Assembly: GCF_006874645.1 (NCBI RefSeq)
Contig: NZ_CP030082.1
Coordinates: 2,108,001-2,172,000, forward strand
Length of the DNA: 64,000 nucleotides
DNA from: Bdellovibrio sp. ZAP7
GTDB lineage: Bacteria > Bdellovibrionota > Bdellovibrionia > Bdellovibrionales > Bdellovibrionaceae
Reading direction: 5' to 3'
Numbering within the stretch: the first letter of the stretch is position 1; every line of letters starts with the position of its first letter. The translations under genes were made by a program, and so were the position numbers. Of this stretch, positions 1-64,000 are shown piece by piece. The notes under the pieces were generated by a model. The model was not told the origin of the DNA and did not search any database. It was given only the letters and a program-made list of their open reading frames with translations.

Positions 1-286
1 TGCGGTTGAATCTAAAAACTCTGGTTTGCCAGGCAATCCACAAGTTTCTTGTGAGGCTTCCGCTGCCGGCAGTAACAAACAAGAATGTACTTTGACTTGG
101 GAAGTTCCTTGCGATGCAACTTCAAAAACATTGAAGGGCGCAATCGAAATGTCTGCGACGGGTTCTTTGAACGGTCAAATCTCTAATGTCACTGAATACG
201 CTTTGAAAACTGTCAAAGCAGCTAAAGACAAAAAACTTTGCGCTGCTACTGCTACAACGGCCGCTAAAGCTGTGGAGGCTAAATAG
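1..286 (+). CDS. 3' end of an unrecognised, probably exported, Cys-containing protein
   Basis: The frame is open from the left edge, so this is the 3' part of a gene that starts outside the window; the first complete codon is at position 2 and a TTG at 26 is only an internal codon. The visible 94 residues are rich in Ala, Thr and Ser, with four cysteines (in VSCEAS, QECTL, EVPCD and KLCAA), which suits disulfides in a periplasmic or secreted protein. I recognise no domain. The stop lies 2 nt before the outer-membrane barrel gene's ATG, and its last codons carry that gene's GGAGG ribosome site, so the two are co-transcribed and probably work in the same envelope complex. Confidence 0.75.
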   Translation, partial: AVESKNSGLPGNPQVSCEASAAGSNKQECTLTWEVPCDATSKTLKGAIEMSATGSLNGQISNVTEYALKTVKAAKDKKLCAATATTAAKAVEAK

Positions 287-288
287 TT

Positions 289-1074
289 ATGAAAAACTTT
301 AAACTTCTTTCTGCAACTGTTTTGTTAATCGCACTTAGCTCGCAAAACGCTTTCTCAGCTCCTGCCAAAAAAGCTGTGAAAAAAGCGGCAACGGCTTCTT
401 CTCAACCTGCTCGTGTTAACGACAATAGCGATGTCACTAATGACATCGACTCTTTGGGTGGTAACGAACAGTTGATGAACATGGCGCAAAATATCAAATC
501 TGAAAGCCGTTCTCGTATCGTTCAAGAGCGTATCGTTGACAGACGCAACCGACTTGAAGTGGGTGTTAACTACGGAATGAATTTCGGTGGTGATGCTTAC
601 ACGAAAACTCAAGCTATGGGTGCTGCTCTGGATTTCCACATCACTCCTCGTTGGTCTATTGGTGCAAGATACTTTGACTATGGAAACTCTTTGTCTCCAG
701 AAGGAAAGCGTATTTTCGATCAAGCTAAAGCAAACTACCAAGCCGGTGGCCGTGCTTACGCTGTTGATATCGACTACCCAGAAAGTTCTGTAATGGCAGT
801 TCTTAACTGGTACCCAATCTACGGTAAAACAAGCTTTATGGATGTTGGTGTAACTCAGTTCGATATGTACTTGCTTGGCGGTGGTGGTCAAATTACTTTG
901 TCCAGCGGCTCAACTGCAGTTTACACAGCAGGTCTTGGTATCGGTGCTTGGATTACAAAGCATCTAACTGCAAGAGCTGAAGTTCGTTACATGAATTACA
1001 ACGACAAACCAGTAACAGGTGAACGCAACTTGAATGTTGTCACTGGTAACCTTGGTCTTGGATGGATGTTATGA
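289..1074 (+). CDS. outer membrane beta-barrel protein, possibly of the gliding/adhesion type
   Basis: A 261-residue protein with an N-terminal signal peptide (hydrophobic core LLSATVLLIAL, cleavage after NAFSA), a Lys/Ala-rich linker, a short charged segment at about 60-85 (SRSRIVQERIVDRRNR) and then alternating aromatic/polar strands to the end (LEVGVNYGMNFG, WSIGARYFDYG, LTARAEVRYMNYND, NLGLGWML). This is the pattern of an eight- to ten-stranded barrel of the OmpA/OMP_b-brl kind. It overlaps the next gene by ATGA. Myxobacterial gliding proteins GltA/GltB are barrels of similar size encoded beside TPR proteins and lipoproteins; I infer a similar role from context, not from identity. The start at 289 is the only Met ahead of the signal peptide. 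Confidence 0.8.
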   Translation: MKNFKLLSATVLLIALSSQNAFSAPAKKAVKKAATASSQPARVNDNSDVTNDIDSLGGNEQLMNMAQNIKSESRSRIVQERIVDRRNRLEVGVNYGMNFGGDAYTKTQAMGAALDFHITPRWSIGARYFDYGNSLSPEGKRIFDQAKANYQAGGRAYAVDIDYPESSVMAVLNWYPIYGKTSFMDVGVTQFDMYLLGGGGQITLSSGSTAVYTAGLGIGAWITKHLTARAEVRYMNYNDKPVTGERNLNVVTGNLGLGWML

Positions 1075-2138
1075 TTTCCAAAAAGACTTTTGTGTCTCAA
1101 CTTCTAATGGTCACGGCTTTAAGTGTTGGTCACAACGCTTTGGCTGCTGAGCGCTTTTCGGTGAAGGACTGGGGCAACTCCCTGGAAAATTCTTTGTCTG
1201 AAAAAAGCGGCAAGACCACTTTGAACTTGCTGGACTTCAACAAACTTGAAAGCAAAGTGATTGGTTCTTCTAGTGATAGCAAAATCAAACAGAAAATCCA
1301 AAAAGCCCGTGAGTTATTTGCGGCTGGCAAATACTCTCAATCTTTGGCTCTTTACAATGAAGTTCCACGTGGCTCAGACTATTGGTTCCAAATCGTAGAG
1401 GAAAAAGGTTGGGCTTACTTCCGTCAAAACGATTCGGAAAAAGCTCTGGCTCAATCTAAAACTTTGTTGAGCCCGCAATTCGCAGAAGTGGTTAACTCTG
1501 AAGCCTACTTGCTTCAGTCTTTGGCTGAACTAAAAATCTGCGATTATAAGTCGGTTTTTAAAACGACTCAGATGTTCAAAGAAAAACAACGCGATCGTAT
1601 CGCTTCTGTTCAAGCTTTGACCAAAGAAGGTTTTAACGACGCGTTCCTGACTGTTTTGAAAAAGGTTGATAAATTCCCATTGCAAGCAACTGAAGTGGGC
1701 GAATCTTTGTTGAAGCTTCCGGTTCTTTACTACAAAGACGTGGAACTTCAGAAACAGATGTTGCGCTTTAAGTTGAGCCAAAAAGGGATGGAAGTTTTGG
1801 CGGCTAAAAACGTACAGCGTACTTTGCAAACTCAACTGGACCAAATCAACAAGGAAGCTTTCATCAATATGAAAGTGCGCCTTCAGGAATTGGCTAACAA
1901 TGAAACGGCTGACAACAAACGCGTTATCGGCAAATTGAACCTGGTAGAAGTTGAAGCGATTCAACGTGTTCACACGGATCAAAAACTTGCGGATGCGGCT
2001 TATACGAAAAATGATTTCAAAGACACAAATGTCGACCAGTTGGTATTTAAAGACGACGGCCGCCCTTGGATTGATGAATTGGACAAGTACGACGTAGTAA
2101 CGAAGTCTTGTGCTCAAAATGTTAGGAGAAAAATGTGA
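1071..2138 (+). CDS. periplasmic TPR-containing protein
   Basis: 355 residues. I choose ATG 1071, which overlaps the previous stop as ATGA and begins a clean signal peptide (MISKKTFVSQLLMVTAL, cleavage near ALAA); an ATG at 1062 would add three residues. Residues about 75-180 contain tetratricopeptide-like helix pairs (ARELFAAGKYSQSLALYNEV, EKGWAYFRQNDSEKALAQ). The rest is helical and charged with no recognised domain. It ends with a GTGA overlap into the VWA lipoprotein gene. A soluble periplasmic TPR protein between an outer-membrane barrel and a surface lipoprotein resembles the GltC position of the M. xanthus gliding complex; this analogy is inference. Confidence 0.75.
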   Translation: MISKKTFVSQLLMVTALSVGHNALAAERFSVKDWGNSLENSLSEKSGKTTLNLLDFNKLESKVIGSSSDSKIKQKIQKARELFAAGKYSQSLALYNEVPRGSDYWFQIVEEKGWAYFRQNDSEKALAQSKTLLSPQFAEVVNSEAYLLQSLAELKICDYKSVFKTTQMFKEKQRDRIASVQALTKEGFNDAFLTVLKKVDKFPLQATEVGESLLKLPVLYYKDVELQKQMLRFKLSQKGMEVLAAKNVQRTLQTQLDQINKEAFINMKVRLQELANNETADNKRVIGKLNLVEVEAIQRVHTDQKLADAAYTKNDFKDTNVDQLVFKDDGRPWIDELDKYDVVTKSCAQNVRRKM

Positions 2139-3433
2139 AACCACTTATAGCTCTTTGCATTTACCTTTCAGCGTTTTTGTTGCTTTCAGCTTGTGCGCAA
2201 GAATCTGGCACTATCATTGCGCAAAAAACTCTGGAACAACCAAAAGTTGAGCTTCCTGTTTACCCGGACGTTGTTCAACCAGAACAACCAGAAATTCCAG
2301 TTTACCCAACTGTGAATCAGCCAGAAATCGTTTGGATCACAGAGGACGGCGGTCAAAGTCAGCTTGATTTCAACCCACGCGTTGACATCCTGTTTGTAAC
2401 TGACAACTCGGACTCTATGAAATCTGCGCAAGCAAACTTGATCAAGAACTTGAACCGTTTCACAAATGGTATCACGAACAACAAGATGATCGACTACCAT
2501 ATCGGCGTGATCTCCACTTGGGACAGCTCGGAGCGTTTTGCGACGAAGAAAAAAGATACTTACCAAATTGGTGAGCTTCGCAATGTTAAATCGATAGCAG
2601 GTACTGATTCTAAAGAACGTTTTGTAACTAAAAAAGACTCTGCCGGTGTTTTGGCGAACACTTTGAAAATCGGTGTTGCTCCTTATGCTGAAGGTGGCCC
2701 TGAAGTTGAAGAATTCTTCTCTCCCCTTGCCGCAGCTTTAGATAAAAGCGGTCATGCAGCAGTGAATGAAGGCTTCTTCCGTGAAGACGCCCAACTCGTC
2801 GTAATCTTTATGACGGATGCTGATGATTCTTCAACTCGCATCACTCCAGAGCAAATGGCGCAAACTTTGATTGATTTCAAAGGTGGTCGCCAGGATAAGG
2901 TTTCCGTATACGGTGTCTTGGTTAATGCCAAAGATCCAGACTCTGTAAAAGACTGGGATTTGCGTGTTCACCCGAAATACCACCCGGAGTGCTTTACGGG
3001 TCAAAAGAACAACGGCAAATGTACTGGTTTCGGTCCAGAGCGTTTGGAAGAAATGATCGTGGCTGCGAATAGCGGTGCCGGCAATCCAAAACAAATCCGT
3101 GAACAGTATATCATGAGCATCACTTCCCCGATCTTCGGTACAGAGTTGGGTCGCATGGGAGATTCCATTACGGTTAAGACTTTGGAAAAACAAATTTTCC
3201 TAAGCCAAATCCCACGCGTGGATGACGCTGGTAAATTGATGTTGCGTGTTCGTTACGGTACGGCTGATGTTTTGGCTCAAGGCAAAGGTCAGTTGATTCC
3301 TAACAAAGCGAACGGTGGTTGGACTTACAATCCAAGTTCAAACTCTGTGAAACTTTCTGGTAACGTAAAATACGAATACAAAGAAGGCGCTAGATTCGCC
3401 GTAGACCTGGTTCCAGTTCCTTTAGCTAACTAA
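2135..3433 (+). CDS. VWA-domain outer membrane lipoprotein, CglB-like
   Basis: 432 residues, starting at GTG 2135 inside the previous stop (GTGA). The signal peptide ends in a lipobox (LLLSAC, lipidated Cys20). A Pro-rich linker follows with two copies of a PVYP motif (about 40-65), then a von Willebrand A domain beginning FVTDNSDSM, where D90-x-S92-x-S94 is the metal-ion-dependent adhesion site, and FMTDADDSS farther on. A C-terminal beta-rich part (about 360-432) lacks a clear family. In Myxococcus, CglB is a VWA lipoprotein of similar length that acts as the gliding adhesin held by Glt barrels. Size, MIDAS and neighbours fit a functional analogue, but I cannot confirm orthology. Confidence 0.8.
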   Translation: MKPLIALCIYLSAFLLLSACAQESGTIIAQKTLEQPKVELPVYPDVVQPEQPEIPVYPTVNQPEIVWITEDGGQSQLDFNPRVDILFVTDNSDSMKSAQANLIKNLNRFTNGITNNKMIDYHIGVISTWDSSERFATKKKDTYQIGELRNVKSIAGTDSKERFVTKKDSAGVLANTLKIGVAPYAEGGPEVEEFFSPLAAALDKSGHAAVNEGFFREDAQLVVIFMTDADDSSTRITPEQMAQTLIDFKGGRQDKVSVYGVLVNAKDPDSVKDWDLRVHPKYHPECFTGQKNNGKCTGFGPERLEEMIVAANSGAGNPKQIREQYIMSITSPIFGTELGRMGDSITVKTLEKQIFLSQIPRVDDAGKLMLRVRYGTADVLAQGKGQLIPNKANGGWTYNPSSNSVKLSGNVKYEYKEGARFAVDLVPVPLAN

Positions 3434-4155
3434 AGATTCGATTTCATCACAGAAGGTTCTGTTAACTTCAGAACCTTCTGCAGACTTCCATCCGCTTTCA
3501 TTTGTTCCAAAACCGTATTAAATTCTTTTAGCAGATTCTGCCCCTCTTCATCATTTCGAAAAGCAAAATAACAATCCTGACTCGATACCGGATTTTCACG
3601 GCTATAGTTGATACCTTGAACTTTACTTAACTCTAAAGCACGAAGCCCTGACCGTTCCTCAACGATAAAGGCATCAATGGTTCCATCAGCCAAGCGGCGC
3701 ATATTGGCAACGTCATCATCGGCATAGATGAATTTCACTTTGCTGTTTTCCTGAATCTCCGCCGGATAGTGATAACGGAAGGTTAAGCCAACATTTTTTC
3801 CGTAAAGCTCTTTAAATGTCTTCAAGGGACGTTTTTCACGATAAAAAATAAAATTGGTCCGAATATAAAAGGGCGTGGATTTCAACGCATCTTTCGGAAC
3901 GGAGTTGTCCATTCCCGGAAAAAACCCTTCCGCTTTTCCATTAGAAAAAGCTAACTTTGCTTTATTAGAAGTCAGAACCTCGACCTTGAATTTACTTTTA
4001 GTGCGAGAGGAAATTTCGTTAGCGAGCTTTAGAAATGATCCTTTGTCTTTGCTTTCCACAAATAAAGGAATAGGAAAAGTCACCAGGCGTGCGACCTTGG
4101 CTTCCACAGAACCGGAAATACAAAATAAGGGAAGAACCAGATATTTGATTTTCAT
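3430..4155 (-). CDS. periplasmic amino-acid-type solute-binding protein (SBP_bac_3)
   Basis: 241 residues with a signal peptide (MKIKYLVLPLFCISGSVEA). The body has the order of the bacterial family-3 solute-binding fold: an N-terminal lobe (LVTFPIPLFVESKD), the middle segment GKNVGLTFRYHYP, then LADGTIDAFIVEERSG and the closing lobe DCYFAFRNDEEGQNLLKEFN. No permease or ATPase gene lies nearby, so it is an orphan binding protein. It could feed a distant ABC system, a receptor, or have a non-transport role. Its 3' end overlaps the convergent VWA gene by 4 nt. Three related genes or remnants occur near 28.3-30.4 kb. Confidence 0.8.
   Translation of the reverse strand: MKIKYLVLPLFCISGSVEAKVARLVTFPIPLFVESKDKGSFLKLANEISSRTKSKFKVEVLTSNKAKLAFSNGKAEGFFPGMDNSVPKDALKSTPFYIRTNFIFYREKRPLKTFKELYGKNVGLTFRYHYPAEIQENSKVKFIYADDDVANMRRLADGTIDAFIVEERSGLRALELSKVQGINYSRENPVSSQDCYFAFRNDEEGQNLLKEFNTVLEQMKADGSLQKVLKLTEPSVMKSNL
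3451..3479. terminator. hairpin at the convergent junction of the VWA and solute-binding genes
   Basis: A perfect 11-bp stem (AGAAGGTTCTG with CAGAACCTTCT) closes a 7-nt loop just past the VWA stop, inside the 3' coding end of the opposing gene. There is no T run on either side, so it would be a Rho-assisted or mRNA-end-stabilising hairpin rather than a classical intrinsic terminator. Confidence 0.4.
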
Positions 4156-4204
4156 GCACAGATAGATTGCATGGTCTCACGGTCATTTAGCAAACAATTT
4201 ATGT

Positions 4205-4984
4205 TTACTGATCAACAATTGGGAACGCCTTCACTCCCAATGTCGAACCTCGTTTAGAAAAAAATCCGGGACGTTCAGTTACGACGAATCCTTGCATTCG
4301 TAAAGCGCGCTTCATATTGCTTTTGCAAGCGTAAGTCGTAAGGACACTTTGTTCAGCAGAAGATTCCAACAGCAGACGATTCAAAAAATCCTCACCCCAT
4401 AGATGGGGATGAGTTTTAGAACTGAAAGCATCATAGAAAAAACCGTGATAACGAGAAACGAATTTTATGCCTTCATGAAGAGAACCATGAATATCCGTGA
4501 GATTTACGAAATGTTGCTTCAAGAAAGACTTTAACTCGCTGACTTGAATTTCGGTGCCTTTCAAAACGTGCATCAAAGCATCATCATAAACTGCGGCAAC
4601 ATCTGGTAAAAGACTTGAGTATTGATCATGCAGCCACAGATAAAAGAACTCACGCAGTTCAGGAATACTTTCGTAGCTGGTGATAAGGCCCACGGATTTA
4701 TTTCGCTTAAGGGCCTCGCGGGCAATATTCATTTCGATGTAGCCCAAGCCCAATCCCACCACCATAAAATGAGGATTATCAACTTTCTCTAAAACATCGG
4801 CCGCCACATTCCCGTAAAGATGGGTGGTTTCAGTGCTCGCCCCGCCGGAGTGATGCATGGACTCGCCATAGGGTTTTGCAGGATCTAAGGATTCCAATAG
4901 ACGCAAAGTGGGGCTTTGATCCTTGGTAATTTCGATCTCAAACCCTAGATCACGCCATGATTTCAGTGGTTTTGGCTCAATCAT
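4205..4984 (-). CDS. MnmC N-terminal-type tRNA wobble-uridine methyltransferase
   Basis: 259 residues. A class I methyltransferase SAM loop appears as VVGLGLGYIE (about 93-102). The MnmC N-terminal (DUF752) features are present: SMHHSGGASTE near the N terminus, FFYDAFSSKTHPHLWGEDFL and LTTYACKSNMKRALRMQGF, then GFFSKR near the C terminus. In the family this domain methylates the aminomethyl group at C5 of U34 in certain tRNAs. The FAD oxidase half of E. coli MnmC is absent, so this is the single-domain (MnmD-like) form. It is divergent from the radical SAM gene, with only 34 nt between the two start codons. Confidence 0.8.
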   Translation of the reverse strand: MIEPKPLKSWRDLGFEIEITKDQSPTLRLLESLDPAKPYGESMHHSGGASTETTHLYGNVAADVLEKVDNPHFMVVGLGLGYIEMNIAREALKRNKSVGLITSYESIPELREFFYLWLHDQYSSLLPDVAAVYDDALMHVLKGTEIQVSELKSFLKQHFVNLTDIHGSLHEGIKFVSRYHGFFYDAFSSKTHPHLWGEDFLNRLLLESSAEQSVLTTYACKSNMKRALRMQGFVVTERPGFFSKRGSTLGVKAFPIVDQ

Positions 4985-5018
4985 TGACTTCCCGCAAAAT
5001 AAAACCCATAAACGCCCT

Positions 5019-6026
5019 ATGGAAAAAGGCTGGTTGGGACTTCCCTATCACACTATCAGTGAGCACTACAATCATCTCTTTGGCGAGAAGGTCTATAAGA
5101 TCCCCGTCACTGTGGTTGATAATTGCCCAAACCGTATGGGTTTAAAGGGTATGCAAACCTGTGTGTTTTGTGATGTGTGGGGATCCGCTGCAAATGCGGA
5201 AGCCATGACCATGGAACTTCGCGAACAGATCGAAAAATATCATGCCCACATTGCTGATCGTTACAATGCCAAGGCGTTTTTGATTTACTTCCAAGCCTAT
5301 ACCAACACTTTCACCAAAGTGTCGGCTCTTCGTAACAATTTTGATATCGCACTTTCCTATCCGTGGGTAAAGGGCTTCACCTTAGGAACTCGCCCGGATT
5401 GCCTTTCCAAATCCGTGATGGACCTGTGGAACGAGTATCATGAGAAGTCCTTTGTCGCGGTCGAGATGGGCGTGCAAAGCTTCTTTAATGATGAATTGGA
5501 GTTCATGCGCCGGGGTCACACTGCGGAGGCCGCTGTGGAAGCCATCCATAAGATTGCTGATAACACCAAAGTGGACTTGGGAATTCATTTGATCTTTGGA
5601 AGCCCGGGTGAAACGGATGAGCGCATTATTAAGACGGCAGAGATCGTAAACACTCTGCCTATTACCAATGTGAAACTTCACAATCTGCATGTTCTTAAAA
5701 ACACTCCGCTGGAAGGCATGTACCACGCCGGGGAATTTTCTCCGATTGATCAGGTCACTTACACGCGCCGAGTGGAGTTGTTCCTGCAGCATTTATCGCC
5801 GCGCTTTGCTTTGCACCGTTTGGCGGCTTATTCGTCTCGTTGGGATGAGTTGGTAGCGCCGGATTGGACAAAAAATAAAATGGGCACACATCAAGCGATC
5901 ATCGATCACTTGCGCGCCAATGGATCCTATCAATCTCAATATTTTCACGCGAATTCGGAGTTGGATCTTTCCGCCCAGGCAGTTTTGCTAAAAAAATCCC
6001 GCCGCGTGGACGCATCTCCGTGCTGA
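5019..6026 (+). CDS. radical SAM protein, YhcC/TIGR01212 family
   Basis: 335 residues from ATG 5019. An upstream in-frame GTG at 4923 would overlap the divergent methyltransferase gene and adds sequence unlike the family, so I reject it. The iron-sulfur cluster cysteines lie in NCPNRMGLKGMQTCVFCD, the spacing of the YhcC family. Later family blocks are FLIYFQAYTNTF, GTRPDCLS, VEMGVQSFFNDEL and LGIHLIFGSPGET. The protein is cytoplasmic and presumably makes a 5'-deoxyadenosyl radical, but the substrate of this family is unknown. The divergent tRNA modification gene suggests, without proving, an RNA-modification link. Confidence 0.85.
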   Translation: MEKGWLGLPYHTISEHYNHLFGEKVYKIPVTVVDNCPNRMGLKGMQTCVFCDVWGSAANAEAMTMELREQIEKYHAHIADRYNAKAFLIYFQAYTNTFTKVSALRNNFDIALSYPWVKGFTLGTRPDCLSKSVMDLWNEYHEKSFVAVEMGVQSFFNDELEFMRRGHTAEAAVEAIHKIADNTKVDLGIHLIFGSPGETDERIIKTAEIVNTLPITNVKLHNLHVLKNTPLEGMYHAGEFSPIDQVTYTRRVELFLQHLSPRFALHRLAAYSSRWDELVAPDWTKNKMGTHQAIIDHLRANGSYQSQYFHANSELDLSAQAVLLKKSRRVDASPC

Positions 6027-6321
6027 ATTTCTGCACAATTTAAGTTCCTGTAAGATCACGACAGGTAAATTTCAGGCTGAGGAACGAAAAATCGAGCATT
6101 TAGCGCTAGACCTTGGTTTTACACTCGGGAAACAGGGGTCACTTGCACTCTTTTTTCGCAGGACAGACGTGTCAATCGCTAGGATATATCTGCTTAAATG
6201 ATGAGCAACGTCACAAAAAAATCAGCGTTATTTCAAAAAATACTCTTGCAACTTTCCGGAAAGAATTACACAGTTGGAATTGAGATCGATACCCGCCTTA
6301 TTGACGAGGCACCCGGGACCG

Positions 6322-6339
6322 ACCCCTAGATATAGGGGT
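6322..6339. promoter_or_regulatory. putative NrdR box upstream of nrdAB
   Basis: An 18-nt palindrome with 7-bp arms (ACCCCTA, 4-nt spacer, TAGGGGT). Its core CTAGATATAG fits the NrdR operator core CwAtATaTwG with one weak-position mismatch. NrdR is the ATP/dATP-sensing repressor of ribonucleotide reductase genes. NrdR boxes usually occur as a pair about three helical turns apart; I could not find a convincing second box, which lowers confidence. Confidence 0.55.
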
Positions 6340-6502
6340 TCACACAGGGAGGTACTAGACGTTTTTGATGAAGCAAAACTTATGTTTCAGCGACCTCAAA
6401 ACTTAAAGCTAATGGATTAGCGCTCAGTCTCAACCAATCTACATCATTATATTTAACGGCGGCGGATTTTGCGAGGGGCAGAATGCGGCGGCGGGATTTT
6501 TT

Positions 6503-6522
6503 TGCCCAAAAGGAACTGGGCA
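6503..6522 (+). promoter_or_regulatory. hairpin directly before the nrdA ribosome-binding site
   Basis: TGCCCA and TGGGCA form a 6-bp stem with an 8-nt purine-rich loop (AAAGGAAC). It ends 1 nt before the GAGGGG ribosome site that precedes ATG 6538. It could modulate ribosome access or mRNA stability. There is no T run, so it is not a terminator. Confidence 0.35.
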
Positions 6523-6537
6523 GAGGGGATTTGCACC

Positions 6538-8961
6538 ATGTTGGAAACAACAGCTCACATCATGAGAGTTAAAAAGAGAGATGGAACTCTTGAACCAGTC
6601 GACGTAACGAAGATCGTTGAACGTGTGACTCGTAATTGCCAAGGTTTGACTCAAGTCGACCCACTTCGCGTTGCTACGAAAGCAATCAGCGGTCTTTACG
6701 ATGGCGCAACAACAAATGAGTTGGATAATCTTTGTATCCAGACGGCTTCTTTGTTGATCGGTGAAGAACCAGAATACTCTCGTTTGGCTGCCCGTCTTTT
6801 GGGCATCTATATTGATGAGGAAGTTCGCTCTCAAAAAATCCAGTCTTTCGCTGACTCTGTAAACTATGGTTTCCAAGCCGGTTTGTTGTCAGAGACGACT
6901 AAAAACTTCGTTGAAGCAAACAAAGCAGCTCTTTGCGCGGCAATCGAGCCTTACCGCACAGACCGTTTTGAATACTTCGGCTTGAGAACTGTTTACGATC
7001 GTTATTTGCTAAAAAATCCAACTTCACGCCAGGTGTTTGAAACACCTCAATACTTCTTTATGCGTGTGGCTTGCGGTTTGGCTCAAACGGTTGATGAAGC
7101 TATCGAGTTCTATCGCTTGATCTCTTCTCATGACTACATGGCGTCTACGCCAACATTGTTCAACTCTGGTACTTTGCGCCCTCAAATGTCTTCTTGCTAT
7201 CTTTTGGATTCTCCAACAGATGACTTGGAAGCGATCTACAAAAAGTACACAGACATCGCTTTGCTATCTAAATTCGCTGGCGGCATCGGTGTTGCTTACT
7301 CTCGTATCCGTTCCCGTGGTTCTTTGATCAAAGGAACAAACGGTCACTCTAACGGCATTATCCCTTGGTTGAAAACTATGGACTCTTCTGTGTCTGCAGT
7401 TAACCAAGGTGGTAAACGTAAAGGTGCTGCTTGTGTGTACTTGGAAACTTGGCATGCTGATATCGAGGAGTTCCTTGAACTTCGCGACAACACAGGTGAC
7501 GAAGCTAAACGTACTCACAACTTGAACTTGGCAAACTGGGTTCCAGATTTGTTCATGAAACGCGTTGAAGCTGACGGCATGTGGTCTTTGTTTGACCCAC
7601 GCGTAGTGCCTCATTTCGTAGACACTTATGGCCCGGAATTCGAAGCGGCTTACGAACAAGCTGAAGCTGAGAAAAAATATTCTAAACAAATCAAAGCCCG
7701 CGACCTTTACTCTCGCATGATGAAAACTCTTGCGCAGACTGGTAACGGCTGGATGACATTTAAAGATGCTTCCAACATGAAAGCCAACCAAACTGGTGAG
7801 GCTGGTAATGTGATCCATCTTTCAAATCTTTGCACAGAGATCCTTGAAGTGACTTCAAACTCTGAAACAGCGGTTTGTAACTTGGGTTCTGTGAACCTTG
7901 GCAGACACGTTGAAAACGGTCAGTTCAACTTCGACAAACTGGCGAAATCTGTTCGCACAGCTGTGAAGTACTTGGACCGCGTTGTTGATATCAACTTCTA
8001 CCCTATTTCAACGGCTCAGGATTCCAACCACAAATGGCGTCCAGTTGGTTTGGGCGTGATGGGTCTTCAAGATGCTTTCTTCCAATTGAAGTTGCCTTTT
8101 GACTCCCAAGCGGCTCGTGATTTGTCTGCTAAAATCCAAGAAGAGATCTACTACAACGCTCTTTTGACTTCTTGTGAACTAGCTGAAAAATACGGCGCTC
8201 ATGGTGCTTACGAACAAACTCGTGCAGCTAAAGGTTTGTTGCAATACGACCTTTGGGGTGTGACTCCGACTCAACCAGAGCGATTCAATGCTTTGAAAGC
8301 GAAAATCAAACAACACGGTTTGCGTAACTCTTTGTTGATCGCTATTGCTCCCACAGCAACTATCGCTTCTATCGTAGGTTGCTACGAAGCGATCGAACCT
8401 CAAGTATCGAACTTGTTCAAACGTGAAACGCTTTCTGGTGAGTTCATGCAGATCAATAAGTACTTGGTCCAAGATCTTAAAGCGATTGGTCTTTGGACTG
8501 AAGACATGCGCAATGAAATCAAATTGAACGATGGTTCAATTGATGAAATTGCGATGATCCCACCTCAGATCAAAGAACTTTACCGTACTGTTTGGGAAAT
8601 CCCAATGAAGTCATTGATTGAAATGGCTGCAGACCGTGGCGCTTACATCGACCAAGCTCAATCTTTGAACTTGTTCATGGAAAGCCCGACTATCGGTAAA
8701 GTTTCTTCTATGTACATGTATGCATGGAAGAAAGGTGTGAAAACGACTTATTACTTGCGCTCTCGTCCAGCGACTAAGATCGCAAAAACGACTGTGAAGT
8801 CTTCTAACAACGGTATGGGAATGACAACAGCTGCTGCAAACACAATGGATGCAGCTCCTGCAGCTCCGACTCAAGAAGCCGCTCCTAAGAAAACTTACAC
8901 AGATTCAGAAGTGATTGCTTGTTCTTTGGAAAATCCAGAGGCTTGCGAAGCTTGTCAGTAA
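6538..8961 (+). CDS. nrdA: ribonucleoside-diphosphate reductase, alpha subunit (class I)
   Basis: 807 residues from ATG 6538, chosen because GAGGGG sits 9 nt upstream; an in-frame TTG at 6469 has no comparable site. An N-terminal ATP-cone (MRVKKRDGTLEPVDVTKIVE, about 9-100) senses ATP/dATP. The catalytic barrel shows ASTPTLFNSGT, SSCYLL, GGIGVAYSRIRSRGS, NLCTEI (active-site Cys region), AVCNLGSVNL and the ATPTATIASIVG loop. The C-terminal EACEACQ supplies the redox-active Cys pair that passes electrons from thioredoxin or glutaredoxin. It converts ribonucleoside diphosphates to deoxy forms with the adjacent NrdB. The long Ala/Pro/Thr linker before the tail is normal for a swinging arm. Confidence 0.97.
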   Translation: MLETTAHIMRVKKRDGTLEPVDVTKIVERVTRNCQGLTQVDPLRVATKAISGLYDGATTNELDNLCIQTASLLIGEEPEYSRLAARLLGIYIDEEVRSQKIQSFADSVNYGFQAGLLSETTKNFVEANKAALCAAIEPYRTDRFEYFGLRTVYDRYLLKNPTSRQVFETPQYFFMRVACGLAQTVDEAIEFYRLISSHDYMASTPTLFNSGTLRPQMSSCYLLDSPTDDLEAIYKKYTDIALLSKFAGGIGVAYSRIRSRGSLIKGTNGHSNGIIPWLKTMDSSVSAVNQGGKRKGAACVYLETWHADIEEFLELRDNTGDEAKRTHNLNLANWVPDLFMKRVEADGMWSLFDPRVVPHFVDTYGPEFEAAYEQAEAEKKYSKQIKARDLYSRMMKTLAQTGNGWMTFKDASNMKANQTGEAGNVIHLSNLCTEILEVTSNSETAVCNLGSVNLGRHVENGQFNFDKLAKSVRTAVKYLDRVVDINFYPISTAQDSNHKWRPVGLGVMGLQDAFFQLKLPFDSQAARDLSAKIQEEIYYNALLTSCELAEKYGAHGAYEQTRAAKGLLQYDLWGVTPTQPERFNALKAKIKQHGLRNSLLIAIAPTATIASIVGCYEAIEPQVSNLFKRETLSGEFMQINKYLVQDLKAIGLWTEDMRNEIKLNDGSIDEIAMIPPQIKELYRTVWEIPMKSLIEMAADRGAYIDQAQSLNLFMESPTIGKVSSMYMYAWKKGVKTTYYLRSRPATKIAKTTVKSSNNGMGMTTAAANTMDAAPAAPTQEAAPKKTYTDSEVIACSLENPEACEACQ

Positions 8962-8979
8962 TCCAGCTTTAAGCTGTCA

Positions 8980-9010
8980 GAGCTGAAAGTCCGAGGTGGA
9001 CTTTCAGCTC
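8980..9010 (+). promoter_or_regulatory. 13-bp perfect hairpin between nrdA and nrdB
   Basis: Arms GAGCTGAAAGTCC and GGACTTTCAGCTC pair perfectly around a 5-nt loop. The sequence after it is A-rich, not T-rich, so it is unlikely to terminate nrdAB transcription. A role in protecting the nrdA 3' end or setting the NrdA:NrdB ratio by processing is possible. Confidence 0.6.
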
Positions 9011-9059
9011 AAAAAAGAGCACCGGTGCCTTTCGCCGGAAAAACTTTTAGGGACTTTTT

Positions 9060-10058
9060 ATGATTTTAGATCCAGGCTTTAACTTAACTCTTCGTCCGAT
9101 GAAATACCCAACTATGTACGAAATGTACAAAAACGGTATCAAGAACACTTGGACAGTGGATGAAATTGATTTCTCTACAGACCTTGTTGACCTTCATTCA
9201 AAAATGACAGCAGCTGAAAGGCATTTGATCTCTCGCCTGGTGGCATTCTTTGCGACGGGTGACTCTATCGTCGGAAACAATCTTGTATTGAATCTTTACA
9301 AGCACGTAAACGCGCCAGAAGGCCGTATGTATTTGTCTCGTCAGCTTTATGAAGAAGCTTTGCACGTTCAGTTCTATCTGACTTTGCTGGATACTTACAT
9401 CCCAAATCCAGATGAGCGCGCGGAAGCATTTGCTGCGATCGACAATATTCCTTCCATCAAAAAGAAAGCGGATTTCTGCTTTAAATGGATCGATTCCATC
9501 AACGAATTGGATCAATTGAACACGAAAGAAGACCGTCGTCGCTTCTTGATGAACTTGATCTGCTTCGCAACTTGCGTTGAAGGTTTGTTCTTCTATGCAG
9601 CTTTCGCTTACGTTTACTTCTTGCGTTCAAAAGGTTTGTTGCAAGGTCTTGCATCTGGCACAAACTGGGTGTTCCGTGACGAATCTATGCACATGGCGTT
9701 CGCTATCGAAGTGATCAAAACAGCGCGTAAAGAAGAACCAGATCTTTTCAATTCTCAAATGGAAGATATGGTTACGCAAATGCTTGAAGACGCTATCGAG
9801 TGTGAGATGGACTTTGCAAACGACGTATTGCAATTGGGTGTTGCCGGTCTTTCTCCAAAAGACATGCGCCAATATCTTGAATACTGCGCGGACCAACGCC
9901 TTGAAAGCTTGAACATCGCTCCACGCTACAATGTGAAAAATCCATTTGGCTTTATGGAACTTCAAGACATGCAAGAACTTGCAAACTTCTTCGAAAGACG
10001 TGTTTCTGCTTACCAAACTGGTATCAGTGGCTCGGTAGCCTTCGATGAGGCGTTCTAA
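9060..10058 (+). CDS. nrdB: ribonucleoside-diphosphate reductase, beta subunit (class I, tyrosyl-radical type)
   Basis: 332 residues with an AGGGA ribosome site before ATG 9060. The diiron four-helix fold is clear: HLISRLVAFFATGDSIV, YEEALHVQFY, CVEGLFFYAAFAY and FRDESMHMAFA carry the Glu/His ligands. In EALHVQFY the Tyr lies four residues after His, the position of the radical Tyr122 of E. coli NrdB, so it should be a tyrosyl-radical enzyme rather than the Phe-containing manganese/iron type. The C-terminal tail (SVAFDEAF) is the acidic peptide that docks on NrdA. The gene end overlaps the next gene by 14 nt. Confidence 0.97.
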   Translation: MILDPGFNLTLRPMKYPTMYEMYKNGIKNTWTVDEIDFSTDLVDLHSKMTAAERHLISRLVAFFATGDSIVGNNLVLNLYKHVNAPEGRMYLSRQLYEEALHVQFYLTLLDTYIPNPDERAEAFAAIDNIPSIKKKADFCFKWIDSINELDQLNTKEDRRRFLMNLICFATCVEGLFFYAAFAYVYFLRSKGLLQGLASGTNWVFRDESMHMAFAIEVIKTARKEEPDLFNSQMEDMVTQMLEDAIECEMDFANDVLQLGVAGLSPKDMRQYLEYCADQRLESLNIAPRYNVKNPFGFMELQDMQELANFFERRVSAYQTGISGSVAFDEAF

Positions 10059-11013
10059 TTTACTTTGGGTATTACTATTTATAGTATGCATGGGGGTGGG
10101 TTTCCTACACGGGTACCTGCCCCAAGGCATTTCTAGGGACTATGTCTTACGGCCTACCAAAGTTCGCATCCTGGTAACAGATGAATCTCTTTTTCCAAAA
10201 AGTATTCAGGAAGAACTGGAAAACGACCTTCGCATTAAATTCGAAGTGACAGTCACTCGCGACTGGAATTCGATACAAGCGAAAGTGATTGCATCCCCTT
10301 CTCAAGACATTTTGCTTTTGCCGTCCTATTGGGCACACACGATGAACAGACAGAATCTTTTGTTTGTGACATCGGAAAATTCTTTATCGCTAAAAATTGC
10401 ACCGGACTTTCTGGATCCCGTCATCACAAAACGCAGCCTTTATTTTTATCCTCTTTATTGGATGAAGACAGGCTTTAAAACTGCAGGCAACAACAGCTTC
10501 GAAGAATTTCTTAAAGACAAGAAAGCCACGACATTGTTTTTATTGAACGACGAAGACTTGTTACTTAATCACTTCCAGATTTGGCAGGACAAAGGCTGGC
10601 TCGCTTTAGTTCAGCAAAAAAAGATTCTCACGTTGCCCCTAGATCAATTGGTTTTAAATGATAAAGCCGAAGGCGCAAGGGAACTTCCCTTGAATGAATC
10701 AAATCCCGATCTAACGGTTCAGGATGACCTAAGCGCCCTTTTGGTATGGGGAGCCGCAATACCTGCTGCCTCTGATAAAAAAGAGCTCGCAATCGAGATT
10801 CTGACGGCCTTAACGGCAAACTCCATTCAGGAACAAAACCTAATGAAGACACCATTTAACAGCACTCTTCAGGAATTAACGACGCCGGCACTTCCGCCAC
10901 AAAGAAGAGCTACGCATATTCGTGAATTGAAATTAAAAGGCACGATCTTGATTGGCACCAAGAATTTGGAAGCACCTAAAAAATTAAGAGATGAGTTTAA
11001 TCTGATCTTATAA
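10045..11013 (+). CDS. membrane-anchored or exported protein, possibly solute-binding-like
   Basis: 322 residues beginning inside nrdB. An N-terminal hydrophobic segment (LLWVLLFIVCMGVGFL) follows MRRSN, so the protein is exported or inner-membrane anchored. The body (TKVRILVTDESLF, DILLLPSYWAHTM, LYFYPLYWMKTGF, AAIPAASDKKELAIEIL) is faintly like the two-lobed fold of polyamine-type binding proteins, but too weakly to name a family. A possible reason for coupling to nrdB is shared growth-phase expression; the sequence does not show it. Its 3' end overlaps the convergent lipoprotein gene by 17 nt. Confidence 0.7.
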   Translation: MRRSNLLWVLLFIVCMGVGFLHGYLPQGISRDYVLRPTKVRILVTDESLFPKSIQEELENDLRIKFEVTVTRDWNSIQAKVIASPSQDILLLPSYWAHTMNRQNLLFVTSENSLSLKIAPDFLDPVITKRSLYFYPLYWMKTGFKTAGNNSFEEFLKDKKATTLFLLNDEDLLLNHFQIWQDKGWLALVQQKKILTLPLDQLVLNDKAEGARELPLNESNPDLTVQDDLSALLVWGAAIPAASDKKELAIEILTALTANSIQEQNLMKTPFNSTLQELTTPALPPQRRATHIRELKLKGTILIGTKNLEAPKKLRDEFNLIL

Positions 11014-11488
11014 CTGTATAGCGAGTCACAGCATTCCCACTCGTGGAGGGTGTGCTGTTCGCATCATATCCCGTCAATGTCAGAACAATTGCATTCGTAC
11101 CATTTCTTAAAGCGGAACCCTTAAGAACAATATTGAAGCGGCCATTGCGGCAAGTTCCATAACCCGTCGCTGTTGAACTGGACATATCATAAACAGCAGA
11201 TGCAGTTGCCGGCGCACCATTTACCGTCACCGTGATTCGGTGAGTGGGAAAAGTCGAAGCATAACAAGCTCCACTCATCTCCACATAACGAGCCGCCACG
11301 ATAGAACCCAAGCTGTAAGCATCGGCCACCAGCTGCAATTCCGTCGAAGAAGGATCGGTATTCAATGTGTGGGAATTTGGATTCGAGGGATCATCCGTCA
11401 AAAGGGAATTATCTGACGTCGGTGCACAAGACACCAGAAGCGCCATCATCGCGAAACTGGTCGCGAATTTAGATAAATCGGTTTTCAT
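10997..11488 (-). CDS. small lipoprotein of unknown function
   Basis: 163 residues with a lipoprotein signal (ATSFAMMALLVSCAP; lipidated Cys in LVSC). The mature part begins with a Ser/Asn/Pro/Thr-rich linker and then a compact beta-rich region (HRITVTVNGAPA, NGRFNIVLKGSALRNGTN, NAIVLTLTGYDA) suggestive of an Ig-like or beta-sandwich fold. An AAAGGA/GGGGGA purine stretch precedes the ATG. It is the last gene of the minus-strand run that begins with the M50 protease, or a separate unit. I do not recognise a family. Confidence 0.75.
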   Translation of the reverse strand: MKTDLSKFATSFAMMALLVSCAPTSDNSLLTDDPSNPNSHTLNTDPSSTELQLVADAYSLGSIVAARYVEMSGACYASTFPTHRITVTVNGAPATASAVYDMSSSTATGYGTCRNGRFNIVLKGSALRNGTNAIVLTLTGYDANSTPSTSGNAVTRYTVIRSD

Positions 11489-11538
11489 AGAAAGTCCCCC
11501 GTTCCTTTAGAATAAACGAGGGAGCGACCAGAACTGAA

Positions 11539-12456
11539 TCAATTTTTAGAAAAGTCCAGTTTTGAGACAATTTTCTGCTCTAAAGCGATCGGGCTTAGGA
11601 ACAAGAAATAAGTGGAAAGCATTATAGTTGCAAAAGGCATAAGCCCCATGAAGATTCCAATCCCCAAATGCATTCCCACCCCTATAAGCAACCAGATATG
11701 GCGACTCTTATTCCAGATCACCATTGGCGGAAAATAGACTTCAAAAATGATCGTCATATAACCCAACACCGGAATCACCCAAGGGATCTGGCGTAGGAAA
11801 CTAAAATCCACTGTCGTCATTTGGGGATTTGCAAGCACGGACCATAAAGCCGTTCCATCCCACCAACTATAACCTTTTAGTTTTTCCCATCCCGTATAGG
11901 CATAGATCGCCATGATCTGAAACTGCATCATGCGAATCATCATACTGGAAACCATGTCCGAGGGCTTAAAGGTTTTCTTTTTACGAATCAAATTCAAGAC
12001 ACTTAAGCGCTCACAGGAGTTCGTAAAGATCAGATAAAATAAGAACAACGAACCAATCACATCCGCACCAAAATGTGCCGGGTAATTGCGATTCAAAAAG
12101 CCGATATTAATAATCCACGCCAGCGCCGTAAATATTCGACCACCGATACCCAGAGTTAATAGCGCAAATAAAATCACAACCAGAATATTGATTTGCAGAT
12201 TCATGGAATCAGGCCAAAAGTTCCAGGAAAACATCGGTCTGCCAAACTCGGGCAGAATCAAAAGAGCTTTATCTTTCGGGAGCCAGCTCGCATCCGTGAA
12301 ATACCACAGATTATAAAACCTCATGATACTCATATACAGAAAAGTCCCGCACAAAGTGATGCGCAGAAATGCCAGCCCTAACAAATTCTGCGGAGCAAAC
12401 CAGAATTCATCCCACAAAGCCCAAGCTTTTTTGATTTGAAATTGAAGATGCTTCAT
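11539..12456 (-). CDS. HTTM-domain integral membrane protein
   Basis: 305 residues with about seven to eight hydrophobic helices (NLLGLAFLRITLCGTFLYMS, INILVVILFALLTLGIG, VIGSLFLFYLIFTN, IWLLIGVGMHLGIGIFMGL). The arrangement and motifs NYPAHFGAD, SCERLSVLNL and GYSWWDGTALWSVLANP fit the HTTM family related to the membrane part of vitamin K-dependent gamma-carboxylase. Enzymatic activity in bacterial HTTM proteins is unproven. It overlaps the upstream partner gene by 4 nt, so the two are translated together. Confidence 0.75.
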   Translation of the reverse strand: MKHLQFQIKKAWALWDEFWFAPQNLLGLAFLRITLCGTFLYMSIMRFYNLWYFTDASWLPKDKALLILPEFGRPMFSWNFWPDSMNLQINILVVILFALLTLGIGGRIFTALAWIINIGFLNRNYPAHFGADVIGSLFLFYLIFTNSCERLSVLNLIRKKKTFKPSDMVSSMMIRMMQFQIMAIYAYTGWEKLKGYSWWDGTALWSVLANPQMTTVDFSFLRQIPWVIPVLGYMTIIFEVYFPPMVIWNKSRHIWLLIGVGMHLGIGIFMGLMPFATIMLSTYFLFLSPIALEQKIVSKLDFSKN

Positions 12457-13013
12457 AGCAACTCCTCGTCACCAGGACTGTTGCAACGAACGGAAGCCTT
12501 GGCTGCGCGACGCTCTTGGGACATATCCAACAAGTTCACTTCGCTTTTTGAAACAGCTTCATCCAGCAATGGAAGAGTGTCGATGACGTGCTCCATGTCT
12601 ATACTTTCTGCTTCGGGAAATTGCTTACACAACCAGGGACCGAAAACTTGGCGCAGGCGACGAGGGTCCATCACCATATAGCGCATGACCGCCCATTCTC
12701 TTTTTCGGGTGAGGCTCGGCATCGTTTTTTCTGATTCCGCAAAAGGAAAAGCTGTGATCAACGGTTCACGATAAGCTCCGTCTTGGGCCATCGGATAATT
12801 CACAACTACTTTGAGATACATCGGATGAGCTGGGTCCGGAGAAAAGAAATTCCATCCAGCATTGAGGCCAACCTGATTTGCATAGGGGCCGAAAAACTTG
12901 GAAGCAACACGCCCAAAGTAAGAACTTACGTTGGGCATGACCATAATTGCACAGATATTATAAACGATCCAGATACTTGCCAGGATCTTAAGTAACGGCT
13001 TCACCTTCGCCAT
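12453..13013 (-). CDS. HTTM-partner membrane-anchored protein (DUF5819-like)
   Basis: 186 residues from the ATG at 13013. A longer frame opens to 13124 but lies wholly inside scpB, and a normal single-helix anchor (LLKILASIWIVYNICAIMVM) starts right after MAKVKP. The motif NAGWNFFSPDPAHPMYLKV resembles small proteins encoded beside HTTM genes elsewhere. The remaining part looks globular and, with one N-terminal helix, probably periplasmic. It overlaps the scpB 3' end by 26 nt and the HTTM gene by 4 nt. Confidence 0.65.
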   Translation of the reverse strand: MAKVKPLLKILASIWIVYNICAIMVMPNVSSYFGRVASKFFGPYANQVGLNAGWNFFSPDPAHPMYLKVVVNYPMAQDGAYREPLITAFPFAESEKTMPSLTRKREWAVMRYMVMDPRRLRQVFGPWLCKQFPEAESIDMEHVIDTLPLLDEAVSKSEVNLLDMSQERRAAKASVRCNSPGDEELL

Positions 13014-14523
13014 CGATCTCGTCCGCCTCTCCATAGAACGGTAGTTCGTCTTCGTCAGATGACTCCCCTTCTTCGTTATCAGCGTATACTTGATCGTCAG
13101 AAGCCATCTCCATGTCTTCATCATTGTCGAAAGCTTCTTCAGCTGCAGTCAATTCATTTTCTAGCTCAGCATCAGCAGACATTTCTTCGGAACCTGTTGC
13201 ATCGATTTCAGCAACTGCCTCTGTCGCTCCACCCTCAGTAGATTCTTCGGAATCAGCTGATTTACCAGCTTTCAATGCTGCCATTTTAGCGGCACTTTCA
13301 GCAGCTTTGATTTGCACCAAAGTCGTTCCAGCGGCCAAAGCATCATCATATTTTTTCAACCAGTTGGCGTCACGAGTCGGCACCGGTTCATCCATCGCCA
13401 AAGCTTCACGGATGTTTTGTGCGCGCTCAAGATCGCGTTTTTCAGCCTGACGGCGTTTTTCTTCTTCAAAGAAAGTCGAAGACGTCGTGATCTCTTCAAG
13501 TTGGTTCGAGATTTTCATCAATTCATCTTCACCAGACGAGTAGCTGACATGCTCAACGTCAGTTGCAACCAATGAATCAGTGATAGATGCCAATGTCGGT
13601 TTTTCTTCCGCCATTTGTTCATCCATACCGTCTGGCAACAATTCGTCGATTTGCGACAAAGTTGGAAGCTCTTTCAAAGATCTTAGACCAAAAATTTCCA
13701 AGAACTTACGAGTTGTACCGTATTGCATAGGACGACCTGGAAGATCTGATTTACCTTCGAAGGAAACCAGATTTTTTTCCATCAACGCACGCAACAAGTG
13801 ACCAGACTCTACGCCGCGGATTTCATCCACATCAGATTTAACACAAGGCTGTTTGTACGCCACGATAGAAAGAGTTTCCAAAGCTGGACCGGAAAGCTTG
13901 AATTGACGAGCTTTCAAAGTGCGTTTTAGGAAATCCATATTGTCGATTTTAGTGCGCAGCTGGTAACCACCTGGAACTTCTTCCAAAGTAACACCACGAC
14001 GGCCACCAGCGTATTCCACAGCCAATTGATCCAAAGCTCTGCGGATTTTATCGCCTTTGATATTTGTACCTTTAAACAGAAGCTTAATCGAAGCCAAAGA
14101 AACTGGACGATCGGAAGCAAACAAGATGCTTTCTACGATACTTTCCAGGCGCTCCTCGTCTACGAACTCAACCTCTTCGATGTCTGCAGATTCAAAGCCA
14201 TCAAGCTCTGTGCCTTCAACAGAAACATCATCAGCACCTTCAGAAGCTTCCATTTCAGCCGCTTCGTCATCAGTTGCTTCTGGTAAGAAGCCCTCAGATT
14301 CTTCCTCTTCTTGAAGGAAGATAGAAGCATCCGCCTCAATACCATCAAGCTCATTCAATTCATCAGAACCTTCTTCTGCAGAAGTTTCTTCTGTTTCTTC
14401 AGCAGTCATTTCAAAAGTGACTTCTTCTGTTTCAACTTCCGTTGCCACAGCAACTTCGGTTTCCATCACTTCTGTGTCTAAAACTTCTTTATTCTTTTTG
14501 GAGTTCTTTTTCTTCTTAGACAT
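12988..14523 (-). CDS. scpB: segregation and condensation protein B with long acidic tails
   Basis: 511 residues, about two and a half times the usual ScpB length. The ScpB core, two winged helices, spans about 125-300: VESILFASDRPVSLASIKLL, GGYQLRTKI, ARQFKLSGPALETLSIVAYK and GRPMQYGTTRKFLEIFGL. Residues 1-125 begin with a Lys-rich start (MSKKKKNSKKNK) and then are Glu/Thr/Asp-rich; residues about 300-511 are again Glu/Ala/Asp-rich and end in an acidic stretch. ScpB dimers bind ScpA and SMC to organise the chromosome. The start is 2 nt after scpA. The tails are probably disordered. Confidence 0.93.
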   Translation of the reverse strand: MSKKKKNSKKNKEVLDTEVMETEVAVATEVETEEVTFEMTAEETEETSAEEGSDELNELDGIEADASIFLQEEEESEGFLPEATDDEAAEMEASEGADDVSVEGTELDGFESADIEEVEFVDEERLESIVESILFASDRPVSLASIKLLFKGTNIKGDKIRRALDQLAVEYAGGRRGVTLEEVPGGYQLRTKIDNMDFLKRTLKARQFKLSGPALETLSIVAYKQPCVKSDVDEIRGVESGHLLRALMEKNLVSFEGKSDLPGRPMQYGTTRKFLEIFGLRSLKELPTLSQIDELLPDGMDEQMAEEKPTLASITDSLVATDVEHVSYSSGEDELMKISNQLEEITTSSTFFEEEKRRQAEKRDLERAQNIREALAMDEPVPTRDANWLKKYDDALAAGTTLVQIKAAESAAKMAALKAGKSADSEESTEGGATEAVAEIDATGSEEMSADAELENELTAAEEAFDNDEDMEMASDDQVYADNEEGESSDEDELPFYGEADEIDGEGEAVT

Positions 14524-14525
14524 TT

Positions 14526-15959
14526 CTACGCCTCAGCTTCAGTCTTAGGATCAGTATCAATAAATTCTTCAAAAATTAGTTCAGATTCAGCAACTACATC
14601 GTCAGATGTCGCAACCATTTCAGCAGCCACCACCGCTACGGCTTCTGCTGGCTCAAAAGTGGCAACTTCAAGTTGTTCTTCAACTTCTGTTTCAATGAAT
14701 GATTCAGAGATCGGCTCAACAACGGTTTCAAACGGTGCCTCCACCTCTGTTTCAGCGACAACTTCCGTCATTTCAACTGTCGTATCTGCAAGGATTTCTT
14801 CAGCAGCAGTGATAGCTTCTTCTGTCATTGCTTCTTCAAGTTGAAGTTCAGCTTCGACTTCAGCTACAGTTTCCTGCGCCATCTCAACAATCACTTCAGA
14901 TGCAGCCACAGTTTCTGTAGCCATCTCTTCTAATTCGCCTTCAGCAGCCAGAATTTCTTCATCCGAGGCAGCCTCTGCGCCACCCTCTTCGGCTTCCAAG
15001 AAGTCCAGCTCTGCATCCATACCCGCAATTTCCGCTGTTAGATCAGACATACCTGCCGTGAAATCCATTGGAGTTTCAACAAAGCTCATTTGAGCTTGCT
15101 GCTCAACCGGAGCTTCATCAGCACTGTCATCCATAAGATCTTCTGTTGGATCGGCTTTTTTAGCGTCAGCCATCATTTGTTCAGCGATTCTGTCAGCGCC
15201 CATAGAATCGTACTCTTCCACGCGGGACAGAACATCTGTTTCGATCGGTTTTTTTGTATCAACCCAGATGTCTGAATAAACTTCTGACTGGTAAAGACCT
15301 ACGAAGCCCATTTTACCAAGCTCAAGCAAAGACAAGAACGTGATCAAAGCCTGACGAGCGCGATCTTCTGTCGCATTCACCAACTCCATCATTGTGATTT
15401 TGCGGCCTACGATAAGGTAGTCTTTCAACTCCAATACGCGGCTGGAGATGGATTGAGCTTTCGCTTTAACTTCGTGGACTTTCTTTTTAACAGAACGCAA
15501 AACTTTGCGATAAGAAGAGATCAACGCAAACAACGCGTTGTCTTCAAGAATGATTTCGTCTTCTTTTTCATCCAGTTTTTCACGGGAACCACGCAACCAA
15601 ACGTCACGACCCACCAAAGGACGATCATAAAGAAGTTTCGCGGCCTCTTGGTATTTTTGGTATTCCAAAAGTTTTTGAACCAACTCTTTACGTGGATCTT
15701 CCTGCTCGATGACTTCGCCGTTCTCATTATATTGAGGCAGAAGCATGCGGGATTTGATTTGGATCAAAGTGGAAGCCATGGCGATGAACTCACCCGCTAC
15801 TTCCAAATCCAATTCTTTCATCAAACGAATATAATCAAGGTATTGCTTTGTGATCTCATGGATTTTGATATCCATAATATCCATCTCTTCCTTGCGGATG
15901 AGATATAGCAACAAGCCCAATGGTCCTTCAAACTTGGGCAATTGAACTGTAATACTCAT
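14526..15959 (-). CDS. scpA: segregation and condensation protein A with acidic C-terminal tail
   Basis: 477 residues against about 250 in typical ScpA. The kleisin N-terminal domain is clear (KFEGPLGLLLYLIRKEEMDI, EFIAMASTLIQIKSRMLLP), as is the C-terminal winged helix near 190-235 (ATEDRARQALITFLSLLELG) that binds the SMC head. From about 240 the sequence is a Glu/Ala/Val/Thr-rich low-complexity tail with no visible fold. ScpA bridges the SMC dimer. The gene is followed after 2 nt by scpB and preceded by the M50 protease gene. Confidence 0.94.
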   Translation of the reverse strand: MSITVQLPKFEGPLGLLLYLIRKEEMDIMDIKIHEITKQYLDYIRLMKELDLEVAGEFIAMASTLIQIKSRMLLPQYNENGEVIEQEDPRKELVQKLLEYQKYQEAAKLLYDRPLVGRDVWLRGSREKLDEKEDEIILEDNALFALISSYRKVLRSVKKKVHEVKAKAQSISSRVLELKDYLIVGRKITMMELVNATEDRARQALITFLSLLELGKMGFVGLYQSEVYSDIWVDTKKPIETDVLSRVEEYDSMGADRIAEQMMADAKKADPTEDLMDDSADEAPVEQQAQMSFVETPMDFTAGMSDLTAEIAGMDAELDFLEAEEGGAEAASDEEILAAEGELEEMATETVAASEVIVEMAQETVAEVEAELQLEEAMTEEAITAAEEILADTTVEMTEVVAETEVEAPFETVVEPISESFIETEVEEQLEVATFEPAEAVAVVAAEMVATSDDVVAESELIFEEFIDTDPKTEAEA

Positions 15960-15993
15960 GAAAGCGGTCCCCTCTAAAACGTTCTGAATGAAT

Positions 15994-16016
15994 GGAATTT
16001 CTGTTTAAGAAATTCC
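15994..16016 (-). promoter_or_regulatory. hairpin over the M50-protease stop, before scpA
   Basis: GGAATTTCT and AGAAATTCC form a perfect 9-bp stem with a 5-nt loop covering the protease stop codon (16005-16007). No U-tract follows on the minus strand. It may stabilise the 3' end or partly attenuate read-through into scpA. Confidence 0.35.
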
Positions 16017-16670
16017 GAACCCAGCCAGAGCTAACGTAAGTAAACTTTGTGCACTCCAAAACACAGGGATTGCCAAAATACGCAATGCACCTGTCAGAAC
16101 TAATCCCATCAAAACCATGCTGGTGATTTGTTCATTCTGTTCCAACTTATAATTCAATTGGGCCGGCAAAAATCTTGCGAGCACTTTACCGCCATCCAGT
16201 GGATGAAGCGGGATCATATTGAAAAACGCCAGGAACAAGTTTGTCATCAAAAATGCTTTTAAAATCTCGAACACCGGTTTGAAATAAATCGATGCGGAAA
16301 AGAACTTCGCCAGGAAGCCAATAAGGAACGCCGCAACAATCGCCAATAGAATGTTTGAAAGCGGACCGGCAAGTGCAATCCAGAACATATCCACGCGAGG
16401 ATTTTTTAAATTACGGGAATTCACCGGGACTGGCTTAGCCCAACCGAAGAAAATCGGAGTTGCCAGAACGATGGACACCAGTGGCAAAATAAATGTACCA
16501 ATCATATCCATATGAACCAAAGGGTTCATGGAAAGACGGCCCATTTGTTCCGCCGTGTTGTCACCACGCAGACGCGCAACCCAGCCGTGTGCAAATTCGT
16601 GAAAGCACAGTGCGAAAAGAAAAGGGATAAAATAAATGCCAATCTTGGCGCCGATTTCTGCAATATCCAT
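16005..16670 (-). CDS. site-2-protease family membrane metalloprotease (M50)
   Basis: 221 residues with about six hydrophobic segments. The zinc motif HExxH is seen as HEFAHGW at residues about 24-30, and the second M50 motif as NMIPLHPLDGG near 153. These are the catalytic features of the short Rip-type S2P proteases, which cut substrates inside the membrane. No PDZ domain is present, unlike RseP. In many bacteria this gene sits upstream of scpA-scpB, as here. Its substrate cannot be inferred from the sequence. Confidence 0.9.
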   Translation of the reverse strand: MDIAEIGAKIGIYFIPFLFALCFHEFAHGWVARLRGDNTAEQMGRLSMNPLVHMDMIGTFILPLVSIVLATPIFFGWAKPVPVNSRNLKNPRVDMFWIALAGPLSNILLAIVAAFLIGFLAKFFSASIYFKPVFEILKAFLMTNLFLAFFNMIPLHPLDGGKVLARFLPAQLNYKLEQNEQITSMVLMGLVLTGALRILAIPVFWSAQSLLTLALAGFGIS

Positions 16671-16700
16671 ATAATTACCTTCAGAGATTAGACGGCAAAC

Positions 16701-16748
16701 CTAGACCCTTGTCTAGTGTGAGAAGTCATTTGCACATAATAAGTGCAA
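16701..16748 (+). promoter_or_regulatory. two inverted repeats upstream of the acyl-CoA dehydrogenase gene
   Basis: CTAGAC-4 nt-GTCTAG (16701-16716) and TTGCAC-7 nt-GTGCAA (16730-16748) lie 115-160 nt before the dehydrogenase ATG in a 192-nt divergent spacer. The second has the size of a TetR/FadR-type operator. No regulator gene is adjacent, so assignment is open. Confidence 0.35.
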
Positions 16749-16862
16749 TCATCATAACACAGTCCGTTAAGAGAAAAGCTCCTGTCCTTCCAACCTCTTG
16801 AATAAAAATCGCGATCTGGATATGGTCTTCCGACTTGTTAATTAACGTATGAGGGAGAAACC

Positions 16863-18029
16863 ATGTCTGACGTAACTAATGCACGTCCAGCTTTGACAAC
16901 ACTATCTGAAGACGAAACGGCTTTCCGTGATGCTGTAAGAGCCTTCGCAGAATCTGAAATCAAACCCCATGTGACACACATGGACGAAAAAGCTGAGATG
17001 AACAAAGACATCCTTAAAAAGCTTTTCGAAATGGGCTTGATGGGTATCGAAACTCCAGAAAAATACGGCGGCGCAGGTTCCACTTTCACAATGGCTTGCT
17101 TGGCTGTTGAAGAAATCGGTCGCGTAGACGGTTCAGTTTCTGTTCTTGTTGACGTACAAAACACTCTAACGACAAACGCATTCCTTAAATGGGGTACAGA
17201 AGCGCAAAAAGAAAAATACTTGGGCGCAATGGCTTCTAAATGGGTTGGCGCTTACGCTTTGTCTGAATCATCTTCTGGTTCTGATGCATTCGCATTGAAA
17301 CTTAAAGCAGAAGATAAAGGTGATAAATGGGTTTTGAATGGTTCAAAACTTTGGATCACAAACGGTAACGAAGCTGACGTATTCATCTGCTTTGCAAACA
17401 TCGACCACGCAAAAGGCTACAAAGGCATCACAGCGTTCATCGTTGAGAAATCTTTCAAAGGCTTCAAAGTTGGTAAAAAAGAAGACAAACTAGGTATCCG
17501 CGCTTCTTCTACTTGCGAATTGCTGTTCGAAAACTGCGAAGTACCAAAAGAAAACGTACTTGGCGAAGTTGGCAAAGGCTACAAAATCGCTATCGAAACA
17601 TTGAATGAAGGTCGTATCGGTATCGGCGCACAAATGATCGGTATCGCTCAAGGCGCTTACGAAGCAGCATTGGGTTATGTTAAAGGTCGTGAGCAGTTCG
17701 GCAAACCAATTGCTCATTTCCAAGGCGTTCAATTCCAGTTGGCAGAAATGCGTACTGAATTGGAAGCCGCTCGTTTGATGGTTTACAACGCCGCTCGTTT
17801 GAAAGACGCGGGTCTTGATTTCATCGAATCAGCAGCGATGGCGAAACTTTACTCTTCTCGTGCAGCGGAAAAGATCACTTCTAAAGCGATCGATTTGTTC
17901 GGCGGCAACGGATTCACTAAAGAATACCCAGTTGAAAAGTTCTGGAGAGATGCAAAAATTGGTCAAATCTACGAAGGTACGACTAACATGCAACTTCAAA
18001 CGATCGCTAAAATGGAATTGGACAAATAG
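16863..18029 (+). CDS. acyl-CoA dehydrogenase
   Basis: 388 residues, the usual length. The N-terminal helical domain (FRDAVRAFAESEIKPH), the FAD-binding beta domain (YALSESSSGSDAFALKLKA, WVLNGSKLWITNGNEAD) and the C-terminal helical domain (GREQFGKPIAHFQGVQFQLA) are all present. IGQIYEGTTNMQ carries the catalytic base Glu in the place used by short- and medium-chain enzymes. It oxidises acyl-CoA to trans-2-enoyl-CoA using FAD, passing electrons to ETF. A GAGGGAGA ribosome site precedes ATG 16863. Chain-length preference cannot be read. Confidence 0.95.
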   Translation: MSDVTNARPALTTLSEDETAFRDAVRAFAESEIKPHVTHMDEKAEMNKDILKKLFEMGLMGIETPEKYGGAGSTFTMACLAVEEIGRVDGSVSVLVDVQNTLTTNAFLKWGTEAQKEKYLGAMASKWVGAYALSESSSGSDAFALKLKAEDKGDKWVLNGSKLWITNGNEADVFICFANIDHAKGYKGITAFIVEKSFKGFKVGKKEDKLGIRASSTCELLFENCEVPKENVLGEVGKGYKIAIETLNEGRIGIGAQMIGIAQGAYEAALGYVKGREQFGKPIAHFQGVQFQLAEMRTELEAARLMVYNAARLKDAGLDFIESAAMAKLYSSRAAEKITSKAIDLFGGNGFTKEYPVEKFWRDAKIGQIYEGTTNMQLQTIAKMELDK

Positions 18030-18108
18030 TTCGGCGGGAGCCAAGGAGGCTGCAGCGCCGGCGGCGCGAAAGCTGGACTTCGCCCCGACATTGATTCAAA
18101 ATGGTCGG

Positions 18109-19587
18109 ATGAAACGTATTCTTCCGGCACTTTTAATTCTAGTTTCTATAAATGCCAAAGGTGCTGATTCAAAATCAGCACCTTTTGTTTTTCGCCTGCA
18201 TCTTTCGGGCGAACCCACACAAATGGATCCGAATCGTCAAAAGACTTCGGCTTCCAGCTATCTTTTAGCGAATCTTTTCCGCAATATTTATATCTATGAT
18301 AACGACAAGGGACTGGTCCCTGATCTGGGCTCTTGCACCCGTGAAAAATCACAAGCTTTGGTCTGCAAGTTAAAGAAAGACCTTCAATGGAGTGATGGCT
18401 CCCCGCTGACTTCAGCGGATTTTCTACGTACTTACAAGAAAATGTTAAATCCAAAAGTCGCAGCTCCGCGCGCGGATTTATTATTCAAAGTTAAAAACGC
18501 AGAGGACATTTATAAAGGCCTTAAAGAGATCGACACACTAGGCATCATCGCACCAGACCCGGTGACTTTACGTTTTGAATTTCAAGGAAAAGCCCCGGAC
18601 TTTGAATACAACCTGACAAGCTTTCTGCTCGCTCCTACCAAAGAAGATGTGAAAGTTTACTCGGGCCCTTACAAACTGAAAGAGTGGCTGCAAGGACAAC
18701 GAATCACGCTGGAACCTAATTTCAAATATCAAGGCGGGCACCCACAGCGTCCGTTGGTAGAGTTTCTTTTTATCGAAGAAGACACTGTCGCTTTGCAACT
18801 GTACGAGAAAAACCAGCTACAGTTGCTTCGCCGACTCCCCACTTTATTTATTCCTAAATCTAAAAACCGCCCCGACTTTCACTGGATTTCAGCGATTCGC
18901 TTTGATTACTTGGGTTTCGGACCTGATTTGCAGAAAAGCGACGAGCTCCGTAAAGCTTTGACTTACTCTCTCAACTATCCGGAATTGCAAAAGCTTTTTT
19001 CTTCGAAAGGTCGTCCAGGTTGTGCCGGTTTACCTGACTCCTGGTTTCCTGAAAAAGCACCCTGCTATGATTTCGATCTTAAGAAAGTTCCAAAAGTTAA
19101 AAGCGACAAAACGTTCACTTTGATGTTTTCCTCTTTAGGTGGCGAAGATCACAAGCGTGCGACGGAATGGATGCAGGCGCAATGGCAGAAAAATGCGAAC
19201 CTGCGCCTGCACCTGGAAATGAAGGAAAACAAAGTTTTCATCAACGAACTTCAGACCAATCCTCCGGCGATGTTTCGTAAAGGTATTGCTCCGGATCGAC
19301 CGACTTGCCTGGCAGCACTGGAAACTTTTGCCAGCGACAGCCCCGAAAATTACATTCAACTGAAAAGTCCCGAATATGACAAAATCCTCGAGCAATTGGG
19401 GAACTCCGTGAAAACTGCCGAACAGAAAAAATTATGTCTCACAGGGGTAAAATTTCTGATGGATCGAAACCTGATCATTCCCTTAGGAGCATTTGATTTT
19501 GCTATGTTGATCAAGCCGGAATTTGTTGGATGGAAATTCAATCAAATGAATCAGCTGGACTTGTCGCAGTTACATCCAAGACCTTAA
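18109..19587 (+). CDS. oligopeptide-type extracellular solute-binding protein (SBP_bac_5)
   Basis: 492 residues from ATG 18109, which begins a signal peptide (MKRILPALLILVSINAKGA); an earlier in-frame start at 17815 lies inside the dehydrogenase gene and is rejected. The mature protein has the family-5 (OppA/DppA) order: EPTQMDPNRQ, LANLFRNIYIYDNDKGLVPD, DLQWSDGSPLTSADFLRTYK and SGPYKLKEW. These proteins capture peptides in the periplasm. No permease genes accompany it. A strong hairpin with T run lies across the signal-peptide cleavage region (18157-18185). A cyclic-nucleotide/EAL gene follows after 11 nt. Confidence 0.88.
   Translation: MKRILPALLILVSINAKGADSKSAPFVFRLHLSGEPTQMDPNRQKTSASSYLLANLFRNIYIYDNDKGLVPDLGSCTREKSQALVCKLKKDLQWSDGSPLTSADFLRTYKKMLNPKVAAPRADLLFKVKNAEDIYKGLKEIDTLGIIAPDPVTLRFEFQGKAPDFEYNLTSFLLAPTKEDVKVYSGPYKLKEWLQGQRITLEPNFKYQGGHPQRPLVEFLFIEEDTVALQLYEKNQLQLLRRLPTLFIPKSKNRPDFHWISAIRFDYLGFGPDLQKSDELRKALTYSLNYPELQKLFSSKGRPGCAGLPDSWFPEKAPCYDFDLKKVPKVKSDKTFTLMFSSLGGEDHKRATEWMQAQWQKNANLRLHLEMKENKVFINELQTNPPAMFRKGIAPDRPTCLAALETFASDSPENYIQLKSPEYDKILEQLGNSVKTAEQKKLCLTGVKFLMDRNLIIPLGAFDFAMLIKPEFVGWKFNQMNQLDLSQLHPRP
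18157..18192 (+). terminator. intrinsic-terminator-like hairpin inside the 5' end of the peptide-binding gene
   Basis: AAAGGTGCTGA and TCAGCACCTTT form a perfect 11-bp stem with loop TTCAAAA, followed by TGTTTTTC. It sits 128 nt after the dehydrogenase stop but 48 nt into the coding sequence of the next gene, at the codons for AKGADSKSAPFVF. It looks like the dehydrogenase terminator, or an attenuator that is melted when the downstream gene is translated. Confidence 0.65.
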
Positions 19588-19598
19588 ACTGTAACCAT

Positions 19599-20804
19599 AT
19601 GACATTGTTACCCCAATCCGTGGATATCCTGAAAGATCAGATCGTTTTTAATGAGGGCGACGCCGGAGATTGCGCTTACATCATCGAAAAAGGTCGCGTA
19701 CTTGTTTACCTCTCCAAAGATCAGGAAGAAATTCCTATTTCAATTTTGGGTGAAGGCGAAATTTTTGGTGAGATGTCATTGATCGACAATCAGGATCGCT
19801 CCGCTTCTGTCCGCGCGTTGGAAGATGTCAGACTTAGCATTGTAACCAAGCAACAACTTTTAGAACGCGTTTCTATGGCGGACACAGTTGTGCAGCTTTT
19901 AATGCGTGTTTTACTCAAAAGACTTCGTCGCAATACCAATATGAATTTGGGTGGCAACCTTAAGATCGCCGATATGCAAATCGAAAGCATGATGGGCACT
20001 GACGATGGCGCGGCGGACGCCTTGCAAAAAATCAAATTGGAAAATGAAATCTTTCAAGCTTTCCAAAACAAAGAATTCGAGCTTTTCTATCAACCGATCG
20101 TGGAACTTAAATCCCGCAAAATCAAAGGCTGCGAAGCTTTGCTTCGTTGGAAAAGTCCAACGCGTGGCTTGATCTCTCCGAATGTTTTCATCGACGTGAT
20201 TGAAAACTCCTCGATGGTTATTCCTATCGGTCACTGGATTATCAATGCGGCTTTGAAAGAATTGAAAGTCATTCAGGATCATTTAAAATCCAAAAGCAAA
20301 AACAAAGAAGCTGATGAATTCATGATGAGTATCAACATTTCCGGCCGTCAATTCACTCACTCAGACTTCCTGGAAAACTTGGAAGACCTGCGCGAAAAAC
20401 AAGGTTTGGATGCTAAAAACATCAAACTTGAAGTGACAGAACGTGTGATGATGGATGGAGTTTTAGCGCTTGAAACTTTACATAAATGCCGTCAACACGG
20501 TTACGCTATTTCAATTGATGACTTCGGCACCGGCTTTTCAAGCTTGCAGTATCTGACACAGATGCCGATCACTTATCTTAAAATCGATCGTTCTTTCGTA
20601 ATGAAGGTTCTAAGCGATCCAAAATCCAAAGCCGTTGTCAGTGGTATTATCTTTCTTGCGCGCGAAATGGATTTTGAAATTATCGCTGAGGGTATTGAGC
20701 ATCAAGACGAAGCCCTGGTTCTTGAAACTTTGGGTGCGCAATGGGGCCAAGGGTATTTATTCTCGAAACCCGTTGATCACTTTGCTTTTATGCAACTTAT
20801 CTAA
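19599..20804 (+). CDS. cyclic-nucleotide-binding domain / EAL-domain c-di-GMP phosphodiesterase
   Basis: 401 residues from ATG 19599 (MTLLPQSVD), after the previous stop; a start at 19530 would overlap. Residues 1-120 are a cyclic-nucleotide-binding beta roll (FNEGDAGDCAYIIEKGRVLV, GEGEIFGEMSLID). Residues about 155-401 are an EAL domain with the catalytic set intact: ELFYQPIVEL, CEALLRW, MSINISGRQF, KLEVTERVMM, IDDFGTGFSSLQYL, LKIDRSFV and AEGIEHQDEA. It should hydrolyse c-di-GMP to pGpG under control of a bound nucleotide. It is cytoplasmic, with no membrane segment. The Arg of the CNB phosphate cassette (QDRSASVRAL) is present. Confidence 0.92.
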   Translation: MTLLPQSVDILKDQIVFNEGDAGDCAYIIEKGRVLVYLSKDQEEIPISILGEGEIFGEMSLIDNQDRSASVRALEDVRLSIVTKQQLLERVSMADTVVQLLMRVLLKRLRRNTNMNLGGNLKIADMQIESMMGTDDGAADALQKIKLENEIFQAFQNKEFELFYQPIVELKSRKIKGCEALLRWKSPTRGLISPNVFIDVIENSSMVIPIGHWIINAALKELKVIQDHLKSKSKNKEADEFMMSINISGRQFTHSDFLENLEDLREKQGLDAKNIKLEVTERVMMDGVLALETLHKCRQHGYAISIDDFGTGFSSLQYLTQMPITYLKIDRSFVMKVLSDPKSKAVVSGIIFLAREMDFEIIAEGIEHQDEALVLETLGAQWGQGYLFSKPVDHFAFMQLI

Positions 20805-21993
20805 ACACCGCCTGACAAGAATTCACTGAAGGAGAGCTTTTCTGAAGCTCTTCATAAATGATCTTCTCTATACGGAATGGCGAATAGCCTTTTTGATCCT
20901 GAACAGCTTTTCTTAATAAATAGATGGAAGAACCTACCATGTACCTTTGAAACGCTGTTTCGAGTACTGGCGACCAGGCTACAGGACGTCCCCTTGGGAC
21001 AAAGGTGTTCTCCCGCATCTTTTGCAGATTTTCCAAATCAAAGATCCAATGACTGTCTTGAACCTTTAGAAGCTCTTTCGTGGGAAGATTCAATTTTTCG
21101 CGAAGGTTGAAATCAATTCGGGCGCCATCTAAGTCACGGTAAAAAACGCGCCCCGTAAAGCTTCCCTTAGAATCAAGCTCCAACAACGTGTTCTGTTGAT
21201 GCGCCTCAAGGACCACACCATACTGAGCTGCAAAGGCATAGCTTTTCACGAGTGCAGGAATTAAATATCTTTCAACGAGCTCAATAGCTGAAATCCCTTG
21301 AGTCTTTGCATCGACTTCCAACAATGAAGCTCCCTGATTTTTTGCGACATACGACAGCACTGGAACCAGAGTGGTAGTACCATTACGAATGTGCTCCGGA
21401 ATCTTTCTTACCAAGAATCCAAAAGGGCTGTTGGGTGTTTTATCAAAAACCCCGATGGGTTCGGGCAAGAAACCAAAACCATTTTCTTTCTGAGAGGATT
21501 CAGGAAGATTAGCAAGCAACGAACTAATAGCAGTCGCTCGCTGCATTTGCATCGGATACACAGTACGAATCGCACCATTCACCTTATCTGACAAAGAGAC
21601 TTTCACCATCATATCGGCAACAAAGAAAGTTCGGGGCGACGTTGTGGGTTTAGCAGCAACCTTCGTAAGTTTTCCGTGAGAAATAAGTTCTTTAAAAAGC
21701 TCCAATGAAGATGGATGAATGAAAAATTTCACTTTGCCATCAGCAGTTTTAAGTTCCGCCGGAATTTCTACGCTTTCAGCAGACACGGTATCGACGAATC
21801 TTGGATCAACTTCCAAAAGATAAAGCGTCTCAGTCTGATACGCCTTCAATTCGGCGGAATCAGGAAGCTTGTGATAGAGCTTTTCGTTGGACTGTAAATC
21901 ATTGCGCTCGACTTCCCATTTTTGCCAACGTTCAAGGTCAGCAAAGCCGGGTAATACAAATAGAAGCACAGTGATGAATGAAATCCACTTCAT
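20797..21993 (-). CDS. exported, N-terminally truncated IucA/IucC-like (NIS synthetase-like) protein
   Basis: 398 residues from the ATG at 21993, which starts a signal peptide (MKWISFITVLLFVLPGFA). The middle and C-terminal parts resemble IucA/IucC siderophore synthetases: FIHPSSLELF, KPTTSPRTFF, MVKVSLSDKVNGAIRTV and especially LEAHQQNTLLELDSKG with FYRDLDGARID, matching the family block (E-H-x-Q-N, RD-x-x-G). The family's first about 150 residues, with part of the ATP site, are missing. Export and truncation argue against ordinary siderophore ligation. No siderophore genes adjoin. The annotation is based on motif similarity only. Confidence 0.65.
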   Translation of the reverse strand: MKWISFITVLLFVLPGFADLERWQKWEVERNDLQSNEKLYHKLPDSAELKAYQTETLYLLEVDPRFVDTVSAESVEIPAELKTADGKVKFFIHPSSLELFKELISHGKLTKVAAKPTTSPRTFFVADMMVKVSLSDKVNGAIRTVYPMQMQRATAISSLLANLPESSQKENGFGFLPEPIGVFDKTPNSPFGFLVRKIPEHIRNGTTTLVPVLSYVAKNQGASLLEVDAKTQGISAIELVERYLIPALVKSYAFAAQYGVVLEAHQQNTLLELDSKGSFTGRVFYRDLDGARIDFNLREKLNLPTKELLKVQDSHWIFDLENLQKMRENTFVPRGRPVAWSPVLETAFQRYMVGSSIYLLRKAVQDQKGYSPFRIEKIIYEELQKSSPSVNSCQAVFR

Positions 21994-22005
21994 ACCTGAT
22001 AACTT

Positions 22006-22021
22006 AGCAAGATATTCGCCA
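22006..22021 (-). promoter_or_regulatory. sigma54-type -24/-12 sequence before the IucA/IucC-like gene
   Basis: On the minus strand TGGCGAATATCTTGCT has GG-N10-GC spacing and matches TGGC and TTGCW of the RpoN consensus. A start 12 nt past the -12 element would fall near 21995, 2 nt before the ATG, giving an essentially leaderless mRNA. No Shine-Dalgarno sequence is visible. Confidence 0.4.
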
Positions 22022-22126
22022 GGGACTTTTGATGTCTCATTCTGAGAACACACAAGCCTATGGACCAGTTATTCGAACTTTCTTCTAGGCAGACTCAAGT
22101 CGATAAGACCAACGCCGATAAGCTCT

Positions 22127-22140
22127 ATGTCTTAAGACAT
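22127..22140. promoter_or_regulatory. 14-bp perfect palindrome upstream of the small Cys-rich gene
   Basis: ATGTCTTAAGACAT is fully self-complementary and lies 38 nt before ATG 22178, within a likely promoter region. It is a candidate operator; no regulator can be assigned. Confidence 0.35.
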
Positions 22141-22177
22141 TTAACCAGCTTAAGATTTACAACTGGGGGTCATAACA

Positions 22178-22396
22178 ATGGCTGACAAAAAGTTTGAAAA
22201 GCAAATTCCAAATAACGTAGTAACTCTTGCTTCCGAAAAATGCTGTGGCGAAGGCTGCAAAAAGAAAGCTGATAAAGCTGGTTTCTGCGGTGAGCATTTC
22301 ATGTGGTTCAAAGAAGGTTTGATCACTAAAGAGGGTTTGAAAGCTGCTGACTTCGACAAGAAGTATTATCAGTTCATCTCTCGTAAAGCCGCTTAG
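22178..22396 (+). CDS. small Cys/Lys-rich cytoplasmic protein of unknown function
   Basis: 72 residues with no signal peptide. Residues about 23-40 hold KCCGEGCKKKADKAGFCGEHF, read here as a C-C-x3-C-x9-C-x2-H arrangement that could bind a metal such as zinc; the rest is Lys-rich with a helical C-terminal half (GLKAADFDKKYYQF). A GGGGGT purine stretch precedes the ATG and a strong terminator follows, so it is a single-gene transcript, typical of an abundant small protein. I do not recognise a family. Confidence 0.75.
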   Translation: MADKKFEKQIPNNVVTLASEKCCGEGCKKKADKAGFCGEHFMWFKEGLITKEGLKAADFDKKYYQFISRKAA

Positions 22397-22466
22397 TTTT
22401 ATTTTAAAACCTCTGATCTACGTCAGAGGGTTTACAATCATTAGTATTTCGAATTCCAAATCCGTT

Positions 22467-22499
22467 AAAAGCCGGGAATCCCATCCCGGCTTTTTTATT
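22467..22499 (+). terminator. intrinsic terminator after the small Cys-rich gene
   Basis: AAAAGCCGGGA and TCCCGGCTTTT form an 11-bp stem with a 6-nt loop, followed by TTATTT. A weaker hairpin (CCTCTGA/TCAGAGG, 22410-22429) lies just upstream of it. Confidence 0.9.
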
Positions 22500-22588
22500 T
22501 ACACCTGGTTCCCTATTCCGTCACCCGCCCCAATTGATTTTCATCTGATTCCACCAAATCCAACCTGATTGCCTGCGACGTCGACCAA

Positions 22589-22605
22589 CTGGTCCTGCCT
22601 TTGCA
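22589..22605 (+). promoter_or_regulatory. sigma54-type -24/-12 sequence before the papain-like gene
   Basis: TGGTCCTGCCTTTGCA shows GG-N10-GC and matches TGG and TTGCA of the RpoN consensus. The predicted start (about 22616) is 2 nt before ATG 22618, the same geometry as at the IucA/IucC-like gene. This would give a leaderless mRNA; chance occurrence is possible. Confidence 0.35.
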
Positions 22606-22617
22606 CATTTCGAGGGT

Positions 22618-23796
22618 ATGAAGTCATTCGTATTCGCGCTGCTATTTTTGTCTCAATTTGGAACACTGAGTTTTGCAGTGGCCGCAGGCCCTCCACTATG
22701 CTCAATGATCTTCACCGACACTCCCTGGGGTGAACTGCGCCGCGATTTCCAGCATAACGATCACTACACGAAAGAAATTCCTCAAGATACGGCGATTAAG
22801 AATCAATGCAACTTGGGCACGTGTCATTTGCACTCTTGGCTAGGTGCTATGGAGAAAACTTATACTTTGCGCACAGGCGAAGTCATGACCCTCTCAAATC
22901 AATTTATGAGTGCTCACCAACTTTTGGCGCGCTCAATCATGCAGCTTAAAACTGGTGAAGAAAATGTCGCCAAGGTCGAGCTGGGTGCAGGGCCTTTAAA
23001 TTCCCGTGACAGTATTATGCTTTATGGAGTGATCCCCGAGGGACTTTGGACTCCAAAAACTGAATTCTATAAAAACCCACAGGCGCAAATTTTAAAAGAG
23101 TACACCGAAAACATCATCGGCCGTACCAAAGCGTTGGCGGCTAAAGTTGAAGACCCTGCTCAGAAAAAAGCCATCATTGAAAACGGCGTTGAACAACTGC
23201 GCAAACTACACCGCGATTTCGTCGGGGAACTTCCTAAAACTTTCCAATGGGAAGGTCGCCAGTGGACTCCTCAAGAATTCGCCTGGAAGAAATTTTCATT
23301 CTTTCTGGGGCCACAGACTCAAATGATCATCCAGGCAAACCGGAAAGCCATGCCTCATACCGAAAGAGTCGGAAAAGATCAGCGAGTTTATACTGACATA
23401 AACTCGGTTGAAACAATGGCCGCAAATATGATTGACCGCGGAAGCATGGTTTATCTTTCCTATGAGCACCATCATGAGTATGTGGACAAGCCGACAGGAA
23501 TTATGTCGATTCGCGCATTCTATACTCCCGATTTCGCAAAACCTTTGACTCGCCAACTACGAGAGCAATTTGACAAAAATGGCGGTGGTCATGCGGTACA
23601 GATTATTGGATATGAGCGTCACCCACAAACGGGTCATATTGTTAAATGGAAGATCAAGAATAGCTGGGGCGAAAAAAGCGGCGATGAGGGTTATTATCAC
23701 ATGTATGATGACTATTTCAGAGCTTTCGCTAAGGGCATTACCTATCAGGAAATCGATCCGGCTATAACTCTAAAAATGCCCGTAAAAGGCAACTAG
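22618..23796 (+). CDS. secreted papain-like (C1 family) cysteine peptidase
   Basis: 392 residues with a signal peptide (MKSFVFALLFLSQFGTLSF). The catalytic Cys lies in IKNQCNLGTCHLHSW (Gln63 oxyanion hole, Cys69 nucleophile), matching the QxxxGxC core of papain. The His is in GGGHAVQIIGYE (His325) and the Asn in KIKNSWGE (Asn348), with GDEGYYHMY completing the C1 end block. An insertion of about 200 residues between the Cys and His blocks makes it longer than papain. There is no obvious propeptide. Exported from the cell, it may act on host or prey protein; that role is inference. Confidence 0.88.
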   Translation: MKSFVFALLFLSQFGTLSFAVAAGPPLCSMIFTDTPWGELRRDFQHNDHYTKEIPQDTAIKNQCNLGTCHLHSWLGAMEKTYTLRTGEVMTLSNQFMSAHQLLARSIMQLKTGEENVAKVELGAGPLNSRDSIMLYGVIPEGLWTPKTEFYKNPQAQILKEYTENIIGRTKALAAKVEDPAQKKAIIENGVEQLRKLHRDFVGELPKTFQWEGRQWTPQEFAWKKFSFFLGPQTQMIIQANRKAMPHTERVGKDQRVYTDINSVETMAANMIDRGSMVYLSYEHHHEYVDKPTGIMSIRAFYTPDFAKPLTRQLREQFDKNGGGHAVQIIGYERHPQTGHIVKWKIKNSWGEKSGDEGYYHMYDDYFRAFAKGITYQEIDPAITLKMPVKGN

Positions 23797-23918
23797 GATG
23801 GCCGTCCCGAAAATGAAGTATTTTAATCCGATTGAAGCAGCTTCGCGCAATGACATGACTTCCTATCGGCCAGGACCTTTGCTAGCATGAGTCTTTCTTT
23901 GAGACAGAGGTAATTTAG

Positions 23919-24668
23919 ATGAAAAAAGCGGTCGTAATCACAGGAGCTTCCAGCGGGATCGGTGCAGCCACAGCCATTCATTTTGGTAAGCAGGGCTATT
24001 TCGTCTATCTGATGGGTCGTAACAAGGACCGCCTGGCTGAGGTGGCTGTTCAATGTCGCAGTGGAGCCTCTTTGATGAGCTGTGATCTGACGGACCTTGC
24101 AGCCCTTAATAAACGCATTGGCGAGATCACCTCGACCACAATTCACAGAGTCGAAGTCTTGGTAAATAACGCTGGCATCTTTGACGTGCACTCGACAGAG
24201 CAAGGTTCTGATGAATTGTGGCAAAAAGAATTTGAAGTGAATTTAATGAGCGCCGTGCGTTTGACTCGCGCGTTCTTTCCTTATTTTAAACAACACGGTG
24301 GCGGTTCTATCGTAAATGTTTCTTCGTCTCTTGGATTAAAGCCAACAGCAGCTACGTCGGCATATTCTGCAATGAAGGCCGCGATGATCAATCTGACTCA
24401 AAGTAACTCCCTTGAGGGCGGTGCTTTTAATATTCGCGTAAACTGTGTGGCCCCAGGGATCGTTGATACCCCTATTCATCAGTTCCATTCATTAGAAGAA
24501 ACAAAACGTAACGCCGCTATTGAACAAATGAATCCAATGCAACCCTTGGGTCGCATTGGAACCTCAGAAGAGATTGCTAAATCCATTTATTTCTTAGGCA
24601 GCAATGAACACTCCAGCTGGACCACAGGCGCTGTGCTTGCGGTCGATGGTGGAATTACCAACACATGA
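23919..24668 (+). CDS. short-chain dehydrogenase/reductase
   Basis: 249 residues, classical SDR length. The cofactor motif is TGASSGIGAAT (residues about 8-18), followed by NNAG, the catalytic Ser in VNVSSSLG and YxxxK in SAYSAMKAAM; the C-terminal WTTGAVLAVDGG is typical. GRNKD after the second strand suggests NADPH preference. It overlaps the PTPS-like gene by ATGA, which invites a pterin-reduction role such as a sepiapterin-reductase-like step. Sequence features alone fit any FabG-like SDR. A GAGG ribosome site precedes ATG 23919. Confidence 0.92.
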   Translation: MKKAVVITGASSGIGAATAIHFGKQGYFVYLMGRNKDRLAEVAVQCRSGASLMSCDLTDLAALNKRIGEITSTTIHRVEVLVNNAGIFDVHSTEQGSDELWQKEFEVNLMSAVRLTRAFFPYFKQHGGGSIVNVSSSLGLKPTAATSAYSAMKAAMINLTQSNSLEGGAFNIRVNCVAPGIVDTPIHQFHSLEETKRNAAIEQMNPMQPLGRIGTSEEIAKSIYFLGSNEHSSWTTGAVLAVDGGITNT

Positions 24669-25054
24669 TCCTCACTTTAAAAAGCTCGTTTTCGAGCGCC
24701 CATCTTTATCACCAACCACTATGGAGTTCCGAGGAAAACCTTAAGAACTTTGGCAGATGTTTTACAGAACATGGGCATGGTCACAATTATACACTTGAAG
24801 TAGGTTTTCATCTGACGGAAGACGAGCTTAAAGCTAAACTTGAAGAGTACAGACAGCTTTTAAAGAGCCTGACATCGGTGCTTGATCATGAGCATTTGAA
24901 TTTCGCGATTCCTGAATTTAAAACTAAAATCCCAACGACAGAGAATATCGCCCTGTATTTTATGGAAAAGCTGAAAGAGCATTTGCCACAAAGCCAGATC
25001 GCCCATATTCGTCTGTACGAAATGAATGACCTTTGGACGGAGATCCAGCCATGA
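24665..25054 (+). CDS. 6-pyruvoyl-tetrahydropterin synthase / QueD family protein
   Basis: 129 residues. Zinc ligands are His13 in SSAHLYH and His38 and His40 in EHGHGHNY; Cys32 in [12 protein letters not shown] is the catalytic Cys, with the C-x5-H-G-H spacing seen in eukaryotic PTPS. DHEHLN and [14 protein letters not shown] give the catalytic His/Asp and the substrate-binding TTEN, and LYEM supplies the pterin-anchoring Glu. It could make 6-pyruvoyl-tetrahydropterin or, as QueD, 6-carboxytetrahydropterin for queuosine. No queuosine genes lie nearby. Start and stop codons overlap both neighbours (ATGA). Confidence 0.88.
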
Positions 25055-25791
25055 GTGAAGAAAAAGAAAAAGTACGCCTGTCCAAACTGATGGCTGAAAG
25101 AGGTATTTGCTCTCGTCGTGAAGCGGATGACTACATCTCGCGCGGCTTGGTCATGGTCAACGGTCAAGTCGTCGATCAATTGGGAACCAAAGTTGATCCT
25201 AATGTTAAAATCACTCTGGAAGCTCAAGCATTAAAACAGCAAAAAAATCTGGTGACGATTCTTTTGAATAAACCCGTGGGATACGTTTCGGCACAACCAG
25301 AACCGCAATATATTCCTGCGATTCGTCTGATCACAGATCAAAATCAATTCGGCGATTCAAAGTTGCGCTTAAAGCCGGAACACCTGAAAGGCATCGCTGT
25401 TGCGGGCCGCCTGGATATCGACTCCCAAGGGCTCTTACTGTTCACTCAAGATGGCCGTATCGCTAAGAAAATCATCAACGAAGAAACCAAGCTCGAAAAA
25501 GAATATATCGTGCGTGTGCAGGGAAATCTGCCTGACGATAAATTAAAACTTCTGCGCCATGGCCTTTCCTTAGATGGCAAGGAATTGAAACCTGCTATCG
25601 TGGAATGGATTAACGACGATCAATTGCGCTTCGTTCTGAAAGAAGGAAAGAAACGTCAAATCCGCCGCATGTGTGAGGCTGTCGGCTTAAAAGTTACGGG
25701 CTTAAAACGCGTGCGCATCGGGAATATCCGCCTGGGTAAACTTCCCGAGGGGAAATGGCGCTTTCTTGAGGCGGACGAGAGCCTTGATTAG
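25051..25791 (+). CDS. RsuA/RluB-family pseudouridine synthase
   Basis: 246 residues from ATG 25051, coupled by ATGA to the PTPS-like gene. An N-terminal S4 RNA-binding domain ([20 protein letters not shown], about 8-60) is followed by the catalytic domain with [10 protein letters not shown], the catalytic Asp in [15 protein letters not shown] and [14 protein letters not shown]. The enzyme isomerises uridine in rRNA; whether 23S (RluB/RluE/F) or 16S (RsuA) cannot be settled here. A short GC hairpin (TGCCC-5 nt-GGGCA) follows the stop. Confidence 0.93.
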
Positions 25792-25928
25792 GGATCAAAA
25801 AGAGTGCCCTTTATGGGCATCGTTGACAGCTAAAACCCGGTCAATTCCACTACACACCCCGCCACCCTAGCATCTGACTTGCATCATGTTTCCTCGTGGA
25901 GCACCCCCAATAGGATGTAAGCTGGAAT

Positions 25929-27668
25929 ATGAAAACACTTCGTTTCATTAAGTATATTTTAGGACTCAGTATTGCGGGACTTTTCGTCTCCAACACCGCC
26001 TATGCAAAAACATTCTGTAGCATGACTTTAAACTCGAATGACGAGATCAATACTTTTGCTTTAGCCCTTTCAAAACAAGGCTTCGACTTCGTAGAACTGG
26101 TTCCCCAAAACAAAGACCCTCGCTGGTTCCAACAGGCCTGCGCGAGCGGTATTAAGTGCGATGTTCTTTTGATTTCAGGCCACTTTGGTGGTCTATTTTT
26201 CGGAGAAGGCACATCCCAAACCATCGACATCGCGCAGATGGAAAAAGCCAGCTGCGATAATTCTTGCCCCGGAATTCTCAAGAACCCTAAAGAAGTTTTC
26301 TTAATGGGTTGCAACACTCTGGCGAGCCAAGCCCGCGATCATCGTACAATCGATCAATATCTGAATGTTTTGTTGAACGACGGTATCCCTCTGGACTTTG
26401 CCGAGCAAGTTGTGGCGTCTCGTTATTCGCAACAGGGATTCAGCCTTGAGAAGCGCTTTGCTTCTATCTTCCCCGAAACTCCAAAACTCTATGGCTTTTT
26501 CTCAACGGGGCCCTTAGGAAAATACGCGGCACCTATTTTAAACCGTTATTTGAAAAACGTGGGTAACTATAACACCCACCTTGATACAATCTCTAACTCT
26601 CCGAACACAGCGCTTTTAAATGCTTTTAAAGGTCAGGCTTTCCGCGAAACAATTCCTCAAAAAGCTGTTCCGCCAGAAGCTCGTGGTCTTTACTGTGCTC
26701 TTCGCTCTAATGACAAGTCCATACAGAGTGCTGCACTAACCAGAATTGCACAGGAAAACAAAGTCACAACATATTTCGATTCCCTGGCAAGTCAGTTGTC
26801 TTATGGCGACAGCATCGCGGGACAAATTGACCAGGCAACGAAGCAGATCATCAGTAAATCTTTAGCAAAAATTAAAGCCAACAACAGCCAGCTCGTAACA
26901 ATTCAGCATGATGTTATGCAGGTTGCATCCAGCCTTGGCCTGATGGATCCTATCACGCGAGACTTCCAAGTGCGCATGCTTTTAGATCAAGCCTATGCCC
27001 AAAACATGAACTACGCAAAAGTTCGTCAAATCTGCGGCATCATCCGCGACGAGCCGGGCTTCCAAAACATGACCTTTACCCGCCTTCAGGAACTTTCCAA
27101 ACGTTCGCCTTATTTCATGCTGACTCTTAGCTGCTATTCTGAAATTAATAATGACATCCGTGATTTCTTATTCAGTAAAATAGCTTCCCCAGATAAAGAA
27201 CATGAAAGAACGATCGCCCTTTATGTGATGAAGCCTTTCTGGAATGAAAGCGATATGGACTTTCTGTCGATGGTTTTAAAAACGACGGACCCGGTCCTGC
27301 GCACGCGCATTTTCATCAGTGCTAAAAAGGTCTTAAGCCAATATCGCTATTCTTTGTTAAACGCCCCAGGCTTACCTGCTTGTGTATTTAACGCTGAATC
27401 CAGAATGGATTACTCTTTGGGTAAAGAGTGGAGCTGCTTAAGTGAAAATCAGCCCAATCTTTCTCCAGATATCTGTGACTACTTTGCCGGTCGCAATCCA
27501 GATCCAGAAAATGCCGATGATATGCGTTGGTACTGCTGGAGTAATAACAAACAAAGATTCTTAAATTCTCGCCCTGAATGTTACCTGCTGGCTGAGACCT
27601 TTAAAATTCGCGGCAACCAGATGAAGAATATCTGGAACTGCTCGAATCGCGATATTTACGGGTATTAG
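25929..27668 (+). CDS. secreted protein with caspase/CHAT-like His-Cys pattern
   Basis: 579 residues with a signal peptide (cleavage after NTAYA). Residues about 75-135 show a hydrophobic strand ending in His-Gly-like VLLISGHFGG (His85) and, 43 residues on, a second hydrophobic strand ending in Cys, VFLMGCNTLAS (Cys128). This is the layout of the clan CD dyad found in CHAT, caspase-like and gingipain proteases. The remaining 430 residues are alpha-helical, repeat-like (possibly HEAT/ARM) with many Cys at the C terminus. I recognise no named family; the protease call is an inference from the motif. Confidence 0.6.
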   Translation: MKTLRFIKYILGLSIAGLFVSNTAYAKTFCSMTLNSNDEINTFALALSKQGFDFVELVPQNKDPRWFQQACASGIKCDVLLISGHFGGLFFGEGTSQTIDIAQMEKASCDNSCPGILKNPKEVFLMGCNTLASQARDHRTIDQYLNVLLNDGIPLDFAEQVVASRYSQQGFSLEKRFASIFPETPKLYGFFSTGPLGKYAAPILNRYLKNVGNYNTHLDTISNSPNTALLNAFKGQAFRETIPQKAVPPEARGLYCALRSNDKSIQSAALTRIAQENKVTTYFDSLASQLSYGDSIAGQIDQATKQIISKSLAKIKANNSQLVTIQHDVMQVASSLGLMDPITRDFQVRMLLDQAYAQNMNYAKVRQICGIIRDEPGFQNMTFTRLQELSKRSPYFMLTLSCYSEINNDIRDFLFSKIASPDKEHERTIALYVMKPFWNESDMDFLSMVLKTTDPVLRTRIFISAKKVLSQYRYSLLNAPGLPACVFNAESRMDYSLGKEWSCLSENQPNLSPDICDYFAGRNPDPENADDMRWYCWSNNKQRFLNSRPECYLLAETFKIRGNQMKNIWNCSNRDIYGY

Positions 27669-28291
27669 TACACCATGAACTGGCTGACGGAAACGGAAAT
27701 GACTTTTCCCTTTTCTAATTTAACATGAATTACGGACGTGACATCAAACTTCACGCCGTTCAATTTCATCTTATCCTCGAAATAGTATAGAACAAACGCC
27801 TTGGCCTGTTTGCTGGGCTCCCCCAGCTTTTTTACCACTTCTTTTTCCGTCATACCCAAAGTCAGACCGGCGATTTTAGTCTTACCAAATCGCTTATCGA
27901 CCGTTTCGCAATCTTTCTTGTGTTTATATTTAGAAGACTTTTGATACAAACCAATCGTCAGAATTTGGTTGGACTCCCCACCAAGATCCCCGGAAGTAAA
28001 CTCCAAAGCCGATTTGTCTGAACCAATCAAACACACCAGGGACACCAGATCTTCACCTTCGCCGAACTCTTTAATTTTAGTTTTATATTTTTTTGCAACA
28101 GCATCCAGCGAAGAACTTTGAATGGTATAACCGCTGACGGTCAGTTGATCCTTTTTGGGCTGACCTTTTTTAACCAAAACATCTTCTACGACGACCTTTT
28201 CGTCAATTTGAAGAGTCGCACGCTCCTGCTCCTTCGCACTCACCGAAATGCTTAGCAATGTCATAATGAGCAAAGACAGCAGGAATTTCAC
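27665..28291 (-). CDS. periplasmic protein with a BamE/SmpA-like motif
   Basis: 208 residues from GTG 28291, which has GGAGA a few bases upstream and starts a signal peptide (MKFLLSLLIMTLLSISVSA); a frame opening at 28336 has no such site. The C-terminal half contains GLTLGMTEKEVVKKLGEPSK, close to the BamE/OmlA helix-turn pattern (GMT-x-x-EV-x-x-x-x-G-x-P), followed by beta strands. The N-terminal half is a lysine-rich beta region. It overlaps the secreted His/Cys gene by 4 nt convergently. A function in the envelope is likely; nothing more specific can be said. Confidence 0.7.
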   Translation of the reverse strand: MKFLLSLLIMTLLSISVSAKEQERATLQIDEKVVVEDVLVKKGQPKKDQLTVSGYTIQSSSLDAVAKKYKTKIKEFGEGEDLVSLVCLIGSDKSALEFTSGDLGGESNQILTIGLYQKSSKYKHKKDCETVDKRFGKTKIAGLTLGMTEKEVVKKLGEPSKQAKAFVLYYFEDKMKLNGVKFDVTSVIHVKLEKGKVISVSVSQFMVY

Positions 28292-28348
28292 ATTTTCTCC
28301 GATTGAGAAATTGTACCGGGGTCTAGAGGCAAACACAAATCACATATA

Positions 28349-29182
28349 TCAAAATGAACCGATCGGCTTATAGTAGACAAGATCTTCGGGATTCACGTAT
28401 TTAGCAGCTATTTTCAGCAAGGTCCCATCGGCACGGATCTCGTGAATGATCTCGCGGATTTTACCTCGTTCGGCCTCTGTCAGACGCTTACGGGCCAAAT
28501 AAAAACCAGCATGATAAAGGCCCCCCTGAGGATCAGGAATCGCCCGGAACTGATCCATCTTCTTTTCACGGGTGATAAAATAGTACGTAAATGCCGGAGA
28601 ACTAAAAGTCGCCTGAATTCTTCCTTCAAGGAGGGCATTAAAGACGCTGGTAGGCCCCGTAAACTCACGCAAGCGATGCTTCGCCTCAAGCTCTAATCTT
28701 TCCTGAGGTTGAATAAATAAAAATCCACCCGTCACATTGCCGAATATAATTTTCGGATTTTTCAACAGTGTCGCTACAGTGTCTTTGTCATTGGAATCTT
28801 TCTTACTCACCACCAGGGAGCGCGGAAAACTGTACATCTCCACAAAATCGGCGACCTTATCCATTTCCTTATCTTGAGTCGACAGGGCATAGATATCGGA
28901 TTTATTGCGCTGGAAGTTTTCTTTATTTTTTAAATAGGGCGTGATTTGCTCAGTGGATTTACACCCCAGTCGTCGCACAATCTCTAATAAAAGCTCATAG
29001 GCTGTGCCATTTTTATTGTTATTCTTGTCGACGAAAAATCCCGGAGCATCGTCTTGAAAAGAAAGGACATAGCGTTTTTCACAACCCGGCGCCAACGGCC
29101 GAATTCCATCCTGCGCCTGAGAAATCAGTGGAACCATCGCTATAAAGACAGAAGCAATTAACTTATTCAATGTGACTGACAT
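28349..29182 (-). CDS. periplasmic solute-binding protein (SBP_bac_3), paralog 1
   Basis: 277 residues with a signal peptide (MSVTLNKLIASVFIAMVPLISQA). Family-3 blocks: CEKRYVLSFQDDAPGFFVD, GTAYELLLEIVRRLGCK, IIFGNVTGGFLFI, ALLEGRIQATFSS and GFYLARKRLTEAERGKIREI. It shares these almost word for word with the upstream gene and with a broken copy farther upstream, so the locus grew by duplication. The start overlaps the preceding gene's end by 20 nt. There is no permease, so these may act as orphan receptors or scavenging proteins. Confidence 0.88.
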   Translation of the reverse strand: MSVTLNKLIASVFIAMVPLISQAQDGIRPLAPGCEKRYVLSFQDDAPGFFVDKNNNKNGTAYELLLEIVRRLGCKSTEQITPYLKNKENFQRNKSDIYALSTQDKEMDKVADFVEMYSFPRSLVVSKKDSNDKDTVATLLKNPKIIFGNVTGGFLFIQPQERLELEAKHRLREFTGPTSVFNALLEGRIQATFSSPAFTYYFITREKKMDQFRAIPDPQGGLYHAGFYLARKRLTEAERGKIREIIHEIRADGTLLKIAAKYVNPEDLVYYKPIGSF

Positions 29183-29990
29183 CCTTTAAAGCGACGGGTT
29201 CGTAATAAATATAATCTGCAGGATTCACGTACTTCTTTTCAATTTCCAAAAGCGTTCCATCCTGACGAACGTTGCTGATAATTGCGCGAACGCGCTGACG
29301 CTCCTCTTTTGAAAGTCTTTTGATAGATAAATAAAACCCTAAGGACTGCCACTCACCTTTTTCATCGGGAATAATCTTAAATTGAGCCAATTTATTCTGA
29401 CGTTTTAAATAGTATGCAGTGAATGCCGGAGAACTGAACGTCGCCTGAACCCGGCCTTCGGATAAAGCATTGAAAACTTCTTGAGGACCTGGAACTTCGC
29501 GCAGTCGACGCTCTTTAAATAGTTGTTCTTTTTCAGACTCTTTGATGAAAAAGAGTCCACCGATAATTCCAGCAAAAGTGATTTTAGGATTTTTTAAGAT
29601 ACTTTCGATGGAATCGTTCACACCGAAGGAATCTTTGCGCACCACCAAAGAACGAGGCACGCGGTACATTTCCACGAACTCGCCGAAATTTTCCATCTTA
29701 GGAGATTTCGTAGTCAATCCGGTGATATCCACTCTGTGTCTAACAAAACCATCGAGAATGGCTGAATAGGATCCCGGTTCTTCACTCACTTTACATCCCA
29801 AACGGCGACCGACTTCCATCAGAATGTCATAAGATGAGCCTTCTTTAATTCCTTTTTCGTTTTTATAAAAACCCGGAGCCGCATCTAGAAAAGCCAAGAC
29901 ATAGCGCTTTTCACAAGGAAGATTCCCACGCAATTTGACTTGCGCGTACACAGGAAATGACAAGACGAAAGAAACCAAAAGACTCAACAT
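29163..29990 (-). CDS. periplasmic solute-binding protein (SBP_bac_3), paralog 2
   Basis: 275 residues with a signal peptide (MLSLLVSFVLSFPVYA). Matching blocks are CEKRYVLAFLDAAPGFYKN, GSSYDILMEVGRRLGCK, FNALSEGRVQATFSS and GFYLSIKRLSKEERQRV. A sigma70-like promoter (TTGACA-16 nt-GATAGT on the minus strand) would start transcription within a few bases of the ATG, and no Shine-Dalgarno sequence is visible, so this gene may be leaderless. It is the first intact gene of the duplicated pair. Confidence 0.88.
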   Translation of the reverse strand: MLSLLVSFVLSFPVYAQVKLRGNLPCEKRYVLAFLDAAPGFYKNEKGIKEGSSYDILMEVGRRLGCKVSEEPGSYSAILDGFVRHRVDITGLTTKSPKMENFGEFVEMYRVPRSLVVRKDSFGVNDSIESILKNPKITFAGIIGGLFFIKESEKEQLFKERRLREVPGPQEVFNALSEGRVQATFSSPAFTAYYLKRQNKLAQFKIIPDEKGEWQSLGFYLSIKRLSKEERQRVRAIISNVRQDGTLLEIEKKYVNPADYIYYEPVALKDVSHIE

Positions 29991-29999
29991 GAGTACAAG

Positions 30000-30027
30000 A
30001 CTATCTGGCCCTGTTCTGCTCTGTCAA
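30000..30027 (-). promoter_or_regulatory. sigma70-like promoter of the solute-binding paralog pair
   Basis: TTGACA (complement of 30022-30027), a 16-nt spacer and GATAGT (complement of 30000-30005). A start about 7 nt further would be near 29993, almost at ATG 29990. Confidence 0.5.
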
Positions 30028-30033
30028 AAAGTG

Positions 30034-30418
30034 TTAAAGATCGGGCCAGGCCAAAGACATGAGTTGAGTGGGCTGATAGAATTTTAAATCAAGAGGGTCA
30101 TTGTATTTGCGCTGAATTTTTTGAAGCGTACCATCCTCTCGAATTGTACTGATTAGCTTCTTAAGACGTTCCCTGTCGCCCTCCGAAAGCCGTTTGTGAG
30201 AAAGATAAAACCCAACAGAGGTCCAGCTCCCCACATCAGTTCGACTACGACTTCATAGGCAGAACCGCTTTTTTTCCTTTTTCTTCGATATAAGCCGGTG
30301 GAGTCCCGAGAAACGTAACAACATAACGCCGCTCGCAGCCGGGTGAGGAACGCGTAAAGAACTTCTGCGCCTGCGCTGTTGATGAAAGCAGGAAAATAGC
30401 AAACCACAATTTCAACAT
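30034..30418 (-). pseudogene. decayed third copy of the solute-binding gene
   Basis: The ATG at 30418 begins an intact signal peptide (MLKLWFAIFLLSSTAQA) with AAGGA before it and then CERRYVVTFLGTPPAY, aligned with CEKRYVLAFLDAAPGF of the neighbours. After IEEKGKK the matching reading moves to another frame (GSAYEVVVEL). About 140 codons are then missing and the homology resumes in a further frame with SVGFYLSHKRLSEGDRERL through to the normal C terminus (LKFYQPTQL). One frameshift plus a large internal deletion leave no functional fold. Confidence 0.88.
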
Positions 30419-30498
30419 GTCCTTAAGATAGAAGGACCTCAACAGAATATCATGGCTTCAAAAGAAGTTTTGTCTATACCAATTTTTAAAAATGTCGA

Positions 30499-31296
30499 TT
30501 AGCGCTGCGACAGCGAAGAAAGCGGATTGATAAAGTCCAGACGAAGATTCTCATAGTACTGAATTTCTTCATCTGTGAAACCGGCCTTTCCGCGCAGGAT
30601 GCGGTTGATCGGCTCGACACGTTTTGGCAGACGATAGCGAAGTTCATCCATGCGTTTTGGGAAGTCTTCGTTAGGATTTATTTTATTTTGCAGGCAAATT
30701 TCACGGTACCAACGAGATCCAAAATCCACGTGACCGATTTCTTCGAAATTAATTTGCTTCACGATTTTTTGAATCGTTTCTTTTCCTGAAGTGCCCTCCA
30801 GACGACGAATCAATGTGTCGCCCGCATCCAGACCACTGCCTTCCAAATAACGGTGAACGATCAAAATACGATCAAGCAACGTGTCTTCAGGAGCGACGGC
30901 ATACCAAAGAGCCGCATGAACAGGCCAGTCTCCCCATTTGAATCCCAGAGATTCAATCGCCTCTAAGCACATACGCAAATGTTGAGCTTCAGAAACTGTG
31001 ACTGCGACCAACTCTTCTTTGAAACCTTCTGGAGCATCCGGGAATTCAGACAGAGTCCTTACCCCTAATTCCATCGCTTGAAGTTCAATGCTGGCCAAAT
31101 CATGAAGCATGCGAGCCTGCCCCTCGATCGTCGAAAACCCCTTTTTCGGGGGATGATATTTTGGATGCAGCAAGTCAATATCGCGATTTGGGTCCTTCGG
31201 AGCCAAATGAGGGGTTTTAAGCTTAAAAGCTTCCTCACAAGACTTCTCAATTTCATTAATTTTGGCCCAAACATCGGCAATTTCGAACGTCAACAT
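30499..31296 (-). CDS. DUF455 ferritin-like domain protein
   Basis: 265 residues from the ATG at 31296; an in-frame TTG at 31332 would add 12 residues, and neither start has a good ribosome site. The sequence has the DUF455 order: HPKYHPPKKGFSTIEGQARM, LASIELQAMELGVRTL, SEAQHLRMCLEAIESLGF and NFEEIGHVDFGSRWY. Repeated Glu and E-x-x-H pairs in a helical bundle suggest a dinuclear-metal ferritin-like fold. The biochemical role of the family is not established. It is transcribed divergently from yebC. Confidence 0.85.
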   Translation of the reverse strand: MLTFEIADVWAKINEIEKSCEEAFKLKTPHLAPKDPNRDIDLLHPKYHPPKKGFSTIEGQARMLHDLASIELQAMELGVRTLSEFPDAPEGFKEELVAVTVSEAQHLRMCLEAIESLGFKWGDWPVHAALWYAVAPEDTLLDRILIVHRYLEGSGLDAGDTLIRRLEGTSGKETIQKIVKQINFEEIGHVDFGSRWYREICLQNKINPNEDFPKRMDELRYRLPKRVEPINRILRGKAGFTDEEIQYYENLRLDFINPLSSLSQR

Positions 31297-31361
31297 AGGA
31301 AGCGTTTTACATGCAGCTCCCTCGCTTGCCAAATACTTCGTGATTTGGTGAAATTCCTCTC

Positions 31362-32066
31362 ATGGGAAAATCATGGAAAACCGCAGGTAAAGTAGAGAAA
31401 GCCCAACAAAAGGGTCAAATATTCACAAAACTAGCGCGCGAGATTCAAGTCGCTGCGAAAGTTGGAGGCCCTGATCCGGCAGCGAATGCTCGTCTCCGTT
31501 TGGCGATTGATGCCGCTAAAAAAGTATCATGCCCGAACGACACGATTGATCGTGCGATTAAAAAAGGTGCTGGTCTTTTAGATGACGGTAAAGTTATCGA
31601 AGAGTTGATGTACGAAGGCTACGGCCCTCATGGCGTTGGTGTTATCGTTGAATGTCAAACAGACAACAAACACAGAACTGCTCCAGACATGCGCCACGCT
31701 TTCAAGTCTCACGACGGCAACATGGGTGAAACAGGATCTGTTGCCTGGATGTTTGAGCACGTAGGTCTTTTGGAAGGTGTTAAAGCTGGAACTTTTGATC
31801 CAGATGAAGAAGCTATCGAAGCTGGTGCTAACGAAGTTGGCCCTGGTGAAGACGAAGGCTCTTACGAATTCTACACGGGAGCGACTGAACTAGACGCTGT
31901 TCGTGATGCTTTGATCAAACGTGGCTGGAAAGTGACGAAGTCCGAGCTTTCTTATAAAGCAAAGAACATCACTGAGCTATCTGATGAACAAAGAAAAGAC
32001 GTTGAAGAGTTCTTGAACTACCTAGACGACATGGACGACACTCACCGCGTTCACGCAACGATCTAA
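31362..32066 (+). CDS. yebC: YebC/PmpR-family protein
   Basis: 234 residues, normal for the family. The start MGKSWKTAGKVEKAQQKGQI, the block LAREIQVAAKVGGPDPAANA, RAIKKGAG and EELMYEGYGPHGV are hallmarks. Family members act as transcriptional regulators or, as the TACO1 relationship implies, help ribosomes through difficult stretches such as polyproline. The protein is cytoplasmic. The stop codon lies inside the left arm of a 117-nt nested inverted repeat that includes its terminator. Confidence 0.93.
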   Translation: MGKSWKTAGKVEKAQQKGQIFTKLAREIQVAAKVGGPDPAANARLRLAIDAAKKVSCPNDTIDRAIKKGAGLLDDGKVIEELMYEGYGPHGVGVIVECQTDNKHRTAPDMRHAFKSHDGNMGETGSVAWMFEHVGLLEGVKAGTFDPDEEAIEAGANEVGPGEDEGSYEFYTGATELDAVRDALIKRGWKVTKSELSYKAKNITELSDEQRKDVEEFLNYLDDMDDTHRVHATI

Positions 32067-32180
32067 AAGGTACGGACACACTTTCTCCATTCATAAATAA
32101 AAAAAAGGCAGAATAATCAAATTCTGCCTTTTTTTTATTCTACAGGCGATATTATGGAGAGAGTAAGTCCGTACCTTTTA
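32064..32180. repeat. 117-nt nested inverted repeat at the yebC 3' end
   Basis: The outer arms are a perfect 14-bp inverted repeat (TAAAAGGTACGGAC at 32064-32077 and its complement at 32167-32180). Inside, 10 of 13 positions still pair, and the centre is the 19-bp terminator stem. The left arm begins with the yebC stop codon. It resembles a small palindromic mobile element or an over-grown bidirectional terminator; I found no target duplication and no second copy in this window. Confidence 0.7.
32096..32139. terminator. bidirectional intrinsic terminator of yebC
   Basis: A 19-bp perfect stem: AATAAAAAAAAGGCAGAAT, 6-nt loop, and its complement ending in eight T and ATT. GGCAGAAT is the stable part, and the A8/T8 runs serve both strands. 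Confidence 0.93.
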
Positions 32181-32348
32181 CAGAAATAGTTAGTTTGAAA
32201 AACGAAGTTCCTATTATGATACATCGGCTTTCAATTTATTTTGAAAGCGTATTTTACAGTCAAGGAATTAACATTTTTTAATTCCAAACTCATCTCGGAT
32301 TAATCCTTGTGCAGTAGCATTTTATTAACAAAGTTTTTAGGAGGATTT
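32181..32348 (+). other. upstream region of the small secreted gene, with two hairpins
   Basis: GCTTTCAA-6 nt-TTGAAAGC (32227-32248) and GGAATTAA-6 nt-TTAATTCC (32264-32285) are perfect 8-bp stems before the AGGAGG ribosome site of the next gene. They could be operators or leader structures. Confidence 0.35.
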
Positions 32349-32615
32349 ATGAAATCTCTAGTTATGGCTCTTGTTCTTATGGGTTCCGTCTCTGCATTCG
32401 CAAACGAAGGTCACGGCGGCAAAGATCACCCTTGCCAAAAAGTTAAAGCCGCTTGCGAAGCAGCGGGTTTTAAAAAAGGCGAACACGCTAATAAAAAAGG
32501 TCTTTGGAAAGACTGTGTAGATCCAGTGATGGAAGGTAAATCAGTCGCTGGCGTTACTGTAAGTGCAGCGGATGTTTCCGCCTGCAAAATCAAAAAAGAA
32601 GAACACAAGAAATAG
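32349..32615 (+). CDS. small secreted protein, Cys/Lys-rich
   Basis: 88 residues from ATG 32349, preceded by AGGAGG; an earlier frame start at 32307 is outside the signal peptide. Signal peptide MKSLVMALVLMGSVSAFA, then a His/Gly stretch (NEGHGGKDHPC), two helices with four cysteines (HPCQKVKAACEAAGF, KDCVDPV, SACKIKK) and a Lys-rich end. It is probably a small disulfide-linked helical hairpin. I do not recognise a family. A decayed copy of its 3' end plus terminator lies at 33308-33433. Confidence 0.8.
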   Translation: MKSLVMALVLMGSVSAFANEGHGGKDHPCQKVKAACEAAGFKKGEHANKKGLWKDCVDPVMEGKSVAGVTVSAADVSACKIKKEEHKK

Positions 32616-32635
32616 TTCGCTCTTTAAATTTGAAC

Positions 32636-32666
32636 AAAAAAGGCTGGATGACTCCAGCCTTTTTTT
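32636..32666 (+). terminator. intrinsic terminator of the small secreted gene
   Basis: AAAAAAGGCTGG and CCAGCCTTTTTT pair perfectly (12 bp) around a 6-nt loop, with a T run. Confidence 0.93.
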
Positions 32667-32720
32667 GTTCTGATCTCAGCGGCCTCATCTCCAGGTTTGA
32701 AATGAGGTGGCGTTTTCTAT

Positions 32721-33083
32721 CTATTTACAGCTTTTTGAATCACCATGATCACCAAAATCAGAAAGTGTGTGCTGAATGCCGTCTTTATCAACAGCAAGGA
32801 TTATTCCTATTCCGCTGTCTAATACGTAGATCGTGGCAGCAGTAAGGCGTACCTCTGGAAACCAATCCGCCTCACGAAGGTCTTTACGGCTTGCCTCATG
32901 AACTGATGCTATTTTAAATGAATCCTTACCCTCTGCGGTTTTAACAATCAAAGTTTTACCTTTAACACTAAATTCAACAGGGGTAGCTTCTAGGTTACAG
33001 ACTTTTGCATACTTCACCGAAGCAGACGCCGCACTAGCAATCAATAGGTTGGCCATCAATAGTAAGGCAAATTTTTTGTTCAC
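32721..33083 (-). CDS. small secreted protein of unknown function
   Basis: 120 residues with a signal peptide (MNKKFALLLMANLLIASAASA). The mature part has alternating short beta strands (KVCNLEATPVEFSVKGKTLI, VRLTAATIYVLDSGIGIILA) and ends GDSKSCK, with one Cys near each end that could form a disulfide. It lies between the small secreted gene and its decayed copy, on the opposite strand. I recognise no family. Confidence 0.65.
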   Translation of the reverse strand: MNKKFALLLMANLLIASAASASVKYAKVCNLEATPVEFSVKGKTLIVKTAEGKDSFKIASVHEASRKDLREADWFPEVRLTAATIYVLDSGIGIILAVDKDGIQHTLSDFGDHGDSKSCK

Positions 33084-33436
33084 GTTAATACTCCATCTCT
33101 AAGGTCGATTGTTTAAATTTTGAATACGCTGTCCGGAACCTTATATCATGCTGCGCCCAAACGAACTCACGAACAAATCTGAACAAAATTTAACAAGTAA
33201 TTTTTATCTGTCGAGCCTCTAGACACCCCCATCAGAAGGTAGGAAATACCATTCATTTCATAGCTCCGTGCACGTTTAGTTATTGCGGCTTCCACTCCCG
33301 CTTTATCAGGTGTGATTGTAAGTGCAGCTGATGTTTCTGTCTGCGAAATCAAAAAAAGAAGAACACAAGAAATAGCTCTGACTTAGATTTAAAACTAAAA
33401 AGGCTGGATCTTCTTCAACCCTTTTTTTGTTATGTG
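33084..33436. other. 353-nt intergenic stretch holding a decayed gene copy
   Basis: Apart from the pseudogene and its terminator remnant at 33308-33433, I see no coding potential here; a 61-codon frame on the minus strand is the antisense of the remnant. The first 100 nt presumably hold the promoter of the minus-strand secreted gene, but no consensus element stands out. Confidence 0.5.
33308..33433 (+). pseudogene. remnant duplicate of the small secreted gene's 3' end and terminator
   Basis: From GTAAGTGCAG to AGAACACAAGAAATAG this copy (stop at 33375) follows the intact gene's last 57 nt nearly base for base, but has 58 nt, because the A6 run has become A7 (a frameshift). After the stop, AAAAAGGCTGGATC and a decayed CCTTTTTTTGTT recall the intact terminator. 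The 5' two-thirds, including the signal peptide, is gone. Confidence 0.8.
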
Positions 33437-34048
33437 CTACTGGGGATCTCTGCCCATAATAACGTGGGGATATGTCTTACCGCTGACATTGATATGAACC
33501 TCAGAAACATGAAGAATCTGACTGAATCCTAATTTAGAAAAGCTCTTATAGATTGGGGTCAGCTTAAGACGTTCTTCATATGAGAGTTCTTTATGAGAAT
33601 CGAAAGCTTCTTTGTTCACCATATCTAGTTCAAAAATAACTCTACCAATATTGGGTGATTTTTCGATGCACATTTTCAACAGTGCACTACTAATCCCCAT
33701 GTTACGATAGTCTACCGGAACTTTGATGAGGTCGATAGCGATAGCATCACTATTGGGAATATCACGATAGTACAAAAATGCACCACTCGGCTGGGCCTTG
33801 ATACTGTTGAACTCATACTTCCCGTCTTTACGGGACGAGAGTAGTTTACCTCTCAGATCAGAATCAGAAATAGCTTTATCCAAGGCATCCGCAATTGTGT
33901 TCGGCGTTCCGGTAACTTTCTCAATGATGTATTCTTGATTCTGTAGTGCGAAGACGTGGGAACACTGTCCTGCCGCAAATAGGTTCGCCGTCCAAAATGT
34001 AGACAGAAGTGAGGCGATGATAAGCAAGCTATTGATTTTAACTTTCAT
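33437..34048 (-). CDS. GNAT-like acetyltransferase domain protein with a signal peptide
   Basis: 203 residues. The N terminus is a normal signal peptide (INSLLIIASLLSTFWTANLFA). The C-terminal two-thirds contains IDLIKVPVDYRNMGISSALL, whose R-x-x-G-x-x-x-x-L matches GNAT motif A (acetyl-CoA pyrophosphate loop), followed by IYKSFSKLGFSQI, the usual motif B tail. Acetyl-CoA is not expected outside the cytoplasm, so either the protein is secreted into another cell, the N-terminal helix is an anchor, or the fold has another use. The GNAT assignment is moderate. Confidence 0.65.
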   Translation of the reverse strand: MKVKINSLLIIASLLSTFWTANLFAAGQCSHVFALQNQEYIIEKVTGTPNTIADALDKAISDSDLRGKLLSSRKDGKYEFNSIKAQPSGAFLYYRDIPNSDAIAIDLIKVPVDYRNMGISSALLKMCIEKSPNIGRVIFELDMVNKEAFDSHKELSYEERLKLTPIYKSFSKLGFSQILHVSEVHINVSGKTYPHVIMGRDPQ

Positions 34049-34120
34049 GCAATTACTGGTAGCAATTGCAATACCATATTAAAAACAACCGACCTAACAA
34101 TAGGGTACTCTGGGGAACGC

Positions 34121-34558
34121 TTATTTCTTTATCTTCAACATGTAATCAAATGCCGTCGCATAAAGCTTGATTTGCTTTAACATCGAATGCAGACCGTTCG
34201 CGCGGCTTGGGGAAAGATTTCCCTCAAAGCCCAGAGCTCGTAAAAACTCCGGTGGCGTCATCAAAACTTCATTGGGTGTGGATCCTGAATAGACCTTCAA
34301 AAGCAGTGCTACAAGACCTTTAACGATCAAAGCGTCGCTATCACCCACCAACAACATCTTGCCATCATCAGTAACCGAAGCATGCAACCAGACTTGAGAT
34401 TGGCAACCCTTGACGATGTTTTGTTCGGTCTTCAAAGCTTCCGGCATTTCCGGCAGGGATTTACCCATCTCGATGATTTTCTTATAGCGATCTTCCCAAT
34501 CCGTGAAAGCGGAAAAATCAGCGATAACTTGTGCCTGGCGTTCCTGGATAGTCGACAT
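34121..34558 (-). CDS. sufE: SufE-family sulfur acceptor
   Basis: 145 residues. The cysteine that accepts sulfur from SufS/CsdA is Cys52 in IVKGCQSQVW; downstream SDALIVKGLVALLLKVYSG and the C-terminal SRANGLHSMLKQIK are family blocks. It is cytoplasmic and supports iron-sulfur cluster assembly. The start overlaps the upstream gene's stop (TAATG), so it is translationally coupled to the Cys-rich protein gene. No SufS lies in this window. Confidence 0.92.
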   Translation of the reverse strand: MSTIQERQAQVIADFSAFTDWEDRYKKIIEMGKSLPEMPEALKTEQNIVKGCQSQVWLHASVTDDGKMLLVGDSDALIVKGLVALLLKVYSGSTPNEVLMTPPEFLRALGFEGNLSPSRANGLHSMLKQIKLYATAFDYMLKIKK

Positions 34559-35373
34559 TATTCAATCACTTTCAATTCTGGGATGATTTCAAACAGGGTT
34601 TCTTCTAAAGATTGCCCCTGCTCCCCTAACATTTCGTGGAAAGCTTTTTTATCCAAGTTCGACACGATCTCAAAGCATTTTTTGTAAAAACCCTCGATAT
34701 CGTCATGATATCCATTCCAAAGTTCTTTGAATTTCACTTCTGGCATGCTCCAGGATTTTTTCTCAGCCGCCGTCCCGTCCGTACGATTGTGATAATCCAA
34801 CAGCGTCATAGTCTGGCGAGGAGAGAAATCCATCATCACCAAGGCTTCTTCCAACAAAGCAAGCTCCACATACCAAAGGTAGTTATTCAGATGCTCCCAG
34901 AAATCGATACCACGGTCACCGTAAGAACTTTTACAGAAGAACGTCGTGCAAACCACACCGCGATTTCTCCACACGTTGCAGTTGGATTTTTCTTTGTTGT
35001 AGTAAGGGCATAACCAGTCTTCACGTTGACCGAAGTCACCTTCTTCACGATTATTAAAAGCGACTTGGTATTTTACCGGAGCGACCATCCCGATCGGCAA
35101 AGAGTATTCACGATTTGCGATTTTAGCGCGGAAGATGCGATGAGCTTCCGTGGCATTGGGATCGCTTAATAAAGCTCCCACCATGAAGTTTGGAATAAAG
35201 GGATGGAAAGTACAGCACTTCAGATCCTCGCGATAATGGATCGGGCCCTTTTCGCGAGGACGAGACATCGCGCAAGTATCACAGGTGGCCTTTTTTTCCT
35301 GAGGTTCAAAATTCAGGATCTCGCGAGGGAGAAGGGTTTGGTAAACTTGCGGAAGCTGGTACTTTAAAATCAT
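34558..35373 (-). CDS. Cys-rich (putative metal/FeS-binding) protein of unknown function
   Basis: 271 residues, no signal peptide. Cysteines are grouped: CDTC at 33-36, KCCTFHP at about 53, then LCPYYNKEKSNCNVW and GVVCTTFFC. Grouping of this kind resembles YkgJ-type zinc or Fe-S binding proteins. The C-terminal half is helical (YLWYVELALLEEALVMMDFS). Coupling by TAATG both to sufE downstream and to the phosphatase-like gene upstream makes an Fe-S protein plausible. I cannot name a reaction. Confidence 0.75.
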   Translation of the reverse strand: MILKYQLPQVYQTLLPREILNFEPQEKKATCDTCAMSRPREKGPIHYREDLKCCTFHPFIPNFMVGALLSDPNATEAHRIFRAKIANREYSLPIGMVAPVKYQVAFNNREEGDFGQREDWLCPYYNKEKSNCNVWRNRGVVCTTFFCKSSYGDRGIDFWEHLNNYLWYVELALLEEALVMMDFSPRQTMTLLDYHNRTDGTAAEKKSWSMPEVKFKELWNGYHDDIEGFYKKCFEIVSNLDKKAFHEMLGEQGQSLEETLFEIIPELKVIE

Positions 35374-36164
35374 TAATTATTGCAGCGTTTTTCGATCTTC
35401 GCTTTGAGATTATTCAGCAAAGGATAGTCTGAAGTTTCCTGATCCCAGGACCAGACAAAATCGCGGCATTCCACAAAGTAGGGGAAGGCCATGATACCTC
35501 GCTTTGGTTTCCCCTTTTCTGCCACAATTCGAGGTACCAAGTAATCAACTAAAAGTTGGACGGAACTATTTTTCAAAAATCCACGTCTCTTAAGCTCTAG
35601 GGCGACTTCCACAGGAGTCACGAAATACATCTGCCCCAAGTAAAGCGAAGAACCCTCACCACCGAATTTGGGAGTGTTATAGGCATCACGGATGAATTGG
35701 TGAAAACGGATGTGCGGGTACCCTTCGGCGATTGTATTGTAAACCTTGGCGTCGACTTCGCCATTATCCCCGAGCAAGATCACGTCTGTCGGGTGAGTTT
35801 TATCGATGATTTGCACCAGAGTTCTGACCTTGTGCTCATCCTTCGAATAAACTGTGCGAGGGAAATAGACCCCTGATGGGAATCCACCGCGCTCCAGGGC
35901 CGCCGTGTGCGTATTACCCATCAACCATTCAGGGGCACGGGAGACGTAAAACATACGAGCCCCCGTATCCTGAACGACGGCATTTAAGAGCTCACTCATA
36001 CCCATAAACAGGCTGTCTTTATCAAAAACGTATTTTGCCGAATCAGAAAGATCCTGCACATATTGCGGGCGAATCGTATCATCGATATCGCTCACCACGA
36101 TCGTTTGCGCGGATGCCGCAAACCCAACAAACAAGAAGACTAAGGATACTAAAAACCTTTTCAT
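35373..36164 (-). CDS. secreted App1/DUF2183-type (HAD-like) phosphatase domain protein
   Basis: 263 residues from the ATG at 36164, which starts a signal peptide (MKRFLVSLVFLFVGFAASA); a longer frame to 36215 lacks one. IVVSDIDDTIRP carries the DxDxT nucleophile motif, FYVSRAPEW the second motif and VILLGDNGEVDAKVY the D-x-x-x-D metal-binding block, the order of the phosphatidate phosphatase App1 catalytic domain. Exported, it may act on phospholipids in the periplasm or outside; substrate is inferred from the family. Downstream coupling is by a 1-nt overlap. Confidence 0.82.
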   Translation of the reverse strand: MKRFLVSLVFLFVGFAASAQTIVVSDIDDTIRPQYVQDLSDSAKYVFDKDSLFMGMSELLNAVVQDTGARMFYVSRAPEWLMGNTHTAALERGGFPSGVYFPRTVYSKDEHKVRTLVQIIDKTHPTDVILLGDNGEVDAKVYNTIAEGYPHIRFHQFIRDAYNTPKFGGEGSSLYLGQMYFVTPVEVALELKRRGFLKNSSVQLLVDYLVPRIVAEKGKPKRGIMAFPYFVECRDFVWSWDQETSDYPLLNNLKAKIEKRCNN

Positions 36165-36326
36165 GAATCCCCCATTGACCCTGTCCAATCCCTCGACAGG
36201 GGTTGCACCATTCACGTCACCCGTCTCACAAGTAAACAGGCCCCTTTAATGGTTCAAATTGAGACCGATTAAATCAGCAATTTCATGGGGTTACAAAGGT
36301 CTTTTTGAAGTCCGTGCAAGATTCTT

Positions 36327-36342
36327 TGGCACACCCCGTGCT
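36327..36342 (+). promoter_or_regulatory. sigma54-type promoter of the small secreted gene
   Basis: TGGCACACCCCGTGCT matches the RpoN consensus TGGCACG-N4-TTGCW very closely, with exact GG-N10-GC spacing. A start near 36353 leaves a 45-nt leader with AAGGGG before ATG 36398. Confidence 0.6.
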
Positions 36343-36397
36343 TTACCTAACAGTATCAAGTCACTTCGAAATGAAGGGCTTTAACCAAGGGGTTTTT

Positions 36398-36661
36398 ATG
36401 AAAGCACTTTTGACTATCTTCGTACTCGCTTATTCTTGCAGTTCCTTTGCTTGGATCTCTAAAGACGCGGTTCAAAAGGAATATACGTTCAAATATAAGC
36501 TTTCTGGCCAATCCTTTGAGGTTAAAAAGCAAGCTGCTAGCTATGAAGACGCTTTCCAAGTTGCCGCTCAACAGTGTTTTAATCACTACAAAGGCGCTGG
36601 CAAAGTTTCCGAAGAACGCGGTTTGGATATTATCGACGTTTGCGCAAACCCACGCTCTTAA
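36398..36661 (+). CDS. small secreted protein of unknown function
   Basis: 87 residues from ATG 36398. Signal peptide MKALLTIFVLAYSCSSFA. The mature 69 residues show two beta strands (YTFKYKLSGQSFEVKKQA), a helix (YEDAFQVAAQQCFNHYKG) and a short tail with a second Cys, so one disulfide is possible. The sigma54-like promoter immediately upstream suggests regulated expression. I recognise no family. Confidence 0.75.
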   Translation: MKALLTIFVLAYSCSSFAWISKDAVQKEYTFKYKLSGQSFEVKKQAASYEDAFQVAAQQCFNHYKGAGKVSEERGLDIIDVCANPRS

Positions 36662-36747
36662 TTCAACGCATCGAGGCAGGATTTCCTATTCCCCCGTACG
36701 AGGTCCTGCATTATACTGGCTCTGTTTTAATTTGAAGGAGCCTTCTT

Positions 36748-36942
36748 ATGGGTATCATGAAATCCGTACTTGAATTCATCGCTGGTAAAGACCCAGATAT
36801 CTTCGACGAAAAGGGCAATGTGTCCCACAAACTTCCTAAGAAAAAATGGGAAGCTTGGCACAACCGCACAAAAACTGATCCTCAATACAATTGGCGCAAC
36901 CACACGGGGATCACAGGCGCTCCAAAGAAAAAATCGAATTAG
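36748..36942 (+). CDS. small basic protein of unknown function
   Basis: 64 residues with GAAGGAG before ATG 36748 and a terminator after it. No signal peptide. A short amphipathic N-terminal helix (MKSVLEFIAG) precedes a Lys/Trp-rich central part (KLPKKKWEAWHNRTK) and a basic end (PKKKSN). It could bind nucleic acid or membrane; no family is recognised. A single-gene transcript with a strong ribosome site suggests high expression. Confidence 0.75.
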   Translation: MGIMKSVLEFIAGKDPDIFDEKGNVSHKLPKKKWEAWHNRTKTDPQYNWRNHTGITGAPKKKSN

Positions 36943-36951
36943 TCACTTAAG

Positions 36952-36982
36952 ACACCCACCCTCAAAGTGGGTGTTTTTCTTT
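36952..36982 (+). terminator. intrinsic terminator of the 64-residue gene
   Basis: ACACCCAC and GTGGGTGT pair around a 7-nt loop, followed by TTTTCTTTT. Confidence 0.92.
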
Positions 36983-37004
36983 TCCCATCTTGCAGGCTTC
37001 ACCT

Positions 37005-38186
37005 ATGACTCAATCTCATTCATCGACAAAACTTTCCCCTACCACTGTTTGGATCATGGCTATTGCCACGGGTCTTAGTGTCGCCAACCTTTACTACAAT
37101 CAACCACTCTTGGCAGAGTTGCAGAAAGAATTCGGCGTAACCGTGAAAGAGGTCGGCATCATCCCGACATTGACTCAAGTGGGTTATGCTTTAGGGATGT
37201 TATTCCTAGTTCCGATGGGTGACATGTTTGAACGAAGAAAACTGATCGTCATCACATCATTAGCGGTGACGGCGGCACTAATCATGGCAGCGACTGCGCA
37301 CAGTCTGTGGATCATGGTTATTGCGAGTTTACTGATCGGACTTTTTACGATGGTGCCTCAGTTGATCATTCCCTTTGCCGCACACTTGGCGAGCAATGAA
37401 AATCGCGGCAAGGTGATCGGCATTATCATGAGTGGTTTGCTGATCGGAATATTATGTTCGCGCACGATCGCTGGATTCTTAGGAGATCTTTTCGGCTGGA
37501 GAATCGTGTTTTACTCAGCTGCGGGATTGATGATTGTTTTGGCGAGTTGTCTTTGGTTTATTCTGCCTGCGAGCGAAGTGACTTATAAAGGTTCTTACTT
37601 TGGGTTGATAAAATCGATTGGAACATTAGTTAAGGAAGAAGCCATCTTGCGCGAATCCGCCGTGATTGGCGCGATGATCTTTGGTGTATTCAGCTCTATC
37701 TGGGCAACATTGATTTTCCTTTTGTCGTCACCGCATTTTGGAATGGGTGCAAAAGAGGTCGGCTTGTTCGGATTACTGGGAGCAGCTGGCGCGATGGCAG
37801 CACCTGTTGTCGGTAGAGTCGCAGATAAAAAAGGCCCGCGCACTGGGGTTGCTATTGGTTTAAGTGTTTTGGCTTTATCGGTTCTCATCCTGTGGGGATC
37901 TGGAGCTAGCATCTTGGGTCTGATCATTGGTATTTTCATTCTTGATTTCGGAATTCAAGCGACCCACATCTCGAACCAAACACGTGTCTTTGCTTTGCGT
38001 GAGGATGCTCGCAGCCGCTTAAACACAGTTTATATGTTTTCTTACTTCATGGGCGGAGCCCTGGGCTCGCTAGTCGCTTCCTACGCTTGGAATGCTGGCC
38101 AATGGATGGGGGTTTGTATCGTCCTGTCTGCGGGTACCGCCATCGCAATCGCCGCATTCCTGATCGGGCATCCGCAAAAAAAATAA
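37005..38186 (+). CDS. MFS transporter
   Basis: 393 residues from ATG 37005 (a TTG at 36990 is the alternative). About twelve hydrophobic helices. The first carries SVANLYYNQPLLAELQ, typical of a drug/sugar-efflux subgroup of the major facilitator superfamily; GDMFERRKLI is the loop-2/3 motif A region (G-x-x-x-x-R-R). Substrate is unknown. It is convergent with the LysR gene, 1 nt apart, and it might be controlled by that regulator only if the binding sites near 39.1 kb also affect it. Confidence 0.9.
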   Translation: MTQSHSSTKLSPTTVWIMAIATGLSVANLYYNQPLLAELQKEFGVTVKEVGIIPTLTQVGYALGMLFLVPMGDMFERRKLIVITSLAVTAALIMAATAHSLWIMVIASLLIGLFTMVPQLIIPFAAHLASNENRGKVIGIIMSGLLIGILCSRTIAGFLGDLFGWRIVFYSAAGLMIVLASCLWFILPASEVTYKGSYFGLIKSIGTLVKEEAILRESAVIGAMIFGVFSSIWATLIFLLSSPHFGMGAKEVGLFGLLGAAGAMAAPVVGRVADKKGPRTGVAIGLSVLALSVLILWGSGASILGLIIGIFILDFGIQATHISNQTRVFALREDARSRLNTVYMFSYFMGGALGSLVASYAWNAGQWMGVCIVLSAGTAIAIAAFLIGHPQKK

Positions 38187-38187
38187 T

Positions 38188-39081
38188 TTATTTTAAATAG
38201 TGCGCGAGCCCTTCGCTGAGGCCCATGAAAACTGTTTTATACCGAGCCGTTGTTTTAAGATTTTCATGCATAGCGACCCACAACCCCAGCTTGGGATTCA
38301 CATCGTTTCTTAAAACTCTGATGAGGTTTATATCTTTCTCCGCAATTTTGGCCTGGCACATACCTATTCCCAAACCATTTCTGATAGCGCTTAATTGAAC
38401 GAGGTCATTATCAGTTCTGAGTGAAAAATCTCCTCTGTGGAGATTTCCAATTTTTGTTTTGAAACTGCGAACAAAATCCGTTTCCTCGTCAAATCCAATT
38501 AATGAGTGACCTTTCAGTTCGATTTGATTTTGGGGAGTACCGCGTTTTTTAAGATAAGATTTGTGAGCAAACCAACCTAATTCAGTATCGCCGACTTTTT
38601 TAATAAGAAGAGCTTGTTGCGTGGGTTTAAACATTCTCACAGCTATATCTACTTCTCGATCAAGAAGATTTTTGGGTGAATTGGATGCAACCATCTCAAT
38701 GTCCAAATCGGGATGCCGGCCCATTAATTCGGTCAGAATCTTGGGCAAAACTTCAACACTGATTACGTCACTTGCCGTGATTCGCACCGTACCTTTAATC
38801 GAATCGCTATATTCCGAAATTTCTCGAACCAAGGCCACGGCATTAGAGGCGATGACTTCTGCATACGGAATAAGCCGTCGCCCCGCCTCGGTGAGAGCGA
38901 AACCACTTTGAGATCTTGTAAAGAGCGATGTGCGCAGTCCCTGCTCCAAAAGATCGATATGCCTACCCACCGTCGGTTGCGATATACCCAATGATTTGGC
39001 TGCTCCAGAAAGAGACTTTGCACGAACAACCTCTAAAAACGACTTGTATAGATCCCAACTCAGACTATTTTCCATATACAT
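38188..39081 (-). CDS. LysR-family transcriptional regulator
   Basis: 297 residues (start at 39081; ATG 39075 is possible). The N-terminal helix-turn-helix is SLSGAAKSLGISQPTVGRHI (about 21-40) followed by LEQGLRTSLFTRSQSGFALT, the usual wing; the rest is the effector-binding domain (KGTVRITASDVISVEVLPKI). It is divergent from the reductase-like gene, with two palindromes between the starts, so it probably controls that gene and itself. Confidence 0.93.
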   Translation of the reverse strand: MYMENSLSWDLYKSFLEVVRAKSLSGAAKSLGISQPTVGRHIDLLEQGLRTSLFTRSQSGFALTEAGRRLIPYAEVIASNAVALVREISEYSDSIKGTVRITASDVISVEVLPKILTELMGRHPDLDIEMVASNSPKNLLDREVDIAVRMFKPTQQALLIKKVGDTELGWFAHKSYLKKRGTPQNQIELKGHSLIGFDEETDFVRSFKTKIGNLHRGDFSLRTDNDLVQLSAIRNGLGIGMCQAKIAEKDINLIRVLRNDVNPKLGLWVAMHENLKTTARYKTVFMGLSEGLAHYLK

Positions 39082-39110
39082 AAATGTATAGCATATATAG
39101 AATTATATGC
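39075..39110. promoter_or_regulatory. two inverted repeats between the LysR and reductase genes
   Basis: TATACAT-AA-ATGTATA (39075-39090) overlaps the LysR start codon and GCATATA-6 nt-TATATGC (39091-39110) lies just beside it. Both are perfect. The second has the size and T-N11-A-like layout of a LysR recognition site; the first would suit autorepression. Confidence 0.55.
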
Positions 39111-39158
39111 AATTTTCTTTAGGCCAAATAAGTGCGAATATAAGTGCATGGAGGTTCC

Positions 39159-40106
39159 ATGAAAAATAAATCCGCACTCATTCTGGGAATATCTGGCGGC
39201 ATTGGGGGAGAAGTTGCAAAAGCTCTTATTGCTAGTGGCTGGAAAGTAAAAGGTCTTTTACGTCACGAAAACGATTCAACCCCCACCGAGGTAGACATAA
39301 TTAAAGGAGATGCACTGAATCGCAATGATGTCATTGCTGCCGCAAAAGGAGTTGACGTTATTGTTCACGCTTTAAATCCGCCGGGCTATAAAAACTGGAG
39401 TTTGCAGGTTTTACCGATGATCGACAATACGATTGCTGCTGCTAAAGCTGTCGGTGCAAGAATTGTTTTGCCTGGGACAATCTACAATTATGGAATCAAA
39501 ACTCCGCCAATAATTACAGAAACCACCCCCCAAGAACCCAGCACCAGAAAGGGACTGATTCGCAAAAATCTGGAAATAAAGCTCTTACAGGCTGCAAACG
39601 AAGGCATTCGCGTCTTGATTGTACGCTGCGGAGATTTTTATGGACCGAAACCTGGAAACAATTGGTTTTCCCAAGGCATGGTAAAACCGAACAGACCGGT
39701 CACCATCATATCGAATCCTAGTACAAAAGGCGTCGGACACGCATGGGCATATTTACCAGACGTGGCAAGTACGATGGTTCAATTGCTCAACCAAGAAGAA
39801 CGCTTGGCCACTTTCGATGTTTTCAACTTCGGTGGAAACTGGGATTTTGATGGTCAACAGATGGCCAATATGATTAATGCGAACCTAAAAACGCCAGCCA
39901 AAGTCCGAAAAGCCCCTTGGTTTATATTTTTACTACTAGCCCCCTTCGTGCCTACATTCAGAGAACTGCTGGAGATGAAATATCTGTGGAGAAAAGAATA
40001 TAGGTTGGATAATTCGAAACTTAAGGCTTTTTTAGGCGCGGAACCCAGCACCCCATTTGCACAAGCCGTCGGTAATACTTTACGGGGTCTGGGATGCCTG
40101 AAGTGA
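39159..40106 (+). CDS. NAD(P)-dependent epimerase/reductase-like protein (extended SDR)
   Basis: 315 residues from ATG 39159, preceded by GGAGG; a start at 39144 is rejected. The nucleotide-binding motif is ILGISGGIGGEVAKAL (GxxGxxG). Later blocks KGDALNRNDV, VDVIVHALNPPGY and GTIYNYGIK place it among atypical extended SDRs, with the substrate-binding half after about 150. The classical YxxxK is not obvious near GTIYNYG, so activity or substrate may differ. It is likely regulated by the divergent LysR protein. Confidence 0.8.
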   Translation: MKNKSALILGISGGIGGEVAKALIASGWKVKGLLRHENDSTPTEVDIIKGDALNRNDVIAAAKGVDVIVHALNPPGYKNWSLQVLPMIDNTIAAAKAVGARIVLPGTIYNYGIKTPPIITETTPQEPSTRKGLIRKNLEIKLLQAANEGIRVLIVRCGDFYGPKPGNNWFSQGMVKPNRPVTIISNPSTKGVGHAWAYLPDVASTMVQLLNQEERLATFDVFNFGGNWDFDGQQMANMINANLKTPAKVRKAPWFIFLLLAPFVPTFRELLEMKYLWRKEYRLDNSKLKAFLGAEPSTPFAQAVGNTLRGLGCLK

Positions 40107-40115
40107 GACACGAAT

Positions 40116-40139
40116 CGGGCAATTCTATGGAGTTGCCCG
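40116..40139. terminator. hairpin between the reductase-like gene and glnD
   Basis: CGGGCAA and TTGCCCG form a 7-bp stem with a 10-nt loop at the convergent junction. There is no clear T run. Confidence 0.35.
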
Positions 40140-42443
40140 GATGGTGAATCTATCGTGCAACGCTTTGATCAGCAATTGAGGATCCCCTTCCGCTTTAATC
40201 ATAAAAATATCGTCCACTTGTCGGCCCCACGTATGCACGCGGGCTGATTTGATGCTGACATTTAAATCACTCAAAGCCTTGGCTGCCGCCGCAAGCAAAC
40301 CTGCTTGGTCGGGACCACGGAAACTGATAACCCATTCTTTGTCGTGGGCACTCATCAATTGAATTTGATCAAATTGGACTTGGGGAATCTCTTTTTCTTT
40401 TAATTGCGAACTCTTTAACAACTGCTCAAGAGTTTTCAAGTTTTTTTGCGTAGAAACTTGGAACCAGTCATAAACTCCCACCTTGGGTAGCGTATGAATC
40501 GAAGCATGACGAATACCCAAACCCAAGGAATAGAATTGACCTACATAGTCGGCCAAGATCCCCTTGCGATCGCGCTTTTGATGCATTCGCACCCACGTAT
40601 CGCCTTGTTTGGTTTGCATGATTTTAGGAGGTAACGATTCACTGGAGTCTTCGGCTTTTTTTAAATCCTCAACCAAGTCATTCATGGAAAGACTATCAAC
40701 CAAGACAGGTCCCAGCTCTTCATAAATCTCCTCAGAAATATGCAGATGCTTTTTCGCCTTCAAAGTTCTGAAAGTGAAATAATCTTGAGCTTTTTTACTT
40801 TCAAGATTTTCAACCAATTCGGCCAGCAAGCGCCCCTTCCACTCATTCCAAGCTTCGGGATTGGTTGCGCGAATATCGACCGCTGTAAAGATCGCCAGAC
40901 GTTTTAATGCATCACCCTCGACACCCTTGTCGCGCAATTCTTGCCACACGCGAGGATCTTTGGAATTTTTACGGAAAGCCGCTTGTGAAAGCTCCAAGTG
41001 GTTTTTCACCATCCAGTTCACGTCGTCGGTGAATTTCTTTTTAAAGCCGAAAGCTTTAAAGTCACGGGTAACGATCGCCGTCCCCGCTTCCGAGTGATCT
41101 CCACTATCTATACCCTTGGCCAAATCGTGATACATACAAGTCCAGGAAAGCACTTGCCAGTCATAAGGGTTCAGGGATTTAGCGACCGCCTGCAAGGGAC
41201 CCAGTTCTTTAGGTTTTGCAAAGACACGTTTGATCTCACGACAGGCTTGCATGATATGCGAATCCGCCGTGTAGCGATGATACTGATCGTGCTGAACGTA
41301 TCCAACCAAGCGCGTGATTTCCGGCACCAACTTATCAATCAAACGAGACCGGAAAATACTATAAAGGAATTCATCCTTGGCTTTAACACTCAAGACTTGA
41401 TCCAGTTCCTGACCACGAAGTTTACCCATTTTTTTGATTTCTGTGGCTGGCAAAAGATGATCCAATTCTTCACGAACTTTCTTTTGCATCAAAACGCTGG
41501 AGTTTTTTTCTAAGGCAGAAAACAAATCACTCGGTTTATAAAACTCGGAGCGTTCAATTTTCTTAAGAACTTCTTCAGGAGCATCTGCAACCGCAATAAT
41601 CCAGTCTGAATAGAAATTTACACGGGACAAACCACGCTGCAAAGAGCGCATGAAGTCCTTGTGGGATTTAAATCCCATCCATTTACCTAAATCGAACTGT
41701 GCTGAACTGGAAAGGATATCACTGTGTCCTTCCAGATGAAGTTTCTGACGAAGGCTTAACAGGTAATCTCGGTAGTAATTTAAAACATTAAGCGCATGTC
41801 CTGGATTCGTGAACCGCTCAGCGAACATTTCATAAATCTGCAGACCTTGTTCAAGGTCACGCAAACCTCCAGGTCCGTACTTCAAATTAGGCTCGAGATA
41901 ATTTGTGATGGAATCAAATCTGTTTTCGCGTGCTTTGCGTTCTTCCTTTACCGCTTTAAGCAAAGTCTTACGCCACATGTTCTTTTTCGACCAGATGCGC
42001 TTCTGTTGTTCAAAAAGCTTTCGCGCCCCTTCTGGAGTTAAGGGCTTTGCTTTTAAGAGAGCCAAAACATCGAATGCTTCTACCCCCTCAGTCCAATCTT
42101 CGGGATTGGCCGGCATACGATAGCGAAGCTTTAAACCCTTTTCCTGAAGCTGGTTGGTAAATTCACGGACTTTGTCTTCGTCACCACAGAATAAAATATC
42201 AATATCAGATTTCGGACTAAGCTCACCGCGAGCCCAAGAGCCCAGCATGATCGGATGAGTATCTCGCCACAAAGGATTGCTTTTGAGCGATTCCTCCAGC
42301 TTGGCACCAAGCCATAACGAAAAGCTCTGACTGGAAAAACAAAACACCTGACGGACATCTCCGTCAGGTGTCATTAGTGGTGGATTTAAAATTTCTTGAG
42401 CCTGAACAAGCTGCTCGCTGGTGAGATACGTCTTAGCTGCCAT
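40125..42443 (-). CDS. glnD: [protein-PII] uridylyltransferase/uridylyl-removing enzyme
   Basis: 772 residues, shorter than E. coli GlnD (890). The nucleotidyltransferase motif is LGSWARGELSPKSDIDILF (Gly68, Ser69, Asp80, Asp82), the HD-phosphohydrolase motif is MYHDLAKGIDSGDHSEAG, and two ACT domains occur near the end (GLGIRHASIHTLPKVGVYDW, ISFRGPDQAGLLAAAAKAL). It uridylylates PII when glutamine is low and removes UMP when glutamine is high, linking nitrogen status to glutamine synthetase and transcription. Its start is 28 nt from the mutS stop. Confidence 0.94.
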   Translation of the reverse strand: MAAKTYLTSEQLVQAQEILNPPLMTPDGDVRQVFCFSSQSFSLWLGAKLEESLKSNPLWRDTHPIMLGSWARGELSPKSDIDILFCGDEDKVREFTNQLQEKGLKLRYRMPANPEDWTEGVEAFDVLALLKAKPLTPEGARKLFEQQKRIWSKKNMWRKTLLKAVKEERKARENRFDSITNYLEPNLKYGPGGLRDLEQGLQIYEMFAERFTNPGHALNVLNYYRDYLLSLRQKLHLEGHSDILSSSAQFDLGKWMGFKSHKDFMRSLQRGLSRVNFYSDWIIAVADAPEEVLKKIERSEFYKPSDLFSALEKNSSVLMQKKVREELDHLLPATEIKKMGKLRGQELDQVLSVKAKDEFLYSIFRSRLIDKLVPEITRLVGYVQHDQYHRYTADSHIMQACREIKRVFAKPKELGPLQAVAKSLNPYDWQVLSWTCMYHDLAKGIDSGDHSEAGTAIVTRDFKAFGFKKKFTDDVNWMVKNHLELSQAAFRKNSKDPRVWQELRDKGVEGDALKRLAIFTAVDIRATNPEAWNEWKGRLLAELVENLESKKAQDYFTFRTLKAKKHLHISEEIYEELGPVLVDSLSMNDLVEDLKKAEDSSESLPPKIMQTKQGDTWVRMHQKRDRKGILADYVGQFYSLGLGIRHASIHTLPKVGVYDWFQVSTQKNLKTLEQLLKSSQLKEKEIPQVQFDQIQLMSAHDKEWVISFRGPDQAGLLAAAAKALSDLNVSIKSARVHTWGRQVDDIFMIKAEGDPQLLIKALHDRFTIRATP

Positions 42444-42470
42444 AGTTAAAATGATCAGCCAATTTACCCT

Positions 42471-44999
42471 CTATTGCAAGCTGGTGTTTTCAGCGATGGC
42501 TTTCCATTTGGCAACCTGACCCATGACTTCTAGAGGACTTGATTGCAACAGTGGATACTTTTGCAATTCATCCATCAAAGATTTCACGCTTTCAGGGATC
42601 ACTGGAACCTCAACCGCAGGAGCCGTTGCCATTTCCATAGGAGAGTCTTCCACGTGGTCCAGAAGGGACAACTGGCTACTTGCTTGAACACGTTTAGATT
42701 CAATCTCACGCAACAAGCTTTTCGCACGTTTCGTCACCGTCGGAGGAAGCCCCGCAAGTTCCGCCACCTGAACCCCGTAGGATTTCAAAGCTGGACCTTT
42801 CACCAAAGTATGAAGGAAACGGATTTCGCCGTTTCTTTCAGCGACAGTCATATGTGAATTTGTGATCTGACCGTAGCTTTGATCCAAGGTCGTCAATTCA
42901 TGATAGTGGGTCGCAAAGAACGTCAATGCTTTCACTTCGCTCAGCAAGTGCTCCAAGATAGATTGCGCCAAGCACATACCATCAAACGTACTTGTACCAC
43001 GACCGACTTCATCCAGGATAACCAAGGAGTTCTTCGTCGCGTTTTTAAGCATCGCCGAAGTTTCAGTCATCTCAACCATGAAAGTTGATAGACCTTCTGA
43101 CAATTGATCGCTGGCACCGATACGGGTAAAGATCGCATCAAAGATCGGAAGTTTTGCTTCATCAGCGGGAACGAAAGATCCCATTTGCGCCATGATCGCG
43201 TTCAAGGCCACTTGGCGCATCAAAGTCGATTTACCGGCCATATTCGGGCCTGTAAGCAACAGGCAAGAATGCGGATGCAGTTCGATGTCGTTTGCAACGA
43301 AATTTGTTTTCACCGTTTGCTCGACCACCGGATGGCGGCTGGCTTTTAACTGCAAAGAATTGTTTTCAGTGAATTTCGGACGAGCGTATTTTTCTTCAAG
43401 GCTTAACCAAGCAAGACTTGAGATCACGTCCATTTCGCTGCACTCATGAGCAAGCGTTAGCAATGCTGGACATTGAGTCAGGATCTCTTTGCGAAGCATA
43501 TCAAAGAATTCAAATTCAAGATCGGCACGCTTTGTATTCGCTGATAATACTTTTCTTTCAAGCTCTACCAACTCATCTGTGCAATAGCGCTCGGCATTCG
43601 TCAAAGTCTGCTTACGTTGATAGTTCGCAGGTGCTTTGTCTTTATGAGAGTTTGTGATTTCGATATAATAACCGAAAACGTTGTTGTAACGGATTTTCAG
43701 ACTGGAGATTCCAGTTTTTTCTTTTTCTTCCGCTTCCATCTTAGCCACAAGCGCTTGAGCATTTGTGGAAAGATCAATCAACTCGTCCAATTCAGAAGAA
43801 ACACCCTGACGGATCAAGTAACCTTGTTTTGTCGCCAAAGGTGGATCTTCCACCAAAGTTCTTTCGATTTTATACGCCAACTCACGAAGGCTTTCAAAAT
43901 TGGCTGTTGAACCACTTGCCTGAACAAATACTTCCAGCGCACTGACACCGGCATGAACGCTGCCGGCTAATGCCAATAAATCACGACCATTGCATTGAGG
44001 TTGAGAAATTTTACCCAAACGACGTTCAATATCACCCATTTGACCCAGAATTTGACGAGCACGTTTTAATTCCAAAACGTGACTGCGCCAAAATTCAACA
44101 GAATCCAAACGGTTTTCGATAGCTTTCACATCACGCAAGGGGAAGCTTAACCACTGGCGAAGCATACGGCTGCCGGCTGAAGTTTGCGTGCGATTGATCG
44201 CATGGAACAAGCTCCCCAAGCCTTCACCTTTGTATGTCGAGAACACTTCTAAGTGTCTTAGAGTCGTGCTGGAAATATCCAGGCGGTGCTCAAGATCTCT
44301 TTCCACGAATGGAGAAAGAGTTTTCAAAGCTTCCTCACCTGACAACTGCAAAACATAACTTAGAAGCCTTGCCGCTGAAGCCGGAGCTGCATTTTTAAGA
44401 AGATCATTCCCTGTATCCATCATTTCTTCATGATGACTGATCAGAATATTTTCCAGACCCGCAAGCAAAGCTTCATGTTCTTTAGAGATCACGATCTCTG
44501 CCACTGGCAAGATTTGCACAAAACGCAAAAGCTCATGAGAGTTTTTAGATTTAAAGAAGAACGCCTCGCCCGTTGTTGAATCCAGGAAGCTGATCGATGT
44601 TTGATCAATGCTCACCAGGTAGTGCGGCTTAGTTCCGTCTAAAGTATCAGAATCATAAACCATACCCGGCGTCAGAACGCGTGTTACTCCACGCTTAACG
44701 ATGCCTTTAGCATTTTTAGGATCTTCAAGTTGATCACAGATCGCTACTTTAAAACCATGCGCCAAAAGTTTATTGATGGGACCTGCCACAGAATGGTGAG
44801 GCATCCCGCACATCGGAGTTTCGTCCTGCGATTTTTTGTTTCTTTGAGTAAGCGCAATCCCTAAAACAGGCGCCGCTTTAACCGCATCATCAAAGAACAT
44901 TTCAAAAAAGTCCCCCATGCGGAATAAAAGGACCTTATCTTGATGGACAGATTTAATGTCCCAGTACTGCTTCATTAGTGGAGTAAGATTAGCTGACAT
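42471..44999 (-). CDS. mutS: DNA mismatch repair protein MutS
   Basis: 842 residues from the ATG at 44999 (MSANLTPLMKQYW, the usual MutS start); a GTG at 45038 would add 13 residues. The mismatch-recognition Phe-x-Glu is in FRMGDFFEMFFDD. The ATPase has TGPNMAGKSTLMRQ (Walker A), LVILDEVGRGTSTFDG (Walker B/ABC signature) and FATHYHEL. It recognises mismatches and signals repair with MutL, not present here. It lies between glnD and the chemoreceptor gene, all on the minus strand. Confidence 0.96.
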   Translation of the reverse strand: MSANLTPLMKQYWDIKSVHQDKVLLFRMGDFFEMFFDDAVKAAPVLGIALTQRNKKSQDETPMCGMPHHSVAGPINKLLAHGFKVAICDQLEDPKNAKGIVKRGVTRVLTPGMVYDSDTLDGTKPHYLVSIDQTSISFLDSTTGEAFFFKSKNSHELLRFVQILPVAEIVISKEHEALLAGLENILISHHEEMMDTGNDLLKNAAPASAARLLSYVLQLSGEEALKTLSPFVERDLEHRLDISSTTLRHLEVFSTYKGEGLGSLFHAINRTQTSAGSRMLRQWLSFPLRDVKAIENRLDSVEFWRSHVLELKRARQILGQMGDIERRLGKISQPQCNGRDLLALAGSVHAGVSALEVFVQASGSTANFESLRELAYKIERTLVEDPPLATKQGYLIRQGVSSELDELIDLSTNAQALVAKMEAEEKEKTGISSLKIRYNNVFGYYIEITNSHKDKAPANYQRKQTLTNAERYCTDELVELERKVLSANTKRADLEFEFFDMLRKEILTQCPALLTLAHECSEMDVISSLAWLSLEEKYARPKFTENNSLQLKASRHPVVEQTVKTNFVANDIELHPHSCLLLTGPNMAGKSTLMRQVALNAIMAQMGSFVPADEAKLPIFDAIFTRIGASDQLSEGLSTFMVEMTETSAMLKNATKNSLVILDEVGRGTSTFDGMCLAQSILEHLLSEVKALTFFATHYHELTTLDQSYGQITNSHMTVAERNGEIRFLHTLVKGPALKSYGVQVAELAGLPPTVTKRAKSLLREIESKRVQASSQLSLLDHVEDSPMEMATAPAVEVPVIPESVKSLMDELQKYPLLQSSPLEVMGQVAKWKAIAENTSLQ

Positions 45000-45074
45000 A
45001 GGCTGAAAAAAGTACCCCAGCTTCACCCCACGTTTCACTCACAAAACACTGTTAACGCGGCGCTTGTTTGGAAA

Positions 45075-45110
45075 TAAAAAAGGGAGCCTTTCGACTCCCC
45101 TTTTATTTTT
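45075..45110 (-). terminator. intrinsic terminator of the chemoreceptor gene
   Basis: Read on the minus strand, an AAAAGGGGAG/CTCCCTTTT stem with an 8-nt loop is followed by six T and ATTT. It separates the chemoreceptor transcript from mutS. Confidence 0.85.
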
Positions 45111-45131
45111 ACTTAAAGCTGCTTTTAACGA

Positions 45132-46808
45132 TTAAAAACCGTCTGTATTCCCAACTTTTCGCGTATCGTCGTCAAAAGGAATCAATTCAGAAGCTTTGAC
45201 TTCTCCAGAACTTGCTTGGGCCTTGGCAGCAGGCTTAAACTTCACCACATTAGTTGCTGCTTTTTTAGTCACAGGCGCTCCTGGCTTTCCTTTGAGAGCG
45301 GCTTTCTTTTTCTCAGCGACAACGGGCTGACCTTCACTCATAGCCTCTTCACCATGACCACCCATCACTACATTCGATAATGTTACAACGACACTGTACA
45401 TTTGTTTGGACTGCGCAGCCATTTCCTCAGAGGTTGCTGCGATCTCTTCCGAAGAAGCTGCATTCGCCTGAGAGCTTTGATCCAACTGATTCATCGCTTT
45501 ACTGATTTGCTGAATGCCCGTTGTCTGTTCAGAACTTGCAGCGGAGATTTCGTTGTTCAAATCAGAAACTTTCTTAATCGAAGTCACGATGTTTTTAAGA
45601 ACCTCACCCGCTTTGTCGGCGATTTTAGATCCGCCTTCCACCTGGTCTACGGAGTTCTTAATCAACCCATTGATGTCTTTTGCTGCCACTGCAGATCTTT
45701 GCGCAAGACTGCGAACCGCTTCTGCCACGACTGCAAAACCTCGCCCCTGCTCCCCTGCGCGCGCAGCCTCCACCGCTGCATTCAAGGCCAACAAATTTGT
45801 TTGGAAAGCGATATCATCGATGACATTGATAATCTCTTCGATTTTTTTAGATGACTGAGAAATGCCGTGCATGGAAGTCACAAGCTTTTGCATTTCCTGC
45901 TCTCCGTCTTCTGCTGCTGAACGCGATGCTTGCGACAAATTTGCCGCCTGCTTAGCATTGTCAGAATTCATGGAAACCATCGAAGACATTTCCTCCAGGG
46001 CGGCTACTGTTTCCTCCAAGGAAGCTGCTGACGTCGTAGAAGATTGCGACAAGCTTTGTCCCGCTTCGGTTAATTGAGTGATCGCCATATTCACTTGATT
46101 GCAAGAATCTGAAAGCTGACCCACAACTTCTGATACGTTTTTACTTAAACGAGAAGCAATCACTATTAACGCAAAGAAGACACCAAAACTACAAGCCAAA
46201 CCAATTCCCACGAGTAACTTAAAGACAGAGGCTTTCTCTGCTTCTTGCGCCAGGTTGTTCTTTTTCACAACCTCGTTATACATGGCCATGATTTTTCCCG
46301 TCGTACCTTTGATTTGTACGGATTCCTGCTGGTAAGCACCTTCGGCAGCTGCCGCACGAGCTTTTTCATAGTTCTCAGGCGTCGGAATTTTTAAGATCTG
46401 AATGAACTCTTCCACGTGAGCCACGTAGCTTGCGTGGCTATTTTTCATGGGCGCATAGATTTCTCTTTCACCCTCAAGATCAGGAGAAGCCTCGTAAAGC
46501 GCAACAGCATCCTTATATTCCTTCAATGCCTGTTCAAGTTTTTCGATATAGATGTTTCGACGCTTTTCAAAATTCAAATTTGCAATCGCGCCCCAAAGAT
46601 ACTGACCGATACGAGCACGCCCTCCCTCGATCTGCCCTAAGGCATCAACATTAGGAATGATCTGTGTGTACGAGCTGCCTAACATCCCACCGATGGAAGT
46701 AAGCCCACTAAATGCCACATACCCCAGAACCGCAAAACCCACTAACGGCAACAGGGCCGCCACCAAAAGCTTGGCCTTAATGCCCTTAAACCACGAACCT
46801 AAATTCAT
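45132..46808 (-). CDS. methyl-accepting chemotaxis protein
   Basis: 558 residues from the ATG at 46808, which has GGTGGGG before it; a longer frame to 46919 has no family match. TM1 is LLVAALLPLVGFAVLGYVAF, a periplasmic four-helix sensor follows (about 35-185), then TM2 LLVGIGLACSFGVFFALIVI. The signalling hairpin is standard (FQTNLLALNAAVEAARAGEQ, GRGFAVVAEAVRSLAQRSA). No clear HAMP domain lies between TM2 and the coiled coil. The C-terminal tail is Lys/Ala/Pro-rich without a CheR pentapeptide. Confidence 0.93.
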   Translation of the reverse strand: MNLGSWFKGIKAKLLVAALLPLVGFAVLGYVAFSGLTSIGGMLGSSYTQIIPNVDALGQIEGGRARIGQYLWGAIANLNFEKRRNIYIEKLEQALKEYKDAVALYEASPDLEGEREIYAPMKNSHASYVAHVEEFIQILKIPTPENYEKARAAAAEGAYQQESVQIKGTTGKIMAMYNEVVKKNNLAQEAEKASVFKLLVGIGLACSFGVFFALIVIASRLSKNVSEVVGQLSDSCNQVNMAITQLTEAGQSLSQSSTTSAASLEETVAALEEMSSMVSMNSDNAKQAANLSQASRSAAEDGEQEMQKLVTSMHGISQSSKKIEEIINVIDDIAFQTNLLALNAAVEAARAGEQGRGFAVVAEAVRSLAQRSAVAAKDINGLIKNSVDQVEGGSKIADKAGEVLKNIVTSIKKVSDLNNEISAASSEQTTGIQQISKAMNQLDQSSQANAASSEEIAATSEEMAAQSKQMYSVVVTLSNVVMGGHGEEAMSEGQPVVAEKKKAALKGKPGAPVTKKAATNVVKFKPAAKAQASSGEVKASELIPFDDDTRKVGNTDGF

Positions 46809-46971
46809 AATCCCCACCTTAATTATAAAAAAGCCGCAGTACCTATCGGGATAAAAGACCAGGAAGTAAAATGTGAGTACAACGCGTCTCAATTTGAGAG
46901 CATCGACTCCGCTAGTCATGCCTAATTAGCGGGATTTCGGAACATTTTCTCATTTCACTTTCTGTAAGATG

Positions 46972-47000
46972 TTGACGATTCACCCACATAAAACTATTTA
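46972..47000 (+). promoter_or_regulatory. sigma70-like promoter of the TPR/winged-helix regulator
   Basis: TTGACG (46972-46977), a 17-nt spacer and TATTTA (46995-47000). Transcription would start near 47007, at the ATG, so the mRNA may be leaderless; no ribosome-binding site is visible. Confidence 0.55.
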
Positions 47001-47007
47001 GTACCGC

Positions 47008-48105
47008 ATGTTGAGTGAAATGAGTTCCAACATCAATCTTGCCAAACTGAACTATCAGCGCGGCCACTACCAGGAAGCTTGCGATAATTCCGAACGAATC
47101 TGCTCTGATGCAGAGGCCATCGGTGATTTGCAAAGCTGGTTGTTTGGCGTTCGCTTTTTGATTCAGGCAAGTTCTGAACTGGGAAAGCTTGATCACTTTC
47201 ATAAGCACTTCAGTAAACTTCTTGTCTACGAGAAAGAAAATGCCTCGTCCGAGATTTACGGCAAAGTCCTTCATAATATTGGTTTATGGAAGATGGCTCT
47301 GGGTGATAACACTCACGCGAAAGAATATTTCCAAAAAGCTTTGCATGAGTGCACGCAGGCACAGGACCTGGAAACTGTCTCCAGACTTCTGCAAGAACTT
47401 GCTATCGTCACAATGAATGAAAATCCTATCGAGGCTTTAAAGTACCTAGATAAGGCGTTGCTTTTAACTCAGGAATTAAATCTGGAAGAGATTCACACCA
47501 GCTGTCTGGTCGTAAAAAGCCATGTCTTCTTGGACGAAAAACGTGCCGACGACGCCTTGGATGCGATCTGGAAGGCTTACGAGAAAGCCCAACAGAACTC
47601 TCTGCACTATTTAATTGTCTATATCTTGGTGCAAATGGCGGCGGTTTACGAAGCTCAGGGCAAACGCAATGAGGCAGCGATTTATCGGTCCTTGGCGATG
47701 AAGGGTATGGGCAGCGAAGGCTCCACAAGACTTCGCACCGTGAAAGCTCAACTGGCGAAAGAAAATCACGTCTCGTCCGAAGCCGATCTGATCATCGATT
47801 CCACAAGCTTTAAAGTGAAAACAACCAGCAAGGGTTCTGTTGATTTTAAAAATCAACACATCCTTTTTGATCTATTAAAGCTGTTTGCCCAAAATCAGGG
47901 AATTCGTTTCACCAAATCACAACTTATCGAAAAAGTTTGGGGTTATGCTTATGATCCTGCCGTCCACGACAATCTAATTTACGTATCAATCAAACGTTTG
48001 CGCAACTTATTAGAACCCGATGCAAACTCTGCAAGCATCGTTTTACGCGATCGCAAAGGCTACTACCTGCCACCCAATATCACCGTGCGAGTTATTGCCA
48101 ATTAA
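47008..48105 (+). CDS. TPR-domain regulator with OmpR-type winged-helix DNA-binding domain
   Basis: 365 residues (ATG 47008; an in-frame ATG at 47020 is possible). The N-terminal two-thirds contains tetratricopeptide repeats (NIGLWKMALGDNTHAKEYFQ, AIVTMNENPIEALKYLDKAL). The C-terminal domain is a Trans_reg_C winged helix: DLLKLFAQNQGIRFTKSQLI, KVWGYAYDPAVHDNLIYVSI and RDRKGYYLP. It has no receiver domain and so is probably controlled by protein or ligand binding to the TPRs. It lies upstream of the small-peptide cluster on the same strand, but a target is not shown by the sequence. Confidence 0.88.
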   Translation: MLSEMSSNINLAKLNYQRGHYQEACDNSERICSDAEAIGDLQSWLFGVRFLIQASSELGKLDHFHKHFSKLLVYEKENASSEIYGKVLHNIGLWKMALGDNTHAKEYFQKALHECTQAQDLETVSRLLQELAIVTMNENPIEALKYLDKALLLTQELNLEEIHTSCLVVKSHVFLDEKRADDALDAIWKAYEKAQQNSLHYLIVYILVQMAAVYEAQGKRNEAAIYRSLAMKGMGSEGSTRLRTVKAQLAKENHVSSEADLIIDSTSFKVKTTSKGSVDFKNQHILFDLLKLFAQNQGIRFTKSQLIEKVWGYAYDPAVHDNLIYVSIKRLRNLLEPDANSASIVLRDRKGYYLPPNITVRVIAN

Positions 48106-48123
48106 TCCGTCCACGGATCGCTC

Positions 48124-48172
48124 GTCCAGAATGCGATTCTCAAATCCAATAATAAAGATCATCCTTCTGGAC
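48124..48172 (+). promoter_or_regulatory. spaced inverted repeat upstream of the small-peptide gene
   Basis: GTCCAGAA (48124-48131) and TTCTGGAC (48165-48172) are exact complements 33 nt apart. They lie about 65-110 nt upstream of the start predicted for the sigma54-like promoter, the distance of enhancer-binding-protein sites. Confidence 0.4.
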
Positions 48173-48207
48173 TCATTTCCAATATATTGATTTATAGCTC
48201 AAAAAAG

Positions 48208-48226
48208 TCCGGCACCGTTCCTGCTC
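48208..48226 (+). promoter_or_regulatory. sigma54-type promoter of the small-peptide gene
   Basis: CGGCACCGTTCCTGCT has GG-N10-GC spacing and matches GGCAC and TGCT of the RpoN consensus. A start near 48236 gives a 34-nt leader before ATG 48270, with a good AAAGGAG ribosome site. Confidence 0.5.
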
Positions 48227-48269
48227 TATCCCCTGACAACAACGCCAATCACGGCACAAAGGAGATACC

Positions 48270-48413
48270 ATGAACAAACTCGAAATTTTTGAAAACATTA
48301 TCGCCGAAAGAAACAAATCTGGAACTGGCGTCCGCGCAGTTTTGGAAAAATCCAGCATCCCTGCAGAAGTTCAGGAAATCATGAACTCTCGCAAAGCTAA
48401 AAAGAAAAACTAG
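48270..48413 (+). CDS. 47-residue basic peptide, candidate precursor of a modified peptide
   Basis: A 48-codon reading frame with AAAGGAGATACC before the ATG, a strong terminator 8 nt after the stop and a predicted sigma54 promoter. The product is MNKLEIFENIIAERN followed by a Lys/Ser/Gly region and a basic end (NSRKAKKKN); no signal peptide. The first 30 residues could be an amphipathic helix, as in RiPP leader peptides, and the last part a core. It lies just before a 2OG-Fe(II) oxygenase and an ABC exporter gene. It may equally be a small regulatory protein. Confidence 0.7.
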   Translation: MNKLEIFENIIAERNKSGTGVRAVLEKSSIPAEVQEIMNSRKAKKKN

Positions 48414-48421
48414 TTTCTTTT

Positions 48422-48455
48422 AAAGGGAGAGGCACCCCTCCTCTCCCTTTTTCAA
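48422..48455 (+). terminator. terminator after the small-peptide gene
   Basis: AAAGGGAGAGG and CCTCTCCCTTT form an 11-bp stem with a 7-nt loop, followed by TTCAATTTTT. A strong but possibly leaky terminator here would give excess peptide mRNA over the downstream oxygenase and exporter mRNA. Confidence 0.9.
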
Positions 48456-48476
48456 TTTTTAACATAGAGCAAATCC

Positions 48477-49067
48477 ATGAACTCATCTTTTCTGCAAAAT
48501 ACTTCAGTAAATCAATTTCAAATTCCCTGGAATCATTTTGTAATTGATAACTTTCTTCCCCAGAAACAATTCAAAAAAATCCAAAAACAGCTTTGCTCCA
48601 TAGTTGGTGGCTATCAGAAAAGAGAAAACGATTTATTCGATTTGAACTTTATGTTCGTCCCCGATCTTAATCTCGCCAAATTCTTCTTGAGCGACGATTT
48701 TAAATCGTTCTTAGAAGAAACAGTTCAGGAAAAACTCGAGCTCTACGAAGAAGGTCTCGTTCAATTAAGATTGATGACCCCCGCCTCGCCCGCAATGCCA
48801 CCACATATCGATGACCAGGAAGATGGGCGATCACTCGTTTGCATCTATTATCTCTCTTCGGACTGGCATTCTGACAAAGGTGGCGAGCTGTGGCTTCATG
48901 AAAACAACGTCAAAACTAAAAGAGAAGAATCAAAAGTAATCCAACCTCTGGAAAACAGAATGGTACTGTTTTTCGCAGATGATACGAACTGGCACAGTGT
49001 TACCAAAGTTAAAAACTGGAACCGTTATTCCATTATTTCAGAGTGGATTGTTCAGGAGGCTCAATAA
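48477..49067 (+). CDS. 2-oxoglutarate/Fe(II)-dependent oxygenase
   Basis: 196 residues. The jelly-roll iron site appears as PPHIDDQEDG (His and Asp of the HxD motif) and TNWHSVTKVKNWNRYSI (second His plus Arg for 2-oxoglutarate). The N terminus (WNHFVIDNFLP) is typical of prolyl-4-hydroxylase-like oxygenases. It should hydroxylate or otherwise oxidise a substrate with O2 and 2-oxoglutarate. It overlaps the exporter gene by TAATG. The nearby basic peptide is the obvious candidate substrate, by inference from gene order. Confidence 0.9.
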   Translation: MNSSFLQNTSVNQFQIPWNHFVIDNFLPQKQFKKIQKQLCSIVGGYQKRENDLFDLNFMFVPDLNLAKFFLSDDFKSFLEETVQEKLELYEEGLVQLRLMTPASPAMPPHIDDQEDGRSLVCIYYLSSDWHSDKGGELWLHENNVKTKREESKVIQPLENRMVLFFADDTNWHSVTKVKNWNRYSIISEWIVQEAQ

Positions 49068-50407
49068 TGTTGTCACCGTCAGTACTGAAATATGTAGACA
49101 GAATTTCTCAGGTAAAACTAATCGGAGTTACGACTGGCCAGCAATTGATTGCAGTCACAAGTACGTTCGCTTTAATGCAGGCAGGTCTTTCTTTAGGCGA
49201 TCAGAATTCTTTGATCAAGTGGTTGGCAATCGCCCTTGCCTGCCATGTTATTGTACCCTTTTTTGGATTGATCCAACGCCCTCTGGAAACTGCACTGGGG
49301 TTTTCAGCTTACAAAAATTTTCTAGAAGAAAACCTTTTGAACAAAGCTCAAAGACCCGGCATCTGGCAGGAAAAACATCAAAAAGAACTATTCATATCAT
49401 CCATTGGATCTGAGGCTGAAAACTATTTGGCCGTGATCATCTTTTTGGGTTTGGATCTATTTACTTTCATCCTATCCATCGGCCTGGGTGTTTTGGCCAT
49501 TGGCCTGACATTAGATACGACATTTATCCCCGCGTACATTATGTCTGGTTTGCTTTCATTTTTCGCATTTAAATATTTTCAAAGAATCGCAAAAGCAGCT
49601 GCTGAGTCAGAACAACACTCCCGAAGCAAGTTCGAAAGCTACCTATTTAAGGCCTGGGAAAACATCTTTTTCAAAAACTCTCACGTGGTTGCAAACTACA
49701 TCGATAACTTCAACTCCCATTTGAATGATGCGAAGATAAAATCACGTCATTCTTCCCTGATGAGCGAGACCATGGTGGCCGCTTTGACCTTTATCGCAAG
49801 TCTTCCAGTGATTATCGCCGTCTTTGTGGTTATTAGCCGACATAATGGGGATGTGAAAGTGATGGCGGCGATATTGGCTGCGATTCCTCGTCAGCTAAAT
49901 ATGCTAGCTACTTTTAGAACGATCTTCCAAACTGTGTCCTCTCTGGTTTCGTTCGAAGCGAAGTTTAGTACTATGAAGGCCAACGCAATCCTGTCAGAAG
50001 CAGTTCTTTCTTCACGTATTTCTGTTAAAAACATTACAGTCCAAAATGAAGTTTTCTCTACATTGGAAGATCTATCAAAGTCTTTATCTTCATCTCTACC
50101 ATCCAGAATTCAGATCAGAGGATCAAATGGTGCGGGAAAATCGACATTAATGCTTCATCTTAATGAATCACTTGAATCGTCATTTTACATTCCAGCTCAT
50201 CCACAATTTGAAATTGCAGATGCACAAGAAGGCTCAACGGGACAAAAAATGCTAAGACATATCGAGTATGCCGCTTCATTAGACAACAAACATCTTTTGC
50301 TGGACGAATGGGACGCAAACTTAGATCAAGAGAATATTTTCAGGATCAATGACCTATTAAATAGGATCAGCAAAGACAAAGTGATCATTGAAGTTCGTCA
50401 CAGATAA
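49067..50407 (+). CDS. ABC exporter with fused, shortened ATPase domain
   Basis: 446 residues from ATG 49067 (in TAATG with the oxygenase stop). Residues 1-about 310 have about six hydrophobic segments (LIAVTSTFALMQAGLSL, NYLAVIIFLGLDLFTFILSI, ALTFIASLPVIIAVFVVI), the topology of the exporter fold. The ATPase follows: GSNGAGKSTL (Walker A), EGSTGQKMLRHI in place of LSGGQ, HLLLDEWDANLD (Walker B). It is only about 120 residues long against about 220, with a reduced helical subdomain, as in PvdE/SyrD-type peptide exporters. A His after Walker B (IEVRH) is kept. It probably exports the modified peptide. Confidence 0.85.
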   Translation: MLSPSVLKYVDRISQVKLIGVTTGQQLIAVTSTFALMQAGLSLGDQNSLIKWLAIALACHVIVPFFGLIQRPLETALGFSAYKNFLEENLLNKAQRPGIWQEKHQKELFISSIGSEAENYLAVIIFLGLDLFTFILSIGLGVLAIGLTLDTTFIPAYIMSGLLSFFAFKYFQRIAKAAAESEQHSRSKFESYLFKAWENIFFKNSHVVANYIDNFNSHLNDAKIKSRHSSLMSETMVAALTFIASLPVIIAVFVVISRHNGDVKVMAAILAAIPRQLNMLATFRTIFQTVSSLVSFEAKFSTMKANAILSEAVLSSRISVKNITVQNEVFSTLEDLSKSLSSSLPSRIQIRGSNGAGKSTLMLHLNESLESSFYIPAHPQFEIADAQEGSTGQKMLRHIEYAASLDNKHLLLDEWDANLDQENIFRINDLLNRISKDKVIIEVRHR

Positions 50408-50408
50408 T

Positions 50409-50440
50409 AAAAAAAGCCCGGGGTCGCCGGGCTTTTTATT
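50409..50440. terminator. bidirectional terminator between the exporter gene and mpl
   Basis: AAAAAGCCCGG and CCGGGCTTTTT pair around a 5-nt loop, with A and T runs on opposite sides serving both convergent genes. Confidence 0.93.
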
Positions 50441-50448
50441 TGATTTTG

Positions 50449-51858
50449 CTACTCAAGAGCTCTCATGAGTTTTGTGTAGATGCCGTCAAAGCCGCCGTTC
50501 GACATAATGAGGATCACATCGCCGCGTTTTGCGCGGGCTTTAAGAGCTGCAACGATTTGATCAGCGCCATCGAAATCTTCGGCGGTTACCCCAGATGCCT
50601 TAAGGTCCGAGATCAATTCATGAGAAGAAAAGCGGTTTTCAGCATCGATTTTAGACTGATCAAAGGCTTTTGCCAGCATCACTTCATGGGAGCCTTTAAA
50701 CGCTTCTACGTAGTCTTTCTGGAAGACTTTACGCCGAGACGTCGCACTTCTTGGTTCAAAGACAGAGAACACTTTGCGACCTGGATATTTCTTTTGAATG
50801 CCTTTTACAGTCTCACGCACCGCTGTCGGATGATGGGCGAAGTCTTCAATCACCAGAATACCGTTCGGCTCTCCCAGGATTTCTTGGCGGCGTTTAACGC
50901 CTTCAAAAGATTCCATCGCGATTTGAATTCTATTTTCAGAAAAGCCCAGGATTTTAGACATTGCTACAACCGCTGTCGCATTCAGGATGTTGTAATCCCC
51001 TGTGATTTGCATGTTGTAGGGGCCCATGATTTCACCTTTGTGGTGAACTTCAAAGCCAACGCCTTTTTCATTTTGGAAAAGAACCTTTGCTCTGAAGTCT
51101 GCATCGGCTTTAAAACCGTAGGTAAAATTATTCTTCGCTTTGCAAAGCTTGCGAAGTTCCATCACGTTTGCATCTTCGGCACAGGCAAGCAAAGTTCCTT
51201 CAACAGGAATCAAATGCATTAGCTTTGCAAAGGAATCTTTTACCGCCTGAAGATCTTTATAGATATCCGCGTGATCAAACTCGACCGAAGTTAAAACCAC
51301 ATGCTTTGGTTTGTAGTGAACAAATTTTGGAACTTTATCAAAGAAAGCCGTGTCATATTCGTCACCTTCAATAACGAAAAGATCGCCTTCAGGATTCTTA
51401 AAGCTTTGCGAAAAGTTTTTAGGAATACCACCGATTAAGAAACCTGGCTTCTTACCTGCATTTTCCGCCACCCAAGACATCATTGACGTTGTAGTCGTTT
51501 TTCCATGAGTTCCAGAGATGACAATGCTTTCGCGATTTTCAATAATGAACTCGCCCATTGCTTTTGGTAAAGATGTGTACGGGATGCCAAGCTTCACCAA
51601 TTCTTGCGCCTCTTCGTTATTCGCTGAAATAACATTTCCGACGATGACGAAATCAGGTTTCGGATGAAGGTTTTCAGCTTTGTAGCCTTTTTGAATATTG
51701 ATTCCCAAGCTTTCAAGCTGCGTCGACATCGGCGGGTACGGGTTCATATCACTGCCTGTGATTTTGTAACCGCGATCTTTTAAAAGACCTGCCAAAGACG
51801 CCATCGCTGTCCCACAGATCCCCATCAAGTGAATATGACTACCAGGTTTTAAATCCAT
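50449..51858 (-). CDS. mpl: UDP-N-acetylmuramate:L-Ala-gamma-D-Glu-meso-DAP ligase
   Basis: 469 residues. HIHLMGICGTAMASLAGLL and TGSDMNPYPPMSTQLESLGI match Mpl rather than MurC, which lacks the YPPMS block. The ATP loop is SGTHGKTTTT, and EGDEYDTAFFDK, DFAHHPTAV and FEPRSATS are further family blocks. It joins recycled murein tripeptide directly to UDP-MurNAc in the cytoplasm. Upstream genes on the same strand include LdcA, which makes the tripeptide. This agrees with a wall-recycling (and, in a predator, prey-wall use) role. Confidence 0.92.
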   Translation of the reverse strand: MDLKPGSHIHLMGICGTAMASLAGLLKDRGYKITGSDMNPYPPMSTQLESLGINIQKGYKAENLHPKPDFVIVGNVISANNEEAQELVKLGIPYTSLPKAMGEFIIENRESIVISGTHGKTTTTSMMSWVAENAGKKPGFLIGGIPKNFSQSFKNPEGDLFVIEGDEYDTAFFDKVPKFVHYKPKHVVLTSVEFDHADIYKDLQAVKDSFAKLMHLIPVEGTLLACAEDANVMELRKLCKAKNNFTYGFKADADFRAKVLFQNEKGVGFEVHHKGEIMGPYNMQITGDYNILNATAVVAMSKILGFSENRIQIAMESFEGVKRRQEILGEPNGILVIEDFAHHPTAVRETVKGIQKKYPGRKVFSVFEPRSATSRRKVFQKDYVEAFKGSHEVMLAKAFDQSKIDAENRFSSHELISDLKASGVTAEDFDGADQIVAALKARAKRGDVILIMSNGGFDGIYTKLMRALE

Positions 51859-51885
51859 TTATACTCCCTGTTTTAAGCCCGAGGC

Positions 51886-52947
51886 TTAAACTCCGCTTCT
51901 GCGATAATTTTCAACAATCCAATTGTGAATCTCGGAACGCAATTTTGCAAAGGCCTTGTTCTCGGACCCATACAAAACTCGATTCGAAAGAATATTCACA
52001 CTCATGTCCATCTTAGGATCGTACCAAATCGACGTTCCTGTGAACCCTGTGTGACCAATAGAATCCAGTGAGAAATAGCTGCCACAACTTGCAGAGCCTG
52101 GCGTGGGCATCATATAGCCCATAGCCCAGTCGCCTTTTCCTTCAGGCAACGCACGCTTTGCAAACAGTTGCGCCGTCTTTTGACGGATGCTGTATCTTGC
52201 AATTCCCAAAAGCTGAGAACGCAGATGAAGGGAATACCAACCCAAATCATCAATACTTCCGAAAAGCCCCGCATGCGTCGAAACACCACCGAAAGACCAC
52301 GCATTCAAATCATGAACTTCGCCTTGCACCAGTTTTTTACGAACCGGGCATTCTTCTGTCGGCGCAAACAAAGAGATCTTAGTGTTAGTCGTATTATTGG
52401 GATGAAACTCTAAAGTCGTTCCGGCATAGAATTTATTTTTAGTGTCTGTCCAAACATCCAAAAGAGGTTTTTCAAAAATCACTTCTAAGACATAACCCAA
52501 CGCTAGGAAGCCGACGTCTGAATAAACAGCCGTTTCACTTTTCTCAAGTTTTAGCCCCTTAATGATATCGCGCAACTGATCACGGCGTTTTTCCATCGAC
52601 AAGTTCATATTGATCTCTTGATAGAATGGAAGCCACCAAGGCAATCCCGAACTGTGAGTCAATAGCTCGGTGATTTTAGTTTCTGTTGAAGGAAACCAAG
52701 GAAGAAATTGGGAAACTTTGGTTTCAAAATTCCATTTACCCAATTCATAGGCATACATCATCGCCTGCTGAGTGAAGATGACTTTCGTCACACTCGCAAA
52801 ATCGTAGTAAGCATAAGTGTTGCCCACAGCAACGTCACAAATAATACGACCGCCCTGATAAGCGCGAACCATCACGCCGGGCGTGGTGTCGCGAATGCGA
52901 TCTTCCAATTGCGAAATCAGATTCTTTTCTAGAACTGAAAATTTCAT
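51886..52947 (-). CDS. serine beta-lactamase-fold hydrolase
   Basis: 353 residues from the ATG at 52947, overlapping the ldcA stop by ATGA; longer frames reach into ldcA. SxxK is FASVTKVIF (Ser52, Lys55), the YxN position reads VYSDVG (Tyr-Ser-Asp), and the KTG position reads GHTGFTGTS. The set fits the class C/EstB family with His replacing Lys in KTG. No signal peptide is visible, so the enzyme would be cytoplasmic. Located between ldcA and mpl, it may process muropeptides; other esterase roles are possible. Confidence 0.85.
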   Translation of the reverse strand: MKFSVLEKNLISQLEDRIRDTTPGVMVRAYQGGRIICDVAVGNTYAYYDFASVTKVIFTQQAMMYAYELGKWNFETKVSQFLPWFPSTETKITELLTHSSGLPWWLPFYQEINMNLSMEKRRDQLRDIIKGLKLEKSETAVYSDVGFLALGYVLEVIFEKPLLDVWTDTKNKFYAGTTLEFHPNNTTNTKISLFAPTEECPVRKKLVQGEVHDLNAWSFGGVSTHAGLFGSIDDLGWYSLHLRSQLLGIARYSIRQKTAQLFAKRALPEGKGDWAMGYMMPTPGSASCGSYFSLDSIGHTGFTGTSIWYDPKMDMSVNILSNRVLYGSENKAFAKLRSEIHNWIVENYRRSGV

Positions 52948-53879
52948 GACGCTTTTCCTCCTGTATCGATACTGAGCAGCACCTTGCCGTTCTTCTGAGT
53001 CAGAACGCATGAAGTGTTTAAAGGTACTGGTCGTTGAATGACATCGTGGCCCGCTTCCAATCCCTGAAAAACAGGAATATCTAGGTCTGCAGCCCAACGT
53101 TTAAAGACTAGTTTATGTTTTGTTTCTTCTGATCCGGGCTCATTGCCCCCAATGAAATCACCCAGAATCAATCCATGGCATTGCTTAAAGACGCCCGCCT
53201 GGCGCATATGTTCCAGCATTTTATCAATGCGATAACCACGTTCGCCAGTGTCTTCCAAAAACAAGAAAGACTTCTTGGCTTCAATCTGCCATGGAGTTCC
53301 CAAAGTTGTCTGCAGAACCGCGAGGTTTCCGCCAACAATCTTGGATTTTTGAAGTGTTATGTTACGTGCCTGATCATTCAGAGGTTTTAGCTTTTTAAAT
53401 TCTACGGACTTCTCTTTACCGAACAGGACATTGTGCAATTCCTTTTCGTGCTTGGCTGATACTAAACCTCTTCCCAAACGATCCAAAAGTGGTGCGTGCA
53501 GTGTGCTCCAACCCCATTCCTGAGTCAGGAACGTGTGCAATGAGGTGATATCACTGATGCCAATCAAAAGTTTTGGCTCTTTAGGTTTTTTTAGTTTTGC
53601 GAGCATCGGCAACAAGCGGTTGCTACCGTATCCTCCACGCATACACCAAATCACACGAGAGTCTTTAGATTCGATCGCAGCCTTCAAAAAACCAAAGCGC
53701 GCCTCATCTTCATTAGCGTGCAGGAAGTGTGGCTTAATCAAATTTTTTGGAATGCGTGGTTGTAAATTCCACTTTAAAAGAAAAGCGTGAGCCCCCTCCA
53801 CTTCGTGGGGCTGCGATGGGTAACCCGGAGCTACCACGTCGATAATGTCGCCTTCTTTAAAATAATTCCAGCGTGTCAT
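52944..53879 (-). CDS. ldcA: muramoyltetrapeptide (LD-) carboxypeptidase, S66 family
   Basis: 311 residues, no signal peptide. Family blocks are VVAPGYPSQ, WCMRGGYGSNRLLPML (probable nucleophile Ser86), LIGISDITSLH and GNLAVLQTTLGTPW, with LFLEDTGERGYRIDKML later supplying the acidic residue. The enzyme cleaves the L,D bond before the terminal D-Ala of murein tetrapeptide in the cytoplasm, giving the tripeptide that Mpl uses. The start directly follows the purB stop and the gene overlaps the beta-lactamase-fold gene by 4 nt. Confidence 0.93.
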   Translation of the reverse strand: MTRWNYFKEGDIIDVVAPGYPSQPHEVEGAHAFLLKWNLQPRIPKNLIKPHFLHANEDEARFGFLKAAIESKDSRVIWCMRGGYGSNRLLPMLAKLKKPKEPKLLIGISDITSLHTFLTQEWGWSTLHAPLLDRLGRGLVSAKHEKELHNVLFGKEKSVEFKKLKPLNDQARNITLQKSKIVGGNLAVLQTTLGTPWQIEAKKSFLFLEDTGERGYRIDKMLEHMRQAGVFKQCHGLILGDFIGGNEPGSEETKHKLVFKRWAADLDIPVFQGLEAGHDVIQRPVPLNTSCVLTQKNGKVLLSIDTGGKAS

Positions 53880-55169
53880 CTAAACTTTCACTCTCTTGAT
53901 GATGTCTTTGATCGACTTCTTATGTTTTTTACCTGCAAAAATCTCTTCGATCTCTTTTGGTTTTAAAAGTTCGCGGGCTTCATCACTGCCCATTAATTTA
54001 TCTTTCAAATGTTCGCCATAACCCAATGTATGACAAAGTCTTTGCACCAAAGCATAGGCATCTTCACGACGCATACCTTTGGCAACCAAAGCCAACAACA
54101 CATGAGAACTGAATAACTGCCCTTGCGAGCTCTCGATATTATCGAGCATGCGTTTCTTATTAACTTCCAAACCGTCCAGCAAAATGCTCATACGATGAAT
54201 GGCATAATCCGCGACGATAAATGCGTCAGGGAAGATCACGCGCTCGACCGAGGAATGGCTGATGTCGCGTTCGTGCCACAAAGCCACGTCTTCCATCGCT
54301 GCTACTGCGTAACCACGAAGCAGGCGAGAAAGACCCGTGATGTTTTCCGCACTGATCGGATTTTTTTTATGAGGCATTGCTGAAGAGCCTTTTTGACCCT
54401 TGGTAAATCCTTCCGTCACTTCCCCCACATCACTGCGTTGCAAGTGACGAAGTTCCACAGCCAGGCGCTCAAGACCTGTTCCAATCATCGCAAGTGACAA
54501 CATCATTTCCGCATGACGATCACGAGGAATAACTTGAGTTGCAATCGGCTCTGGTTTTAAACCCAGCTTACGTGCAACCATCGCTTCAACTTTAGGAGAC
54601 TGACTGGAGAAGGTTCCAACAGCACCACTTAGTTTGCAGATGTTCATATTTTCTAAAGCGTCTTTCACCCGTTTTTTATTACGGCGAAGCTCCGTTAAGA
54701 AACCTGCCATCTTAAAACCAAACGTTGTCGGCTCGGCAAACATCCCGTGCGTACGACCCGCACACATGGTTTCCGCGTGCTTGCTGACCAATGTTTGCAA
54801 AGACTTTTCCATACGTAAGATCGAGCCCATCAAAACTTGACCCGCTTCACGCACCTGCAAACTGAAGGCTGTATCTAAAACATCCGAGGATGTCATACCG
54901 AAGTGAATGTACTTGCCATGAGGTCCGACATTTTCAGCCACATTACTAACAAAGGCGATCACATCATGCTTGGTTTCTTTTTCAATTTCAGAGATGCGTT
55001 TCACACTGAAGCGAGCTTTTTGTGCAATCGCTTTAGCGGCAACTTTCGGAATCAAGCCCAATTGTGCTTGCACCTGTGCCACGGTGATTTCAACCTGCAT
55101 CATCTTGCCAAATCGTTGATCTGCATCCCAAATAAGGCCCATCTCAGGGCGCGTGTAACGTTCGATCAC
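53880..55169 (-). CDS. purB: adenylosuccinate lyase
   Basis: 429 residues. Signature region GSSAMPHKKNPI contains the catalytic Ser and the conserved fumarase-superfamily block; also HFGMTSSDVLDTAFSLQ and RTHGMFAEPTTFGFK. It removes fumarate in two steps of purine synthesis (SAICAR to AICAR and adenylosuccinate to AMP). The upstream gene's stop overlaps its start by ATGA and ldcA follows without a gap, so the purine and murein-recycling genes form one transcript. Confidence 0.95.
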   Translation of the reverse strand: MIERYTRPEMGLIWDADQRFGKMMQVEITVAQVQAQLGLIPKVAAKAIAQKARFSVKRISEIEKETKHDVIAFVSNVAENVGPHGKYIHFGMTSSDVLDTAFSLQVREAGQVLMGSILRMEKSLQTLVSKHAETMCAGRTHGMFAEPTTFGFKMAGFLTELRRNKKRVKDALENMNICKLSGAVGTFSSQSPKVEAMVARKLGLKPEPIATQVIPRDRHAEMMLSLAMIGTGLERLAVELRHLQRSDVGEVTEGFTKGQKGSSAMPHKKNPISAENITGLSRLLRGYAVAAMEDVALWHERDISHSSVERVIFPDAFIVADYAIHRMSILLDGLEVNKKRMLDNIESSQGQLFSSHVLLALVAKGMRREDAYALVQRLCHTLGYGEHLKDKLMGSDEARELLKPKEIEEIFAGKKHKKSIKDIIKRVKV

Positions 55170-56467
55170 TGACCGGCTTCCTTTCGTTTCTCTTTTTGCT
55201 CTTTAAGAAGTTTCTCTTTCCACCAGTTTTGGATATGCATTTGTGAGATCTCATTGCGCGCAAACATCGCTGTCCACGAAAAATGAGGCCACACCTCAGG
55301 TCCATCCAGGTGAAGATTTCCGTAAGCCACTCTGCCACGACGCGAAGAGTGTTTCGCTGAAAACACTGGGAAGCGCGGAGCTCCCAGCTGGGCGTAGGTG
55401 TAATAGTATTCTTGCGGGAAGCTTAAAACTTCCGGCTGCGCCAATGACATGCGACGAAGCAAAATATCTTTCATGCGCATACTACGGCTGGTGAGGTATT
55501 CTTTATTGAAACGCTGAACCGTGGGGATACGCATCCATACGTCGAACTGCTCTGCCGAAGAGGTTCGTTGCAGGACCATCATGTTTTCATGAGTCCACGG
55601 AGAATTCACATCATCCAAAAGCACCATATGCAATGGAAGAGCGTCTCTTTCCGTACAAGCTTTCAAAGACACGCGGTAACGAACCCAGCACCATTCAGAC
55701 TCCAAGGGACCTTCGTTGAACAGGTACTTACCCAGGCGTTCATTCAAGAAATAAGTTTCTTCACTGGAAAGTGTCCAAACAAGTTGTTCCAATTTCAAAA
55801 GACCTTGGTTTTCACCTGCGATCTCAAGACCCGTCACCGTTTTACCAGCACCGAAGGAAGCATCCACGATTTTTTGTGGTTTGATCACTTCGACACCCTT
55901 ATCACGTAACCACGCAAAAGATTTTTCCAAACCATCACGAGTCGCCTGACGAACCAGGAATGAAGAGAAGATCGGCAATGCCTCTCCTTCAGTGGCAGCG
56001 AGTGCATTCGGTTTAAATGTTGTCCCCGCCCACTGGTGAGCGAAATGCAAAAGCCAGCTTTGTTCAAAATCAAACGACGTGACGTTGCGACTGACTGCAC
56101 GCTGTAATTTATCAGGAGCATTGGAAAGCAAAACGTCTTTCACTTGTGGAGCTAGCTGCGAATTATCAACTTTGAATTTCGTCAAAGGACCTTTGCACTC
56201 CAGCGGACCTTCGGGAAGCCACATCGTGAAACCGTTGTGCAACTCTTCGAAAGAATCATCGGAGTACAGACGCTCCATTTGAGATTCAGAAATTCTTTCG
56301 TTACGGAAAAAACCGAAGGGGCCTTCGAGGTCTTCGGAGGGCCACACACCAAGTTTAGAAGACACATCAAGAACAGTCGTCTTGATTCCCTCGCGCGAAA
56401 GTGCGGCAGCCAACCAATGACCACGGCCGAATGCAGACACTATAACTATCGGACTGCGCAGTTCCAT
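55166..56467 (-). CDS. FAD/NAD(P)-binding oxidoreductase-like protein of unknown function
   Basis: 433 residues. A Rossmann-like N terminus begins PIVIVSAFGRGHWLAAALSR, ending with an acidic second-strand end (VLDVS), but the GxGxxG glycines read A-F-G-R-G, so cofactor binding may be altered. The middle includes FLVRQATRDGLEKSFAWLRD and VIKPQKIVDASFGAGKTVTG, as in amine-oxidase-like flavoproteins, and the C terminus has the Gly/Asp-containing block YGNLHLDGPEVWPHFSW. It heads the run with purB, ldcA and mpl. No enzyme name can be given. Confidence 0.7.
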   Translation of the reverse strand: MELRSPIVIVSAFGRGHWLAAALSREGIKTTVLDVSSKLGVWPSEDLEGPFGFFRNERISESQMERLYSDDSFEELHNGFTMWLPEGPLECKGPLTKFKVDNSQLAPQVKDVLLSNAPDKLQRAVSRNVTSFDFEQSWLLHFAHQWAGTTFKPNALAATEGEALPIFSSFLVRQATRDGLEKSFAWLRDKGVEVIKPQKIVDASFGAGKTVTGLEIAGENQGLLKLEQLVWTLSSEETYFLNERLGKYLFNEGPLESEWCWVRYRVSLKACTERDALPLHMVLLDDVNSPWTHENMMVLQRTSSAEQFDVWMRIPTVQRFNKEYLTSRSMRMKDILLRRMSLAQPEVLSFPQEYYYTYAQLGAPRFPVFSAKHSSRRGRVAYGNLHLDGPEVWPHFSWTAMFARNEISQMHIQNWWKEKLLKEQKEKRKEAGQ

Positions 56468-56839
56468 CTACCACTCCAAAACTTAGCTAAATTATTCAAA
56501 TTAATTAGAAATTCATACCCGTCCCAAGTCAAAGATTCGCACCGCGACATTGGGGAAATCCGCTCCTTACACGAAGCTCTCGGTTCGTAGGGAAGAGTGG
56601 CTAGGAACGCTACTCCGCGACACGCCATCCTTGGCTCACCGTCGCCCGCCTTTGGCGGGTTCGCGCATCGTGCGCCGACGGAGGTCGCTGCTTAGCGTTC
56701 CTAGCCACTCTTCCCTACGACGATGCTTTGTTTGTGGGCAGATTTTCCCAAGTTGGGTGCTTCATTGGAGTTGTTTTTGTCTTGGGTTCGGCGGATGATT
56801 TTCTCGAGTACTCGAAAATCTCACGACTTTGGAGATGTT
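56468..56839. other. 372-nt intergenic region with a large palindromic element
   Basis: No gene is supported. It contains the 136-nt palindromic element at 56585-56720 and presumably the divergent promoters of the FAD-like and glutathione peroxidase genes. The sequence from 56721 is T/G-rich and similar in style to the peroxidase gene. Reading frames across the palindrome are coincidental. Confidence 0.6.
56585..56720. repeat. 136-nt GC-rich palindromic element (REP/MITE-like)
   Basis: Arms of 28 nt, perfect inverted complements (TCGTAGGGAAGAGTGG... at 56585-56612; mirror at 56693-56720). The 80-nt interior holds further palindromes: CCGTCG/CGACGG, CCCGCC-3 nt-GGCGGG and GCGCA-3 nt-TGCGC. 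No coding potential. This is the pattern of a REP/BIME or MITE-type element. No target-site duplication was found and no second copy is in this window. Confidence 0.8.
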
Positions 56840-57451
56840 ATGTTTCGTTCTTTTGCGTTCGCTTTAACTTCGTTATGTCTTTTTTCGTTCGTTTGTTCTT
56901 CGGCGGGCTTTGCGGTTGAGAAGCCTGAGGTTTCGGAATCGACTTCTTCTGAGAGGAAGATTTCTAGTTTTTATGAGCTTTCGGCTAATGATATTTCTGG
57001 GAAGAAGGTTAATTTTTCAACTTATCGTGGGAAAGTTGTTCTTGTTGTTAATACGGCTTCCCAGTGTGGGTTTACTCCGCAATTGAAAGATCTTGAGATG
57101 CTTTACAAAAAATATGCGGATCGTGGGTTTGTGGTTTTGGCTTTTCCTTCTAATGATTTCAAACAGGAAAAAGGCGATAATACTGAGGTGCAGTCTTTTG
57201 CTAAGAAAGAGTATGGATGTACGTTTCCGTTTTTTGATAAGGCGCCAGTTACTGGGAAAGATAAGCAGCCGGTTTATCAATTCCTGACTGAGCAAAAACC
57301 GGGGTTGATTTTTAAAGATGTTAGTTGGAATTTTGAAAAGTTTTTGGTGAATCGTAAGGGGCAAGTGATCGATCGCTGGACCTCGATCACTAAACCTTCC
57401 TCTGATAAAATTGTTGAGGCGATCGAAAAAGCTCTCAACGAACCTCTCTAG
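56840..57451 (+). CDS. exported glutathione peroxidase-family protein
   Basis: 203 residues from ATG 56840, which has GGAG before it; a frame opening at 56723 starts in an unrelated region. Signal peptide MFRSFAFALTSLCLFSFVCS. The fold's Cys76 (NTASQCGFT) replaces selenocysteine and Trp163-Asn164 (VSWNFEKFL) are present, but the catalytic Gln position reads FPSNDF, with Asp106. A thioredoxin-dependent peroxidase or a modified member is likely. Codons are T- and GGG/AGG-rich, unlike most neighbours, suggesting recent acquisition or a different origin. Confidence 0.87.
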   Translation: MFRSFAFALTSLCLFSFVCSSAGFAVEKPEVSESTSSERKISSFYELSANDISGKKVNFSTYRGKVVLVVNTASQCGFTPQLKDLEMLYKKYADRGFVVLAFPSNDFKQEKGDNTEVQSFAKKEYGCTFPFFDKAPVTGKDKQPVYQFLTEQKPGLIFKDVSWNFEKFLVNRKGQVIDRWTSITKPSSDKIVEAIEKALNEPL

Positions 57452-57458
57452 CCCAGTC

Positions 57459-57487
57459 ACAGTGTTTCACTCTGAGACACTGTCTCA
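57459..57487. promoter_or_regulatory. palindromes between the peroxidase and barrel genes
   Basis: ACAGTGT-11 nt-ACACTGT (57459-57483) overlaps the perfect palindrome TGAGACA-C-TGTCTCA (57473-57487). A related GACAGTTTCACTCGA recurs at 57526-57540. These could be operators for the barrel gene or a weak terminator of the peroxidase. Confidence 0.35.
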
Positions 57488-57560
57488 CTGAACGAGCGGA
57501 TTTGACAAATTTCCCTGAAGTTTTTGACAGTTTCACTCGATAATACACCTAGGGGGAACT

Positions 57561-58343
57561 GTGAAAACCACCGGAAATATTCTACATTCTGGCCTTCTGG
57601 CTTTGTTGTTGGCTGCGGGAATGCTTTTGGCGCCGCAAGCTTACGCCCAAAGCTCAGATCAAAAACATTATCTTATCGCACAATCTGATCCAGATGAGGC
57701 CTTTGACCCCTTCTCTGATTATTCTGAATTCGATGAAGACTCTGACGAAGAAGCTGATGTTAACTTCTTCCGTAACGGTCGTTTCTTCACTGTGGGTCTT
57801 GCCGGGGGCTACACTGGTTTCACTGGAAACTTTGCTGACCAGTATTCTGCAGCTCCGTCATTCGGTTTGTTTCTAAGTTATTTCTTCGACCTTCGCCTGG
57901 CTCTAACTTTGGGTTTCCAGACCGGTGACCATGCGGTGAAGTTTTCGACTTTGAATGCCGGAAATGTGACGAACTACACGGGTAATGTGTCTTTGACTTC
58001 GATCAATTTCGACTTGAAGTATTACTTGAATACGCAAAACGTAACGCGCGGTTTGGCTGATTTGAATCCCTACATCTTAGGGGGCTTAGGTCAGTTCTAT
58101 CGTACGTACACAATCTCTGGTATCGACTCTTACTCTCGTGATTCAACGATGGGTTTTGATATCGGTGCCGGCGTAGAAATCCCCTTGATGCGTAAGAAAG
58201 CCTACCTGGGCTTGCAAGCAGCCTATCACTATGTGAATTTCTCGGACGAAAACAAATCTTATGTTCAGGGTACTGAGAAATTGGAAAAAAATCTTTCCGG
58301 TGACTTCTATGACTTTACTTTCATCTTAGGGATGAACTTCTAA
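57561..58343 (+). CDS. outer membrane beta-barrel protein
   Basis: 260 residues starting at GTG 57561, with AGGGGGA before it. Signal peptide (HSGLLALLLAAGMLLAPQAYA). A strongly acidic linker (DEAFDPFSDYSEFDEDSDEE, about 48-68) precedes eight or more amphipathic strands (FFTVGLAGGYTGFTG, SFGLFLSYFFDLRLALTLGF, INFDLKYYLN, KAYLGLQAAYHYV) ending in Phe (ILGMNF), the usual barrel end. It is convergent with the SNF symporter with a 4-nt overlap. Function is unknown; it may be a structural or adhesin-type barrel. Confidence 0.82.
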   Translation: MKTTGNILHSGLLALLLAAGMLLAPQAYAQSSDQKHYLIAQSDPDEAFDPFSDYSEFDEDSDEEADVNFFRNGRFFTVGLAGGYTGFTGNFADQYSAAPSFGLFLSYFFDLRLALTLGFQTGDHAVKFSTLNAGNVTNYTGNVSLTSINFDLKYYLNTQNVTRGLADLNPYILGGLGQFYRTYTISGIDSYSRDSTMGFDIGAGVEIPLMRKKAYLGLQAAYHYVNFSDENKSYVQGTEKLEKNLSGDFYDFTFILGMNF

Positions 58344-59710
58344 TAGACGTTCTGGAATAACGCCACCACCTGCAGTAGGAATCCAATCAAGATCACTGCA
58401 GGTGCGACCCACTTCAAAATCACAATCCAATGCGAATACATGGAATAGCTGACGAACTTCTCGCGATCGATGAAGCTGGTCTCTTTTTCTTTTTCCGATG
58501 TGCCTTTATAGAAGGCCCACAAAATTCCCAGCGCCACCAGCGGCAAAAGCCAATTAATTAACAAAGAATCCAAAGATTCAATCAAGGAACGACCATTGAT
58601 ACGCACAGATTTAAGCACAGAACTCGAAAGAGCTGGCAAGATAGCCAACGCTAAAGCTGCAGCTCCTGAAAGCCACGTGGCCTTTTGACGCTCCATTTTT
58701 TTATTGCGGTCCACCAGATTTGAAACCACAACTTCAAGCAAACCAATGCTGGCATTCAATGCCGCTAGATATAGACAAACGAAGAACGCGAGACCAAACA
58801 GTGCTCCACCCGGAATTCCCAAAAGGTATCGAGGCAAGACTTCAAACATCAATGCAGGATCTGTTAAAGGCACGTTAGACGCTTGAAATGCCACCGGGAA
58901 AATCATCACCACGGCCAACAAAGAAATCAAGGTATCAACCAAGGCCACCCGGAAACCCGCCGTCGGTACGTGGTCTTCCTCACGAAGATACGAACCAAAC
59001 GTCACCATGGTTCCAAAGCCCACAGAGAGAGTAAAAAACACGTGCCCCAGGGCATGCCCCAAAGACGACAAAGTCAGTTTTGAAAAATCAGGATAGAAAA
59101 GAAAGCGCATTACTTCCGGTGTCGATGGCAACGAGAACGACTTAAACAGCAATATCGCAACCAGTGCTGCGAAAAGTGGCATCATATAACTGATCCACTT
59201 TTCCAACCCCTCTTGAACACCTTTTAAAACAACAACAACCGTGATGAGGATATGAGCACTTGCTAGCATCAACTGCAACCACCCGTTTGACATCAAGGCT
59301 GCAAGATTTGTTTTATTGGCAGCGCCCTCAACATCCAGGAACAGAGAGATAAAAAACTGGGTCATGAAATGCAAAACCCAACCACTGATCACGGCGTAAT
59401 AAGAGAATACGACCACCGTCACTAATACGGCCAGACGACCCACCCAGCGAAGCGGAAGCTTGGCTTTCTGACCCATCACATCTGTCGCAACAATGACCGA
59501 GCGGCGGGTGTTTTTACCCAACATCAACTCGGCAATCAAAAGAGGGGCGCCAACGGCAAGAGCAAGAAATACGTAAAGCAGGATAAAAGCTCCGCCCCCG
59601 TTTTCTCCCACCACGTAGGGAAAACGCCAGAGATTACCCAGGCCGCAGGCAGAGCCCACAGCCAAAAGGTAAAATCCAAAACGTGTTCTCCACGAGCCGC
59701 GCTTAAGCAT
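58340..59710 (-). CDS. sodium:neurotransmitter-symporter family (SNF) transporter
   Basis: 456 residues from the ATG at 59710, which overlaps the der stop (TAATG); a longer frame to 59782 lies inside der. TM1 carries the family signature WRTRFGFYLLAVGSACGLGN followed by LWRFPYVVGENGGGAF, as in LeuT/MhsT/TnaT. About twelve transmembrane segments follow. It should import an amino acid with Na+; the particular amino acid cannot be read. Coupling to der is unusual but may reflect only the operon. Confidence 0.92.
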   Translation of the reverse strand: MLKRGSWRTRFGFYLLAVGSACGLGNLWRFPYVVGENGGGAFILLYVFLALAVGAPLLIAELMLGKNTRRSVIVATDVMGQKAKLPLRWVGRLAVLVTVVVFSYYAVISGWVLHFMTQFFISLFLDVEGAANKTNLAALMSNGWLQLMLASAHILITVVVVLKGVQEGLEKWISYMMPLFAALVAILLFKSFSLPSTPEVMRFLFYPDFSKLTLSSLGHALGHVFFTLSVGFGTMVTFGSYLREEDHVPTAGFRVALVDTLISLLAVVMIFPVAFQASNVPLTDPALMFEVLPRYLLGIPGGALFGLAFFVCLYLAALNASIGLLEVVVSNLVDRNKKMERQKATWLSGAAALALAILPALSSSVLKSVRINGRSLIESLDSLLINWLLPLVALGILWAFYKGTSEKEKETSFIDREKFVSYSMYSHWIVILKWVAPAVILIGFLLQVVALFQNVY

Positions 59711-61059
59711 TATTCCTCGATGTTCGCGCCACGGCGAGACTTCATACAGAAAATACGAATCGGCAAACCATGAAGGTCCCATTTTTCCTTGATATGTTTA
59801 ATCAAGAAGCGGCGATATGAGTTTGTCACGCCATCCGGGTGATTCGCAAAAGCAATGAACGCCGGTGGACGTTGGTAAGTCTGAGTCACGTAATAGAATT
59901 TCACGTTCGTAGTACCCCAAACCGGAGCTGGAGTTTTACGGATCGTCTCAAAGAAGAAATCATTCATTTCGCGAGTTGGGATACGGAAGTTGATTTGTTC
60001 AGAGACTTTTTCAATCATCTCGAACAAGTCATCAATACCCTGACCGGATTTCGCACTCGTAAATACGATATTTACGTCAGTGAAAAAGTGGAATACGCGT
60101 TCACATTGCTCACGGAATGTTTTGCGGTATTCAGGAATCTCGGCGCCACCAATATCTGATTTATTGGCAACAACGATCACGCCTTTATGGTCTTCCAAAA
60201 TGGATTGCATAATACGCGCGTCCTGGTCCGTTGGACCTTGAGTTCCATCCACCATCAACAAGATCAAATCCGCACGACGAATCGACTCTTGGGATTTAAA
60301 CGCAGAGATGATCTCTAGATCTTCTTCGCGACGACGAGACTTACGAAGACCCGCTGTATCTACCAATGTGTAGTTCTTTTCGTTGTATACGAATGGGGAA
60401 TCAACCGCATCAATTGTCGTACCTGCGATATCGGAAACCATCATACGGTTCACGCCCAGGATACGATTACAGATAGAGCTCTTACCCACGTTAGGTTTAC
60501 CCACGATGGCGATTTTCATCCCTTTATCGTAAGTGAATTCCTGAACCGGAATTTGCTCAACCACCCACTCCAGGATCTGACCGATACCACGACGCTGTTC
60601 GAAAGCTGCAGAAATGATATCCACACCGAATTCATAGAAATCGGTTTTTGCCATTTCCTCATCCTGAGTACTGTCTACTTTATTGATAACCAAAAGAAAT
60701 GGTTTACCCGTTTGTTTTGCCACGCGGATAATATCCCGATCTTCAGGAATCAAACCGGCACGACCATCCATCACCGCGATAATATAATCCACAGAGTGAA
60801 GGAATTCAGAAACCTGCTCTTTGATCAATTTAGAGAAAATATCACCGGCTTCAGTGATACCACCTGTATCGATCAAATCAAATTGCTTACCCCAGATATC
60901 CACGGGTTCAATCATGATATCGCGAGTAACCCCAGCTTGGTTTTTAACCACGGCCTTACGAGTTTCAGTGATAATATTGAAAAGAGTCGATTTACCGACG
61001 TTGGGGCGACCAATGATCGCCACCTTAGGAGCGAACTCAGTCCTCTGATTCTGCGACAT
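59710..61059 (-). CDS. der: ribosome-assembly GTPase Der (EngA)
   Basis: 449 residues with two GTPase domains: first AIIGRPNVGKSTLFN with VINKVDS, second AIVGKPNVGKSSICNR with VVANKSDIGG. A KH-like C-terminal domain ends SRRGANIEE. Der binds the 50S subunit and is needed for its maturation. The start overlaps era's end by 23 nt. Der, era, rnc and mtaB form one operon with successive overlaps. Confidence 0.96.
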   Translation of the reverse strand: MSQNQRTEFAPKVAIIGRPNVGKSTLFNIITETRKAVVKNQAGVTRDIMIEPVDIWGKQFDLIDTGGITEAGDIFSKLIKEQVSEFLHSVDYIIAVMDGRAGLIPEDRDIIRVAKQTGKPFLLVINKVDSTQDEEMAKTDFYEFGVDIISAAFEQRRGIGQILEWVVEQIPVQEFTYDKGMKIAIVGKPNVGKSSICNRILGVNRMMVSDIAGTTIDAVDSPFVYNEKNYTLVDTAGLRKSRRREEDLEIISAFKSQESIRRADLILLMVDGTQGPTDQDARIMQSILEDHKGVIVVANKSDIGGAEIPEYRKTFREQCERVFHFFTDVNIVFTSAKSGQGIDDLFEMIEKVSEQINFRIPTREMNDFFFETIRKTPAPVWGTTNVKFYYVTQTYQRPPAFIAFANHPDGVTNSYRRFLIKHIKEKWDLHGLPIRIFCMKSRRGANIEE

Positions 61060-61945
61060 AACCCAACTCCTTCATAATACGTTTATTATCAAACCACTCT
61101 GGTTTACATTGAACTTTCAAGTCCAAAAACACTTTTCCATCGACCAATTTTTCAATCTCTTTGCGCGATTCCATACCAATTTGCTTGATCACGGAAGCAC
61201 CCTTACCGATCACGATCGCTTTTTGGCTTTCGCGGCCAACCAGAATCTCGGAGTAGATTTTCGGCATAACGCCCGTTTCATCAAATTTTATGATACGCAC
61301 AGCGATTTGGTACGGAACTTCGTGATGAAGGTTTTCAAAACACTTCTCACGAATGATTTCGCAAACCATGTCACGAACATTTTCGTTCGTGAAAAGCTCC
61401 GTATCGTAAAGTGGAGCTGGAGACTCTGGCAAAATAGCCAGACACTCAAGCAAGATCGCTTCGCGCTCTTCCTTGTCGTTTGCATAGGTTTTTGCAGAAA
61501 CCGAAAGTGCCTTACCGCCTTTTTCTTCGATCATTTTTTTGATAATCAAAACACGGTGAGCTTTGTCTTCGATATCTGTTTTAGTAACGATACCAATCCA
61601 CGGCTTTCTTGAAGAAGCCACCAGATTGATGATTCTTTCGGCATCATCTGACTTTGCTTCATCAACACTCACCACGGCCACTAAAGCATCGGAGTTTTTG
61701 ATAACTTCGTCAGCTTCTTTAGCTAGGAATGCGTTCAAACCTTTATCAGCTTTAATCAAACCTGGAGCATCCACGAACACAACTTGCCCCGCATCTGAAG
61801 TCCACATACCCAGAATACGACGGCGTGTTGTCTGCGGCTTTGCGGAGACGATGGACACCTTTTCGTCGACAAGGAAGTTCATCAATGTGCTCTTCCCGGC
61901 ATTTGGCTGCCCGATTAATCCTAAAAATCCTGCCTTATAACTCAT
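61037..61945 (-). CDS. era: GTPase Era
   Basis: 302 residues. The G domain begins LIGQPNAGKSTLMNFLVDEK, followed by SIVSAKPQTTRRRILGM (switch I and G2), DAPGL and TKTDIEDK. A C-terminal KH domain shows VIGKGASVIKQIGMESRKEI. Era binds the 3' end of 16S rRNA during 30S maturation. It starts 2 nt after the rnc stop and overlaps der. Confidence 0.97.
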   Translation of the reverse strand: MSYKAGFLGLIGQPNAGKSTLMNFLVDEKVSIVSAKPQTTRRRILGMWTSDAGQVVFVDAPGLIKADKGLNAFLAKEADEVIKNSDALVAVVSVDEAKSDDAERIINLVASSRKPWIGIVTKTDIEDKAHRVLIIKKMIEEKGGKALSVSAKTYANDKEEREAILLECLAILPESPAPLYDTELFTNENVRDMVCEIIREKCFENLHHEVPYQIAVRIIKFDETGVMPKIYSEILVGRESQKAIVIGKGASVIKQIGMESRKEIEKLVDGKVFLDLKVQCKPEWFDNKRIMKELGYVAESED

Positions 61946-61947
61946 AA

Positions 61948-62637
61948 CTAATTCGTCTCCTTAAACTTTGCATCTAAAGCGCTTTTCGCCGCATCTTGTT
62001 CGGCATTTTTTTTACTGCGTCCGCGCCCCTTGGACCAGATTTCTTCTTTAACTTTCACACACACTACAAACTGACGATCATGAGGAGGTCCCTCCTCGGC
62101 AAGAACCTCGTACTTAGGCGTTTCTTTCATCGCCTTTTGCACAAGCTCTTGCAGTCTTGTTTTATAATCGCGCTCGAAGTCTTCATTCGCACAGGTCTTA
62201 TCACAAAGTGGTAAGAACTCTTTGCGTACAAAAGCTTGAGCAGCGGCAAAGCCGCCATCCAAATACATCGCCCCAATGACTGCCTCCAACGAAGAAGCCA
62301 AGAGACGTGGCTTTAAGGCACCACCTGTAAGTGCTTCACCCTTTCCCAATTGAAGGATTTTGTTCAGCTCCATATCGCGAGCCAGTTCAAACAAAATCTC
62401 TTCATTTACGATCGAAGCACGTTTTTTAGACAAACCACCTTCGTTGTCTTGAGGATACTTTTCATACAAAAACTCCCCGACAACCAAATCCAGAACGGCG
62501 TCACCCAAGAACTCAAGCTTTTCATTATGCTCAGTATGGTTCTTAAGCTCATTGGCATAACTCTTATGAGTTAAAGCGCGCGCTAAAAGCGCCATGTTTT
62601 TAAATTTATATCCCAGGCGTTGTTCTAGAGAATTCAT
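61948..62637 (-). CDS. rnc: ribonuclease III
   Basis: 229 residues. The RNase III signature is HNEKLEFLGDAVLDLVVGEF (metal-binding acidic residues), followed by LLASSLEAVIGAMYLDGG, the second acidic block. A double-stranded-RNA-binding domain ends the protein (TRLQELVQKAMKETPKYEVL, SKGRGRSKKNAEQDAAKSAL). It processes rRNA precursors. Its ATG overlaps the mtaB stop (ATGA). Confidence 0.97.
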   Translation of the reverse strand: MNSLEQRLGYKFKNMALLARALTHKSYANELKNHTEHNEKLEFLGDAVLDLVVGEFLYEKYPQDNEGGLSKKRASIVNEEILFELARDMELNKILQLGKGEALTGGALKPRLLASSLEAVIGAMYLDGGFAAAQAFVRKEFLPLCDKTCANEDFERDYKTRLQELVQKAMKETPKYEVLAEEGPPHDRQFVVCVKVKEEIWSKGRGRSKKNAEQDAAKSALDAKFKETN

Positions 62638-64000
62638 GACAGAACCTCCCCGATCAAATGACCTTCCATATGATTTTTATTGGAATGATCATAACCTGTG
62701 ATTTTCACTTCTACCTCTTGCCCCGCCCAGTGAGTCAGGAACGCTTCTGCGCCCGCAATATCCACTGGCCAGTAGTCATGACTTAAACCTTGACCACCTT
62801 TAGCAGCGTTTTTCAAAACCAGAACTTTCTTAATTGTTCCAACTTGTAGATTCGCCTGCTCCGTATAACGAGCGATACTAAGATCACGAAGCTTCGCTCC
62901 GCGCTCTGCACGCACGTGAGGATACACAGAAACATTCATCGCTGCGGCACGGGTCCCCTGACGTTCGCTGTAAGGAAAAACATGCAGCTTCGTCCAAGGA
63001 AGTTCGGCCAGACAGTTATAGGTATCTTCAAACTGCTCTGCGGTTTCCGTTGGAAAACCCGTGATCACATCCATACCCACGAAAGAGTTTGGAACGCGTT
63101 TTTCAATCGCTAACAATGATTTGCGAACATCGTCTTGAGTGTACTTGCGCTTCATGTGGTGAAGCACATCGGTATTCGCACTTTGAATACTCATATGGAA
63201 ATGAGGGCAAAGTCTGGAATCAGAATAAAGATCCAAAAGTCTTTCAGAAACTTCCACTGGCTCCAATGAAGACAAGCGGAAGCGTGGCATTTTAGTTCTA
63301 ACCAAAAGATTTTCGATCAGATCTTCCATCACCATTTTTTTACCGTTCACTTCGTCTTCGTAGTCACCGATATGAACACCGGTCAACACGACTTCACGGG
63401 AACCTTCCGCGTAAAGATCATTGATACGCTGAACCAGGTTCGCAATAGAGATCGAACGAGACTTACCGCGAGCATAAGGAATAATGCAGTAAGTGCAGAA
63501 ACTGTTGCAGCCATCTTGAATTTTTAAGAACGTACGAGTGTGGTGTTTTTCAATACCGCCACCCATTTCCAAATCTTCTTTTTTAAAGATATTGGATTTA
63601 AAGACTTTCTCTGTCAGCTCGCCCCGGAAATGCTTATTGAGCAAATCCGGTAAGCTTCCTTTATGAGAATTCGCCACGATCAGATCCGCCCCCGGCAAAG
63701 ACGAGAATGAACCCGTATCCACCTGAGCCGCACAGCCCGTTACCACGATCGTGCAAAAGGGATCTTTGACTTTTAAACGACGGATATAGCGAACTGCTTC
63801 CTTCGTCGCCTCTGCGGTCACCGCACACGTATTCAAAACGTGAATGCGTGCGTCTTTTTCGCCACGGATCACCGGAGCAAAACCGTTCGCATTTAGGTTC
63901 TTTTGGATAAGACCTGCATCGTAAGTGTTCACCTTACAGCCAAACGTATGAACCTGATATTTCACATCACGGTTCACTTGTGAAGGAATCGGCGTCTCTA
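62634..64000 (-). CDS. mtaB: tRNA ms2t6A methylthiotransferase MtaB (5' end at the window edge)
   Basis: At least 447 residues. The N-terminal UPF0004 block YQVHTFGCKVNTYDAG and the radical SAM motif QDGCNSFCTYCIIPYARGKS identify MtaB, which adds a methylthio group to t6A37 in tRNAs. Two iron-sulfur clusters are implied. A GTG at 63977 could start it but has no ribosome site, and the frame stays open to 64000 (reading PIPSQVN before it), so the true start may lie outside the window. It heads the rnc-era-der operon. Confidence 0.93.
   Translation of the reverse strand, partial: ETPIPSQVNRDVKYQVHTFGCKVNTYDAGLIQKNLNANGFAPVIRGEKDARIHVLNTCAVTAEATKEAVRYIRRLKVKDPFCTIVVTGCAAQVDTGSFSSLPGADLIVANSHKGSLPDLLNKHFRGELTEKVFKSNIFKKEDLEMGGGIEKHHTRTFLKIQDGCNSFCTYCIIPYARGKSRSISIANLVQRINDLYAEGSREVVLTGVHIGDYEDEVNGKKMVMEDLIENLLVRTKMPRFRLSSLEPVEVSERLLDLYSDSRLCPHFHMSIQSANTDVLHHMKRKYTQDDVRKSLLAIEKRVPNSFVGMDVITGFPTETAEQFEDTYNCLAELPWTKLHVFPYSERQGTRAAAMNVSVYPHVRAERGAKLRDLSIARYTEQANLQVGTIKKVLVLKNAAKGGQGLSHDYWPVDIAGAEAFLTHWAGQEVEVKITGYDHSNKNHMEGHLIGEVLS

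Follow-up and report, generated by a model that had tools for sequence, protein, structure and literature searches.

Can one small peptide, a single oxygenase and a single exporter make up a pathway for a modified ribosomal peptide? The question is raised by three genes on the forward strand of the window, the 64,000-nucleotide stretch of Bdellovibrio sp. ZAP7 DNA analysed here (from a genome of 4.12 Mb in one contig; G000 among the genomes compared). The first-pass annotation had described a 47-residue basic peptide gene with a strong ribosome site and its own terminator, followed by a 2OG-Fe(II) oxygenase gene overlapping that of an ABC exporter with a shortened ATPase, and all of these elements were confirmed. 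The peptide gene (48270..48413, with ATG at 48270 and the stop ending at 48413) encodes a putative precursor of 47 aa (pI 9.9, net charge +4) and is preceded by the Shine-Dalgarno sequence AAAGGAG (48258..48264). A terminator-like hairpin of 11 pairs with a T-rich tail (48422..48450) lies in the gap before the oxygenase gene (48477..49067, 196 aa), whose stop codon overlaps the start of the exporter gene (49067..50407, 446 aa) in the sequence TAATG (49065-49069). At the right edge stands a bidirectional terminator, 50411..50437. AAGGAG or a near variant (AAAGGA, CGGAGG) was found upstream of the peptide gene at all eight loci compared, and a hairpin between the peptide and oxygenase genes at seven, with unlike sequences; it is missing only in G023. 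We read the hairpin as a terminator that probably lets part of transcription through.

On the evidence of its substitutions, the peptide gene is real and evolves as coding sequence. Compared between the two closest species, that of the window and G018, it differs by six synonymous changes and one non-synonymous change (pS 0.21, pN 0.01), and the pattern of the oxygenase and exporter genes in the same pair is much like that of the peptide gene. A profile of eight peptides, run against 141 genomes of the order, returned eight matches (E 4e-15 to 2.5e-25), all in one genus; in the other 133 genomes no match fell below E 0.05, the next lying at about 0.06. Conservation is highest in residues 20-38 (48327..48383), where the aligned peptides follow the motif G-V-x-R/Q-x-L-x4-I-P-x-E-[IV]-x-x-[LI]-[LMI] with G20, L25, I30 and P31 invariant at the eight loci, and the most variable parts are the linker (residues 13-19) and the tail (residues 39-47). 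An N-terminal half conserved against a variable C-terminal half had been anticipated, but the alignment did not bear this out, the mean entropy of the two halves being alike (1.32 versus 1.46 bits). Modelled as a single sequence, the peptide forms three helices (residues 3-17, 21-29 and 32-44; mean pLDDT 79), and a fold search with this model gave no significant match, SonA not being among the matches.

The oxygenase matches PF13640 above the cut-off (E 3.5e-15). Across nine oxygenase homologues H110, D112, H173 and R183 are invariant, leaving the HxD...H facial triad intact, and a profile search matched OGFOD1, the HIF prolyl hydroxylases and P4H. A structure predicted from the single sequence reached a pLDDT of only 32 and was unusable. 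A first search of contigs with the oxygenase as query gave no matches, and a phage origin was rejected, the oxygenase having no phage match. Because its relatives include prolyl hydroxylases, P31 of the peptide was considered as the modified residue. The invariant proline is more likely structural than a hydroxylation site, since this proline is also present in the peptides that accompany the G030 and G328 clusters described below, where no such oxygenase was seen.

The exporter combines an N-terminal membrane part of about five to seven hydrophobic segments with an ATPase that carries Walker A GSNGAGKS (50120..50143), the signature STGQ, Walker B LLLDEWDANLD (the region LLDEWDANLD, a hallmark of the exporter family, at 50297..50326) and a C-terminal end EVRHR. 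Homologues keep the Walker A motif, an S[ST]G[EQ] signature, DEWDANLD and a terminal EVRH. The ATPase is short, so that Pfam ABC_tran scores just below its cut-off (21.7 versus 25 bits). Weak matches were obtained to models of peptide exporters, for example NF045998 and NF050039. No peptidase domain was detected in a Pfam scan of the 446 residues, and the protein thus differs from peptidase-containing ABC transporters (PCATs) in having no N-terminal C39 domain; nor was a protease gene recognised beside the three genes.

The order of the three genes is conserved. Among the 141 genomes, a close homologue of the exporter (E below 1e-190) occurs in the same eight that encode the peptide, and the search for the three genes that the first-pass annotation had called for recovered peptide, oxygenase and exporter in identical order in seven of these eight peptide-bearing genomes. 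At these seven loci an intact, constrained oxygenase gene sits amid the peptide and exporter genes, and the oxygenase and exporter genes overlap or nearly abut. In the eighth (G025, L035:7990-8163) the oxygenase gene is mostly deleted, with short pieces left between intact peptide and exporter genes, and the oxygenase can therefore be lost. The peptide occurring widely apart from its partners had been named beforehand as evidence against a pathway: apart from the exporter it was never found, and apart from an intact oxygenase it was found once, in G025. The converse, exporters without this peptide, does exist within the wider exporter family, often beside other small ORFs and modifying enzymes. 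Oxygenase and exporter show only moderate agreement in their distances (Spearman 0.60, permutation p 0.06).

The genes lie at several chromosomal sites. The neighbours, whose names we assign by recognition and which we take to be mpl, divIC, eno, polA and a lipoprotein gene, show that the copies of G000, G018 and G019 adjoin mpl, that of G014 lies between divIC and eno, and that of G023 between polA and the lipoprotein gene; those of G012, G026 and G025 lie elsewhere. G014 and G023 also preserve the empty site, in which only 43 nt and 63 nt, respectively, separate the regulator gene from mpl and contain a bidirectional terminator of the same kind as that at the right edge in the window. The right-edge terminator therefore belongs to the host site, where it is shared with mpl, and not to the cassette. 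Taken together, the several insertion sites and the empty regulator-mpl sites show that peptide, oxygenase and exporter move together as a unit of about 2.2 kb, which we call the cassette, and that the regulator is excluded. No direct repeats flank the cassette ends and no transposase was found there. Three further associations were examined and rejected: the TPR/winged-helix regulator encoded upstream (47008-48105) as a cassette member, because it adjoins mpl in G014 and G023, where that site is empty; a tryptophan halogenase near the G026 copy (L028:5250-6863) as tailoring enzyme, because it is present in 11 of 24 genomes of the genus, six of them without the cassette; and tRNA-linked integration, because a tRNA lies near one copy only (G012).

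Which enzymes accompany this exporter elsewhere was examined by searching 369 genomes of the phylum, other phyla and plasmids with an alignment of nine exporters as query. Relatives were found in 25 of the 369 genomes, as well as in other phyla and on plasmids, and frequently have a small ORF upstream. A borosin-type methylase was found in four of the 369, and all four also carry the exporter. In G039 the cluster comprises a TP-methylase, two PF13640 oxygenases, an aKG-HExxH protein (matched at E 5.8e-8, short of the curated cut-off) and the exporter; in G047, one PF13640 oxygenase and an HExxH-motif protein join a TP-methylase and the exporter; and in G030, G328 and a Chlamydiae MAG, a TP-methylase and the exporter together with a radical SAM protein, the match of the latter in the Chlamydiae MAG being below the Pfam cut-off. 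For G328 and the Chlamydiae MAG the methylase assignment comes from inspection by eye or from a methylase homology search, not from Pfam. The best solved relatives of the G039 methylase are the borosin N-methyltransferases dbOphM/OphMA, MroMA and SonM.

Many other exporter homologues adjoin a TIGR04267 aKG-HExxH peptide beta-hydroxylase, two of these calls being above the NCBIfam cut-off and the rest resting on the HExxH motif in similar proteins at the same place. Acinetobacter plasmids are among these, with the annotations HEXXH peptide modification protein and ATP-binding protein on a plasmid copy. At L094, L099, L101, L102, L104 and L115, small ORFs of about 40-60 aa, candidates for precursors, lie upstream of the HExxH proteins and the exporter and have a MIAFD-like sequence at or close to their end; some of these loci, L094, L099, L101 and L102, encode in addition a conserved protein of some 365 aa with an NVHDHDFSA motif, for which the one example tested gave no Pfam match. 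A DUF6875 protein, which may be a further peptide-modifying enzyme, adjoins the exporter on a 7.9-kb plasmid of Moraxella osloensis (L142:4975-6956) and on a Methylophaga plasmid (L145:3068-5281). In G128 (L103:5545-8553) a 54-aa ORF, a 482-aa radical SAM protein and the exporter follow in a row, a RiPP-like arrangement, and in a Parachlamydiaceae locus (L112:8508-10383) several nearly identical small proteins are encoded in tandem downstream of the exporter homologue. A precursor or modifying enzyme is not recognisable beside every homologue. Paralogues near the genus group, namely the second copy of G012 (L092:7070-8482) and that of G116 (L093:7457-8794), look orphaned, no peptide or oxygenase being recognisable near either.

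The nearest relative of the cassette appears from these comparisons to be the G039 cluster. In the exporter tree the G039 exporter is sister to the genus group (99/94), a well-supported fork in a tree whose long branches are uncertain elsewhere, and the best match of the cassette oxygenase outside the genus is also in G039 (31% identity, E 4e-23). The peptides point more weakly in the same direction. In the small ORFs that adjoin the methylase clusters, R-x-L-x(2)-(I/V/L)-P-x-x-(I/L)-x-x-(L/I)-L recurs close to the C-terminus, and when a profile of four methylase-cluster peptides was scored against the eight genus peptides, 0-13 of 300 shuffles of each peptide reached its score. In the reverse search, a profile of the genus peptides run against 9,663 ORFs did not find the methylase-cluster peptides. 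We regard this as evidence, though weak, of a motif common to both groups, and not as proof of homology.

Compared with known systems, the cassette has the parts of a RiPP pathway: a small conserved gene for the presumed precursor adjoining a modifying enzyme, an enzyme of a peptide-modifying family (PF13640) whose best relative beyond the genus belongs to a borosin-type cluster, and a predicted dedicated ABC half-transporter that accompanies the peptide at eight of eight loci. What it does not display is a clean split of the peptide into recognition segment and core, since residues 20-38 are conserved and variable stretches lie on both sides of them (13-19 and 39-47). With the split borosins of the SonA/SonM type and the clusters of G039, G047, G030 and G328 it shares a short, separate precursor candidate; with those four clusters also the exporter family and a related peptide motif; and with G039 and G047 a PF13640 oxygenase. 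It is nevertheless not a borosin, because a borosin-type TP-methylase query found no match in the genome of the window and because the peptide has no five-helix domain: the SonA precursor consists of a five-helix BBD plus core (PMC8429565), whereas the cassette peptide has 47 residues and, in the single-sequence model, three short helices.

The hydroxylase systems described so far are likewise related in part. aKG enzymes in RiPP pathways have been described as rare, most of them carrying out hydroxylation (PMC12636437). Clusters of the aKG-HExxH beta-hydroxylases (TIGR04267; PflC/PosC, PMC12636437) have relatives that share with the cassette a small ORF, one aKG hydroxylase and a homologous exporter. 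Their enzyme, however, is of the HExxH kind, whereas that of the cassette is a PF13640 protein with HxD...H and no TIGR04267 match in an NCBIfam scan, and their small ORFs, often with MIAFD-like ends, bear no resemblance to the cassette peptide. The best NCBIfam match of the oxygenase is the RiPP oxygenase model YhhC (NF041706, cyclophane-containing peptides), of the same superfamily, but the score is 41 bits against a cut-off of 150 and the neighbourhood of the cassette held no recognisable radical SAM partner. In the pathway to the graspetide corallotide, CorC, likewise a member of PF13640, was found experimentally to hydroxylate a ribosomal precursor (PMC13097080); it acts after an ATP-grasp macrocyclase (PMC13097080), and none was recognised at the cassette. 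No description of a RiPP of Bdellovibrio was found in the open-licence papers searched.

We conclude that the cassette can be read, with a probability of about three in four, as a minimal RiPP-type pathway made up of a precursor, a putative tailoring oxygenase and a predicted exporter. The layout proposed by the first-pass annotation is well supported: peptide and exporter strictly co-occur, the genes keep one order wherever in the chromosome they sit, exporter homologues lie beside known RiPP enzymes, and there is the link to G039. The leader/core split that went with it was not supported. In such a pathway most transcripts would stop at the hairpin, so that the peptide would be made in excess over the enzyme. 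The helical motif conserved at residues 20-38 would be the docking site of the oxygenase, which would hydroxylate the peptide at one or more positions, and the ABC half-transporter, as a homodimer, would export the product. The weakest step is the role of this product, which is probably competition or signalling.

Other explanations make different use of the same genes. If the peptide were exported unmodified, like a bacteriocin or signal, the oxygenase would be an accessory enzyme with another substrate, as might be suggested by G025, where peptide and exporter persist beside a broken oxygenase gene. We think this unlikely, given that the other seven loci keep the oxygenase intact and constrained in mid-cassette, joined closely to the exporter gene, and that related exporters often accompany peptide-modifying enzymes, other aKG hydroxylases among them. 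The position of the peptide gene directly 5' of the terminator hairpin, with a Lys-rich tail near the hairpin at most loci, would also suit an attenuation leader, in which translation of the Lys-rich end controls the hairpin and hence oxygenase and exporter, both serving a small metabolite. It is residues 20-38 that are conserved, however, and not the tail, which is variable and not Lys-rich in G014 or G023; with the amino acids under purifying selection as well, a leader of this kind is very unlikely.

That the cassette is a toxin-immunity system or some other selfish element complete in itself, with a peptide acting inside its producer, strikes us as scarcely credible, even though the distribution is scattered, the insertion sites differ and no transposase is present. 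No immunity-like gene was recognised, the exporter is kept in every copy, and oxygenases are not known to belong to such elements.

Returning to the minimal RiPP-type pathway, the cassette looks from its genes like a G039-type borosin cluster that may have been reduced to hydroxylation alone. More tentatively, and with slightly more doubt than belief, we propose that it represents a RiPP class whose precursor is modified by a 2OG-Fe(II) oxygenase acting alone, a class that would have arisen from a borosin-type cluster through loss of the methyltransferase and spread as a mobile cassette of ~2.2 kb, and that the exporter family serves several RiPP chemistries not otherwise related, perhaps recognising a precursor motif shared among them. 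Against the RiPP-type reading itself we count the missing leader/core split, the broken oxygenase of G025, the lack of a recognised protease gene, the weak motif link, the orphaned exporters of G012 and G116, and the moderate agreement of distances. If that reading is true, three genes suffice for Bdellovibrio-type bacteria to make modified ribosomal peptides, and a single exporter family joins borosin-type clusters, radical-SAM clusters and clusters with aKG hydroxylases of two unrelated kinds. Through its DEWDANLD hallmark the exporter would then be a handle to RiPP precursors that are too short and too varied to be found otherwise.
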